A model generated the notes under the pieces. The model had not been told where the DNA came from. It searched no databases and worked only from the letters and a program-made list of their open reading frames with translations. A stretch of DNA of 37,504 nucleotides from Syntrophorhabdaceae bacterium (GTDB lineage: Bacteria > Desulfobacterota > Syntrophorhabdia > Syntrophorhabdales > Syntrophorhabdaceae). A program made the translations under genes and the position numbers. Every line of letters begins with the position of its first letter. Position 1 is the first letter of the stretch. Location of the stretch: the NCBI GenBank assembly GCA_028713955.1, contig JAQTNJ010000008.1:1-37504 (forward strand), in the 5' to 3' direction. Shown piece by piece: positions 1 through 37,504 of the stretch.

Positions 1-50
1 AGGTCTTATGGGACTTATTGGACCTATAATATTTTATAGCCCATTCTTGG

Positions 51-189
51 GCGAGAGGGGGAGGCTCCGGCAGCTTTGCTGCTGGAGGGGGCGACCGGGT
101 ACCCGCTTACGGGTGTACCGGTATATTCTATAGCGAGTTCACGAGCGAGAGGGGGAGGCTCCGGCAGCTTTGCTGCTGGAGGGGGCGAC
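51..189. repeat. Two copies of a 45-bp hairpin-bearing repeat
   Basis: The 45 bases at 51-95 recur without change at 145-189, a period of 94 bp. Each copy holds an inverted repeat (65-87 and 159-181) with arms CTCCGGCAGC and GCTGCTGGAG around a TTT loop, one G-T wobble apart from perfect. The bases before each copy are also related (tata-gc...ttc...cgagag). Between the copies, 94-122 forms another imperfect hairpin ending in ACCGG/CCGGT. No open frame here resembles a protein, so this is untranslated sequence downstream of the minus-strand gene at 203-679. Neither hairpin is followed by a T-run, so I do not call it a terminator. Confidence 0.75.
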
Positions 190-202
190 GTGAGCCCCAT
201 TA

Positions 203-679
203 TTAGTAAAGGTACTCGACGAGCATCCAGTCAGAGACGCGGAGGCGGTGGCTCATTAACTGGCCGAGCCTTGAATAGATGACAATGCCGAGCTTCGGGT
301 TATCGTTGAGAAGCAGCTCAAAATTTTCTTTTGTTAGTATAAGCATTGTTGTGTCTTCGCCGGCAGTTGCAGAGGCCGATCGAGGGAGGCCATCGATGAT
401 GCTCATCTCCCCGAAGGTCCTGCCGGCGCCTATCTCTGATATTGTTTTTTCCTGCTTGCGGGAATCTCCTTTTGCAATCTTCACAAGCCCGCCGACGATG
501 AAACACATATATGCTTCCTTCGATCCCTCGACGAATAGCTGCTCATCCTTGTTGATTTTTGCGACATAGAGGTATTGCGCGAGCCGTTCGATCTGTTCTG
601 CAGTGAGGTCACTACCCCACTGGGTCTGTTTAAGCATGTCCATCCGCTCGTTTGCGGATGAGGTTACGTGGTTGACCAT
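203..679 (-). CDS. Stand-alone cyclic-nucleotide-binding domain protein
   Basis: A protein of about 158 residues made almost entirely of one cNMP-binding beta-barrel (Crp/PKA regulatory type). The phosphate-binding cassette is visible as FGEMSIIDGLPRSASA, with the Gly-Glu pair and the Arg that normally hold the cyclic phosphate and ribose, so ligand binding is possible. There is no helix-turn-helix after the barrel, so it is not a CRP/FNR regulator itself; such single-domain proteins usually act on partners in cis or trans. A TTG at 697 would give a slightly longer product, but AAGGAGGGGG sits just upstream of the ATG at 679 and lies inside that extension, so 679 is preferred. The next gene on this strand begins at 1841 and ends at 747, leaving 67 bp between. 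The partner and the ligand cannot be told from the sequence. Confidence 0.85.
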   Translation of the reverse strand: MVNHVTSSANERMDMLKQTQWGSDLTAEQIERLAQYLYVAKINKDEQLFVEGSKEAYMCFIVGGLVKIAKGDSRKQEKTISEIGAGRTFGEMSIIDGLPRSASATAGEDTTMLILTKENFELLLNDNPKLGIVIYSRLGQLMSHRLRVSDWMLVEYLY

Positions 680-746
680 CTTCCCCCTCCTTGTCAAGAG
701 TTTGAAAAAATCGTTCTTCTATTGTGTAACGTATCTGTCAGGCTTG

Positions 747-1841
747 TCAAGCACTTCGCACCGTGAAAATATCTTTTTGTAAAATAATAAAACGGGGGCC
801 ATCTATTGTTAGGGCATTATAGCGGTTCTTATGATGGAGAAAGTAGATTGAATCAAGGTCAATATAGTCAAAGGCCCCTGTGCCGGCAGCCAGGTGTATT
901 GCCGCTGACAGGCCCACCATTGTTTCGGTCATGCAGCCGATCATGACCTTCATTGCGTGTTGTTTAGCCATGGCAAGGATCTTTTGAGATTCAAAAAGCC
1001 CGCTTTTGGCAATCTTTATATTGACTCCGTCACAGAGGTTTTCTTCTATGGCCCTCCGGAAGTCCTCCCCGGTAAATATCGTTTCGTCGAGGATGACAGG
1101 GACAGCCGGGCATTTCCTGATCTCTTTCAGACCATTGAGATCGTCTTTAGGCAGCGGCTGTTCAAAAAGCTCGACGGGATAACTGTTTTCCATGATAAAG
1201 TCCATGATCCGGGGGAAAGTAATCCTTGAATATCCCTGGTTGCCGTCGAGCCGCAGCGAAAAGCCTCCCCTGTTTTTATTCAGTATTGTGCAGACTGTGG
1301 AGATGAGTTTCTTATCTTCGGGGATATTGCCGCTTACCTTGAGTTTAAAGACGGTGAACCCTTTGCCCATTATATATTTCATCCATTTCATAAGGGACAT
1401 CTCTTCCGTCAGAAACGGTATGGTAATATCCGTTTCTATTGTCCTGCTTTTACCACCGAAATATGCGTGCTCTGAAATACCGTTGTACCGGCAATGTGCC
1501 CTCCAGAGGGCTACCTCAAGCCCCGATATCGTCATGGGATAGTGTGTATATTGATGTCGCAGCAGCGCGGTCTTTTCTTCGTATGAATCAATCGGGCTGC
1601 CGATGAGGCGAGCAGAGACCTCCGCGAGGATCCTCTTGATCACGGGGACCGTCTCATGTTTCTGAACAAAACTGGTAGGGCACTCACCTGTCCCTGATGA
1701 ACCGTCCCTGAGAATGACCCTGACAAGAATGCTGGTGAGCCGATCTTTACGGCCAAGGGAGGTTGCAAAGGTTGTGCGAAAGGGCCTGACGATCTCTTTA
1801 AAGGTGATTGTCTTGATGGTACTCATTGGTTTGTCGATCAC
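747..1841 (-). CDS. Enolase-superfamily dipeptide epimerase (L-Ala-D/L-Glu epimerase-like)
   Basis: A 364-residue enolase-superfamily protein of the muconate-lactonizing/dipeptide-epimerase branch. Visible in order are the N-terminal capping domain, the catalytic FKLKVSG (KxK base), RLDGNQGY (first metal Asp), ELFEQPLP (Glu ligand), ILDET (third ligand and partner) and NIKIAKSG (second catalytic Lys), then GCMTET, a stretch typical of dipeptide epimerases. The expected reaction is inversion at the second residue of an Ala-Glu-type dipeptide, usually for salvage of murein peptides; the true dipeptide cannot be read from sequence. It starts with GTG at 1841, overlapping the TGA of the upstream gene by four bases, which suggests translational coupling. 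An ATG at 1826 is the alternative but has no ribosome-binding site. Last gene of the leftward cobalamin-transport string. Confidence 0.85.
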   Translation of the reverse strand: MIDKPMSTIKTITFKEIVRPFRTTFATSLGRKDRLTSILVRVILRDGSSGTGECPTSFVQKHETVPVIKRILAEVSARLIGSPIDSYEEKTALLRHQYTHYPMTISGLEVALWRAHCRYNGISEHAYFGGKSRTIETDITIPFLTEEMSLMKWMKYIMGKGFTVFKLKVSGNIPEDKKLISTVCTILNKNRGGFSLRLDGNQGYSRITFPRIMDFIMENSYPVELFEQPLPKDDLNGLKEIRKCPAVPVILDETIFTGEDFRRAIEENLCDGVNIKIAKSGLFESQKILAMAKQHAMKVMIGCMTETMVGLSAAIHLAAGTGAFDYIDLDSIYFLHHKNRYNALTIDGPRFIILQKDIFTVRSA

Positions 1842-2215
1842 GCATCTTCGTAGATCCTGATGAATCCTTTCCCTTTTGCGCTTCTTAATATTCCGGCATC
1901 TCCGGATATCTTTCCTACCATATTGACCTCGCTTGCGGGTACGGGATCACTGCCTCTGCTGAGCGGTGTGGGGCCAAAGAATATGGCAAGGGCATTGCCG
2001 GGAGGCCAGTAACCAATGTCGCCAACCTTTACGTTCCTCGTAGCCGTTGCATCGAGGGGCATCTTTACGGGGACCTCAAAGTAGAACTCATCGCCCCATT
2101 CATTGGGCACTGCCTCTATGGGTAGCCTTTCCACTATCATCTTCGAACATTCGGTGTCGAAAAATTCAGCATCAACGGTCACCGATCCGGTTGTTATCTT
2201 TACGCGGGTCGCCAT
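1838..2215 (-). CDS. Cyclophilin-like fold protein (TM1367/PF04126 type)
   Basis: A 125-residue protein matching the small cyclophilin-like family in overall pattern: an N-terminal strand pair (VKITTGSVTVDAEFFD), WGDEFYFEVPV, GDIGYWPPGNALAIFFGPTPLS and a C-terminal NMVGKISGD segment. Members have the cyclophilin barrel but lack the known proline-isomerase residues, and their function is not established. AAGGAGG lies 8 bases before the ATG at 2215. It follows the ABC ATPase by 25 bp and overlaps the epimerase gene by four bases (GTGA), so it is most likely co-transcribed with both. Whether it serves the transporter or the epimerase is not shown. Confidence 0.8.
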   Translation of the reverse strand: MATRVKITTGSVTVDAEFFDTECSKMIVERLPIEAVPNEWGDEFYFEVPVKMPLDATATRNVKVGDIGYWPPGNALAIFFGPTPLSRGSDPVPASEVNMVGKISGDAGILRSAKGKGFIRIYEDA

Positions 2216-2240
2216 TTCCGGTCCTCCTTATGGTTTACTA

Positions 2241-3053
2241 CTATTCCTCTTTACCTCGCTTCAGGTATTTTCCGGATACGGGTATGATAAAAGGTTTCTT
2301 TGACAGAGGGTTTTCTCTCACAATGACGACCGTGTCATAGGCCTTTTCGATATTCTCATATGTGAGTGTTGTCGCAGGCGAACCTGTTGCGAAGACGCTT
2401 CCCTGGGCAATGAGTACAATCCTCGAGCAGAACTCAGATGCAAGGTTGAGATCATGGAGGACCATAAGTATCGTCAGGCCTTTTGTGTGGAGATTCTCCA
2501 GTATCTCGAGTACCCGCATCTGATGTTTTATATCAAGATGACTTACCGGCTCGTCAAGAAGGAGCATCCCGGGATCCTGAACAATACACTGGGCAAGAAA
2601 AACCTTTTGTCTTTCCCCTTCAGAGAGCGTATCGATCTGACGCCCGGCCAGATGTCCGATGTTCATGGCATTCATGATTTCGAAGACCATTTCTCTTTCT
2701 TCGATACCGTAAGAAAAATTTCTTCTGTCGTGGGGATACCTGCCCATAACGATAAACTCTTCCACCGTGTACGGAAAGGGCATGTCAAGGGCCTGGGGAA
2801 GCGTTGCGATGTGCCGCGCCAGTGTACGCCGGTTATAATCTTTGAGGGGACGTCCTGAAAGCGTAATTGACCCCTCGTCCGGCGAAAGGTAGCCGGCGAT
2901 AAGTCGCAGGAGGGTACTTTTGCCGGCCCCGTTTGGACCGATAATGCCTATCACTTCACCCTGCTCAACATCGAGATCAACGTCTTTCAGAACTGTCTGG
3001 GGACCGTAACGAAAGGAGACGCCGGTGATTGACAGCAATGTATCTTTCTTCAT
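2241..3053 (-). CDS. btuD: ABC transporter ATPase, cobalamin/iron-chelate type
   Basis: A 270-residue cytoplasmic ATPase subunit of a FecCDE/BtuCDF importer. Walker A is GPNGAGKSTLLR (about residues 38-50), the Q-loop is LPQALDMPFPYT, the signature is LSEGERQKVFLAQ, Walker B is MLLLDEPVSHLD and the switch histidine is in LMVLHDLNLA. The signature has E in place of the usual G (LSEGE for LSGGE), which is common in this subfamily. It overlaps the permease gene upstream by four bases. Together with the permease and a BtuF-like binding protein it forms a complete importer. Cobalamin is the favoured substrate because of the BtuF-like protein; a siderophore or heme remains possible. Confidence 0.88.
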   Translation of the reverse strand: MKKDTLLSITGVSFRYGPQTVLKDVDLDVEQGEVIGIIGPNGAGKSTLLRLIAGYLSPDEGSITLSGRPLKDYNRRTLARHIATLPQALDMPFPYTVEEFIVMGRYPHDRRNFSYGIEEREMVFEIMNAMNIGHLAGRQIDTLSEGERQKVFLAQCIVQDPGMLLLDEPVSHLDIKHQMRVLEILENLHTKGLTILMVLHDLNLASEFCSRIVLIAQGSVFATGSPATTLTYENIEKAYDTVVIVRENPLSKKPFIIPVSGKYLKRGKEE

Positions 3054-4081
3054 GCCTTCCTCATGAGTAAGAAGAGTAATATGATACCGCCGAAGATCCC
3101 CGTAATAACACCGACGGGAAGCTCAACAGGGTACAGGAGATAACGGGAGAAGACATCAGAGATTATGAGAAAAAACGCACCGCCGAGGTATGACGAAAAC
3201 AGAAGGCGGGTATGTGTTGCGCCGATGATATTCCTGAGAACATGCGGAACGATAAGTCCCACAAAACCGATGATGCCGGAGGCAGAGACGCACAGGCCGG
3301 TCAGGACGGATGTAAGTACGAACAATATCTTATAGGCGCGAGGCGGGTCAATGCCGAGATAGTGTGCCTTTTCGCCCCCCAGCGACAGGATATCGAGCTC
3401 TTTCCCGAAAAAGAAGAGTATGACGGAAGGCACGAGCAAGAGCGGGATATAGAAGGGTATCAGTGAAATATCAAGGCTTCCGAGGTCCCCCATTAGCCAC
3501 ATAAGGGTCAGCTGCATCTTGTCAGGATCAAGGAGTGAAAAGATAAAGAACACGATCGATGAAAAGACAAGGCTTACCACAATACCGAAAAGGATCATAC
3601 TGTTGGGGTTAAACGACCGCCTCATGGATAGCGCATAGACTACGATGATCGCAGTGAGGGCGCCTACGAATCCCATAAGGGGATGTGCATATGGACCGAG
3701 AAAATTCTGCATCTGGATAATGGTCGACACTGTGATACCCAATGACGCGCCGCCGGAGATGCCGAGCGTATAGGGTTCGGCAAGGGGGTTTCGCAGGATC
3801 GACTGGAGGGTTACTCCGCAGATGCCCAGCGAGCCACCGACAAGGAAGGCCATGATGGTCCTTGGTATCCGTATCTTTCTCAGGACCAGGCCGAAACCCT
3901 CATGGGAAAAGAGGCCGGCAAATGTCGTGGATAGATCCTTCCCATAGCTCAGAGACAATACTATGGATCCAGCAAGGAGAATGGAAAGAATGACAAATAT
4001 CAGGATTACACGCTGTTGCGAGTTGCCGGTTGCGGGTTGCGGGTGTCCATTTGCAGGATAGAATTTAACTGGGCCGCTCAT
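3050..4081 (-). CDS. btuC: FecCD/BtuC-family ABC permease
   Basis: A 343-residue integral membrane subunit with about ten hydrophobic helices from residue 25 to the C-terminus. The FecCD family pattern is clear: IRIPRTIMAFLVGGSLGICG near residue 70, RNPLAEPYTLGISGGASLG near 117, and GFVGLIVPHVLRNIIG in the loop that contacts the ATPase. The first 25 residues (HPQPATGNSQQR region) are polar, low in complexity and encoded by four 7-bp repeats (4015-4042), unlike the usual short leader of the family. The start at 4081 overlaps the end of the binding-protein gene (ATGA). It pairs with the ATPase at 2241-3053 and the binding protein at 4078-4878. Confidence 0.88.
   Translation of the reverse strand: MSGPVKFYPANGHPQPATGNSQQRVILIFVILSILLAGSIVLSLSYGKDLSTTFAGLFSHEGFGLVLRKIRIPRTIMAFLVGGSLGICGVTLQSILRNPLAEPYTLGISGGASLGITVSTIIQMQNFLGPYAHPLMGFVGALTAIIVVYALSMRRSFNPNSMILFGIVVSLVFSSIVFFIFSLLDPDKMQLTLMWLMGDLGSLDISLIPFYIPLLLVPSVILFFFGKELDILSLGGEKAHYLGIDPPRAYKILFVLTSVLTGLCVSASGIIGFVGLIVPHVLRNIIGATHTRLLFSSYLGGAFFLIISDVFSRYLLYPVELPVGVITGIFGGIILLFLLMRKA
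4015..4042. repeat. Four 7-bp tandem repeats inside the permease gene
   Basis: On the plus strand the units are gttgcga, gttgccg, gttgcgg, gttgcgg at 4015-4042. They encode part of the unusual polar leader of the permease, before the first membrane helix. Seven is not a multiple of three, so gain or loss of one unit would shift the frame. Confidence 0.8.
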
Positions 4082-4878
4082 CGTTTTTCACTTTTTGTTA
4101 AAAAGGCTTCCCGGAGCTTCTTGACTGCCTGCAGAAAAGAAACAGGGGTTGGGCTCCCCACGATATAGGGGTCAAGGACGACAAACCGGGCGTCTTTTAC
4201 ATAGCTTTTCCAGCGGTTTTTCTCTGTCTCAACGTGATACCCCATAGAGGTCAGCACTATAACCTGAGGTCTTTGCAGAATGACCTCTTCCACATTCATC
4301 CTCGGGTAGGGCAGTTCGGTTCTTATAATATTGACGCCGCCGGCGAACCGTATGATGTCGTTCGCAAAGCTGCTGTTCGAAGCAACGATCAGCGGATCCG
4401 CACCAACCTGCCAGAGCACTTTATAGGGAATATCTCCCCCGGTCACCTTAATGGACCTTTCTACTTCATCGACGATCATCTTTCCCTCTTCCTTTTTTTC
4501 CAGCATGGAAGAGAGCTCCAGAAAGTTCTCCACGAGGCCGATGAAATCCCTTGGTCTTGCAAAATAGTGGACATTGATACCGAGGTTCCTGAGCCTCTCC
4601 ATGGTAAGCGGGGGGTTGCCTTCCCTGGACCCGAGGACCAGATCGGGTTTCAGGGAGACGATCCTCTCGATATCAGGTCGCAGAGGTGTTCCTATCCTTT
4701 CCTTTTTCGCCGCGCCTTCCGGTTGTTTACAGAACTCTGAGATTGCAATAAGCCTTGATCCGCTGTCAAGGAGGTAAACCGATTCCGTCACCTGTGGTGA
4801 GAGGGAGATGATCCGTTCGTATGCCGGCGATACTATGGGAAAAAAAACGAGCAGGGCGATCAGCATCCACATGAGCAC
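4078..4878 (-). CDS. btuF: BtuF-like periplasmic cobalamin-binding protein
   Basis: A 266-residue exported binding protein. The first 19 residues (MLMWMLIALLVFFPIVSPA) are a signal peptide. The mature part begins YERIISLSPQVTESVYLL and continues AISEFCKQPEGAAKKERIGT, the pattern of BtuF/FecB-type proteins with two lobes joined by a long helix (residues about 115-140, rich in Glu/Lys). It would capture corrinoid in the periplasm and hand it to the BtuCD pair encoded directly downstream, with four-base overlaps at each junction. GTG at 4878 is chosen because AGGAGAGGA lies at the right distance; ATG at 4872 is the alternative. The 65-bp gap before this gene is too short for a cobalamin riboswitch. 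A siderophore ligand is not excluded. Confidence 0.85.
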   Translation of the reverse strand: MLMWMLIALLVFFPIVSPAYERIISLSPQVTESVYLLDSGSRLIAISEFCKQPEGAAKKERIGTPLRPDIERIVSLKPDLVLGSREGNPPLTMERLRNLGINVHYFARPRDFIGLVENFLELSSMLEKKEEGKMIVDEVERSIKVTGGDIPYKVLWQVGADPLIVASNSSFANDIIRFAGGVNIIRTELPYPRMNVEEVILQRPQVIVLTSMGYHVETEKNRWKSYVKDARFVVLDPYIVGSPTPVSFLQAVKKLREAFLTKSEKR

Positions 4879-4943
4879 AATCTATCCTCTCCTGCCCTGT
4901 TTGTCAAAAAGTATTCCACGGGGACATCCCGTTAATAAGGGTT

Positions 4944-5978
4944 TTAAAAGAATTTCCTGACATCCCTACAGAGGTCCTCGGGCATTGCCACACAGACCGG
5001 TTCCCCAAGGATGGCCTGGAAAAAATTGAGATCTGGCGCAAAATCCCGCATGTTCAGAAATGTCCGGGCAGAGATCCTCAGGTGACATGGAAAGTATCTC
5101 TGGCCTTCTGACCCGAACAAGAGGGATGCGTTAAAGCTCATTATACCCTCTGACCGGTAGTATTCAAAGATCCTGGAGAGCCCCGCAACGAGGTCATCGA
5201 TATGCTGTTCTGTAAAGTCTTCAATAGAATAGACATCAGGGAAGACGCACATGACGTCGCCCAGGATACCAAGGCAGACAAAGGGGATAAGCCAGTGAGA
5301 AGCGCCGATGTTTCCCGCATAACGTTGACCGGCATCGCGTTCCCGGTCAATGAGTGCTGACCAGTAATCTTTTTCATACGTCCGGTGAAACCGTTCCGAG
5401 GCCTTCATCTCATCGATGAATTGATTCCCGGGATACCCTGTGGCAAAGTACTGCTGATGGGGATGAACAAGACCGCCGCCCGAAGGGGGCATATAGTTCC
5501 AGGTCATGAGGTGGTACGGAATGGACGGACTCAGTGTTTTGATCTTTCCCAGGAAGCTGATCCCCAGCGTGAAGGCGTCCCGCAACCTTTTGTTGTTCAG
5601 TTGCTCTAAGGACAGCACATGGTCGTCGGCCATTATCATGACACTGCTGTAGATATCATAGGGAAAAAGGTTTGGGATAAGGGTTGCTTCTCCCCGTGAA
5701 GGCCGTCCTTCAGGGTATATATCGGCTGTAAACTTTGGCGTGGCCTTATCCCTTTTGTCTAAGCAGAATGGGCAGAATCCCTTTATCTCCGGCTTGCTGT
5801 AATGTTCGAGATCGAGTTTCTGGGCCTTGATGGCTCCGAAATGGGAGTAATGCCCTGTCCTTCCCGTAAGAGGGTCTGTGCGTACTTCGAATCGTACCTT
5901 TTCCGGTTCGAACCCTTTTCTTGGGTGGAGGAAGGTGCTTTCAGCCTCGATAACCTTAAACTCTATTGCCTGTGACAT
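4944..5978 (-). CDS. GalT-like nucleotidyltransferase (HIT superfamily)
   Basis: A 344-residue member of the galactose-1-phosphate uridylyltransferase/ADP-glucose phosphorylase family. CPFC near residue 90 is a zinc-site pair, and HPHQQ near residue 174 carries the His-Pro-His nucleophile motif through which a nucleoside monophosphate is attached. The reaction is therefore transfer of UMP or AMP between a nucleotide sugar and a sugar phosphate or phosphate; which one is unclear, as no galK or galE lies nearby. AAGGAG precedes the ATG at 5978 by 7 bases. It is 65 bp upstream of btuF on the same strand and may head that transcript. The link between a sugar nucleotidyltransferase and corrinoid import may be positional only. 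Confidence 0.8.
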   Translation of the reverse strand: MSQAIEFKVIEAESTFLHPRKGFEPEKVRFEVRTDPLTGRTGHYSHFGAIKAQKLDLEHYSKPEIKGFCPFCLDKRDKATPKFTADIYPEGRPSRGEATLIPNLFPYDIYSSVMIMADDHVLSLEQLNNKRLRDAFTLGISFLGKIKTLSPSIPYHLMTWNYMPPSGGGLVHPHQQYFATGYPGNQFIDEMKASERFHRTYEKDYWSALIDRERDAGQRYAGNIGASHWLIPFVCLGILGDVMCVFPDVYSIEDFTEQHIDDLVAGLSRIFEYYRSEGIMSFNASLLFGSEGQRYFPCHLRISARTFLNMRDFAPDLNFFQAILGEPVCVAMPEDLCRDVRKFF

Positions 5979-6084
5979 CAGTTGACTCCTTATCGCAGAA
6001 TGCCTCGTTCAATATGTAAACGGGCGACATGATAATACCATATAAGGAGGGTGTTTTTGAAGTGCAATGCCGCTTTAATAAGAT

Positions 6085-6113
6085 TTGACATGCGGGACTG
6101 TTTATATTATAAA
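6085..6113 (+). promoter_or_regulatory. Sigma-70-type promoter of tRNA-Gly
   Basis: TTGACA at 6085-6090 and TATAAA at 6108-6113 are separated by 17 bp. Transcription would begin near 6120, a few bases before the first base of tRNA-Gly at 6123. tRNA-Cys follows on the same strand and may be co-transcribed. Confidence 0.75.
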
Positions 6114-6122
6114 ACATAGTGC

Positions 6123-6197
<75 letters not shown>

Positions 6198-6209
6198 AAA
6201 AACAAAAAT

Positions 6210-6237
6210 GTCGCGGGTGGAAGCATTGCCCGCTCCA
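6210..6237 (+). repeat. Degenerate copy of the tRNA-Gly 3' end
   Basis: Twelve bases after the tRNA, the stretch beginning GTCGCGGGT and ending CCCGCTCCA repeats the two ends of the tRNA-Gly T-arm/acceptor region (GTCGCGGGT at about 6168 and CCCGCTCCA at 6189-6197), with the middle shortened and changed. It cannot fold as a tRNA. It could be a decayed duplication or the trace of an integration site, but no integrase lies in the window. Confidence 0.55.
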
Positions 6238-6252
6238 TAAGAAAACAGTCGT

Positions 6253-6321
6253 CAGTCGATAGTCGTTAGTGAATAGTAACTTCAAAAAGAGCAAAACCTG
6301 TTCACTATCGACTATTCACTG
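6253..6321. repeat. Degenerate intergenic inverted repeat
   Basis: Arms of 21 nt at 6253-6273 (starting cagtcgatagtcg) and 6301-6321 (ending ctattcactg) match at 18 of 21 positions when one is reverse-complemented. It lies between tRNA-Gly and tRNA-Cys. The wording (CGATAGT, TTCACTATCG) recurs in other gaps of this window. Confidence 0.7.
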
Positions 6322-6329
6322 AAGTACAT

Positions 6330-6404
6330 GGCGGCATCGCCAAGTGGTAAGGCAACGGTCTGCAAAACCGTTATTCTCCGGTTCAAATCCGGATGCCGCC
6401 TCCA
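6330..6404 (+). tRNA. tRNA-Cys (GCA)
   Basis: The acceptor arm GGCGGCA (6330-6336) pairs with TGCCGCC (6394-6400). The anticodon stem ACGGT/ACCGT encloses loop CTGCAAA with anticodon GCA. The T arm is CCGGTTCAAATCCGG, and U plus an encoded CCA end at 6404. Length 75 nt. Confidence 0.97.
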
Positions 6405-6585
6405 AAATTCACGAGCTATTCAGCTATCAGCCTTCAGCTACCAGCAGAAAACTCTGTTTTACAGGAAATAAAGATGTTTCAAATTTTTACCAACTGTCCG
6501 GGTACTGTCACAGTGGATTTGAATTATTAATCTGCAATCTGAAATCTCCAATCTAAAATATAATTGTTGACTGCTGACAGCTTCC
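6405..6585. other. Untranslated gap with degenerate AGCTATCAGC-type repeats
   Basis: No convincing gene. The stretch 6411-6444 repeats CAGCTA/CAGCCT-like words (agctattcagctatcag...), and 6565-6585 holds gactgctgacagctt, which is loosely complementary to it. This belongs with the other degenerate intergenic repeats. It separates tRNA-Cys from the 3' end of the minus-strand gene at 6586. Confidence 0.5.
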
Positions 6586-7038
6586 TTAGTCGAGTACAAA
6601 ATCCCAGGCGGTATCGTTGATCCAGAGGCTGTAATACCCTCTGCCAAGAAGCCCCTTGGGTTTCACCGAGTAGAGGTCATTTCCCCTTTTTTTCAACTCA
6701 AAGTCAACATTTTTCCCGAATAGAAAGCGCTGTTTTCCCAGGGGGGATGGCCCCAGGAATGTCATCGGATTTAACGTGAGGACGTCGACACTGTATTTTC
6801 CATAGATAATGAAATACTCAACATCTCTAAGAAGAAAATGGGCAGGATCGTTCGATTCAATGTAGAGAACACCCTGTACATCAAACACGATATTTGGCAG
6901 GATCCTTTTAAGACCTTTGTCTGTTTTTACATATACACCGGTCTCTTTGGGATTGACCTTGTCGTCTTTACCATAAAGCGACGCACAGACCATAAGGACG
7001 CATACGGTACAGAGCATGATGTTTCGAATAATTTTCAT
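6586..7038 (-). CDS. Small exported protein of unknown function
   Basis: A 150-residue protein with a clear signal peptide (MKIIRNIMLCTVCVLMVCASLYG) and a predicted cut before KDDKVN. The mature part looks like mixed beta structure: GVYVKTDKGLKRILPNIVF, then a repeated aromatic/Asn pattern and WINDTAWDFVLD at the end. I do not recognise a family. It starts 18 bp after the yjbQ-like gene on the same strand, so it is probably the last gene of the iscU-yjbQ transcript. GAGGGGG precedes the ATG at 7038 by about 8 bases. The two Cys in the leader sit inside the hydrophobic stretch and do not form a convincing lipobox. Confidence 0.7.
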   Translation of the reverse strand: MKIIRNIMLCTVCVLMVCASLYGKDDKVNPKETGVYVKTDKGLKRILPNIVFDVQGVLYIESNDPAHFLLRDVEYFIIYGKYSVDVLTLNPMTFLGPSPLGKQRFLFGKNVDFELKKRGNDLYSVKPKGLLGRGYYSLWINDTAWDFVLD

Positions 7039-7056
7039 CTTTTATCCCCCTCGAAT

Positions 7057-7440
7057 TTAGATCAATGTCACTATTACCTTCCTCTCGCGAGGTCCATCGA
7101 ATTCCATAAGAAAGATACCCTGCCACGTCCCAAACGCAGGCTTGCCCTGAAGATACGGAACAGTCACCGACGATCCGGTAAGGGTTGCCTTTATATGGGC
7201 GTCTGAATTGCCTTCCACGTGCCTGTAAGGATAGTTTGCCGGGACCATCCGCTCAAAAGCGTCAAGGACGTCTCTCATCACGTCCGGGTCGGCGTCTTCA
7301 TTGATCGTAAGACCGCAGGTCGTGTGCTGTGTATATACGTGAAGAAGGTTTCCCTGCCTCCCTTGTATTGCCTTTTCCACGAGCCCGGTGATATTGAGCG
7401 CCTCGATCCGTTTTGATGTCTTAACGCGTATTTCGGCCAT
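7057..7440 (-). CDS. yjbQ: YjbQ/UPF0047 family protein
   Basis: A 127-residue protein with the full UPF0047 pattern: HTTCGLTINEDADPDV near residue 40, an acidic helix with DAFERMVP, YRHVEGNSDAHIKATLTGSS, and the C-terminal GTWQGIFLMEFDGPRERKV. The conserved His, Asp and Glu residues form the family's trimer active site. Members have been described as having weak thiamine-phosphate-synthase activity, but the physiological role is unsettled. It begins 8 bp after the stop of the iscU-like gene and 18 bp before the small exported protein gene, so the three are likely one transcript. Confidence 0.9.
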   Translation of the reverse strand: MAEIRVKTSKRIEALNITGLVEKAIQGRQGNLLHVYTQHTTCGLTINEDADPDVMRDVLDAFERMVPANYPYRHVEGNSDAHIKATLTGSSVTVPYLQGKPAFGTWQGIFLMEFDGPRERKVIVTLI

Positions 7441-7448
7441 TGATGAGG

Positions 7449-7835
7449 TTATCCCTGACCTTTTTTCCTGCGGTAGTCCTCTATGGCTGCCTTGACAGAG
7501 TCTTCCGCCATGACCGAACAGTGGTGTTTTATCTCCGGAAGACCGCCCAGCGCGTCCATGACCTCCTTATTGGTTATCTTTAAGGCCTCGTCAAGCGTTT
7601 TACCTTTTATCATCTCTGTGGTCATGCTGCTTGAGGCAATGGCAGCGCTGCATCCGAAAGTCTGGAACTTTGCATCCACTATCCTGTCATCCTTTATCTT
7701 AAGAAAGAGTTTTGTCGTATCCCCGCAGGCGGCGCTGCCTACCTCTGCCACAGCGTCGGCGTCTTCTATCTCTCCCACATTTCTGGGGTGCATAAAGTGG
7801 TCCATTACCGTTTCCGTATATGGTACCTGTGCCAT
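7449..7835 (-). CDS. Iron-sulfur cluster scaffold, IscU/NifU N-terminal type
   Basis: A 128-residue scaffold protein on which a [2Fe-2S] cluster is built before transfer. The three ligand cysteines are visible in SAACGDTTK (about residue 37), FGCSAAIAS (about 63) and HHCSVMAED (about 106), and the Asp after the first Cys is kept. The GDTTKLFLKI form is typical of NifU-type scaffolds in strict anaerobes rather than of the E. coli isc operon. No cysteine desulfurase gene is next to it, so sulfur must come from elsewhere in the genome. AAGGAG is 8 bases before the ATG. The upstream region has a widely spaced inverted repeat (7856-7910), a possible control site. Confidence 0.92.
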   Translation of the reverse strand: MAQVPYTETVMDHFMHPRNVGEIEDADAVAEVGSAACGDTTKLFLKIKDDRIVDAKFQTFGCSAAIASSSMTTEMIKGKTLDEALKITNKEVMDALGGLPEIKHHCSVMAEDSVKAAIEDYRRKKGQG

Positions 7836-7855
7836 TGTTAAACTCCTTATTTACT

Positions 7856-7910
7856 CCCTATGGTAAGCAATACAAATTTGAGGATACTTTTGTCTTACTA
7901 TACCATAGGG
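7856..7910. promoter_or_regulatory. Paired inverted CCCTATGGTA sites upstream of the scaffold gene
   Basis: CCCTATGGTA at 7856-7865 and its exact reverse complement TACCATAGGG at 7901-7910 are 45 bp apart, start to start (close to four helical turns). They lie 20-75 bp upstream of the minus-strand scaffold gene and probably flank its promoter. The spacing suits two protein-binding sites better than an RNA hairpin. The identity of any regulator is unknown. Confidence 0.5.
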
Positions 7911-8163
7911 TAATACATTTTTCTATTACTGAGTAATCATATCAGCGATCAGCGATCAGCTAAGAACCCGGTTTCTCTGGTCTGTTTGGTTCGTTTAGTC
8001 TATTTCATCTATTTAATCTGAACCTCGAACGTTGAACATATTTCGCCTTCCGCCTACGAGTTCCGGCCCCATTATTTTGTGAAATGTTTCCCTTGACCTT
8101 TCCTGCGGGAATCTTTAATATATTTGCACAAAAAACCAACCTACCCCCTTAAGGAGGATAACA
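7911..8163. other. Divergent intergenic region with degenerate repeats
   Basis: No gene is visible between the minus-strand scaffold gene and the plus-strand aminotransferase. It contains tatcagcgatcagcgatcag at about 7940-7960, low-complexity text with words such as gtttagtctatttcatcta, a plausible promoter at 8093-8121 and a strong AAGGAGG site just before 8164. Confidence 0.6.
8093..8121 (+). promoter_or_regulatory. Sigma-70-type promoter of the aminotransferase-serA genes
   Basis: TTGACC at 8093-8098 and TAATAT at 8116-8121 are 17 bp apart. Transcription would start near 8128, leaving a leader of about 36 nt with AAGGAGG before the ATG at 8164. Confidence 0.6.
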
Positions 8164-9303
8164 ATGCAGAAGAGATACTTGCTTGCGCCAGGACCGACCG
8201 CAATACCACCGGAAGTACTTTTAAAGATGGCGGAACCTATCATCCATCACAGGAACCCCCTCTTCGAGGAGATCGTTCAGGAGGTGAGGGACAACCTGAA
8301 ATATCTTTTCGGCACGAAGAACGAGGTCCTTATATTTGCATCCTCAGGTACCGGCGCAATGGAAGGCGCAGTTACAAATATGCTCTCACCGGGCGACAAG
8401 GCGATATGCATCCGGAGCGGTAAGTTTGGCGAAAGATGGACAAATATCTGTAAGGCCTACGGCGTTGAGGCGATCAATATCGACCTGCCCTGGGGAGACA
8501 TCCTGGACCCGGCTGTCGTAGAAAAGACCCTGAAGGCGAATCCCGAGGCGAAGGCAGTCTATATGCAGGCCACGGAGACATCGACGGGCGCCAAATTTCC
8601 CGTGAAAGAGGTCGCAGCGATTGTAAAGAATTATCCCAATACCCTCATGGTCGTCGATGGCATCACCGGGGTAGGCGTCTTTGAATTACCCCAGGATGCC
8701 TGGAACATAGATATCCTCGTCGCAGGGTCGCAGAAGGCCCTCATGCTGCCGCCGGGGCTTGCCTTTGCCGGTGTCAGCGACAAGGCGTGGGAGTTTAACA
8801 AGAACTCGAAGATCCCGAAGTTCTATTTCAACTGGACAAAGGAGCTTACCAATCTTCAGAAAAATCAGACCAATTTTACCCCGGCAATATCCCTCATCAT
8901 CGGCCTCATGCAGGCGCTCCGGATGATCAAGGCAGAAGGTCTGGAGAACGTCTACAAGAGGATCGATACACTCTCGAAGGCGACACGCGAGGCGGCTGTC
9001 GCACTGGGCCTCAGCGTCTTTGCCAGGTCCCCGAGTCCGGCCGTTACTGCCATCGTTGCCCCGGAAGGGATTGACGGCCAGGCGATCTACAAGTCCATGT
9101 GGAAGAAATATGGTGTAACCGGCGCCGGCGGGCAGGATCAATTAAAAGGCAAGGTCTTCAGGATCGCGACCCTTGGTTACGCTGATAAATATGATGTGAT
9201 AACCGCAGTCTCTGCCCTTGAATTCACCTTGCGTGACCTGGGATACAAGTTCCAGATGGGGGCAGGTGTAGCAAAAGCAGTAGAATGCTTGAAGGATTCA
9301 TAA
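8164..9303 (+). CDS. Class V aminotransferase, probable phosphoserine or alanine/serine-glyoxylate type
   Basis: A 379-residue PLP enzyme of the alanine-glyoxylate/serine-glyoxylate/SepS-like group. It begins with LLAPGPTAIPPEVL, has ASSGTGAMEGA (residues 59-69, cofactor phosphate loop), VVDGITGVGVF with Asp165 facing the pyridine nitrogen, and VAGSQKALMLPPG with Lys191 as the Schiff-base lysine. It is not of the SerC subfamily by sequence. serA follows 21 bp downstream and a HAD phosphatase comes next, and no serC-like gene lies in the window. I therefore infer that it makes 3-phosphoserine from 3-phosphohydroxypyruvate, as proposed for class V enzymes next to serA in other anaerobes. A glyoxylate role is the alternative. 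The start is fixed by AAGGAGG 6-7 bases upstream. Confidence 0.85.
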   Translation: MQKRYLLAPGPTAIPPEVLLKMAEPIIHHRNPLFEEIVQEVRDNLKYLFGTKNEVLIFASSGTGAMEGAVTNMLSPGDKAICIRSGKFGERWTNICKAYGVEAINIDLPWGDILDPAVVEKTLKANPEAKAVYMQATETSTGAKFPVKEVAAIVKNYPNTLMVVDGITGVGVFELPQDAWNIDILVAGSQKALMLPPGLAFAGVSDKAWEFNKNSKIPKFYFNWTKELTNLQKNQTNFTPAISLIIGLMQALRMIKAEGLENVYKRIDTLSKATREAAVALGLSVFARSPSPAVTAIVAPEGIDGQAIYKSMWKKYGVTGAGGQDQLKGKVFRIATLGYADKYDVITAVSALEFTLRDLGYKFQMGAGVAKAVECLKDS

Positions 9304-9324
9304 AAAACATATGTGAGGGACTTC

Positions 9325-10920
9325 ATGGTGAAAGAAAACACAAAGGTGCTCATCGCAGATGAATTATCGGCCAAAGCTATCGAAATACTAAAATCAAATA
9401 ACCTCGTTGCCGATGTGAAGACCGGGTTGAAGGGCGAAGAGCTTCAGGCCATCATCGGCGACTATGACGCGTTGATCGTGAGAAGCGCTGCGAAGGTAAC
9501 GAAGGAGATCATCGCAAACGGGAATAAGCTGCGGGTCATCGGCAGGGCGGGGATCGGTGTTGATAACGTTGATGTGGCGGCTGCCACTGAAAAAGGTATT
9601 ATTGTTATGAACACGCCCCAGGGGAATGCCTTAGCTGCAGCAGAGCACAGCATTGCCCTTATATTTGCGGCAGCGCGTAAGATCGCCCATGCAGACAAAA
9701 CAATGAAACAGGGGAAGTGGGAGAAAAAGGCCCTCATGGGCATTGAAGTCTACGAAAAGACCCTCGGTGTCATCGGGATAGGCAATATCGGTGCCCTTGT
9801 GGCGGAAAAGGCCCTGGCCCTTGGAATGAGGGTGATCGCCTATGACCTTTATGTTTCAAAAGAGTTTGCGGCAAGCAAAGGGATCGAGCTTGTCGATTTC
9901 GATACACTCCTGAAAGAGAGCGATTTTATTGCCATCCACGTGCCGCTGGTAAAAGACACAAAAAACCTGATCAACAAGGATGCGATCGCGAAGATGAAAA
10001 AAGGCGTCATCATCGTCAACGTGGCGCGCGGTCCTATCGTGAACGAAAAAGACCTCCTGGAGGCGCTTGAGAGCGGACACGTCGGATTTGCGGCGCTTGA
10101 TGTATTCGACCAGGAGCCGCCGCCCGCCGACAATCCCCTTGTCCTTTCTGAAAAGACGGTCTGTACTCCCCATCTCGGGGCATCCACAAAGGAGGCCCAG
10201 GACAAGGTCGCAATCGACATCGCAAACCAGATCGTAGACTTTTTCAAGAACGGTGTCATTAAGAACAGCGTCAACGCGCCTTCGGTGTCGCTTGAAGTCG
10301 CCCGCCAGATAACACCATACCTGAAGCTTTCAGAAAATTGTGCGAGCATCGTTTCGGCGATCACGGAATTTCCCATCCAGGAGATCCAGATCCAGTATAT
10401 GGGAGAGATATCAGGGATTGAAACGAAAATTCTGACACAGGGGATCGTGAAAAACATCCTTGAGCAGCAGATGGAGGGCGTGAATTACGTGAACGCGCCG
10501 CTGATCGCAAAAAACCGTGGTATCAAGATCATAGAGACAAAGTCAGAGGAACATGAGGACTTCATGTCGCTCCTTTCCATTACGGTGAAAGGCGACAAGA
10601 GTCAGAATACGGTTCAGGGCACGCTCTTCGGCAAAAAGGAACCGCGGTTGATAAAGGTCAATAACATATACCTCGAGGCAGACCTCAAGGGGTATATGCT
10701 GTTCGTCTATAATTACGACAAGCCCGGCGTCATTGCCAGCATTGGAAACGTCTTCTTCATACGTGGGATCAATATAGCCGGTATGCACTTTGGAAGGGAG
10801 ACCCCCGGAGGCCTTGCCATATCGCTTCTGGACCTTGATAAAGAGGTTGAGGACAACGTGGTCAGGGAGGTACAGTCCCTGCCGAACATTATCTCAGCAA
10901 AAAGGATCGACCTGTCGTAA
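9325..10920 (+). CDS. serA: D-3-phosphoglycerate dehydrogenase, long form
   Basis: A 531-residue enzyme that oxidises 3-phosphoglycerate to 3-phosphohydroxypyruvate with NAD, the first step of serine synthesis. Domains in order: substrate domain with IVRSAAKVT and GRAGIGVDNVD; Rossmann domain with GVIGIGNIGALVAEKA (about 146-161) and Asp at the end of the second strand; catalytic Arg in NVARGPIVNE, Glu in DVFDQEPPP and His in TPHLGASTKEAQ; an intervening domain (about 320-450); and a C-terminal ACT domain (YNYDKPGVIASIGNVF) that normally senses serine. The length matches the type with an allosteric-substrate-binding domain. ATG at 9325 is preferred to GTG at 9313 because GAGGGA lies 5 bases upstream of it. 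Confidence 0.95.
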   Translation: MVKENTKVLIADELSAKAIEILKSNNLVADVKTGLKGEELQAIIGDYDALIVRSAAKVTKEIIANGNKLRVIGRAGIGVDNVDVAAATEKGIIVMNTPQGNALAAAEHSIALIFAAARKIAHADKTMKQGKWEKKALMGIEVYEKTLGVIGIGNIGALVAEKALALGMRVIAYDLYVSKEFAASKGIELVDFDTLLKESDFIAIHVPLVKDTKNLINKDAIAKMKKGVIIVNVARGPIVNEKDLLEALESGHVGFAALDVFDQEPPPADNPLVLSEKTVCTPHLGASTKEAQDKVAIDIANQIVDFFKNGVIKNSVNAPSVSLEVARQITPYLKLSENCASIVSAITEFPIQEIQIQYMGEISGIETKILTQGIVKNILEQQMEGVNYVNAPLIAKNRGIKIIETKSEEHEDFMSLLSITVKGDKSQNTVQGTLFGKKEPRLIKVNNIYLEADLKGYMLFVYNYDKPGVIASIGNVFFIRGINIAGMHFGRETPGGLAISLLDLDKEVEDNVVREVQSLPNIISAKRIDLS

Positions 10921-10934
10921 CAACCATGAAAACC

Positions 10935-11029
10935 GGCTCATGGTTCATAGCTCATGGCTCATGGCAAGAGCGCAAATCCGGTTTGTTTTTGCCATCAGCT
11001 ATGAGCCATCAACTATGAGCTGTCTTTTT
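10935..11029 (+). terminator. Long imperfect hairpin with T-run after serA
   Basis: Arms of 31 nt at 10935-10965 and 10991-11021 match at 25 of 31 positions; most mismatches are G/A and would be G-U pairs in RNA. The loop is 25 nt. A T-tract (tctttttct) follows at 11023-11031. It is built of repeated words such as GCTCATGG and CTATGAGC, so it also belongs to the family of degenerate intergenic repeats. It ends 5 bases before the next start codon, so it could reduce transcription into the HAD gene or hide that gene's start. Confidence 0.55.
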
Positions 11030-11034
11030 CTCTC

Positions 11035-11673
11035 ATGAAGGGCATAATCTTCGATTTTGACGGAACGTTGACGCCATTGACGCTGAATTTTGATCTTTTG
11101 AGGGCAGAGATGGAAGCGATTGCCCGGCGTTATGTAACCGACGATGTAATCCTCTCATTCAAAAACCAATATATCCTTGAAATGATTAACGGAATAGAGG
11201 CAACCCTTGATGGGAAAAATACCCGGTTCAAGGAAGAGGCATATACGAGACTAAGAGACCTTGAAGTAGAGGCGTCGAAGGGAAAAGACGTATATCCTTA
11301 TGCGCGGGACGTTCTGCAACGCCTCAAGGACCGGGGCATATCCGTCGGTATCGTCACGAGAAGCTGTATCGATGCGCTCAGGACGGTATTCCCGGACATC
11401 AGTAAATATGCAGATTCCATTGTGACCCGCGAAGACACGAAATACGTCAAGCCTAATCCCCTTCACGTTGCGGAGGTGCTTCGCGCACTCCGGCTCGGAC
11501 CTGATGATGTGATAATGGTGGGAGACCATCCCACGGATGTCATCGCCGGCAGGGCCCTGAATATGAGGACTGTGGGGGTTCTTACGGGAAGGACAACGAA
11601 AGATGGTTTTGAAAAGGTGCAGGCAACGTTCATATTCGACGATATAAGGGACATATTAACCATCGGTTCATAA
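11035..11673 (+). CDS. HAD-family phosphatase (phosphoglycolate/phosphoserine phosphatase-like)
   Basis: A 212-residue haloacid-dehalogenase hydrolase. Motif I is DFDGT at residues 6-10 (nucleophile Asp6, acid Asp8), motif II is VTRS, motif III is the Lys in YVKPNP and motif IV is MVGDHPTDVIAG. The helical cap sits between residues 15 and 85, as in the phosphoglycolate-phosphatase subfamily. The substrate is not defined by sequence. Its place after a class V aminotransferase and serA suggests phosphoserine, which would finish the serine branch; phosphoglycolate is the alternative. No good ribosome-binding site precedes the ATG: the upstream bases belong to the hairpin and its T-run. The start is nevertheless secure because motif I begins at residue 6. 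Confidence 0.85.
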   Translation: MKGIIFDFDGTLTPLTLNFDLLRAEMEAIARRYVTDDVILSFKNQYILEMINGIEATLDGKNTRFKEEAYTRLRDLEVEASKGKDVYPYARDVLQRLKDRGISVGIVTRSCIDALRTVFPDISKYADSIVTREDTKYVKPNPLHVAEVLRALRLGPDDVIMVGDHPTDVIAGRALNMRTVGVLTGRTTKDGFEKVQATFIFDDIRDILTIGS

Positions 11674-11711
11674 TAAAGAACAATCCCGGGATGCGAAGTC
11701 AGTGAAAATCA

Positions 11712-11740
11712 TTGTTTATTAAAAGGGATTTTTATATAAT
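11712..11740 (+). promoter_or_regulatory. Promoter of the amino-acid ABC operon
   Basis: A perfect TATAAT at 11735-11740 lies 17 bp after TTGTTT at 11712-11717. Transcription would start near 11747, about 66 nt before the GTG start of the ATPase gene. The -35 box matches the consensus only in its first three bases. Confidence 0.55.
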
Positions 11741-11812
11741 GTAGCGGTTCGTGAATGTTGAGGCGGACAAAAAATCATCTAAGTATATATGCGATAGAAT
11801 GAGGAACAGCCG

Positions 11813-12547
11813 GTGATCACCTTTAAAGGGGTACACAAGTGGTTCAAGGACCTCCATGTTCTCAACGACATCAATCTCCACGTAAATCAGGGAGAGGTGC
11901 TGGTGGTGTGCGGCCCTTCCGGATCAGGGAAATCGACGCTGATACGAACCATAAACAGGCTGGAGCCTATTAACCAGGGAACACTCATTGTCGATGGTGT
12001 GGATCTCTCTGACAGGGGGGCGGATATCAATAAGCTCAGGGCCGAGATCGGTTTTGTATTCCAGCAGTTTAACCTGTACCCCCACCTTTCCGTTATGAGG
12101 AATATTACCCTTGCCCCCATCAAGATCCGCGGAATGAGCAAAAACGACGCAGAAAGTCAGGCCATGGCACTCCTCGAACGGGTAGGCCTCGTTGAAAAGC
12201 GTGACGCATACCCGACACAACTCTCCGGGGGACAGCAGCAGAGGGTTGCCATCGCGCGCGCGCTTGCCATGAAACCGAGGATCATGCTTTTTGATGAACC
12301 TACATCAGCGCTTGACCCGGAGATGATCGGGGAGGTTCTCCTTGTTATGAAAGACCTCGCACAATCGGGTATGACGATGATCGTGGTAACTCACGAGATG
12401 GGATTTGCAAGCGAGGTTTCCGACAGGGTGGTTTTCATGGATGATGGACAGATCCTGGAAGAGGCAGCTCCTGATGAATTTTTTAAAAATCCAAAACACG
12501 AGAGAGCGCAACAGTTCCTGAAAGAAGTCCTCTCGCCGATGCACTAA
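11813..12547 (+). CDS. gltL: Polar amino-acid ABC transporter ATPase
   Basis: A 244-residue ATPase of the GlnQ/GltL family. Walker A is [14 protein letters not shown] (about 34-47), the Q-loop is [14 protein letters not shown], the signature is [15 protein letters not shown], Walker B is [14 protein letters not shown] and the switch His is in VVTHEMGFA. The start is GTG at 11813 with AGGA about 8 bases upstream. It is first in an operon with a binding protein and two permeases, in the order ATPase, binding protein, permease, permease. Glutamate/aspartate is the likely substrate from the binding protein; glutamine is possible. Confidence 0.9.
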
Positions 12548-12571
12548 GTTATTATATAAGGAGGAGAAGAT

Positions 12572-13390
12572 ATGAAAAGATTTGTAGTGGTGTTTACAGC
12601 GTTCATGTTTGTTGTGGGTCTTTGTGGTACCTTAGCTGCTCAGGACAGGCTCGATGTCATCAAAAAGAGAGGCGCCCTCATTGCGGGCGTGAAAGACTCA
12701 ACGCCGGGGTTCGGTTTCGTCGATGAGAAGACGCGGGAGATTGTCGGGTATGATGTTGATTTTGTCAGGGCAATTGCCAACAAACTCGGCGTCAAGCTGC
12801 AGCTCAAACCGGTTACCTCCGCAAGCCGCATGCCCCAGCTCGTTGAAGGAAATATCGATATGATTGCCGCAACGATGACAAAGACCGCTGAGCGGGCAAA
12901 GCAGATCGACTTCAGCTACACCTATTTCTTTACAGGACAGAAATTCATCGTCAGGAAAGGAACAGTGAAGAGCCTTGCCGACCTTGACGGGAAGAGGATC
13001 GGAACAGCGAAAGGCTCTACCTCAGAGCAAAACGCAGCAAAGGCGCTGCCAAAGGCAACGATCCTTTCATTCGATGACTATCCCCAGGCATTGCTCGCGC
13101 TCCAGCAGGGCAAGGTCTTTGCGGTGACAACAGATGAATCGATCCTGGCCAACCTTCTCGGCAAGGCGCCGAACAAGGAACAGTATGAGATACCCGATAT
13201 CCAGATCTCTGACGAGCCCTATGGCCTTGGCATAAAGAAGGGTGAAAAGGGCCTCGTTGATTTTGTGAACAAAACCTTGCTGGAGATGGAGAAGAGCGGA
13301 GAGGCGAAAAAGATCTTTGACAAATGGTTTGGCCCCAAATCCCCGACACCGTTGGAAAGGGGCAACTTTAAGATTGCCGCCGACAAATAG
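12572..13390 (+). CDS. gltI: Periplasmic amino-acid-binding protein (GltI/PEB1-like)
   Basis: A 272-residue family-3 solute-binding protein. Residues 1-23 form a signal peptide ending LAA-QD. The mature protein starts with RLDVIKKRGALIAGVKDSTP and includes GYDVDFVRAIANKLG, RMPQLVEGNIDMIAATMTKT (ligand-contacting Arg and Thr), DLDGKRIGTAKGSTSEQNA and the closing EKSGEAKKIFDKWFG. The GSTSE and PTPLERGNFKI pieces resemble the Glu/Asp-binding proteins GltI and PEB1a. AAGGAGG lies 7 bases before the ATG. A stable hairpin follows at 13404-13453 before the permease gene, a place where such hairpins often keep binding-protein mRNA more abundant than permease mRNA. Confidence 0.9.
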   Translation: MKRFVVVFTAFMFVVGLCGTLAAQDRLDVIKKRGALIAGVKDSTPGFGFVDEKTREIVGYDVDFVRAIANKLGVKLQLKPVTSASRMPQLVEGNIDMIAATMTKTAERAKQIDFSYTYFFTGQKFIVRKGTVKSLADLDGKRIGTAKGSTSEQNAAKALPKATILSFDDYPQALLALQQGKVFAVTTDESILANLLGKAPNKEQYEIPDIQISDEPYGLGIKKGEKGLVDFVNKTLLEMEKSGEAKKIFDKWFGPKSPTPLERGNFKIAADK

Positions 13391-13403
13391 ATCCGGAAGA
13401 AAG

Positions 13404-13453
13404 ACGCGAGGGACGAATGAGGAAGGACGATCGATCATCCTCGTTCCTCGCGT
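13404..13453 (+). other. Intercistronic stem-loop after the binding-protein gene
   Basis: ACGCGAGGGACGA and a short AGGA block on the left are complementary, with one bulge and one mismatch, to TCCTCGTTCCTCGCGT ending at 13453. No T-run follows, so it is not a classic terminator. The location between binding protein and permease suggests 3'-end stabilisation or partial attenuation. Confidence 0.6.
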
Positions 13454-13493
13454 ATTAGCATGAAAGGCAGTTTTTTACACAGAGAGGCTCCCC

Positions 13494-14201
13494 TTGCTTA
13501 AGTATCAGTTCGACTGGTCCGTTGTCCTTTCGGGGAAGTATTTTGACTGGCTGTTGTCGGGACTCTATACTACCATTCAGTTATCTCTTATCTCCATTGT
13601 CCTCTCGTTTCTCCTCGGCCTGCTGATCTCCATGATGCGAATGAGCAATATCAAGCCTGTCAGGTGGTTTGCCCACGGCTATCTGGAGTTTTTCAGGAAT
13701 ACCCCGCTTCTCGTTCAGATCTTTTTCTGGTATTTTGGTTCATATAAGATACTGCCGACAGTGATAAACGACTGGCTGAACAGAACGAACTTCGAATTCG
13801 GGGCCGCAGTGATCGCGCTAACGATCTATACTTCAGCGTTTATTGCAGAGGATATACGCTCCGGCGTCCGCTCAATCCCGAAGGAACAACTTGAAGCAGC
13901 CCGCAGCGCGGGATTCTCCTATGTCCGGTCGATGCAGTATATTATCCTGCCGCAGGCGGTCCGGATTACGATACCTCCCCTCATAAACCAGTTCCTGAAC
14001 CTGACGAAAAACTCGTCACTTGCAATGACGATCGGCGTCATGGAGCTTACATACCAGGCCCGTCAGGTCGAGAGTTATACGTTTAAGGGGTTTGAGGCAT
14101 TTACTGCCGCGACACTGATATACGTGGTGATTTCCTTAGTGATAACGATCATGGTGACATACTACGACAAGATAGTACTCAGTCCGATGAAGGCGCGTTA
14201 G
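13494..14201 (+). CDS. gltJ: Polar amino-acid ABC permease 1
   Basis: A 235-residue inner-membrane permease of the HisM/GltJ type with about five membrane helices (around residues 20-45, 65-85, 95-115, 160-180, 205-225). The family box that docks the ATPase is EQLEAARSAGFSYVRSMQYI, followed by LPQAVRITIPPLINQFLNL. The start is TTG at 13494 with GAGAGG upstream; no ATG or GTG fits. It is followed by a second permease with one base between stop and start, so the two form a heteromeric channel with the ATPase and binding protein of the same operon. Confidence 0.9.
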   Translation: MLKYQFDWSVVLSGKYFDWLLSGLYTTIQLSLISIVLSFLLGLLISMMRMSNIKPVRWFAHGYLEFFRNTPLLVQIFFWYFGSYKILPTVINDWLNRTNFEFGAAVIALTIYTSAFIAEDIRSGVRSIPKEQLEAARSAGFSYVRSMQYIILPQAVRITIPPLINQFLNLTKNSSLAMTIGVMELTYQARQVESYTFKGFEAFTAATLIYVVISLVITIMVTYYDKIVLSPMKAR

Positions 14202-14202
14202 C

Positions 14203-14898
14203 ATGCAGACAGGGTTTGACTTTACCGTTATCTGGACCAACATTACCTATTTCTTTATAGGACGCTTTCCTCACGGCTCGCTGGGCGGTATTGCGCTTAC
14301 GCTCTATCTTGCCGTTGTTGCCTGCGTGCTTTCCTTTATAGGCGGCCTTTTCCTCGGGTTGATGGGCATATCCCACAACAAGATCGTACGGAACATTTCA
14401 ACGGTCATCCTGAACATCATCAGGGGGATGCCGCTCCTCATGGTCATCTTCTGGATGTATTTTCTTCTCCCGGCCCTTATGGGAAAGACCGTCTCCGAGA
14501 GCTGGACGGTGATTATGGCGCTGACGCTCTTTACCTCGGCCTATATGTCGCAGATCGTCAAGGCAGGCGTTGAAGGCATCCCGAGAGGCCAGACAGAGGC
14601 GGCGCTCTCCACCGGGCTCCATCACTGGCAGGCCATGTTTTATATTGTGCTCCCGCAGGGACTCCGCAACATGATCCCGTCCTTCGTCAACCAGTTCGTC
14701 TCCATGATCAAGGATACGTCGCTGGCATTCATCGTCGGCGTCTCCGAGCTGACCCACGTGGCCACACAGATCAACAACCGTACGATCATATACCCCACGG
14801 AGATCTTCCTCTTTGTAGCGGTTATCTACTTTATCATCTGTTATGCCTTTACGTCTCTTTCACGATGGCTTGAAAAACGTCTTGCCTGGAAGAAGTAA
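14203..14898 (+). CDS. gltK: Polar amino-acid ABC permease 2
   Basis: A 231-residue permease of the same family as its neighbour. Hydrophobic helices lie near residues 25-50, 60-80, 95-115, 165-180 and 195-215. The docking loop reads EGIPRGQTEAALSTGLHHWQ and is followed by LPQGLRNMIPSFVNQFVSM. One base separates it from the upstream permease gene. It ends 9 bp before the stop codon of the oppositely oriented fixX, so two convergent transcripts meet here without a visible terminator. Confidence 0.9.
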   Translation: MQTGFDFTVIWTNITYFFIGRFPHGSLGGIALTLYLAVVACVLSFIGGLFLGLMGISHNKIVRNISTVILNIIRGMPLLMVIFWMYFLLPALMGKTVSESWTVIMALTLFTSAYMSQIVKAGVEGIPRGQTEAALSTGLHHWQAMFYIVLPQGLRNMIPSFVNQFVSMIKDTSLAFIVGVSELTHVATQINNRTIIYPTEIFLFVAVIYFIICYAFTSLSRWLEKRLAWKK

Positions 14899-14907
14899 AC
14901 GCACGTA

Positions 14908-15183
14908 TCACCCGTATCTGTACTGGACACCGAACTCTCCCTTTGGATACTCCCATGATATTGCGTTATAGACGCACGTGATCCTGCATGTACCGCACTC
15001 AAGGCACCCCGCATACTCCACGACCATCTCGTTCGTCTCCTCGTTCATCGAGTAAAGGTGCGCGGGACAGGCATAGACGCAGTATCGCTCATTACAGGCG
15101 GCGCATATCTTCTGGTCAAGCCTGATGTGGCTTTCCCGGTCGTTCTTCATTGCATTAAGGGTCAGTTTTTCTTCAATCTTCAT
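14908..15183 (-). CDS. fixX: FixX ferredoxin-like protein
   Basis: A 91-residue ferredoxin-type protein. Cysteines occur as CAACNERYCVYACP (about 32-45) and as CLECGTCRITC (about 60-70); the second group carries most of the ligands of a [4Fe-4S] cluster, and the proline after ITC in bacterial ferredoxins is replaced. FixX is the soluble counterpart of the ferredoxin domain fused to mitochondrial ETF:quinone oxidoreductase. It begins two bases after the fixC stop, so it is the last gene of fixABCX. Its job is to pass electrons within the FixC-FixX module. Confidence 0.92.
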   Translation of the reverse strand: MKIEEKLTLNAMKNDRESHIRLDQKICAACNERYCVYACPAHLYSMNEETNEMVVEYAGCLECGTCRITCVYNAISWEYPKGEFGVQYRYG

Positions 15184-15185
15184 GG

Positions 15186-16475
15186 CTACATCTTCCTCAG
15201 GCTAAGAAAGTCTTTGAATCCTTCCCAATTCAGCAGGTATCTCTTCGCGACTTCCCTGGCGTTTTTGTAAAGCCCCTGTTTGGGCGCTCCGGTTATCGTA
15301 AAGATTTCTTCCAGCAGGCTGCAGATGAATTTCGGGTATACGGTGAAGAGCCTCGGGTTCTCCAGTACCTCCTGGGAGTGACGGAAGGTCTCCATGTCCT
15401 TCATCGCAAAGCTCTCCTTCAGCAGCCTCTCATAGAGACTGAGGGATTCCCTTGACGTGTCGTTCTTCTCAAGTGCCCTGTTTGCCGCCTCTGCGGCCAA
15501 TACCCCTGAGGCGACGGCAAACTCCATTCCGCGCACGGTCAATCCCATGTTGAGGGAAAAACCTGCTGCATCGCCGGCCACCAGCATGCCGTCCGTATAG
15601 AGCGCCGGTATCCCCTTGATCCCCGCCTCAGAGATAATGTGGGCGGAGTACTCTTCCAACTGCGCACCCTTTATCCAGCGGGCCACCTCGGGTCTGGCAG
15701 TAAAGGCATCCATCAGTTGATGGGATTCGACCTGGGGACGCGCGTCCATCTGTGAACGCATACCGAGCACGAGACCTATTGACAGGCTGTCCTGATTGGT
15801 ATACAGAAAGCCGCCCCCGAACATGCCGCGGGTCATTGACCCGATGAAGAGGTTGGCGGCGCCTTCTCCCTGTTTCAGTCCGAACCGCTCTTCAATGGCT
15901 GACGGGTCGATCCTGTAGACCTCCTTTATCGCGAGCGCGTAATTCTCAGGTCGCAGGGGTTCTCTCAGGCGAGCCTTTTCCGCCATGAAGGAGAGTGCGC
16001 CGTCAGCGGCGATGACGATCTGCGCGGGTATCTCTTCGCCGCCCGCGACCACGCCCGCAATGCGGCCATCCTCCCGGAGGAGGTCATCGACCCGCCGCCC
16101 GGGGATCACGAATGCCCCTTTTTCCATAACCTTTTCAGAGAACCAGCGGTCAAAACGGGCGCGAAGCACCGTATAGCTCATATACGGCTCGCTGCGCCAC
16201 TTGTCGTGCCTGTACTCCACCTGGGTCGAGGCGTTATCGTCCATCACGGTGAGCATCTCTTTGACCACGTGACGCTCAAAAGGCGCATCGGCAATGATCT
16301 CCGGGAAAAGACCCCGGATAGGCTCCACGTAGATCCTGCCGCCCGTCACATTCTTGCTTCCCGGGGCATCACCGCGTTCCAGCAGGACCACCTGCCTTCC
16401 TGCCTCAGCCAGCTTGTACGCCGCCGAGAGCCCCGCCAGCCCTCCTCCGACTATTACCGCATCGAGTTTGTCCAT
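15186..16475 (-). CDS. fixC: FixC, FAD-dependent ETF:quinone oxidoreductase-like protein
   Basis: A 429-residue flavoprotein. The FAD ADP-binding motif VIVGGGLAGLSAAYKLAEAG is at residues 7-26, GSKNVTGGRIY follows, VIAADGALS is near 160, and LVAGDAAGFSLNMGLTVRGM near 310 is the second FAD contact typical of FixC/ETF-QO. It is shorter than mitochondrial ETF-QO because the ferredoxin part is the separate fixX gene. It starts 5 bases after the fixB stop. It would accept electrons from EtfAB (FixAB) and reduce menaquinone, or take part in flavin-based electron bifurcation. Confidence 0.93.
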   Translation of the reverse strand: MDKLDAVIVGGGLAGLSAAYKLAEAGRQVVLLERGDAPGSKNVTGGRIYVEPIRGLFPEIIADAPFERHVVKEMLTVMDDNASTQVEYRHDKWRSEPYMSYTVLRARFDRWFSEKVMEKGAFVIPGRRVDDLLREDGRIAGVVAGGEEIPAQIVIAADGALSFMAEKARLREPLRPENYALAIKEVYRIDPSAIEERFGLKQGEGAANLFIGSMTRGMFGGGFLYTNQDSLSIGLVLGMRSQMDARPQVESHQLMDAFTARPEVARWIKGAQLEEYSAHIISEAGIKGIPALYTDGMLVAGDAAGFSLNMGLTVRGMEFAVASGVLAAEAANRALEKNDTSRESLSLYERLLKESFAMKDMETFRHSQEVLENPRLFTVYPKFICSLLEEIFTITGAPKQGLYKNAREVAKRYLLNWEGFKDFLSLRKM

Positions 16476-16480
16476 AGAAG

Positions 16481-17458
16481 TTACCTGCCCAGTCTTTTCT
16501 TAAACTCTTCGGTCATGGCCGGGACCACCTGGGCAAAATCCCCCACGATACCGTAATCGGCATAACTGAAGATCATCGCATTGGGGTCTGTATTGACGGC
16601 CAGCACGAGCTTCGATGTATCCATGCCCATCGTATGGTGGATCGCACCGGAGATACCGACCGCTATATAGAGCTTCGGTGAAACGGTCTTGCCGCTCTTC
16701 CCTACCTGGTCCTCCTGGTCCCGCCATTTCGCATCGACGACGGATCTCGCGGCGCCCACCGCGGCACCGATCGTATTGGCCAGGTCTTCCAGGACCCTGA
16801 AGTTTTCCGCTGATTTCAACCCTCTCCCGCCTGCGACTATGATGTCCGCTTCAATGAGATTAACCTTTCCTTTCCCGGACTCCTCTGTCTTGATGACGCG
16901 TGTTTTCAACTGCTCCGGGGCGATGCCTCCCTGTCTTTCCAGATATTCTCCATTCTCTGTCCCTGGCTCTTCGCCGGCAAAGGTATTCGGCCGGACAGTC
17001 ACGACAGCCGGGTAGCCGGTGAAGGAGATCTCCGAAAGCACCCTGCCCCCGTATATGGGCCTTACGAATGTGATAGGATCTTCGGACCAGCGGATTTCGG
17101 TCACATCGGATGCAACCCCGGAACCCAAAAGCACGGCCACCCGCGGCAGAAAATCCCGCCCCAGTTGAGTGGCCGAAGCAAGGACCACCTGTGGATTTAT
17201 CTCTTTTGCGTATCCCGCAAGGGCCAGTGCAAACCCTTCCGGTGTATATTGATCAAGGACGGGGTCGGTGATGTTTACCAGAACATCTACGTACGTAAGC
17301 GCCTTCTTTTTCGCATCTTCCGACATCCCTCCCATCACGACCGCATGGATTTTATATCTGCCGGCAGCCTTTAACCTCCCGGCCTCACCAAGCAGTTCCA
17401 GGGAGGCCTTTTTAGGCTCCTTGTCTTTCGTCTCAATAAACAGCAACAGGTTCGCCAT
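16481..17458 (-). CDS. fixB: FixB, electron-transfer flavoprotein alpha subunit
   Basis: A 325-residue ETF alpha/FixB. The C-terminal FAD domain shows VAGGRGLKSAENF (about 210-222), VGKSGKTVSPKLYIAVGISG, then AVNTDPNAMIFSYADYGIVG and a closing PAMTEEFKKRL, all standard in the family. The N-terminal part contains the strand-rich segment that pairs with the beta subunit. AGGAGGT is 5 bases before its ATG. It forms a heterodimer with the FixA product and shuttles electrons from acyl-CoA dehydrogenases to FixCX. Confidence 0.95.
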   Translation of the reverse strand: MANLLLFIETKDKEPKKASLELLGEAGRLKAAGRYKIHAVVMGGMSEDAKKKALTYVDVLVNITDPVLDQYTPEGFALALAGYAKEINPQVVLASATQLGRDFLPRVAVLLGSGVASDVTEIRWSEDPITFVRPIYGGRVLSEISFTGYPAVVTVRPNTFAGEEPGTENGEYLERQGGIAPEQLKTRVIKTEESGKGKVNLIEADIIVAGGRGLKSAENFRVLEDLANTIGAAVGAARSVVDAKWRDQEDQVGKSGKTVSPKLYIAVGISGAIHHTMGMDTSKLVLAVNTDPNAMIFSYADYGIVGDFAQVVPAMTEEFKKRLGR

Positions 17459-17467
17459 CGCTACCTC

Positions 17468-18250
17468 CTACAGGATTCGTTCAACATCCATAAGAATTCT
17501 CACCGCCTCAACGGCCGCCTCGTTCGGTTCGCCGGGGATCATCTGAACGGCAGCCCTCTTCTTCGGATGGAAATACCTCCCGGTCTTCACCTTCGATCCC
17601 GATGCCCCTGCCTCTTCCGGCGAGATACCGAGATCGGCGGGTGTTACCCTGGGGATAGTCGCCTTCATTGCCTTCATCACCCCCATGATCGGGGGCACCC
17701 TCGGCTCATTGAGACCTTTCTGGGCCGTAAAGACCGCCGGGAGATTCACCTCTATTGTCTCCTTTGCCCCTTCGACGGGACACTCGATAGTGGCATTGCC
17801 GTCGGCAACGTCGAGCTTTGTGATCCCTCCTCCGTGGGGGATGCCGAGAAACTGCGCCACCATGGGCCCGACCTCTCCCCTGTCGTCATCTATCGCCTGC
17901 CTGCCGCAGAGTATCACGTCAAAGGGCTCCAGTGCAGCCGCCCTGCTTAATGCCAGCGCCGTGGTATAGCCGTCGCCGTTCAAGAAGGCCCCGTCCTCCA
18001 GCAGGAGGACCTCGTCTGCCCCCATCGCTATCCCTGTCCTCAATACCTCTGTCGCCTTGCCGGCGCCGAGCGTGATCACCTTGACCTTCCCGCCGTGTTT
18101 TTCCTTCAGGCGCAGCGCCTCCTCCATCGCAAACTCGTCGAATACGTTCGCGGTGAACTTTTGCTCTATTGTGAGGCCCTTCTCATCGTTCCCGATATCG
18201 ATATGCGCCTCCGCGTCCGGTATCTGTTTTGCCAGTACAACGATATTCAT
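17468..18250 (-). CDS. fixA: FixA, electron-transfer flavoprotein beta subunit
   Basis: A 260-residue ETF beta/FixA. MNIVVLAKQIPDAEAHIDIG at the start, FDEFAMEEALRLKEK, LSRAAALEPFDVILCGRQ and AIDDDRGEVGPMVAQFLGIPH are the classic motifs for the nucleotide in the beta subunit. GAGGAGGG precedes the ATG at 18250 by 5 bases. It is the first gene of fixABCX and lies 203 bp downstream of the MeaB-like gene on the same strand, so it may have its own promoter or belong to the large catabolic transcript. Both quinone-linked and bifurcating ETFs have this organisation; I cannot decide between them by eye. Confidence 0.95.
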   Translation of the reverse strand: MNIVVLAKQIPDAEAHIDIGNDEKGLTIEQKFTANVFDEFAMEEALRLKEKHGGKVKVITLGAGKATEVLRTGIAMGADEVLLLEDGAFLNGDGYTTALALSRAAALEPFDVILCGRQAIDDDRGEVGPMVAQFLGIPHGGGITKLDVADGNATIECPVEGAKETIEVNLPAVFTAQKGLNEPRVPPIMGVMKAMKATIPRVTPADLGISPEEAGASGSKVKTGRYFHPKKRAAVQMIPGEPNEAAVEAVRILMDVERIL

Positions 18251-18453
18251 TATTCCCTCCTCCTTGAAACCATAACAGGCGACTTAAGACTCGTCAGCGT
18301 TATTGTTGGCCCACCGTTTACTTGATCCTCCCGAGCCCAGACTTCCTCACAACCGAACCATAACACTTGGCATGAGAGACCAGGCAATATCATTCCAAAC
18401 CTTCCCAACACCTTTGCAAAGACACAGCTTGTAAACCCATTATGACCAGTTTT
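18251..18453. other. 203-bp gap between the MeaB-like gene and fixA
   Basis: No open frame of note. A short inverted repeat, GACCA/TGGTC around a T-run, lies at about 18444-18463 and runs into the end of the MeaB-like gene. No strong promoter consensus stands out on the minus strand, so the start of fixABCX transcription is unresolved. Confidence 0.45.
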
Positions 18454-19407
18454 TTATGGTCGGCTTCGAAGTCTTATTTCTGCGCTGTCAGCGATGCGCT
18501 CCGTTGCGCTGTAAGGATCAATAGTGTTACATTCTACCTCTTCCAATATCTGTTCATATTCTTTGTCCTTCGAACATATATCAACAAAACGTCTCCACAG
18601 TTCTTCTTTCAGGAGCGCCATTACAAACATAGCGGTTTTCTCTCTCCGCATCTCAAGCCTTCTTTGCTTGTCCTGTAGGAAATCCCACCGACGCTGGATT
18701 GTTTCAACAAAGTCATCCATTCCCTCGCCAATGTGCGCTTTTGTCATAAGAACCGGGGCAGACCACTCTCCTTTTGCTTTCAATGGTATGTAAGTAGATA
18801 GGGCATTCGCGGCGTCTTCTGAGCCGGGCTTATCACATTTATTAAGTATCACAATATCTCCAATCTCCAGAAGTCCTGCCTTTATCAATTGTAATTCATC
18901 CCCGAATTCCGGAGTGAAGACCGTGACAACGGTATCGCATATGTAGAAAAGGGCCTTATCTGATTGTCCTGCCCCCACGCTCTCTATAATAATAAGCTCC
19001 TTTCCAAGACCTTCCATCACATAAACAGCTCCCAAGGCGCCATGGCATACACCTCCCGGCTGATCTCTGTCCGCCATAGAACGGATGAAGATCTCTCCCG
19101 TATCTTCAGCTTCCCTCATTCGAAAGCGATCTCCCAAGATAGCTCCCTGACTATGCATGCTTGTGGGGTCTATAGCAATAATGCCAATCCTCTTCCCTTG
19201 TCTATGAAGACGGCTGGCCACCTGGCTGATAAATGTACTCTTGCCTGCTCCGGCGGGACCTGTTATGCCCAACACATGTGCCCGCCCAATATATGGAAGA
19301 AGCCGTGTAAGTTCCGCGTATCCCTTCCGGTCTCTAGCCTCAATAAGGCTAATAAGCCTGGCAGCGCTTCCTTCGTCTCCCCTCAGAATCTTCTCGGCAA
19401 GGTTCAT
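18454..19407 (-). CDS. MeaB/ArgK-like GTPase, acyl-CoA mutase chaperone, divergent
   Basis: A 317-residue G3E-type GTPase of the MeaB family, which guards and reloads adenosylcobalamin mutases. The P-loop is GPAGAGKSTF (about 53-62), and AIDPTSMHSQGAILGDRFRM (about 80-99) corresponds to the family's DPSSPFSGGAILGDRIRM. The switch II region is ESVGAGQSD where the family usually has ETVGVGQSE, and NKCD replaces NKAD. The loop SMADRDQPGGV stands where canonical MeaB has ATRGHLGG-like sequence. AGGAGG lies upstream of the ATG at 19407. It lies at the downstream end of the mutase/TRAP/ligase cluster, 227 bp after the acyl-CoA dehydrogenase gene, and is the natural partner of the mutase encoded at 28438-30520. 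The switch changes suggest a specialised variant. Confidence 0.88.
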   Translation of the reverse strand: MNLAEKILRGDEGSAARLISLIEARDRKGYAELTRLLPYIGRAHVLGITGPAGAGKSTFISQVASRLHRQGKRIGIIAIDPTSMHSQGAILGDRFRMREAEDTGEIFIRSMADRDQPGGVCHGALGAVYVMEGLGKELIIIESVGAGQSDKALFYICDTVVTVFTPEFGDELQLIKAGLLEIGDIVILNKCDKPGSEDAANALSTYIPLKAKGEWSAPVLMTKAHIGEGMDDFVETIQRRWDFLQDKQRRLEMRREKTAMFVMALLKEELWRRFVDICSKDKEYEQILEEVECNTIDPYSATERIADSAEIRLRSRP

Positions 19408-19634
19408 TGATAGCTATCCTCCTATCATACGTAACAAGCAACCATGTAGGTAATTGGGAGCAGACCGGTTGACCCTTCCTGAGTTGCCAGGCCAACTTGT
19501 TTGCAGCAAAAGCTACTTTCATGACGAAAAATTTTTCCAAGCAGTCGCCGCTCTTTTGATGGGACCAGATGTTCATAGTTCTCAGCCGTCAGCCCTGTCG
19601 CAATTCGAGATAACAATGAGTTGTATCCGATCCA
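19408..19634. other. 227-bp gap between acyl-CoA dehydrogenase and MeaB-like genes
   Basis: A short minus-strand open frame (19425-19616) exists but has no recognisable family and no clear ribosome-binding site. The text includes gacggctgagaac-type words of the degenerate repeats at about 19575-19592. The only clear signal is the AGGAGG before the MeaB-like gene. Confidence 0.45.
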
Positions 19635-20783
19635 TCAAAGTTTCCCAATTAACGTCTTACCAATAAAGTCTCTCAGCACTTCATGTGTTCCACCGCCGTA
19701 GAGGAGGAACCTGGCCTCCCTGTAGAATCGCTGGGGTGTATATTCGCACGCAAAACCGTTTCCGCCGTATATCCTTGTTACTTCGTCCACGACCTTTTGG
19801 CAGACTTCCGTAGCAAACATCTTTGCCTCGGCCGTAATAATTTCGCACTCCGCTCCTTTCCCAAGGAGCCACCCGCCATAGTACAGTAAAAGTCGCGCTG
19901 CATTCATCTCCGTGTCCATGTTCGCAAATTTTTCCCGGATCAGCTGGAAAGTACCAATGGGTTTATTAAAGGCGATTCGTTTTTTGACAAACTCGATCCC
20001 CTCGTTATATGCTGCCCTCGCGATTCCAAGAGCCATTGCGCCGACCATAAGTCTTACCTCGTTAAAAATCTCCCCCACATCCGTGATGCCCTTTCCAACC
20101 TCTTTCCCGAGAAAATTCTCCTCAGGAACCCATACATTGTCGAACACGAGCTCACCGGTGACCGTTCCTTTACATCCGAGCTTATGTATAATCTGGCCCG
20201 GTGAAAAACCTGGCGTACCCTTTTCAACGAGAAAGAAATTTAATCCTTTCAGCCCCTTTGCAGGATCAGTCTTTGCCAGTACGGTACAGAAGTCACAGAT
20301 GGGACCGTTGGTAATCCACTGTTTTGTTCCGTTTATCTTCCATCCACCACCCTCTCTTACGGCAGTAGTTCTCGTTGCTGCAATATCAGACCCGGACTGG
20401 TCTTCTGTAAAACAGATTGTACCTATCTTTTTTCCTTTCATGGCAGGGTAAAGACAACGTTCCTTAATTGCATCACTCCCGAACTTATAAAGAAAATGTG
20501 TTCCCATCAGGGCGTTCATAATCACACTCTGGGCAAAACCGACCGAGCCTCTTGACATCTCTTCGTAGAAAATCAGACACATTAATTTATCAGCATTCAT
20601 CCCGCCCATCTCCTCGGGGTAACGGAGCCCGAGGTAACCAAGCTTGGTAAATTCATCCCATAATTCACGTGGGAATTCATCCTTTTCATCAATCTCCTGC
20701 GCCTTAGGGATTACCATCCTGTCTACTGTGTCCGCTATTACCTTCTTGAAAAATTCCTGTTCCTCCGTTAATGTGAAATCCAT
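19635..20783 (-). CDS. Acyl-CoA dehydrogenase with non-canonical active-site base
   Basis: A 382-residue FAD enzyme that would insert an alpha-beta double bond into an acyl-CoA and pass electrons to ETF. The family signatures FTEDQSGSDIAATRT (about 125-139), WITNGPICDF (FAD/substrate contacts) and RIYGGNGFACEYTPQRFYRE are clear. The C-terminal motif reads YGGGTHEVLRDFIG (residues 362-375), while short- and medium-chain enzymes have YEGT, whose Glu is the catalytic base. Isovaleryl-CoA-type enzymes also lack this Glu and use one on helix G next to an Arg; here that region is FNEVRLMV, with Glu one residue further from Arg. Substrate is unknown. AGGAGG precedes the ATG by 8 bases, 36 bp after the regulator gene. 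Confidence 0.9.
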   Translation of the reverse strand: MDFTLTEEQEFFKKVIADTVDRMVIPKAQEIDEKDEFPRELWDEFTKLGYLGLRYPEEMGGMNADKLMCLIFYEEMSRGSVGFAQSVIMNALMGTHFLYKFGSDAIKERCLYPAMKGKKIGTICFTEDQSGSDIAATRTTAVREGGGWKINGTKQWITNGPICDFCTVLAKTDPAKGLKGLNFFLVEKGTPGFSPGQIIHKLGCKGTVTGELVFDNVWVPEENFLGKEVGKGITDVGEIFNEVRLMVGAMALGIARAAYNEGIEFVKKRIAFNKPIGTFQLIREKFANMDTEMNAARLLLYYGGWLLGKGAECEIITAEAKMFATEVCQKVVDEVTRIYGGNGFACEYTPQRFYREARFLLYGGGTHEVLRDFIGKTLIGKL

Positions 20784-20819
20784 AAAACAACCTCCTGCAA
20801 TAGATTGGATTCCCTTTCT

Positions 20820-21353
20820 TTATTGCTTCCCTTTGAAGAATACGCTAATAAATTTATGCTCTCCCTTAGCAGTCACAGAATGCGGAAACCTCGCATTGTA
20901 GTAAAGCACATCACCTGGTTTGAGATCGTATTTAATCCGGTCATGCTCGAAGATACATTCACCCTCAAGTATGTAAACAAAAGAGTAACCTTCCTCAGCA
21001 TGTAAGTCGATAAACCGTCCTTCCTTTGCTGCCTCTCCCAGATTAATGAGAATATTTTCGTCTATAAGGTTCTGCGGTGCAATTACCGTCAGTTTCATCC
21101 CCGAAGACTCAATCGTTGACTGTTGGTCTTTCCTGACATGAAGTATCTTGGGGTTATCCTCTCTGATAAAAAAATCGATGGGCCGCATGAGTTGATGAGA
21201 AATCTGGGCGAGCACAGCGACAGAAGGACTTGTCTTGCCTGTTTCAATGCGCTGCAACGTCATTGTGCTTATCCCGAGCCGAGAAGCAAGTCCGGCAAGC
21301 GATAAACCCTTGGCCTTCCTTTCATTCCTTATCTTTTCACCAATATTTTCCAT
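20820..21353 (-). CDS. XRE-family regulator with C-terminal cupin domain
   Basis: A 177-residue regulator. Residues 5-60 form an XRE helix-turn-helix (RNERKAKGLSLAGLASRLGI, then STMTLQRIETGKTSPSVAVL). Residues about 105-175 form a cupin barrel (GYSFVYILEGECIFEHD, LKPGDVLYYNARFPHSV) that in such regulators binds a small ligand. ATG at 21353 is preferred to the longer frame because GGAG is 7 bases upstream and the transporter stop ends just before it. It sits within the catabolic cluster between the MFS and acyl-CoA dehydrogenase genes, so it probably controls this cluster; the palindrome near 30596-30612 is a candidate target. Whether it represses or activates is not known. Confidence 0.9.
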   Translation of the reverse strand: MENIGEKIRNERKAKGLSLAGLASRLGISTMTLQRIETGKTSPSVAVLAQISHQLMRPIDFFIREDNPKILHVRKDQQSTIESSGMKLTVIAPQNLIDENILINLGEAAKEGRFIDLHAEEGYSFVYILEGECIFEHDRIKYDLKPGDVLYYNARFPHSVTAKGEHKFISVFFKGKQ

Positions 21354-21354
21354 C

Positions 21355-22569
21355 TTACGACTCCGTAAACATACGCTCTTTTTTCTGGATCTCACTCAGG
21401 AAAGCAACCATCGCCATGCACATCCCCGTAAAGAACCATGAAGTTCTATATCCACCCGTGAAGTCAACGAAATAGCCAAAAAGAGGTGGTCCGGCTATTG
21501 CACCTATGTTTACGACCACAAAATTAACGCCTGTTGCAACTCCTGCTAATGCCCGTCCGGGGAATTCCCCTACCCTCGTCAAATAGACAGCATTCCAGGC
21601 CAGGCCTGTAAATCCAAAAAGTGCGGCCAGGGCGTAGATTGTCAAGAGTGAGCTTTCCCCCGAAAGAGGGATAAAGGCAATCGCAATGACTCCCCCGGCA
21701 GCGCCGATGATAGTGAGGACTATCCTTCTCCCTGTCCCGAAGAGGTAGTCGCTCGATACGCTCCACGCAACCCTCCCTATTGCACCTGTGAAGAAGGCAA
21801 CTCCAAGGATGGCGCCCGCCTTTTTAGCAGGAAGGCCGAGCACCTTCGTGGCGTAAAGGACAAAATGTGCAAGAAAGGAAAACTGTGTGAGCATCAAAAA
21901 GATACCCGTTAGGCCGATAAAAATGAAATCTCTTTCCTTAAAAAGTGTTAGAAGGTTATTTTTCCACGAAACAACATTCCAGGAGTTGTCATCGCTAGGC
22001 TGACGGGGAGGCTCAACGTAGAGAAAAAGAATAAGGACAGCGCATAGCAGGGCTGCGATCCCTGCCACCTTGAACGAATAACGCCAACTGCCGTAATGAA
22101 GGGCTATAAAGGGGAGCAAAAAAGAAGCAATGACACCACCAATTGTAACGCCTGTCTGTTTGATCCCCATGGCTGTGGCGCGCCCCTTCAGCGAGAACCA
22201 CATTATGATGGCTTTGCTGGCAGGGGTTTGATTGCAGCCGATCCCCATTCCCACGAAAATCAAAAGCAGAAAAATCCAGATGTATGAATGCAGAAAACAT
22301 ATTACCAGTTCAGAGCACCCTATGAGGACAAGGCCAAAGACCATAATCCATTTTGCCCCAAAGGCATCACTCAGCATCCCTGCCGGGATATTGCTGGCCA
22401 GCGAGCCAATGGTCACTGCACTGCAGAGCAGCCCTATCTGCGTTGTCGAGAGCTGGAATTCAGGCTGGATAAAAGGGGACAAGGTGCCTATCGTCATATA
22501 GTTAAGGAAATATATGACATGGGAGGACCATAATATTGCTACAATTATCCACCGGTATGGGATAGCCAT
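21355..22569 (-). CDS. MFS transporter, organic-acid type
   Basis: A 404-residue major-facilitator protein with twelve predicted helices. The loop 2-3 motif is present as SNIPAGMLSDAFGAKW (about 59-74), with a repeat in the second half as GRVAWSVSSDYLFGTGRR. The general look (NYMTIGTLSPFIQPEF, NQTPASKAIIMWFSLKGRAT) resembles the anion:cation symporter and oxalate/formate groups. It begins 7 bp after the MmgE/PrpD stop and ends one base before the regulator start, so it is part of the same transcript. With the TRAP system it gives the cluster two different carriers, perhaps import of substrate and export of a product. Confidence 0.88.
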   Translation of the reverse strand: MAIPYRWIIVAILWSSHVIYFLNYMTIGTLSPFIQPEFQLSTTQIGLLCSAVTIGSLASNIPAGMLSDAFGAKWIMVFGLVLIGCSELVICFLHSYIWIFLLLIFVGMGIGCNQTPASKAIIMWFSLKGRATAMGIKQTGVTIGGVIASFLLPFIALHYGSWRYSFKVAGIAALLCAVLILFLYVEPPRQPSDDNSWNVVSWKNNLLTLFKERDFIFIGLTGIFLMLTQFSFLAHFVLYATKVLGLPAKKAGAILGVAFFTGAIGRVAWSVSSDYLFGTGRRIVLTIIGAAGGVIAIAFIPLSGESSLLTIYALAALFGFTGLAWNAVYLTRVGEFPGRALAGVATGVNFVVVNIGAIAGPPLFGYFVDFTGGYRTSWFFTGMCMAMVAFLSEIQKKERMFTES

Positions 22570-22576
22570 TATCTCG

Positions 22577-23938
22577 CTACCATACCTTCTTTGTTTTTTT
22601 TCTTATGCTACAAAGCCTCACAAGGGGCACTATATCGCCCAACCCATCGAGTCTCGTAATCATATCAATAATCCCGTTCGATTGCTTTACGCCTATTTTT
22701 TTCTCGGTAAGATCTCTGAATTTTTCCTCCAGCTCAGCGAAGGTCAAAGGATTTGCCGGATCGCCTTTCGGAGCCACGACGTGCTTAAAGCAATGCGTTC
22801 CGTCCTTCAGCACAACGGTTACCCTTGCTTCCATCTCACCAAGGGAAGTATCTGCTGCAACCGTAACCCGCTTCATTAAACGGGATACAAGGGGGTTGAA
22901 GATCGTTTCGTCCGCAAAAATGCTGTTACCGGCGTTCCCCTTGATAATCGCTATGGCTGCCCCGAAATGGAGACTAAATTTTGCTTCCACCTTGTCTTTC
23001 GGCTCCGGGTTGCCTGCCACCTTCATATTAAGGGGCGCCACTTCAAGGCGAATAGATTCAACCGCCTCAGGGTCAAGGCGGTGTTCCTCCCGCAAGATGA
23101 GCAAACCATCGATTACGGGGTGCACCAAAAGGCACGCCGCATAGGGCTTGAAAGAGTTGCGGAGGACCTCGTATGTTGAGCCTAACTTATTGTGAGTGGT
23201 CATAATGGGATTGTACTCAGAAGAAAAGACGGCAGCAAAACCCGACCTCTCGCCGAGCATATCCGTAGGTACAGCGAACCCCTCCTTTGCCAGGAGGGCT
23301 GCCAGGAGACCGTCCATAGCCGCCTTACCTGAGTGAAGGGGCTTCCCCATGGTGCCGAAGACATCCCGCACGCCGCCCGCCTGGGTGGCGGCGAGACCAA
23401 GGGCGGCGGCAGTCTGCCCGGGGTCGAGCCTGAGAAGCCTCGCCGCACCGGCAGCGGCGCCCAACCGGCCCAGTACTGCCGTAGCATGCCAACCGCGCTC
23501 ATAATATTCCTTCCCCAGCGCGTATCCCATCCGTATGGTGATTTCGTAGCCGGCCACGAAGGCGGCTATGAGTTCCCTGCCTGGCAGCCGTCCATGTTCC
23601 GCAAGGGCAAGGAGCGCAGGGATGAGGGGCGCACTGGGGTGTGTCCTGACCACGCTGTGGGCATCGTCATAATCGAGGGTATGGGCCATCGTGCCGTTCA
23701 CCAGCGCTGCCTGAATCATGCTGGTCTTTATCCCGTAGCCCAATATCGATGCCTGCTTCTTTCCTCCCAGGTCTTTTACAACCCCGAGAAGGATCTCTAC
23801 CGCAGGGTCGTCTGCCCCGGCCAGCGTTACGCCGATCCAGTCGAGAAAACATCTTTTTGCGGCCTCCACCACATCCTCTGGCAACCCGGCAGAGCCGCAC
23901 TCAGAGACAAACCGGGCAAGGCCTTCCGTGAAACCCAT
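22577..23938 (-). CDS. MmgE/PrpD family protein (2-methylcitrate dehydratase / cis-aconitate decarboxylase-like)
   Basis: A 453-residue MmgE/PrpD protein. Family residues are visible: HTLDYDDAH (Asp89 to His94), RTHPSAPL (His100), GWHATAVLG (His151), MGKPLHSGKAA (Lys199, His202, Lys205) and NSFKPYAACLLVHP (Lys264). In this family such residues line the pocket of 2-methylcitrate dehydratase, cis-aconitate decarboxylase and iminodisuccinate epimerase, so the reaction could be dehydration, decarboxylation or epimerisation of a di- or tricarboxylate. ATG at 23938 is preferred to GTG at 23944 because GGAG is 7 bases upstream of it. The ligase stop is at 23941. The context of a mutase for a carboxylated substrate fits a polycarboxylate. 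Confidence 0.85.
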   Translation of the reverse strand: MGFTEGLARFVSECGSAGLPEDVVEAAKRCFLDWIGVTLAGADDPAVEILLGVVKDLGGKKQASILGYGIKTSMIQAALVNGTMAHTLDYDDAHSVVRTHPSAPLIPALLALAEHGRLPGRELIAAFVAGYEITIRMGYALGKEYYERGWHATAVLGRLGAAAGAARLLRLDPGQTAAALGLAATQAGGVRDVFGTMGKPLHSGKAAMDGLLAALLAKEGFAVPTDMLGERSGFAAVFSSEYNPIMTTHNKLGSTYEVLRNSFKPYAACLLVHPVIDGLLILREEHRLDPEAVESIRLEVAPLNMKVAGNPEPKDKVEAKFSLHFGAAIAIIKGNAGNSIFADETIFNPLVSRLMKRVTVAADTSLGEMEARVTVVLKDGTHCFKHVVAPKGDPANPLTFAELEEKFRDLTEKKIGVKQSNGIIDMITRLDGLGDIVPLVRLCSIRKKTKKVW

Positions 23939-23940
23939 GG

Positions 23941-25491
23941 TCACTCTCCGGCCCCGATCTTTTTCAGGTGCTCTTCCCGGAGCTTCTTCCTGATTATCTT
24001 CTCCGCAGCCGTCATGGGTAACTTGTCCATAAACTTGATCACCTTGGGGATCTTGAACCGGGCCAACCGGTCAGTACAAAAATTCAGGGCCTCATCCTCC
24101 GTCATCGCCTCCCCTTCTTTCAGGACAATACAGGCTAAGCCTACCTCGCCCCATTTCTGATCGGGGATGCCGCAGACGCCTATGTTGAGGATCTTCCGGT
24201 TTTCGAGAAGCACCTTCTCAATCTCGGCAGGGTATACGTTTTCTCCGCCGCTGATGTACATATCCTTCTCCCGGTCGACGATGTAAAAGAAGCCTTCCTC
24301 GTCAATCTTTGCCAGGTCGCCGGTATGCAGCCAGCCGTCGACTATGGTGCCTTCGGTAAGCTCCGGTTTACCCCAGTATCCGTTCATGGTCACATAGCCT
24401 GAGACGACGATCTCCCCAACCTCGCCTGACTTGACCTGTTTTCCGTCCTTGCCCACGATCCTGACATCACCGTGGAATACGGGCTTCCCCACAGAACCGC
24501 GTTTGCGGACCGCATCCTCCATGGCGAGCCATGTCAGCGTAGATGTCTCGGTCTGGCCGTAGATCTGGGACACGATGATGCCCTTCTTCTCGTAATCCTC
24601 AAGGAGTGACGGGGGTACCCGTTCACCGCCGGTGTAACAGGCCCTCAGGGAACTGAGGTCGTATTTTTCAATATCACATTCTTCGAGAATGAACCTGAGC
24701 ACCGTGGCAGCTATTTCAAGAATCGTTACCCTGTATCTCTGGACGGTCCTGAGTATCTCCTCCGGGCTGAACCGCCCCCTCATGATAAGCGTTGCACCCT
24801 TATAGATAACAGGACACAGTTCGACCAGCAGGCCGCCCGAATGGAACATCGGCCTCGGCGCAAGCAGGATGTCTGATGGTGTAAGGCCATAATAGATGTT
24901 TCCGTTCAGTGCATTGAAGAAGGTTTTTCGATGTGACAGAACGGCGCCCTTGGGTAATCCCGTGGTCCCTGACGTGTACATGATGATGATGGGATCCTCT
25001 CCGCCTGCAGGTTTATCCACCGTGGGCTCGTCTGAAAGCTGTCCCGCCACCTCGTTTGTATAATCTTTTGCCCATGCCGGGTGCTTCCCCACGCAAAGGT
25101 AATGCCCCTCTTTGACAGGAATACGTGCTCTCAGGGGCTCCAGCACTTTTATAAAGGCATCCCCGAAGACAAGGACGCCCAGCCCGCTGTCTTTTATGAT
25201 GTACTCCAGTTCGGCGGCCACAAGCCTCGTGTTGAGGGGGACAAGGATGGCACCGATCTTTCCAAGGGCAAAGAAGATCTCGACAAGTTCATAGGAGTTG
25301 TACATAAGGACGCCCACCCGGTCGCCCTTGCCGACGCCCATACCCTCGAGCATGTGCACCGTCCGGTTTACCTCTTCGTTCAAATCCTTGTAGGTGAAGG
25401 TCTTGTCTTCGTAAATCACGGCAGGCTTGCTGGGATTCAAAGAAGCCCATTTTGTCACCCACTCGCCTACGTTCATACTGTTCACACTCAT
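23941..25491 (-). CDS. AMP-forming acyl-CoA ligase
   Basis: A 516-residue adenylate-forming enzyme (class I AMP-binding). The P-loop motif is MYTSGTTGLPKGAVLSHR (171-188), IYGQTETS is the A5 motif, GWLHTGDLAKIDEEGF the A7, IVDREKDMYISGGENVYPAE the A8 hinge, and TAAEKIIRKKL near the end carries the catalytic Lys498. It converts a carboxylic acid, ATP and CoA to acyl-CoA. It resembles medium/long-chain and aromatic-acid ligases; the substrate cannot be assigned. The gene lies between dctM (21 bp upstream) and the MmgE/PrpD gene (overlap or two-base gap). It is the expected activation step for the acid brought in by the TRAP system. Confidence 0.9.
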   Translation of the reverse strand: MSVNSMNVGEWVTKWASLNPSKPAVIYEDKTFTYKDLNEEVNRTVHMLEGMGVGKGDRVGVLMYNSYELVEIFFALGKIGAILVPLNTRLVAAELEYIIKDSGLGVLVFGDAFIKVLEPLRARIPVKEGHYLCVGKHPAWAKDYTNEVAGQLSDEPTVDKPAGGEDPIIIMYTSGTTGLPKGAVLSHRKTFFNALNGNIYYGLTPSDILLAPRPMFHSGGLLVELCPVIYKGATLIMRGRFSPEEILRTVQRYRVTILEIAATVLRFILEECDIEKYDLSSLRACYTGGERVPPSLLEDYEKKGIIVSQIYGQTETSTLTWLAMEDAVRKRGSVGKPVFHGDVRIVGKDGKQVKSGEVGEIVVSGYVTMNGYWGKPELTEGTIVDGWLHTGDLAKIDEEGFFYIVDREKDMYISGGENVYPAEIEKVLLENRKILNIGVCGIPDQKWGEVGLACIVLKEGEAMTEDEALNFCTDRLARFKIPKVIKFMDKLPMTAAEKIIRKKLREEHLKKIGAGE

Positions 25492-25512
25492 ATTCCGTCT
25501 TCTCCATTCATA

Positions 25513-26802
25513 TTATTTTCCCATCATCATAGTCGGCAGCCATGTCGCTATAGACGGGAAGAAACATAAAACCAGCAAAAAAGAACACATAATGACAAGA
25601 AACGGCCAAACGCCCCTGTAGACCTCTCCCAGCTTTGAATCGGGGACGATAGTATTGATCACAAAAAGATTGAGCCCGACAGGCGGCGTAATCAATGCCA
25701 ACTCCATATTTACGGTGAGAAACACGGCAAACCATATAGGGTCTATCCCCAGGTGGAGCACCACCGGGTAGAGTATCGGCACCATAAGGACCATTATGGT
25801 CACGCACTCTACGAAACACCCTAAAAAGAGGATAAGAAAAAATGACCCGAGGAGAAACTGCCACACCGACACATTGTATTCTACCATCGCGTTGATGATG
25901 GTTTGCGGAAGTTGCAATACGGTCACCACGTAACCAAAGATCATTGCCCCTACCACAATGAGCAAAACCATGCAGCTCGTCTTTACGGTATCGAGGAGCA
26001 GGTCGATTATGTCCTTTGCGGAGAGCCGTCTTTTAATGAGAGAGACAGCGAGAGCATATGTAGCGCCGACGCCTGCTGCCTCTGTCGCAGTGAAGACGCC
26101 CATATAGATTCCCACCATGATAATGGGAATGATGAGCAGGCTCCAGAAGGCCTGGCGCCCGGCCTTGAATCTGTCTCCCCAGGTGCTGTGCAGGTCGCTC
26201 TTGTACCCTTTCTTCCAGGAAAAAAGTATCGAGTAAATCATAAATATGCCGGCGAGAATCAACCCGGGCACGATGCCGGCAATAAAAAGCCTTCCAACCG
26301 ATTCATCCGTCAGGGCCCCGTAGAGGATAAAATTGAGGCTTGGAGGGATAAGGATGCCGAGGGTGCCCCCTGCGGCAGTAAGGCCGAAGATGAACCGTCT
26401 TTGATACCCTGCCCGGAGCATTTCAGGCAGAACCAGCATTCCCACAGTCGCAGCAGTGGCCACACTTGACCCTGAAATGGCAGCGAAGATCGTGCAAAAG
26501 CAGACGGTCACAACGGACATGCCCCCGTGAAAATGACCGATAAAGTGGTTCAACACATTGTATATTTCGTCGCTCAGCCTGCCCTTGATCATGATGTTGC
26601 CCATGAGGACATAGAGCGGGATGGCAATGAGAGTAAAGCTGTTCAGGCTTCCGTACATGACATTGGGAAGGGTGACGAGCGCCTTGTCGATCCCAAGTGT
26701 GAGGAAGATGCCGGTAACGCCCGCGATGCTAAGCGAAAAAGCGACCGGCACACCTACCACCAACAGGCCGACAAAAAGGAGGAAAAGGAGGAGTGTTGTC
26801 AT
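25513..26802 (-). CDS. dctM: TRAP transporter large permease
   Basis: A 429-residue membrane protein with about twelve helices, the DctM channel subunit. The signs are GVPVAFSLSIAGVTGIF at the start, IPLYVLMGNIMIKGRLSDEI, the GSSVATAATVGMLVLPEM turn, GGTLGILIPPSLNFILYG and NMELALITPPVGLNLFVIN, which form the family's Na-coupled transport core. AAGGAGG is 6 bases before the ATG, which overlaps the dctQ stop by four bases. It imports an organic acid driven by a sodium gradient with the DctP and DctQ subunits. Confidence 0.95.
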   Translation of the reverse strand: MTTLLLFLLFVGLLVVGVPVAFSLSIAGVTGIFLTLGIDKALVTLPNVMYGSLNSFTLIAIPLYVLMGNIMIKGRLSDEIYNVLNHFIGHFHGGMSVVTVCFCTIFAAISGSSVATAATVGMLVLPEMLRAGYQRRFIFGLTAAGGTLGILIPPSLNFILYGALTDESVGRLFIAGIVPGLILAGIFMIYSILFSWKKGYKSDLHSTWGDRFKAGRQAFWSLLIIPIIMVGIYMGVFTATEAAGVGATYALAVSLIKRRLSAKDIIDLLLDTVKTSCMVLLIVVGAMIFGYVVTVLQLPQTIINAMVEYNVSVWQFLLGSFFLILFLGCFVECVTIMVLMVPILYPVVLHLGIDPIWFAVFLTVNMELALITPPVGLNLFVINTIVPDSKLGEVYRGVWPFLVIMCSFLLVLCFFPSIATWLPTMMMGK

Positions 26803-27314
26803 CTGCTCCTCCTTCTGAAAGCGCTGTATTGCCCGGCAGTTTCTATGATGAGCTGGACAAGGATGAGGACGCCTCCAAATACAACGGCGGCCAGCGGAAT
26901 GGCAAGGGGCCAGCGCAGGTAGGACATGGTAACATCATTGAGTTGGTAAGCCGTCACGGTCTCTCTGTAGGTTGTCCATGTGGCAAATGCCCAGAAAAGA
27001 AATGCGAGAACGTTGCAAAAGATTTTCAGCAAAAATGAAGGGAGCGGGTACCTCGCCAGCCATTCGACAAAGAATTCCACCTTCACGTGTTTCCCTTCCC
27101 TCATGGTAAATGCTGAGCCGAGGTAGGCTGCGTAAATGATCAGAAAGAGGGTCAGGTCGAAGGTCCACTCGGTCGGTCTCTGGACAACGTATCTCATCAC
27201 CACCTCGAAGGCGACCAGAATCGCGGTGATCAGTATGAAAAGGCCGCTCAATAAGCCGCCTCCGAATATCACACCATTAAAAAAACCGCTTGAGCCCTTG
27301 CGAACCATAGGCAT
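26799..27314 (-). CDS. dctQ: TRAP transporter small permease
   Basis: A 171-residue DctQ protein with four membrane helices (about 17-38, 50-70, 90-115, 130-155). EVVMRYVVQRPTEWTFDLTLF and GSAFTMREGKHVKVEFF are the family's marker stretches. GGGAGG lies near the ATG at 27314; the ATG at 27308 has the better spacing and may be the real start. It is 39 bp after dctP and overlaps dctM, giving the full P-Q-M set in order. Confidence 0.93.
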   Translation of the reverse strand: MPMVRKGSSGFFNGVIFGGGLLSGLFILITAILVAFEVVMRYVVQRPTEWTFDLTLFLIIYAAYLGSAFTMREGKHVKVEFFVEWLARYPLPSFLLKIFCNVLAFLFWAFATWTTYRETVTAYQLNDVTMSYLRWPLAIPLAAVVFGGVLILVQLIIETAGQYSAFRRRSR

Positions 27315-27353
27315 ATTCCTCCCTTCTTAGATCATATATTGGCGGATCAGCCC

Positions 27354-28373
27354 TTAGTTCCCTATGTTCTTGTTGATCCATTCCAGCGTTTTTTTGCCTT
27401 CATCGCCGGTTCGCTTCAGCCATTTGTCGATGATGAACTTCTGCCCTGCAGCGGCCCATATCTTTTTGTCCTTGGCAGTCAGATCATAGACTTTCAGTTT
27501 GGTCCTGAGAAATTTATCCGCCGCAGCATCTTCCCTGGCGGTTTCTTTCAATACATAGGCCTGGTGGTCTTTGCCGACGTCGATGAGCACCTGCTGGATG
27601 TCCTTGGGCAGGCTGTTGAAGAATTTAAGGTTTATCATCACCGGCCATAAAGAGTAAGCGGCATAGGGAAAGGTAGCGTGCGAGGTCATTTCGTACCACT
27701 TCCTCTCCTTAATGGATGTGAGCCCTGAGCTGGCGGCATCGATTGTTTTCCTTTGCAGGGCCTCATACACTTCCGCGGAAGCGAATACCACGGGAGAGGC
27801 GCCGAAGGCCTTGGCGAGATCTGCGTTCATATTCGTATTGCCCCGTATCTTGAGCCCTTTGAAGTCTTCCGGCTTTATGAGGGGCTTGTGGGAGCAAAAG
27901 GACATGCTATCTCCGTATGCCGAGAAGGCGATTGCCTTAATGCCGATTTTCTCCATATGTTTGCGCATCAGGTCGCCCGGCTCTCCGTTCCAGAGCTTCA
28001 CCACATCGTCATAGCCGTTGAACAGAAAAGGAATATCGATAACGTCCAGCAGAGGCACAGGCCCTGTGAACATGGCATTCGGGGTGGTGCCCATTTCGAC
28101 CGCCCCGCTCATGACCGCTTTTAAAAGCTCCATGGCCTTGTAAAGCTGTCCTCCGGGATAGACCTCTACTTTGACCCTGCCCTTTGTTCTTTCCTCGATC
28201 ATCTTTGCCATTCTGAACTCTGCCTTGGTGAGCAGATGGGTTGCCGGAAGCTGAGTGGCATACCGTATCTTGATCTGCTTCTCCTGGGCAAAGACCTTGA
28301 CGCTGCCGACGGCTATTAAGGCAAAACCGATCAGGCAAATCACCAATACGTTTAACATGTTTGTCTTCTTCAT
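27354..28373 (-). CDS. dctP: TRAP transporter substrate-binding protein
   Basis: A 339-residue periplasmic receptor. Residues 1-29 are a signal peptide (MKKTNMLNVLVICLIGFALI...VFAQ). The mature domain includes RTKGRVKVEVYPGGQL, FKGLKIRGNTNMNADLAKAF with the conserved Arg that binds the substrate carboxylate, GASPVVFASAEVYEALQRKT, and AASSGLTSIKERKWYE. A longer frame from 28445 exists, but ATG 28373 follows GGGAGGG and starts directly with the signal peptide. The conserved Arg supports an organic-acid substrate. A stem-loop precedes this gene at 28405-28426. Confidence 0.93.
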   Translation of the reverse strand: MKKTNMLNVLVICLIGFALIAVGSVKVFAQEKQIKIRYATQLPATHLLTKAEFRMAKMIEERTKGRVKVEVYPGGQLYKAMELLKAVMSGAVEMGTTPNAMFTGPVPLLDVIDIPFLFNGYDDVVKLWNGEPGDLMRKHMEKIGIKAIAFSAYGDSMSFCSHKPLIKPEDFKGLKIRGNTNMNADLAKAFGASPVVFASAEVYEALQRKTIDAASSGLTSIKERKWYEMTSHATFPYAAYSLWPVMINLKFFNSLPKDIQQVLIDVGKDHQAYVLKETAREDAAADKFLRTKLKVYDLTAKDKKIWAAAGQKFIIDKWLKRTGDEGKKTLEWINKNIGN

Positions 28374-28404
28374 TTGTTCCCTCCCTATGTTTTTTAGTAG
28401 AAAC

Positions 28405-28426
28405 GATGGGGCATCACGACCCCATC
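28405..28426 (-). other. Intercistronic hairpin between mutase and dctP
   Basis: GATGGGG at 28405-28411 and CCCCATC at 28420-28426 form a perfect 7-bp stem with an 8-nt loop in the 64-bp gap. No T-run follows on the transcribed strand, so it is likely to affect processing or stability rather than termination. Confidence 0.55.
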
Positions 28427-28437
28427 TATTCTGCACC

Positions 28438-30066
28438 TTATACAACAGATGGTTCCTGGAACTCTCCGAACACTTCCCTGAAGACCCGCGTCATCTCTCC
28501 CACGGTGGCATAAGCTTTGCAACAATCAACCAGATAAGGCATGACGTTTTTGCCTGATCTTGCCGCCTCCTCCAGCGCGGAAAGGGTCCTTGTAACTTCA
28601 CGGTCGTTCCTCTCCCTCTTAAGGGCACGGAGATTTTCTATCTGTCTATCTGCCGATTCTGAATTGTACTCGTGAAGTTCCACTTCCATTTCTTCGCCTT
28701 CGGCATAAATGTTGACGCCCACCTTGAGGAGTTCACCGCTCTGGATCCCCTTTTCAAATGCGTATGCCTGCTGTGCCACGGCCCTCTGGGCATAACCGGT
28801 AGTCACGGCCTGAATGATCCCTCCGACCTTTTCGATTTTGGCCATCTCCTCTTCGATCCTCTGCTCCATCTCTTTTGTGATGGTTTCGATGAAATAACTT
28901 CCTGCGAGGGGATCAACGGTGTCGCGGAGCCCTATTTCGTCCATAAGAAGCTGCAATGTCCGAAGGGATAGGATAGCAGCGTGAGGCGTAGGAATCGTAT
29001 AGGCCTCATCGTAACTGCAGAGGCCCGTGGTTTGTGCACCGGAAAGTGCAGACGCCAGCCCATAGTAGGCGCCCCGCATGATGTTGTTCTCCGGCTGTGC
29101 CTTTGTCAGTCCGCCGCCGCCGCCGCCGAACATACCACGCATGAACATATTCGAATTCTTTTTTACGCCGTACCTTTCCTTCAGATTCCGGGCCCACAGC
29201 TTTCTGCCCGCTCTGAACTTTGCAACCGTCTCCCAGATGTTGCCGAATATGTCCAGGTTAAACGAAAACCGGCCGACAAACTGATCAATGTCGTATCCCC
29301 TCTTCAGCACGTTATCGATATAGGCGTTGGCTATGAGTATGGCGTACGCAATCTCCTGGGCAACCGTGGCGCCGGATTCACGTATATGATACCCGCTGAT
29401 GCTGACAGGGTTCGTCTTCGGCATGGCCTTGATCGAATGCTCGATGGTGTCGCCAATCAGTTTGACCGCAGGCTCCACGGGAAAGATCCATGCCCCTCTT
29501 CCGATCATCTCTTTGAGGATGTCATTCTGTGGTGTCGCTGATATCACATCGGCAGAAAAACCATACTTTTCCGCCGTAGCCTGATACATGGCCAGCATGA
29601 TGGAGGCCACCGCATTGATGGTAAGGCCGGCGCCAATCCGTGCCAGATCGATCCCCTCGAAGGCGATCTCAAAATCACGAAGGCTGTCGATGGCCATGCC
29701 AACCCGGCCCACTTCCCCTTCTGCCATGGGGTCGTCGGAGTCGTAGCCCATCTGGGTCGGTAGATCAAAAGCAACATTCAGTCCTGTCTGGCCGTGGGAA
29801 ATCAGGAGTTTGAATCGCTCGTTCGTCTCAGCGGCTGTACCGAATCCCGAGTACTGTCTCGTGGTCCAGGCCCTGCTCCTGTACCCTTCAGGGTGTATCC
29901 CCCGGGTAAAAGGGTATACGCCGGGCTCGGCCAGATCCTTTTCATATGAGAACCCTACCCGTTCCAGATCCTCCGGGCCATAAACGGCCTTCACGTTAAT
30001 TCCGGACGGGTAGTCAACCTGAACGATCCGCCCTTTGTCATCCTTTGTGTATTTTGCCACTCCCAT
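28438..30066 (-). CDS. Adenosylcobalamin-dependent acyl-CoA mutase, large subunit, atypical loop
   Basis: A 542-residue large subunit without a fused B12 domain, the layout of isobutyryl- and 2-hydroxyisobutyryl-CoA mutases and some methylmalonyl-CoA mutases. RAWTTRQYSGFGTA places Tyr72 at the site of MCM Tyr89; LNVAFD has Ala99 where HCM has Asp117; NDILKEMIGRGAW puts Arg190 at the site of MCM Arg207, the substrate-carboxylate ligand; SISGYHIRESGA keeps the general-acid His (227). Tyr/Arg points to a CoA ester bearing a second carboxyl group. The loop that reads RAHCQTSGWSLT in MCM reads RGMFGGGGGGLT here (residues 310-321), losing the His and Gln. QPENN and YDEAYTIPT follow as usual. AAGGAG precedes the ATG. 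Exact substrate unknown. Confidence 0.93.
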   Translation of the reverse strand: MGVAKYTKDDKGRIVQVDYPSGINVKAVYGPEDLERVGFSYEKDLAEPGVYPFTRGIHPEGYRSRAWTTRQYSGFGTAAETNERFKLLISHGQTGLNVAFDLPTQMGYDSDDPMAEGEVGRVGMAIDSLRDFEIAFEGIDLARIGAGLTINAVASIMLAMYQATAEKYGFSADVISATPQNDILKEMIGRGAWIFPVEPAVKLIGDTIEHSIKAMPKTNPVSISGYHIRESGATVAQEIAYAILIANAYIDNVLKRGYDIDQFVGRFSFNLDIFGNIWETVAKFRAGRKLWARNLKERYGVKKNSNMFMRGMFGGGGGGLTKAQPENNIMRGAYYGLASALSGAQTTGLCSYDEAYTIPTPHAAILSLRTLQLLMDEIGLRDTVDPLAGSYFIETITKEMEQRIEEEMAKIEKVGGIIQAVTTGYAQRAVAQQAYAFEKGIQSGELLKVGVNIYAEGEEMEVELHEYNSESADRQIENLRALKRERNDREVTRTLSALEEAARSGKNVMPYLVDCCKAYATVGEMTRVFREVFGEFQEPSVV

Positions 30067-30091
30067 ACGTTACTCCTTCATATCCTGTATC

Positions 30092-30110
30092 CTGTCCGGA
30101 GGCCGGACAG
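30092..30110 (-). other. Intercistronic hairpin between mutase subunit genes
   Basis: CTGTCCGG at 30092-30099 and CCGGACAG at 30103-30110 form a perfect 8-bp G+C-rich stem with a 3-nt loop, in the 55-bp gap between the small- and large-subunit genes. No T-run follows in the direction of transcription. Confidence 0.6.
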
Positions 30111-30121
30111 TTCAGGGCCGG

Positions 30122-30520
30122 TTAAGAATGCGGTACATTCTCCTTCAGAAAAGCTACAATATCATCGAAAGACGCTCCGCCGGGGAAAACGCCGGCTACG
30201 CCAATCTCTTTCAGTTTCGGGATATCTCTGCTCGGGATTACTCCACCTACAACAACCATCTTGTCCCCTATGCCCTGCTCGCGGGCCTTTTGCAAAAGTT
30301 TGGTTGTAAGCGATATGTGCGCACCGCTCATAATGGAAAGGCCTATTACGTCCACATCCTCCTGGATCGCCATACGAACGATCTGGTCTACAGTCTTGTG
30401 AAGACCGGAGTATACAACCTCCATCCCCGCATCCTTCAATGCCTGGGCTATCACTTTTGCGCCACGGTCGTGTCCGTCAAGACCTGGTTTGCCCACTAAG
30501 ATCCTTATTCTCTTTTCCAA
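30122..30520 (-). CDS. Acyl-CoA mutase small (B12-binding) subunit
   Basis: A 132-residue cobalamin-binding domain protein. KPGLDGHDRG at 11-20 holds the DxHxxG motif whose His17 is the lower axial cobalt ligand; LSIMSGAH (Ser62) and VVVGGVIP (Gly92-Gly93) complete the Rossmann pocket for the nucleotide tail. It closely follows the pattern of IcmB/HcmB-type small subunits. The start is TTG at 30520 with GGAGG 7 bases upstream. It is the first gene of the large minus-strand cluster, followed by the large subunit 55 bp away. Confidence 0.95.
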   Translation of the reverse strand: MEKRIRILVGKPGLDGHDRGAKVIAQALKDAGMEVVYSGLHKTVDQIVRMAIQEDVDVIGLSIMSGAHISLTTKLLQKAREQGIGDKMVVVGGVIPSRDIPKLKEIGVAGVFPGGASFDDIVAFLKENVPHS

Positions 30521-30560
30521 TGACCTACCTCCGTCACAAAAGACTTCGTTTCAAACAAAA

Positions 30561-30588
30561 TTTTTAACTTTTCTAAGGGTAATGTCAA
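30561..30588 (-). promoter_or_regulatory. Candidate promoter of the mutase cluster
   Basis: Read on the minus strand, a perfect TTGACA (plus coordinates 30583-30588) is followed 16 bp later by TAAAAA (30561-30566). Transcription would begin near 30554, about 34 nt before the TTG start of the small-subunit gene. The -10 box is weak, as expected of a controlled promoter. Confidence 0.5.
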
Positions 30589-30595
30589 GATAAAA

Positions 30596-30612
30596 ATATC
30601 ACAAAATGATAT
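30596..30612. promoter_or_regulatory. Palindrome next to the mutase promoter
   Basis: ATATCA, five bases, TGATAT: perfect 6-bp arms at 30596-30601 and 30607-30612. It lies directly upstream of the -35 box of the candidate mutase promoter. A further TGATAT occurs near 30627. It may be an operator for the XRE-cupin regulator encoded in the cluster. Confidence 0.45.
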
Positions 30613-30736
30613 ATTATCTCTATATATGATATTTATGTGCTGCAAAGAACCAGGACTGAACTCCTATCCGGCATACGGAAGAACTGAAATAAAGAAAAAA
30701 AATTCCCTTTGCTTATCAGGTATTCGGTGATTGGTG

Positions 30737-30761
30737 ATATAGAATTTCTCAAATTCTATAT
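30737..30761. promoter_or_regulatory. Perfect 11-bp inverted repeat in the divergent promoter region
   Basis: The left arm ATATAGAATTT (30737-30747) and its exact reverse complement (30751-30761) are separated by CTC. It lies 60-84 bp upstream of the DsbC-like start, overlapping a TATATT that could be a -10 box, and about 220 bp from the mutase start. This suits a dimeric repressor site, or an RNA hairpin in a leader. Confidence 0.55.
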
Positions 30762-30820
30762 TCTGTCATCCATTTTAATGGTATATTTCATTTTCATGAC
30801 AAACAACAGGAGGCAACGTG

Positions 30821-31561
30821 ATGAATAAACAGGCGGTACGCGCAACATATACAACGCTTTTATTGTTGGGTTTTATTGTATGCAGTTTTGCTTTATGCGG
30901 TTTTGCCTCGGCAGGGCCCATAGAAGATAGCTTTAAAAAGATGTTTCCCAAGTTCCAGTTCGACTCTATCAGGGAATCGGATATCAAGGGGGTCTATGAG
31001 GTTTTAAAGGGCACCGATATCGGTTTGTTTGCGCCGGAACCGGGATACTTTATAATAGGCGATTTCCAGATGATCAACAGGGAAGGCAAAAACGTCGCAG
31101 AGTTGAGGAAAAATGAGATTATCCTTTCAAAGATAAAATCACTCCCCCTTGATAAGGCGTTGAAGGTCGGCAGCGGGAAAAATACCGTCATTGAGATTAC
31201 CGATCCTGATTGCCCTTATTGCCGCAGGGCAGCGAACTTTTTAGAAAAGCGAAGCGACGTAACGCAATATATCTTTTTCCTGCCCCTCCCCTACCATAAG
31301 GACTCGGTGAATAAGATAAAGTACATCTTCTGTTCACAGGATAAGGAAAAGGCTTATAGCGAAGCCACACAGGGAAAACTCGACAACCAGAAATACGAGG
31401 TCTGTAAAAAACAGGACGTTGAGGACCTGCTGGGTATCCACAGGACGGTCGTTGCGAAGCTCGGTATACAGAGCACGCCGTTTTTTATTATAAACAATAG
31501 TCAAATCGTTGTAGGTGCAGATATGCCGAAACTTGAAGAGGCACTGAAAGGAAAACAATAA
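30821..31561 (+). CDS. DsbC/DsbG-like periplasmic thiol-disulfide protein
   Basis: A 246-residue exported protein. The hydrophobic leader to about residue 31 (GFASA-GP) is a signal peptide. A small N-terminal domain (about 32-105) matches the dimerisation part of DsbC-type isomerases, with GYFIIGDFQMINREGKNV typical. The thioredoxin fold follows, with the active site DPDCPYCRRA (Cys131-Cys134) and the cis-Pro in STPFFIINN. There are two further cysteines (IFCSQ, EVCKK). It would reshuffle or reduce disulfides in periplasmic proteins. AGGAGG lies 7 bases before the ATG at 30821; the GTG at 30818 is less likely. The cupin gene follows directly. Confidence 0.9.
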   Translation: MNKQAVRATYTTLLLLGFIVCSFALCGFASAGPIEDSFKKMFPKFQFDSIRESDIKGVYEVLKGTDIGLFAPEPGYFIIGDFQMINREGKNVAELRKNEIILSKIKSLPLDKALKVGSGKNTVIEITDPDCPYCRRAANFLEKRSDVTQYIFFLPLPYHKDSVNKIKYIFCSQDKEKAYSEATQGKLDNQKYEVCKKQDVEDLLGIHRTVVAKLGIQSTPFFIINNSQIVVGADMPKLEEALKGKQ

Positions 31562-31585
31562 TTGGTTCATAATTTACCAGTACGT

Positions 31586-31984
31586 ATGGATAAGGTAATC
31601 ATAGAGAGGCTCCCTGAAACAAGAGAGATCGACGGCGTGAAGAGGTGGAACGAGGAGCGGGGTGAATTTGCACAGATCTCATACCGGGAGGATATCGGAC
31701 ATGTTGCAATATTTGAACTGAAAAAGGGACTTTACAGGGGCAGCCATTTTCATAAAGAAAAGGAAGAGGTATTCTATGTTGTCAGCGGAAAAATCCGTGC
31801 AATCTTTATGGACATAGATACAAAAGAGCGCGAAGAGCATATTCTTGAAAAAGGTCATAAGATCAGGGTAGAAACCGGCGTGGCGCATATCTTCTATGGC
31901 CTGGACGATGCCCTTGTGGTGGAATACAGCCCGCAGTATTATGACAAGAGAGATGCTTATCCTGTGGACTTTTATAAGAAGTAA
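31586..31984 (+). CDS. Cupin-domain protein
   Basis: A single-domain cupin of about 132 residues. GSHFHKEKEEVFYVVSGK carries the His-x-His...Glu metal motif and HKIRVETGVAHIFYGLDDA the second cupin motif. The ending YYDKRDAYPVDFY resembles cupins linked to sugar-nucleotide metabolism, but the reaction cannot be named. Start is uncertain: ATG 31586 lacks a ribosome-binding site, while TTG at 31562 directly after the upstream stop has AAAGGA at 9 bases. The stop codon touches a degenerate inverted repeat (31987-32035). Confidence 0.8.
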   Translation: MDKVIIERLPETREIDGVKRWNEERGEFAQISYREDIGHVAIFELKKGLYRGSHFHKEKEEVFYVVSGKIRAIFMDIDTKEREEHILEKGHKIRVETGVAHIFYGLDDALVVEYSPQYYDKRDAYPVDFYKK

Positions 31985-31986
31985 GC

Positions 31987-32035
31987 AGTATGAAGTAGGC
32001 AGTAGGCACTTACTGCTTACTGCATACTCCCTACT
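31987..32035. repeat. Degenerate intergenic inverted repeat
   Basis: Arms of 22 nt at 31987-32008 (agtatgaagtaggcagt...) and 32014-32035 match at 18 of 22 positions after reverse-complementing, with a 5-nt loop. It begins three bases after the cupin stop codon and could end or protect that transcript. Confidence 0.7.
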
Positions 32036-32057
32036 AAAAGGACTTTGGTGATACATT

Positions 32058-32618
32058 ATGTCTGAGATAAAAAGCGCCATTGAACTGGCAATGGAAAAGA
32101 CAAAAGGCCTGGGGATGGACGAAGAAGAACGCGAATTGTTCGCGCGAAAAGACGTCGAAAACAAGGTCAGGGTAATATTGAGACGGTACCAGGAAGGCAT
32201 GATCGACGATTATGGTGTGAAAAAAGAACTGAATAATATTGAGGGCGATGAAAACCTCAAATCAAAGTCGCTGCTCGATGCCTTGATCGAGGGATTTGAC
32301 TTAACAGGTGATAATAAAAAGATCTTTGCCCTTTTTCATCTCACGGGCAGTGGTCTTGATGAGCGCCTGGGGTTCGAATTAGAGGCTTTACAGAAAAATT
32401 TTACCAAAGAAATGGAAAAGCGGAAGATGATAATCAGCGCCCGCATAGAGGATAAGCTTAAGGCAAGGGGGATAACCGGCAACGGTATTGAGCCAAACAC
32501 GCAGACATGGGATGAATGGAAAGAGACCCTTGATGAGGTTGCCCACGCCTTCAACGAGCGCCTTGAGGAATGGAAGAAGAGACTTGCAGATGCGGTGAAT
32601 AAAGGCAGTGAAAAGTGA
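32058..32618 (+). CDS. Conserved-looking helical protein of unknown function
   Basis: A 186-residue soluble protein, rich in charged residues and almost wholly helical by inspection. The C-terminal half (about 100-186) looks like a coiled coil with heptad-like Leu/Ile spacing (EALQKNFTKEMEKRKMI, FNERLEEWKKRLADAV). The N-terminal half holds ELFARKDVENKVRVILRRYQ, which recalls small helical bundles. No signal peptide and no catalytic motif. I do not recognise a named family. No strong ribosome-binding site precedes the ATG. It lies between two degenerate inverted repeats and shares no clear operon with its neighbours. Confidence 0.65.
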   Translation: MSEIKSAIELAMEKTKGLGMDEEERELFARKDVENKVRVILRRYQEGMIDDYGVKKELNNIEGDENLKSKSLLDALIEGFDLTGDNKKIFALFHLTGSGLDERLGFELEALQKNFTKEMEKRKMIISARIEDKLKARGITGNGIEPNTQTWDEWKETLDEVAHAFNERLEEWKKRLADAVNKGSEK

Positions 32619-32709
32619 ACGGTAAAAGAGGCAGTCGATAGTGAATAGCATATAGTGAACTGCAAAAGAAAAAATGCTTGATGCTCGATGCTGGTTTAGC
32701 CGTCAGCGA

Positions 32710-32781
32710 CCAGCTTTCAGCCATCAGCGTAAAGCCTTTTTTGTTTTAGCTGACCACTGTATGCTGACAGCTGATAGCTGG
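32710..32781. repeat. Degenerate intergenic inverted repeat
   Basis: Arms of 25 nt at 32710-32734 (ccagctttcagccatcag...) and 32757-32781 match at 20 of 25 positions after reverse-complementing, around a T-rich 22-nt loop. The nearby stretch 32619-32700 holds related words (gcagtcgatagtgaatagc, gatgctcgatgctgg). It ends 11 bases before the ribosome-binding site of the next gene. Confidence 0.65.
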
Positions 32782-32806
32782 TTTAAGGGACGGAGAGTTA
32801 AATACC

Positions 32807-33607
32807 ATTAATCTCAAGACCATATACGACAGGCACAAAGAAGACCTCGCCGGTAATGACATAAACGACCCCGTAGTATTTATTCACAGATACCGGGAAA
32901 ACCGCGACAGGGAGATTGCCGGTTTTCTTGCCTCCCAGTTTGCCTACGGGAAGATAGAGACGTTCAGGACATTCCTCGAAAAACTTTTCGGGCTTATGAG
33001 AGCAAGCCCATACAATTTTATCAGGAAGGGGGATTTTTCTAAAGCCCGGGGCCTTTATTACAGGTTCCAGAAAGACAAAGACATCGTCCTCCTGCTTCGG
33101 ACCTTGCAGAGGATCATCAATGAGTTCGGTGGTATCGGTCCTATGCTGCAAAACTATTACCATGGCGATATCAGGGAAGCGCTCTGGGCGATGAGGAGGC
33201 ATCTTTTCCGGGACAGCAACGAGCTTACATTCTTTTTCCCTAAACCGTCCCCCACGAATCCCCTGAAACGCTGGAGCCTCTATCTCCGGTGGATGGTAAG
33301 AAAAGACGCGATCGATATCGGGATATGGGACTTTATCGACAGGCGCGGCCTCATTATGCCCCTCGACACCCATATCTTCAAAATAGGCAGGTGCCAGGGG
33401 TGGACCGCCGCAAGGACACATTCTCACAAGGCAGCCCGCGAGATCACGGAGGCATTAAAGATATTCTCGCCCGACGACCCTTTGAAGTACGATCTTTTCC
33501 TCTGCCACACAATCGGCATCGGCGCGGGATGCACCGGCAAAAGAACATCTGCCTGTAAAGACAGATGCCTGCTTTACGAGATCACAAGGGCAGTCGATAG
33601 TCGATAG
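32807..33607 (+). CDS. TIGR02757-family protein with probable ATT start
   Basis: About 266 residues. The first in-frame ATG is at 32996, but the frame is open and conserved-looking well before it: NDPVVFIHRYRENRDREIAG, then FLASQFAYGKIETF, match the start of the TIGR02757 family (helix-hairpin-helix-like proteins of unknown function, usually about 250 residues). The in-frame stop is at 32765, and between it and 32996 no ATG, GTG or TTG occurs. GGAGAG at 32792-32797 stands 9 bases before ATT 32807, which I take as the start; CTG 32771 is less likely. The C-terminus has CTGKRTSACKDRC, three cysteines typical of the family. The stop codon TAG lies within a CGATAGT repeat, so the last residues are repeat-derived. 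Confidence 0.8.
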   Translation: MNLKTIYDRHKEDLAGNDINDPVVFIHRYRENRDREIAGFLASQFAYGKIETFRTFLEKLFGLMRASPYNFIRKGDFSKARGLYYRFQKDKDIVLLLRTLQRIINEFGGIGPMLQNYYHGDIREALWAMRRHLFRDSNELTFFFPKPSPTNPLKRWSLYLRWMVRKDAIDIGIWDFIDRRGLIMPLDTHIFKIGRCQGWTAARTHSHKAAREITEALKIFSPDDPLKYDLFLCHTIGIGAGCTGKRTSACKDRCLLYEITRAVDSR

Positions 33608-33667
33608 TATATCGTATATAGTGGACTGCAAAGGCAGCCTCCAATGCCTTTTGCGGTCTACGATATA
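33608..33667. repeat. Degenerate intergenic hairpin
   Basis: An outer 9-bp stem (tatatcgta at 33608-33616, tacgatata at 33659-33667) encloses an inner stem of gactgcaaaggca (33624-33636) with its near-perfect complement at 33645-33658. The rest of the gap, to 33818, holds similar words (gatatacgatatgc near 33730, a repeated cgccgaacg at about 33690-33715) and no gene. GAGGA lies 8 bases before the rimO start. Confidence 0.65.
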
Positions 33668-33818
33668 TGATTTCTATGAATCGCATTTCTCGCCGAACGC
33701 ATCACGCCGAACGTTCTCTTGGGAACCTCGATATACGATATGCTGAGTCTCCTCGCCTCATTTGCTTTGGCGGCCTGTTTTGTTGTAGATTAGGGCACAT
33801 GATCGTGAGGATTTACAA

Positions 33819-35078
33819 ATGAAATTTAAGATCATCAGCCTCGGCTGCCCTAAAAATCTTGTTGAATCAGAATATATAAGCCACAGGCTGGAGGAAGAGG
33901 GTCATATCCTCTCCGATGACTGCGACACCGTTATAATAAATACCTGCGCCTTTATCGCTGACGCTGCAAAAGAATCGGTGGAGACTATCCTTGAAGAGGC
34001 GGGGCGAGGAAACAGAAAGGTGATCGTGACCGGTTGTCTTGTCGAGCGGTATGGGGAGAAGTTGAAGGAGCTTCTGCCTGAGGTTGACCTCTTCATTGGA
34101 CGTAACTGGTATGACGCGATTGACATGCTTGCCGACAGAAAAGGTTTCTTTATCAGGGAAGGCTCGTTCGCGGAGACATTTCCGAGGAAGGTACTGACAA
34201 ATAAACCCACGGCCTATCTCAAGATCCAGGAAGGCTGCGACAACCGGTGCAGCTATTGCACTGTCCCTGCTATCCGGGGAGGCCTCAGAAGTAGAACCAT
34301 AGAGGACATTAAAGGGGAATTCGAGTGGCTCGTAGACAATGGTTACCGGGAGATAAACATCATAGGCCAGGATATCACCTCTTACGGAAAGCACGGTGGG
34401 ACCGACCTGAAACAATTACTTCAAAATCTCCTCGTGATTGAAGGCGATTATTTCATGCGGCTTCTCTACATGCACCCGAAAGGGATCGGCGATGAGCTGA
34501 TAGATTTGATCGCACGCTCTGATAGGATAATCCCTTACATGGATATCCCGATCCAGCATTCTGAGGACAGGATCCTCAAGCTCATGGGGAGGGGCTATGG
34601 GAAAGACGATCTCGATGCATTGTTTGTAAAGATTCGAAAAGAGATACCCGATGTTGTGCTGCGGACAACGGTGATTGTCGGTTTCCCCGGCGAGACCGGG
34701 GACGAGTTTGAGAATCTCATGGACTTTGTCAGACGACAGGAGTTCGATATGCTCGGGGCCTTCATGTATTCCAGGGAAGAGGGCACGGCTGCGTATCGCC
34801 TCCGGGGACACATCAAGAAGGGCATAAAACAATCCCGCTACAACGCTGTCATGGAACTGCAGAAAACGATATCGCAAAAGCGCTTAAAGAGGCTTGAAGG
34901 AAAAACCATGAAGGTGATCGTTGAAGGTAAAGAAGAGGCTTCAATGGCTGGACGACTCATCACCCAGGCACCGGATATAGACGGCATCGCCTTTATCAGG
35001 GGCGACTGTGCCATCGGCGAGATACTGGACGGGAAAATAGTGAAAACCCTCGATTATGATGTTATAGTAGAAATATAA
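33819..35078 (+). CDS. rimO: Ribosomal protein uS12 methylthiotransferase
   Basis: A 419-residue radical-SAM enzyme that adds a methylthio group to the conserved Asp of ribosomal protein S12. The N-terminal UPF0004 domain shows SLGCPKNLVESE (Cys10), INTCAFI and VTGCLVERY, the three ligands of the auxiliary cluster. The radical-SAM motif is EGCDNRCSYCTVPAIRG, and HPKGIGDELIDL, MDIPIQHSEDRILKLMGRGY and RTTVIVGFPGET follow. A TRAM domain closes the protein (about 350-419). KNLVESE and the length mark it as RimO rather than MiaB. lysS follows 95 bp downstream on the same strand. Confidence 0.96.
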   Translation: MKFKIISLGCPKNLVESEYISHRLEEEGHILSDDCDTVIINTCAFIADAAKESVETILEEAGRGNRKVIVTGCLVERYGEKLKELLPEVDLFIGRNWYDAIDMLADRKGFFIREGSFAETFPRKVLTNKPTAYLKIQEGCDNRCSYCTVPAIRGGLRSRTIEDIKGEFEWLVDNGYREINIIGQDITSYGKHGGTDLKQLLQNLLVIEGDYFMRLLYMHPKGIGDELIDLIARSDRIIPYMDIPIQHSEDRILKLMGRGYGKDDLDALFVKIRKEIPDVVLRTTVIVGFPGETGDEFENLMDFVRRQEFDMLGAFMYSREEGTAAYRLRGHIKKGIKQSRYNAVMELQKTISQKRLKRLEGKTMKVIVEGKEEASMAGRLITQAPDIDGIAFIRGDCAIGEILDGKIVKTLDYDVIVEI

Positions 35079-35173
35079 AATGCAGCAGAGAGCAGGGAGC
35101 TAATCGCGTTTACGCGTATACGCATGAGCGCGTCCACGTTTTATGAGCCATGAGCTTAATACAGGAGTGAAAG

Positions 35174-36637
35174 ATGGAGCCGATCAATGAGTTGATCCAT
35201 ATCAGACAGGAGAAAGAAAAGGCCTTGCGTGATCTTGGTATTGAAACGTATCCTCAGGACAGAGGTCCCTATACGACCACGGAGGAAGTAGAGAAACGAT
35301 TCGGGACCGCTTCGCACGATGCGCTGGAAGGAAGCGAAGAACGTGTTTCTGTTGCAGGGAGGATCATGGCATTCAGGGATTTTGGCAAGAGCGCCTTTCT
35401 CCATATCCAGGACAGAAAAGGCAAGGTCCAGGTCTATGTGAGGAAGGACGCCCTCAGGAGCCCCGGTTACGATGTGTTCAAGCGGTTCGATATCTGTGAC
35501 ATTGTAGGTGTTCACGGCAAGGTCTTTAAGACAAAGACCGGCGAATTGACGATCCTCGCAGAAGACATGAAGCTGCTCACCAAGTCACTCAGACCGCTTC
35601 CTGAAAAATGGCACGGGCTAAAGGATGTCGAAGAACGGTACAGGAAGAGATACCTCGACCTCATCGTCAATGAAAAGGTCAGGGAGGTTTTTACAAAGAG
35701 GGCAAAGATCATTGAATACATCAGGCGATATTTTATAGCAAGAGACTTCATCGAGGTCGAGACGCCAATGATGCACGTGATCCCCGGCGGCGCCGTCGCA
35801 AAGCCTTTCATCACCCACCATAATGCCCTCGGGATGGATCTCTTTTTGAGGATAGCCCCGGAGCTCTACCTGAAAAGGCTTGTTGTCGGCGGTTTAGAGC
35901 GGGTCTTTGAGATCAACAGGAACTTCCGGAACGAAGGTATATCGGTAAGGCATAACCCTGAATTCACGATGCTCGAGTTCTACCAGGCATATGCGACGTA
36001 CGAGGATCTAATGGCACTTACGGAAGAGATGGTATCATCGCTCGTCTATGAGCTTTTCGGGAGCTATACCGCAATATACAACGGCCAGGAGATAAATTTT
36101 TCGACACCATGGCGCAGGATGACCATCGAGGAGGCGTTGAGGGAACTCGGCGATTTCGACCTCTCCCTCATAAACGATGCGGGGAGGCTCGCATCCTTTG
36201 CCAAAGAGCTGGAGATAGAAGGCGCGGAGAAGGACACAAAGGGCAAACTGATTACAAAGATCTTTGAGGAGCTCTGTGAAAAGAAGCTTTTACAGCCCAC
36301 ATTTATTACACACTATCCGGTAGAGGTATCGCCGCTGGCAAAAAGGAGCAAGGAACACCCCGAGATCACCGAGAGATTTGAACTTTACATATCAGGCATG
36401 GAGATAGCAAACGGGTTTAACGAACTCAACGATCCTGCGGACCAGAAGGAGAGATTCCTTGAACAGATCAAGGATAAAGAAGAGGGTGTTATGATGGATG
36501 AAGATTACATAACGGCCCTTGAGTACGGTCTCCCTCCTACTGCAGGTGAAGGCATAGGGATCGACCGGCTCACGATGGTCCTTACGGACAGCCCTTCGAT
36601 ACGAGAGGTGATATTTTTTCCGCTTTTGAGACCGTGA
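35174..36637 (+). CDS. lysS: Lysyl-tRNA synthetase, class II
   Basis: A 487-residue enzyme that charges tRNA-Lys. The N-terminal OB-fold anticodon-binding domain covers residues about 50-145 (RIMAFRDFGKSAFLHIQDRKG). Motif 1 lies around IRRYFIARDFIEVETPMM; motif 2 is FEINRNFRNEGISVRHNPEF; and motif 3 is GIGIDRLTMVLTDSPSIREV. The length is standard. AGGAG is 7 bases before the ATG. The final bases overlap the next gene start (GTGA), so lysS and the lipoprotein-release permease gene are translationally coupled, an arrangement often seen in deltaproteobacterial genomes. The 95-bp gap upstream contains a perfect palindrome, GCGTATACGC, at about 35116-35125. Confidence 0.97.
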   Translation: MEPINELIHIRQEKEKALRDLGIETYPQDRGPYTTTEEVEKRFGTASHDALEGSEERVSVAGRIMAFRDFGKSAFLHIQDRKGKVQVYVRKDALRSPGYDVFKRFDICDIVGVHGKVFKTKTGELTILAEDMKLLTKSLRPLPEKWHGLKDVEERYRKRYLDLIVNEKVREVFTKRAKIIEYIRRYFIARDFIEVETPMMHVIPGGAVAKPFITHHNALGMDLFLRIAPELYLKRLVVGGLERVFEINRNFRNEGISVRHNPEFTMLEFYQAYATYEDLMALTEEMVSSLVYELFGSYTAIYNGQEINFSTPWRRMTIEEALRELGDFDLSLINDAGRLASFAKELEIEGAEKDTKGKLITKIFEELCEKKLLQPTFITHYPVEVSPLAKRSKEHPEITERFELYISGMEIANGFNELNDPADQKERFLEQIKDKEEGVMMDEDYITALEYGLPPTAGEGIGIDRLTMVLTDSPSIREVIFFPLLRP

Positions 36638-37504
36638 AATACGAAACAACTATAGGATTACGATACCTCCGGTCGAAACGAAAAGAGGCGTTCATATCCT
36701 TTACCACGTGGATATCGATCGTCGGTATTGCCATAGGCGTCATGGCGCTCATCGTTGTCATCGCAGTGATGACTGGATTTCAGGATGAGATCAGGGAAAG
36801 GATCCTGGGTGTCAACCCCCACATACTTATATTGAACATAAATGGTGAGATCCGTGATCCGGAGAAGACAGTGGAGGTCATCAAAAAGGTCGATGGCGTA
36901 ACCCATGCGTTTCCCTTCGTGAGCTTTCAGGCGATGGTCCAGAACGGCAGGCAGCTGTCAGGTGTCGCGGTGAAGGGCCTCAATGCCGGCGATGTGCAAT
37001 TCATGAACAGGCTTATCAAGGAAGGGAGCATCGATACCCTGAACAAAAAAGGCAATATCCTCATCGGTAAAGAATTGTCAAAACACATCGGTCTTTTGCC
37101 CGGCGACAGCTTCACCCTCATGGTGCCTTTCGGAGGGTATTCGCCGATGGGCGCCACGGCCGAGACGGTGAAGGTGAAGGTGGGCGGGATCTTCGAGACG
37201 GGCATGTACGAGATCGACAATACACTCATCATCATGCCGCTTAAGGACATAGAAGAGATCATGGGCATCGGGGCAACGGGCATCGAGGTGAAGCTCGCCG
37301 ATGTCTACATGGCAAATGATCTGCGGAAAGAGATCGTAAAGCGGCTCGGGTCGAATTATTTTGCACGGACGTGGATTGAGATGAACAGGAACCTCTTTTC
37401 GGCGCTGAAGCTTGAAAAGATCGCCATGTTCATCATCCTTGCGCTCATCATATTCGTGGCGAGCTTCAATATAATCAGCTCTCTCGTCATGACCGTCATG
37501 GAGA
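36634..37504 (+). CDS. LolC/LolE-type lipoprotein-releasing permease, 5' part
   Basis: The gene runs off the right edge; about 290 residues are present. It opens GTG-KYETTIGLRYLRSKRKEAF, then a first membrane helix (SIVGIAIGVMALIVVIAVM), MTGFQDEIRERILGVNPH, a large periplasmic domain (about 50-250), and the start of the second helix (AMFIILALIIFVASFNIISS). This is the classic beginning of LolC/LolE, which with LolD passes lipoproteins from the inner membrane to LolA. Its GTG overlaps the lysS stop by four bases. Whether it is the LolC, LolE or a single LolF-like form cannot be told from a fragment. Confidence 0.92.
   Translation, partial: MKYETTIGLRYLRSKRKEAFISFTTWISIVGIAIGVMALIVVIAVMTGFQDEIRERILGVNPHILILNINGEIRDPEKTVEVIKKVDGVTHAFPFVSFQAMVQNGRQLSGVAVKGLNAGDVQFMNRLIKEGSIDTLNKKGNILIGKELSKHIGLLPGDSFTLMVPFGGYSPMGATAETVKVKVGGIFETGMYEIDNTLIIMPLKDIEEIMGIGATGIEVKLADVYMANDLRKEIVKRLGSNYFARTWIEMNRNLFSALKLEKIAMFIILALIIFVASFNIISSLVMTVME

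Follow-up and report, generated by a model that had tools for sequence, protein, structure and literature searches.

A DUF2400/TIGR02757 gene for which an ATT start codon is the best-supported reading, and the recurrence of non-canonical starts in its bacterial family

The window, by which we mean the whole stretch of 37,504 nt that was analysed, contains a gene of the DUF2400/TIGR02757 family, whose features are collected in Table 1 together with those of other genes in the window. A sequence-only reading had proposed the ATT at 32807 as the start codon, on the ground that no standard start codon is found from the upstream stop to the first ATG. This description of the frame is correct: it is open from 32768 to 33604, and ATG, GTG and TTG are all absent until 32996. 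The claim that a GGAGAG motif is well spaced for this ATT likewise agrees with the gap that we measured. Two codons further upstream, CTG at 32771 and ATA at 32774, were considered as starts and rejected, because the Shine-Dalgarno (SD) sequence lies 3' of both and because one relative (L004) has a stop four codons before the ATT. RNA folding of the start region was unremarkable (z −1.49; 19 of 200 shuffled sequences were equally stable). The short repeats AGCTGATAGCTG and GCAGTCGATAGT occur in both flanking intergenic spaces (32618-32790 and 33590-33780) and are commoner in the window than in shuffled sequences; over the whole genome, no excess was found for AGCTGATAGCTG, which has 17 copies against 18 for its reversed control.

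Table 1. Features of the window that bear on the DUF2400/TIGR02757 start, and other annotated genes
Feature	Position	Strand	Remark
Two tRNA genes	6123-6194, 6330-6401		Rfam; the only Rfam matches in the window
In-frame stop TGA, upstream	32765..32767	+	Closes the frame 5' of the DUF2400 gene
Shine-Dalgarno-like GGAGAG	32792..32797	+	9 nt to the ATT at 32807
DUF2400/TIGR02757 gene	32807..33607	+	266 codons plus TAG (33605-33607)
ATT, proposed start codon	32807..32809	+	Matched by ATT or ATC in about half of the readable family starts; codon-like substitutions 3' of the codon
ATG, first canonical start codon	32996..32998	+	63 codons 3' of the ATT at 32807
Gene taken to be rimO-like	33819..35078	+	Downstream neighbour, used as a control

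The assignment to TIGR02757, which had been claimed before any database search, is borne out by the profile scores: the full frame reaches 185.6 bits against a curated cut-off of 139.2, and it scores 212.6 bits with PF09674 (DUF2400), for which the cut-off is 25. When the frame is cut at the ATG at 32996, the scores fall to 144.2 bits (TIGR02757) and 157.8 bits (PF09674), and the profile positions up to 54 and 43, respectively, are gone. Since the 203-residue form is still above the cut-offs, an annotation pipeline would name the protein and yet truncate it, at the expense of conserved positions, as had been predicted. One can therefore ask whether this internal ATG is itself the start, the 5' part being untranslated or vestigial; it is the first canonical codon of the frame, and the short form it gives passes the TIGR02757 threshold. 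Against this, the cut form loses 41 bits and the residues E36, A46, Y47 and G48, which are fully or almost fully conserved across 74 relatives, and codons 1-59 show coding-type evolution, and we regard such a start as very improbable. The further claim that about 63 family-like residues precede the ATG needs division. From residue 20-21 onward it holds; the first 20 residues lie outside the family models, because the profiles begin only at residue 20-21, and they are backed instead by conservation within the order, in whose alignment Y7 is invariant and L3 nearly invariant.

We searched 46 genomes of the order, 39 of them in the family of the window (f1), and found the gene in 42. Near relatives are available at NCBI as MAGs under names such as Syntrophorhabdus, Syntrophorhabdaceae, Deltaproteobacteria and similar. 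After leaving out two genomes in which the gene is cut by a contig end (G019 and G041), 40 readable starts remained: 35 in f1, 2 in the sister family f2 and 3 in f3. In what follows, codon 0 is the codon aligned with the ATT at 32807, and canonical codons are ATG, GTG or TTG. Within f1, codon 0 is ATT in 14 of the 35 starts and ATC in 4, that is 18/35 spread over 10 genera, and both readable starts of f2 have ATC. The recommended look at close relatives thus favours the proposed start, with ATT at the aligned codon in four of the six same-genus genomes that have the gene. A sequencing or assembly error, with ATG as the true codon, would find encouragement in the fact that three f1 genomes of another genus (g12) have ATG at exactly codon 0, an occurrence that had been named in advance as half of a refutation. 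The other half, a base-call error, is ruled out by the separately assembled ATT genomes: since ATT or ATC recurs at the same codon across relatives, in four genomes of the same genus and in nine other f1 genera, we consider the chance of an error practically negligible. The three ATG codons rather support this position as the start.

Other relatives begin in other ways. ATG stands at codon −1 in four f1 loci (L026, L027, L029 and L032), and two loci of the window's own genus (L005 and L006) have TTG at −5 and GTT or GCT at codon 0, so that a well-placed canonical start is present in 9 of the 35 f1 loci (three ATG at 0, four ATG at −1 and two TTG at −5). In f3, TTG follows immediately after the stop in all three. 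Because of these nine f1 loci and the TTG of every f3 locus, the trait is neither universal in the order nor indispensable. At the opposite extreme, 13 of the 35 f1 loci lack canonical codons entirely from the in-frame stop to a conserved DP motif, and five more (L009, L013, L015, L021 and L031) have just one or two, at most 7 codons from the DP motif; a usable canonical codon near the start is thus missing in 18/35. Eight further f1 loci have a canonical codon that could be used, either 13 to 19 codons upstream with no closer one (L008, L017, L022 and L033) or as a GTG at −4 inside an SD-like (A)GGTG (L023, L025, L030 and L035). Both f2 genes also have an upstream canonical codon that could be used (TTG at −11 and ATG at −25), and we therefore count them as compatible rather than strict cases. 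In several loci the upstream stop comes very close before the ATT, at a distance of 2 codons (L007, L009 and L010), 4 codons (L004) or 5 codons (L013), which leaves almost no alternative start there. We also examined 57 distant DUF2400 loci (L069-L125) with a crude motif rule that left the motif unplaced in some rows. A canonical codon was missing from L081 alone, and we draw no conclusion from this locus, whose match begins 111 bases from a contig end. The near-absence of the trait from the distant loci indicates that it belongs to the order and not to the whole protein family.

The position of the start can also be judged from its surroundings. Of the 18 starts that have no usable canonical codon, 15 show a 5-nt SD core upstream of codon 0 at a distance of 3-13 nt; such a core occurs in 17% of random 20-mers taken from gene interiors. 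Over f1 and f2 together, whose genomes are related, codon 0 is ATT 14 times, ATC 6 times and never ATA; among internal Ile codons of the same DUF2400 genes, ATA makes up 32%. Three genera (g1, g8 and g10) show an excess of third-position substitutions after codon 0 that is not clear in the ten codons before it, and the pattern in g4 and g5 is uninformative or mixed. With ATT or ATC at the same codon in 18/35 family starts and in 2/2 of the sister family, the ATT at 32807 is supported as by far the best reading of the start of this gene.

The same region offers one further route to initiation. A micro-ORF of 16 codons, present in the window and with the same codons readable in L003, runs from an ATG at 32761 to a TAA at 32809-32811 that lies across the ATT, and ribosomes ending there might be handed over to the DUF2400 frame. 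We find such re-initiation unlikely to a high degree, since L002, having the same ATT and SD, carries TAG in place of the micro-ORF ATG, and since the relatives with ATC do not have the TAA across the start codon.

Genus g5 deserves a separate description. Codon −1 in eight of its loci is GTA (5), ATA (2) or GTC (1), and its SD, AGGTG, suits codon −1 better than codon 0. In three of these loci (L020, L021 and L031) the start is seemingly GTA or GTC, neither being an AUH-type near-cognate, and an in-frame TGA lies four codons before codon 0, the order being TGA, TCT or TCC, CAG, GTA, GTC. We know of no described example of GTA as a natural start codon.

In a tree of the DUF2400 protein, made without the first 18 residues (44 rows), the canonical and non-canonical states need at least four changes; non-canonical starts are distributed across the whole family and canonical ones are found in small groups. 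Many inner forks of this tree are open, and the count of changes does not separate gain from loss; a non-canonical start is likely to be ancestral in the family. A rival explanation of the non-canonical starts is relaxed selection, under which a little-needed gene would have drifted to weak starts without any regulation. The start codon and its position do drift within g5 and g1, the pattern in g5, mostly GTA, ATA, ATG or GTC at −1 in place of ATT or ATC, fits drift as well as regulation, and two genomes, each at least 90% complete, are without a DUF2400 match (G002, which belongs to the same genus as the window, and G007). On the other hand the protein is well conserved, and ATT or ATC is found across many genera, with ATA absent at codon 0, though ATG is only one change away. 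We regard relaxed selection as possible, though rather unlikely.

Controls were taken from the neighbouring gene, from infC and from a wider screen. The downstream gene, presumably rimO, was found at 30 of 45 loci and starts with ATG, GTG or TTG in every one of them, at the aligned codon in 27 and with an ATG one codon upstream in 3. In a number of loci (L012, L014, L017, L020-L025, L027, L029-L032, L035 and L038) the distance from codon 0 to the rimO start is 766 to 772 nt, which makes the 3' end of the DUF2400 gene adjoin or overlap the beginning of rimO; weak translation of DUF2400 could there lower rimO through coupling. The infC gene is present in 37 of the 39 family genomes, and each of the 30 loci read (L126-L155) has AGGAGGTGA followed within a few nt by ATA as the start, with a very strong SD; in L143 and L147 a GTG within this SD is out of frame, which leaves ATA as the sole choice there. 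The screen covered about 0.39 Mb from six genomes of the same genus, with 293 conserved ORFs in 104 groups, and sought ORFs whose first canonical codon lies deep within the conserved block; 13 places were read in the DNA. Among the best 40 of the 293 rows, the only outliers were the DUF2400 gene, 64 to 75 codons deep in four genomes, and infC, at 29 and 49 codons in two, in a design that is blind to non-canonical starts shifting a gene start by only a few codons. Two rows without any canonical codon and one more were rejected as frames nested within other long frames or antisense to them. The remaining rows that were read show, by eye, a GTG, TTG or ATG close to where the start would be expected, following an upstream gene that overlaps it.

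As for the product, an AlphaFold2 model built from 74 sequences has a mean pLDDT of 93.7. Endonuclease III, MutY and OGG1 were the top structures in VIA-align, and endonuclease III (2abk) gave Z 11.7 and rmsd 3.9 over 196 aligned residues, a value to be read with the caution that the model is mostly helical and that a Z near 11 alone is no proof of fold. The top rows of Foldseek were also glycosylases, with a weak best E of 0.071, and a comparison of the sequence profile with endonuclease III was not significant (E 0.14). An overall fold test places the predicted model in the HhH-GPD superfamily. D187, in the motif PLDTH, is invariant in the 74 sequences, and it may correspond to the catalytic aspartate of endonuclease III in a motif of the D-T-H type. 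On the basis of the predicted fold and this invariant residue, the product is probably an HhH-GPD DNA-glycosylase-like protein.

Taking these lines together, we put at about 0.87 the probability of a joint reading in which the ATT at 32807 is the start and is set by GGAGAG, non-canonical starts recur over much of the order, and output is likely low, probably through IF3. The ATT, positioned by this motif, would be decoded by the normal initiator tRNA, and the first residue would be fMet; IF3 would reject the near-cognate start and so keep the protein scarce, in a manner comparable to infC, pcnB and sigR, and an excess of a glycosylase-like enzyme could harm the cell. The presence of ATT or ATC in about half of the genomes suggests that production is deliberately kept low, and translational throttling is, by analogy, the likely role of this start. 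Published observations on other bacteria provide the analogy. PMC5472188 describes repression of non-canonical starts by IF3 in E. coli and Streptomyces, and PMC13009471 shows that, in poor medium, reporters with AUU and AUA starts of Staphylococcus yield about 10% of what AUG gives; by analogy, the ATT should limit the DUF2400 protein and tie it to IF3. A broader scheme, in which IF3 fidelity control operates throughout the order, the output follows the translation machinery alongside infC, and one genus has moved to GTA, is offered here as a tentative and rather doubtful extension.

Annotation programs limited to ATG, GTG and TTG cannot find such starts, and they would shorten the protein in these genomes. 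To our knowledge, few bacterial genes retain starts beyond these three codons, and no earlier account of a non-canonical start in DUF2400/TIGR02757 or in Syntrophorhabdus was found in the open-licence literature searched. The gene has no usable canonical codon, a fitting SD and a conserved odd codon, which are the marks of near-cognate-start genes; its start joins this small known class, and the recurrence through the family exceeds the first single-gene observation. We thus have a computationally well-supported case outside infC, over at least 10 genera, in a gene without a known role in translation, and with it a testable link between IF3 and an enzyme of the DNA-repair type.

Comparison with known systems makes the likeness and its limits clear. 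The pcnB gene of E. coli also has an ATT start and is unrelated to the initiation machinery, and this start reportedly limits expression, as Binns and Masters are said to have described in 2002; its protein, however, is a different one. The infC gene, whose start codon differs between species (E. coli ATT, Streptomyces ATC, S. aureus ATA) according to PMC5472188 and PMC13009471, resembles the DUF2400 gene in that an AUH-type near-cognate start, together with an SD, is kept over a family of species. It encodes the discriminating factor itself, however, which means autoregulation, its SD is very strong, and the DUF2400 start changes more often. A conserved non-canonical start is shared also with sigR of Streptomyces, for which PMC5472188 gives GTC in 32 of 34 species and GTT in 2 and states that proper control requires the non-canonical codon; unlike our gene, sigR encodes a sigma factor, uses GTC and has IF3 control demonstrated by experiment, whereas IF3 control of the DUF2400 start is inferred by analogy. 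Finally, cvfC1 (AUU) and ccpN (AUA) of Staphylococcus have conserved AUH starts like the DUF2400 gene and differ from it by an extended SD, as PMC13009471 describes, whereas the SD of the DUF2400 gene is ordinary in most genomes.
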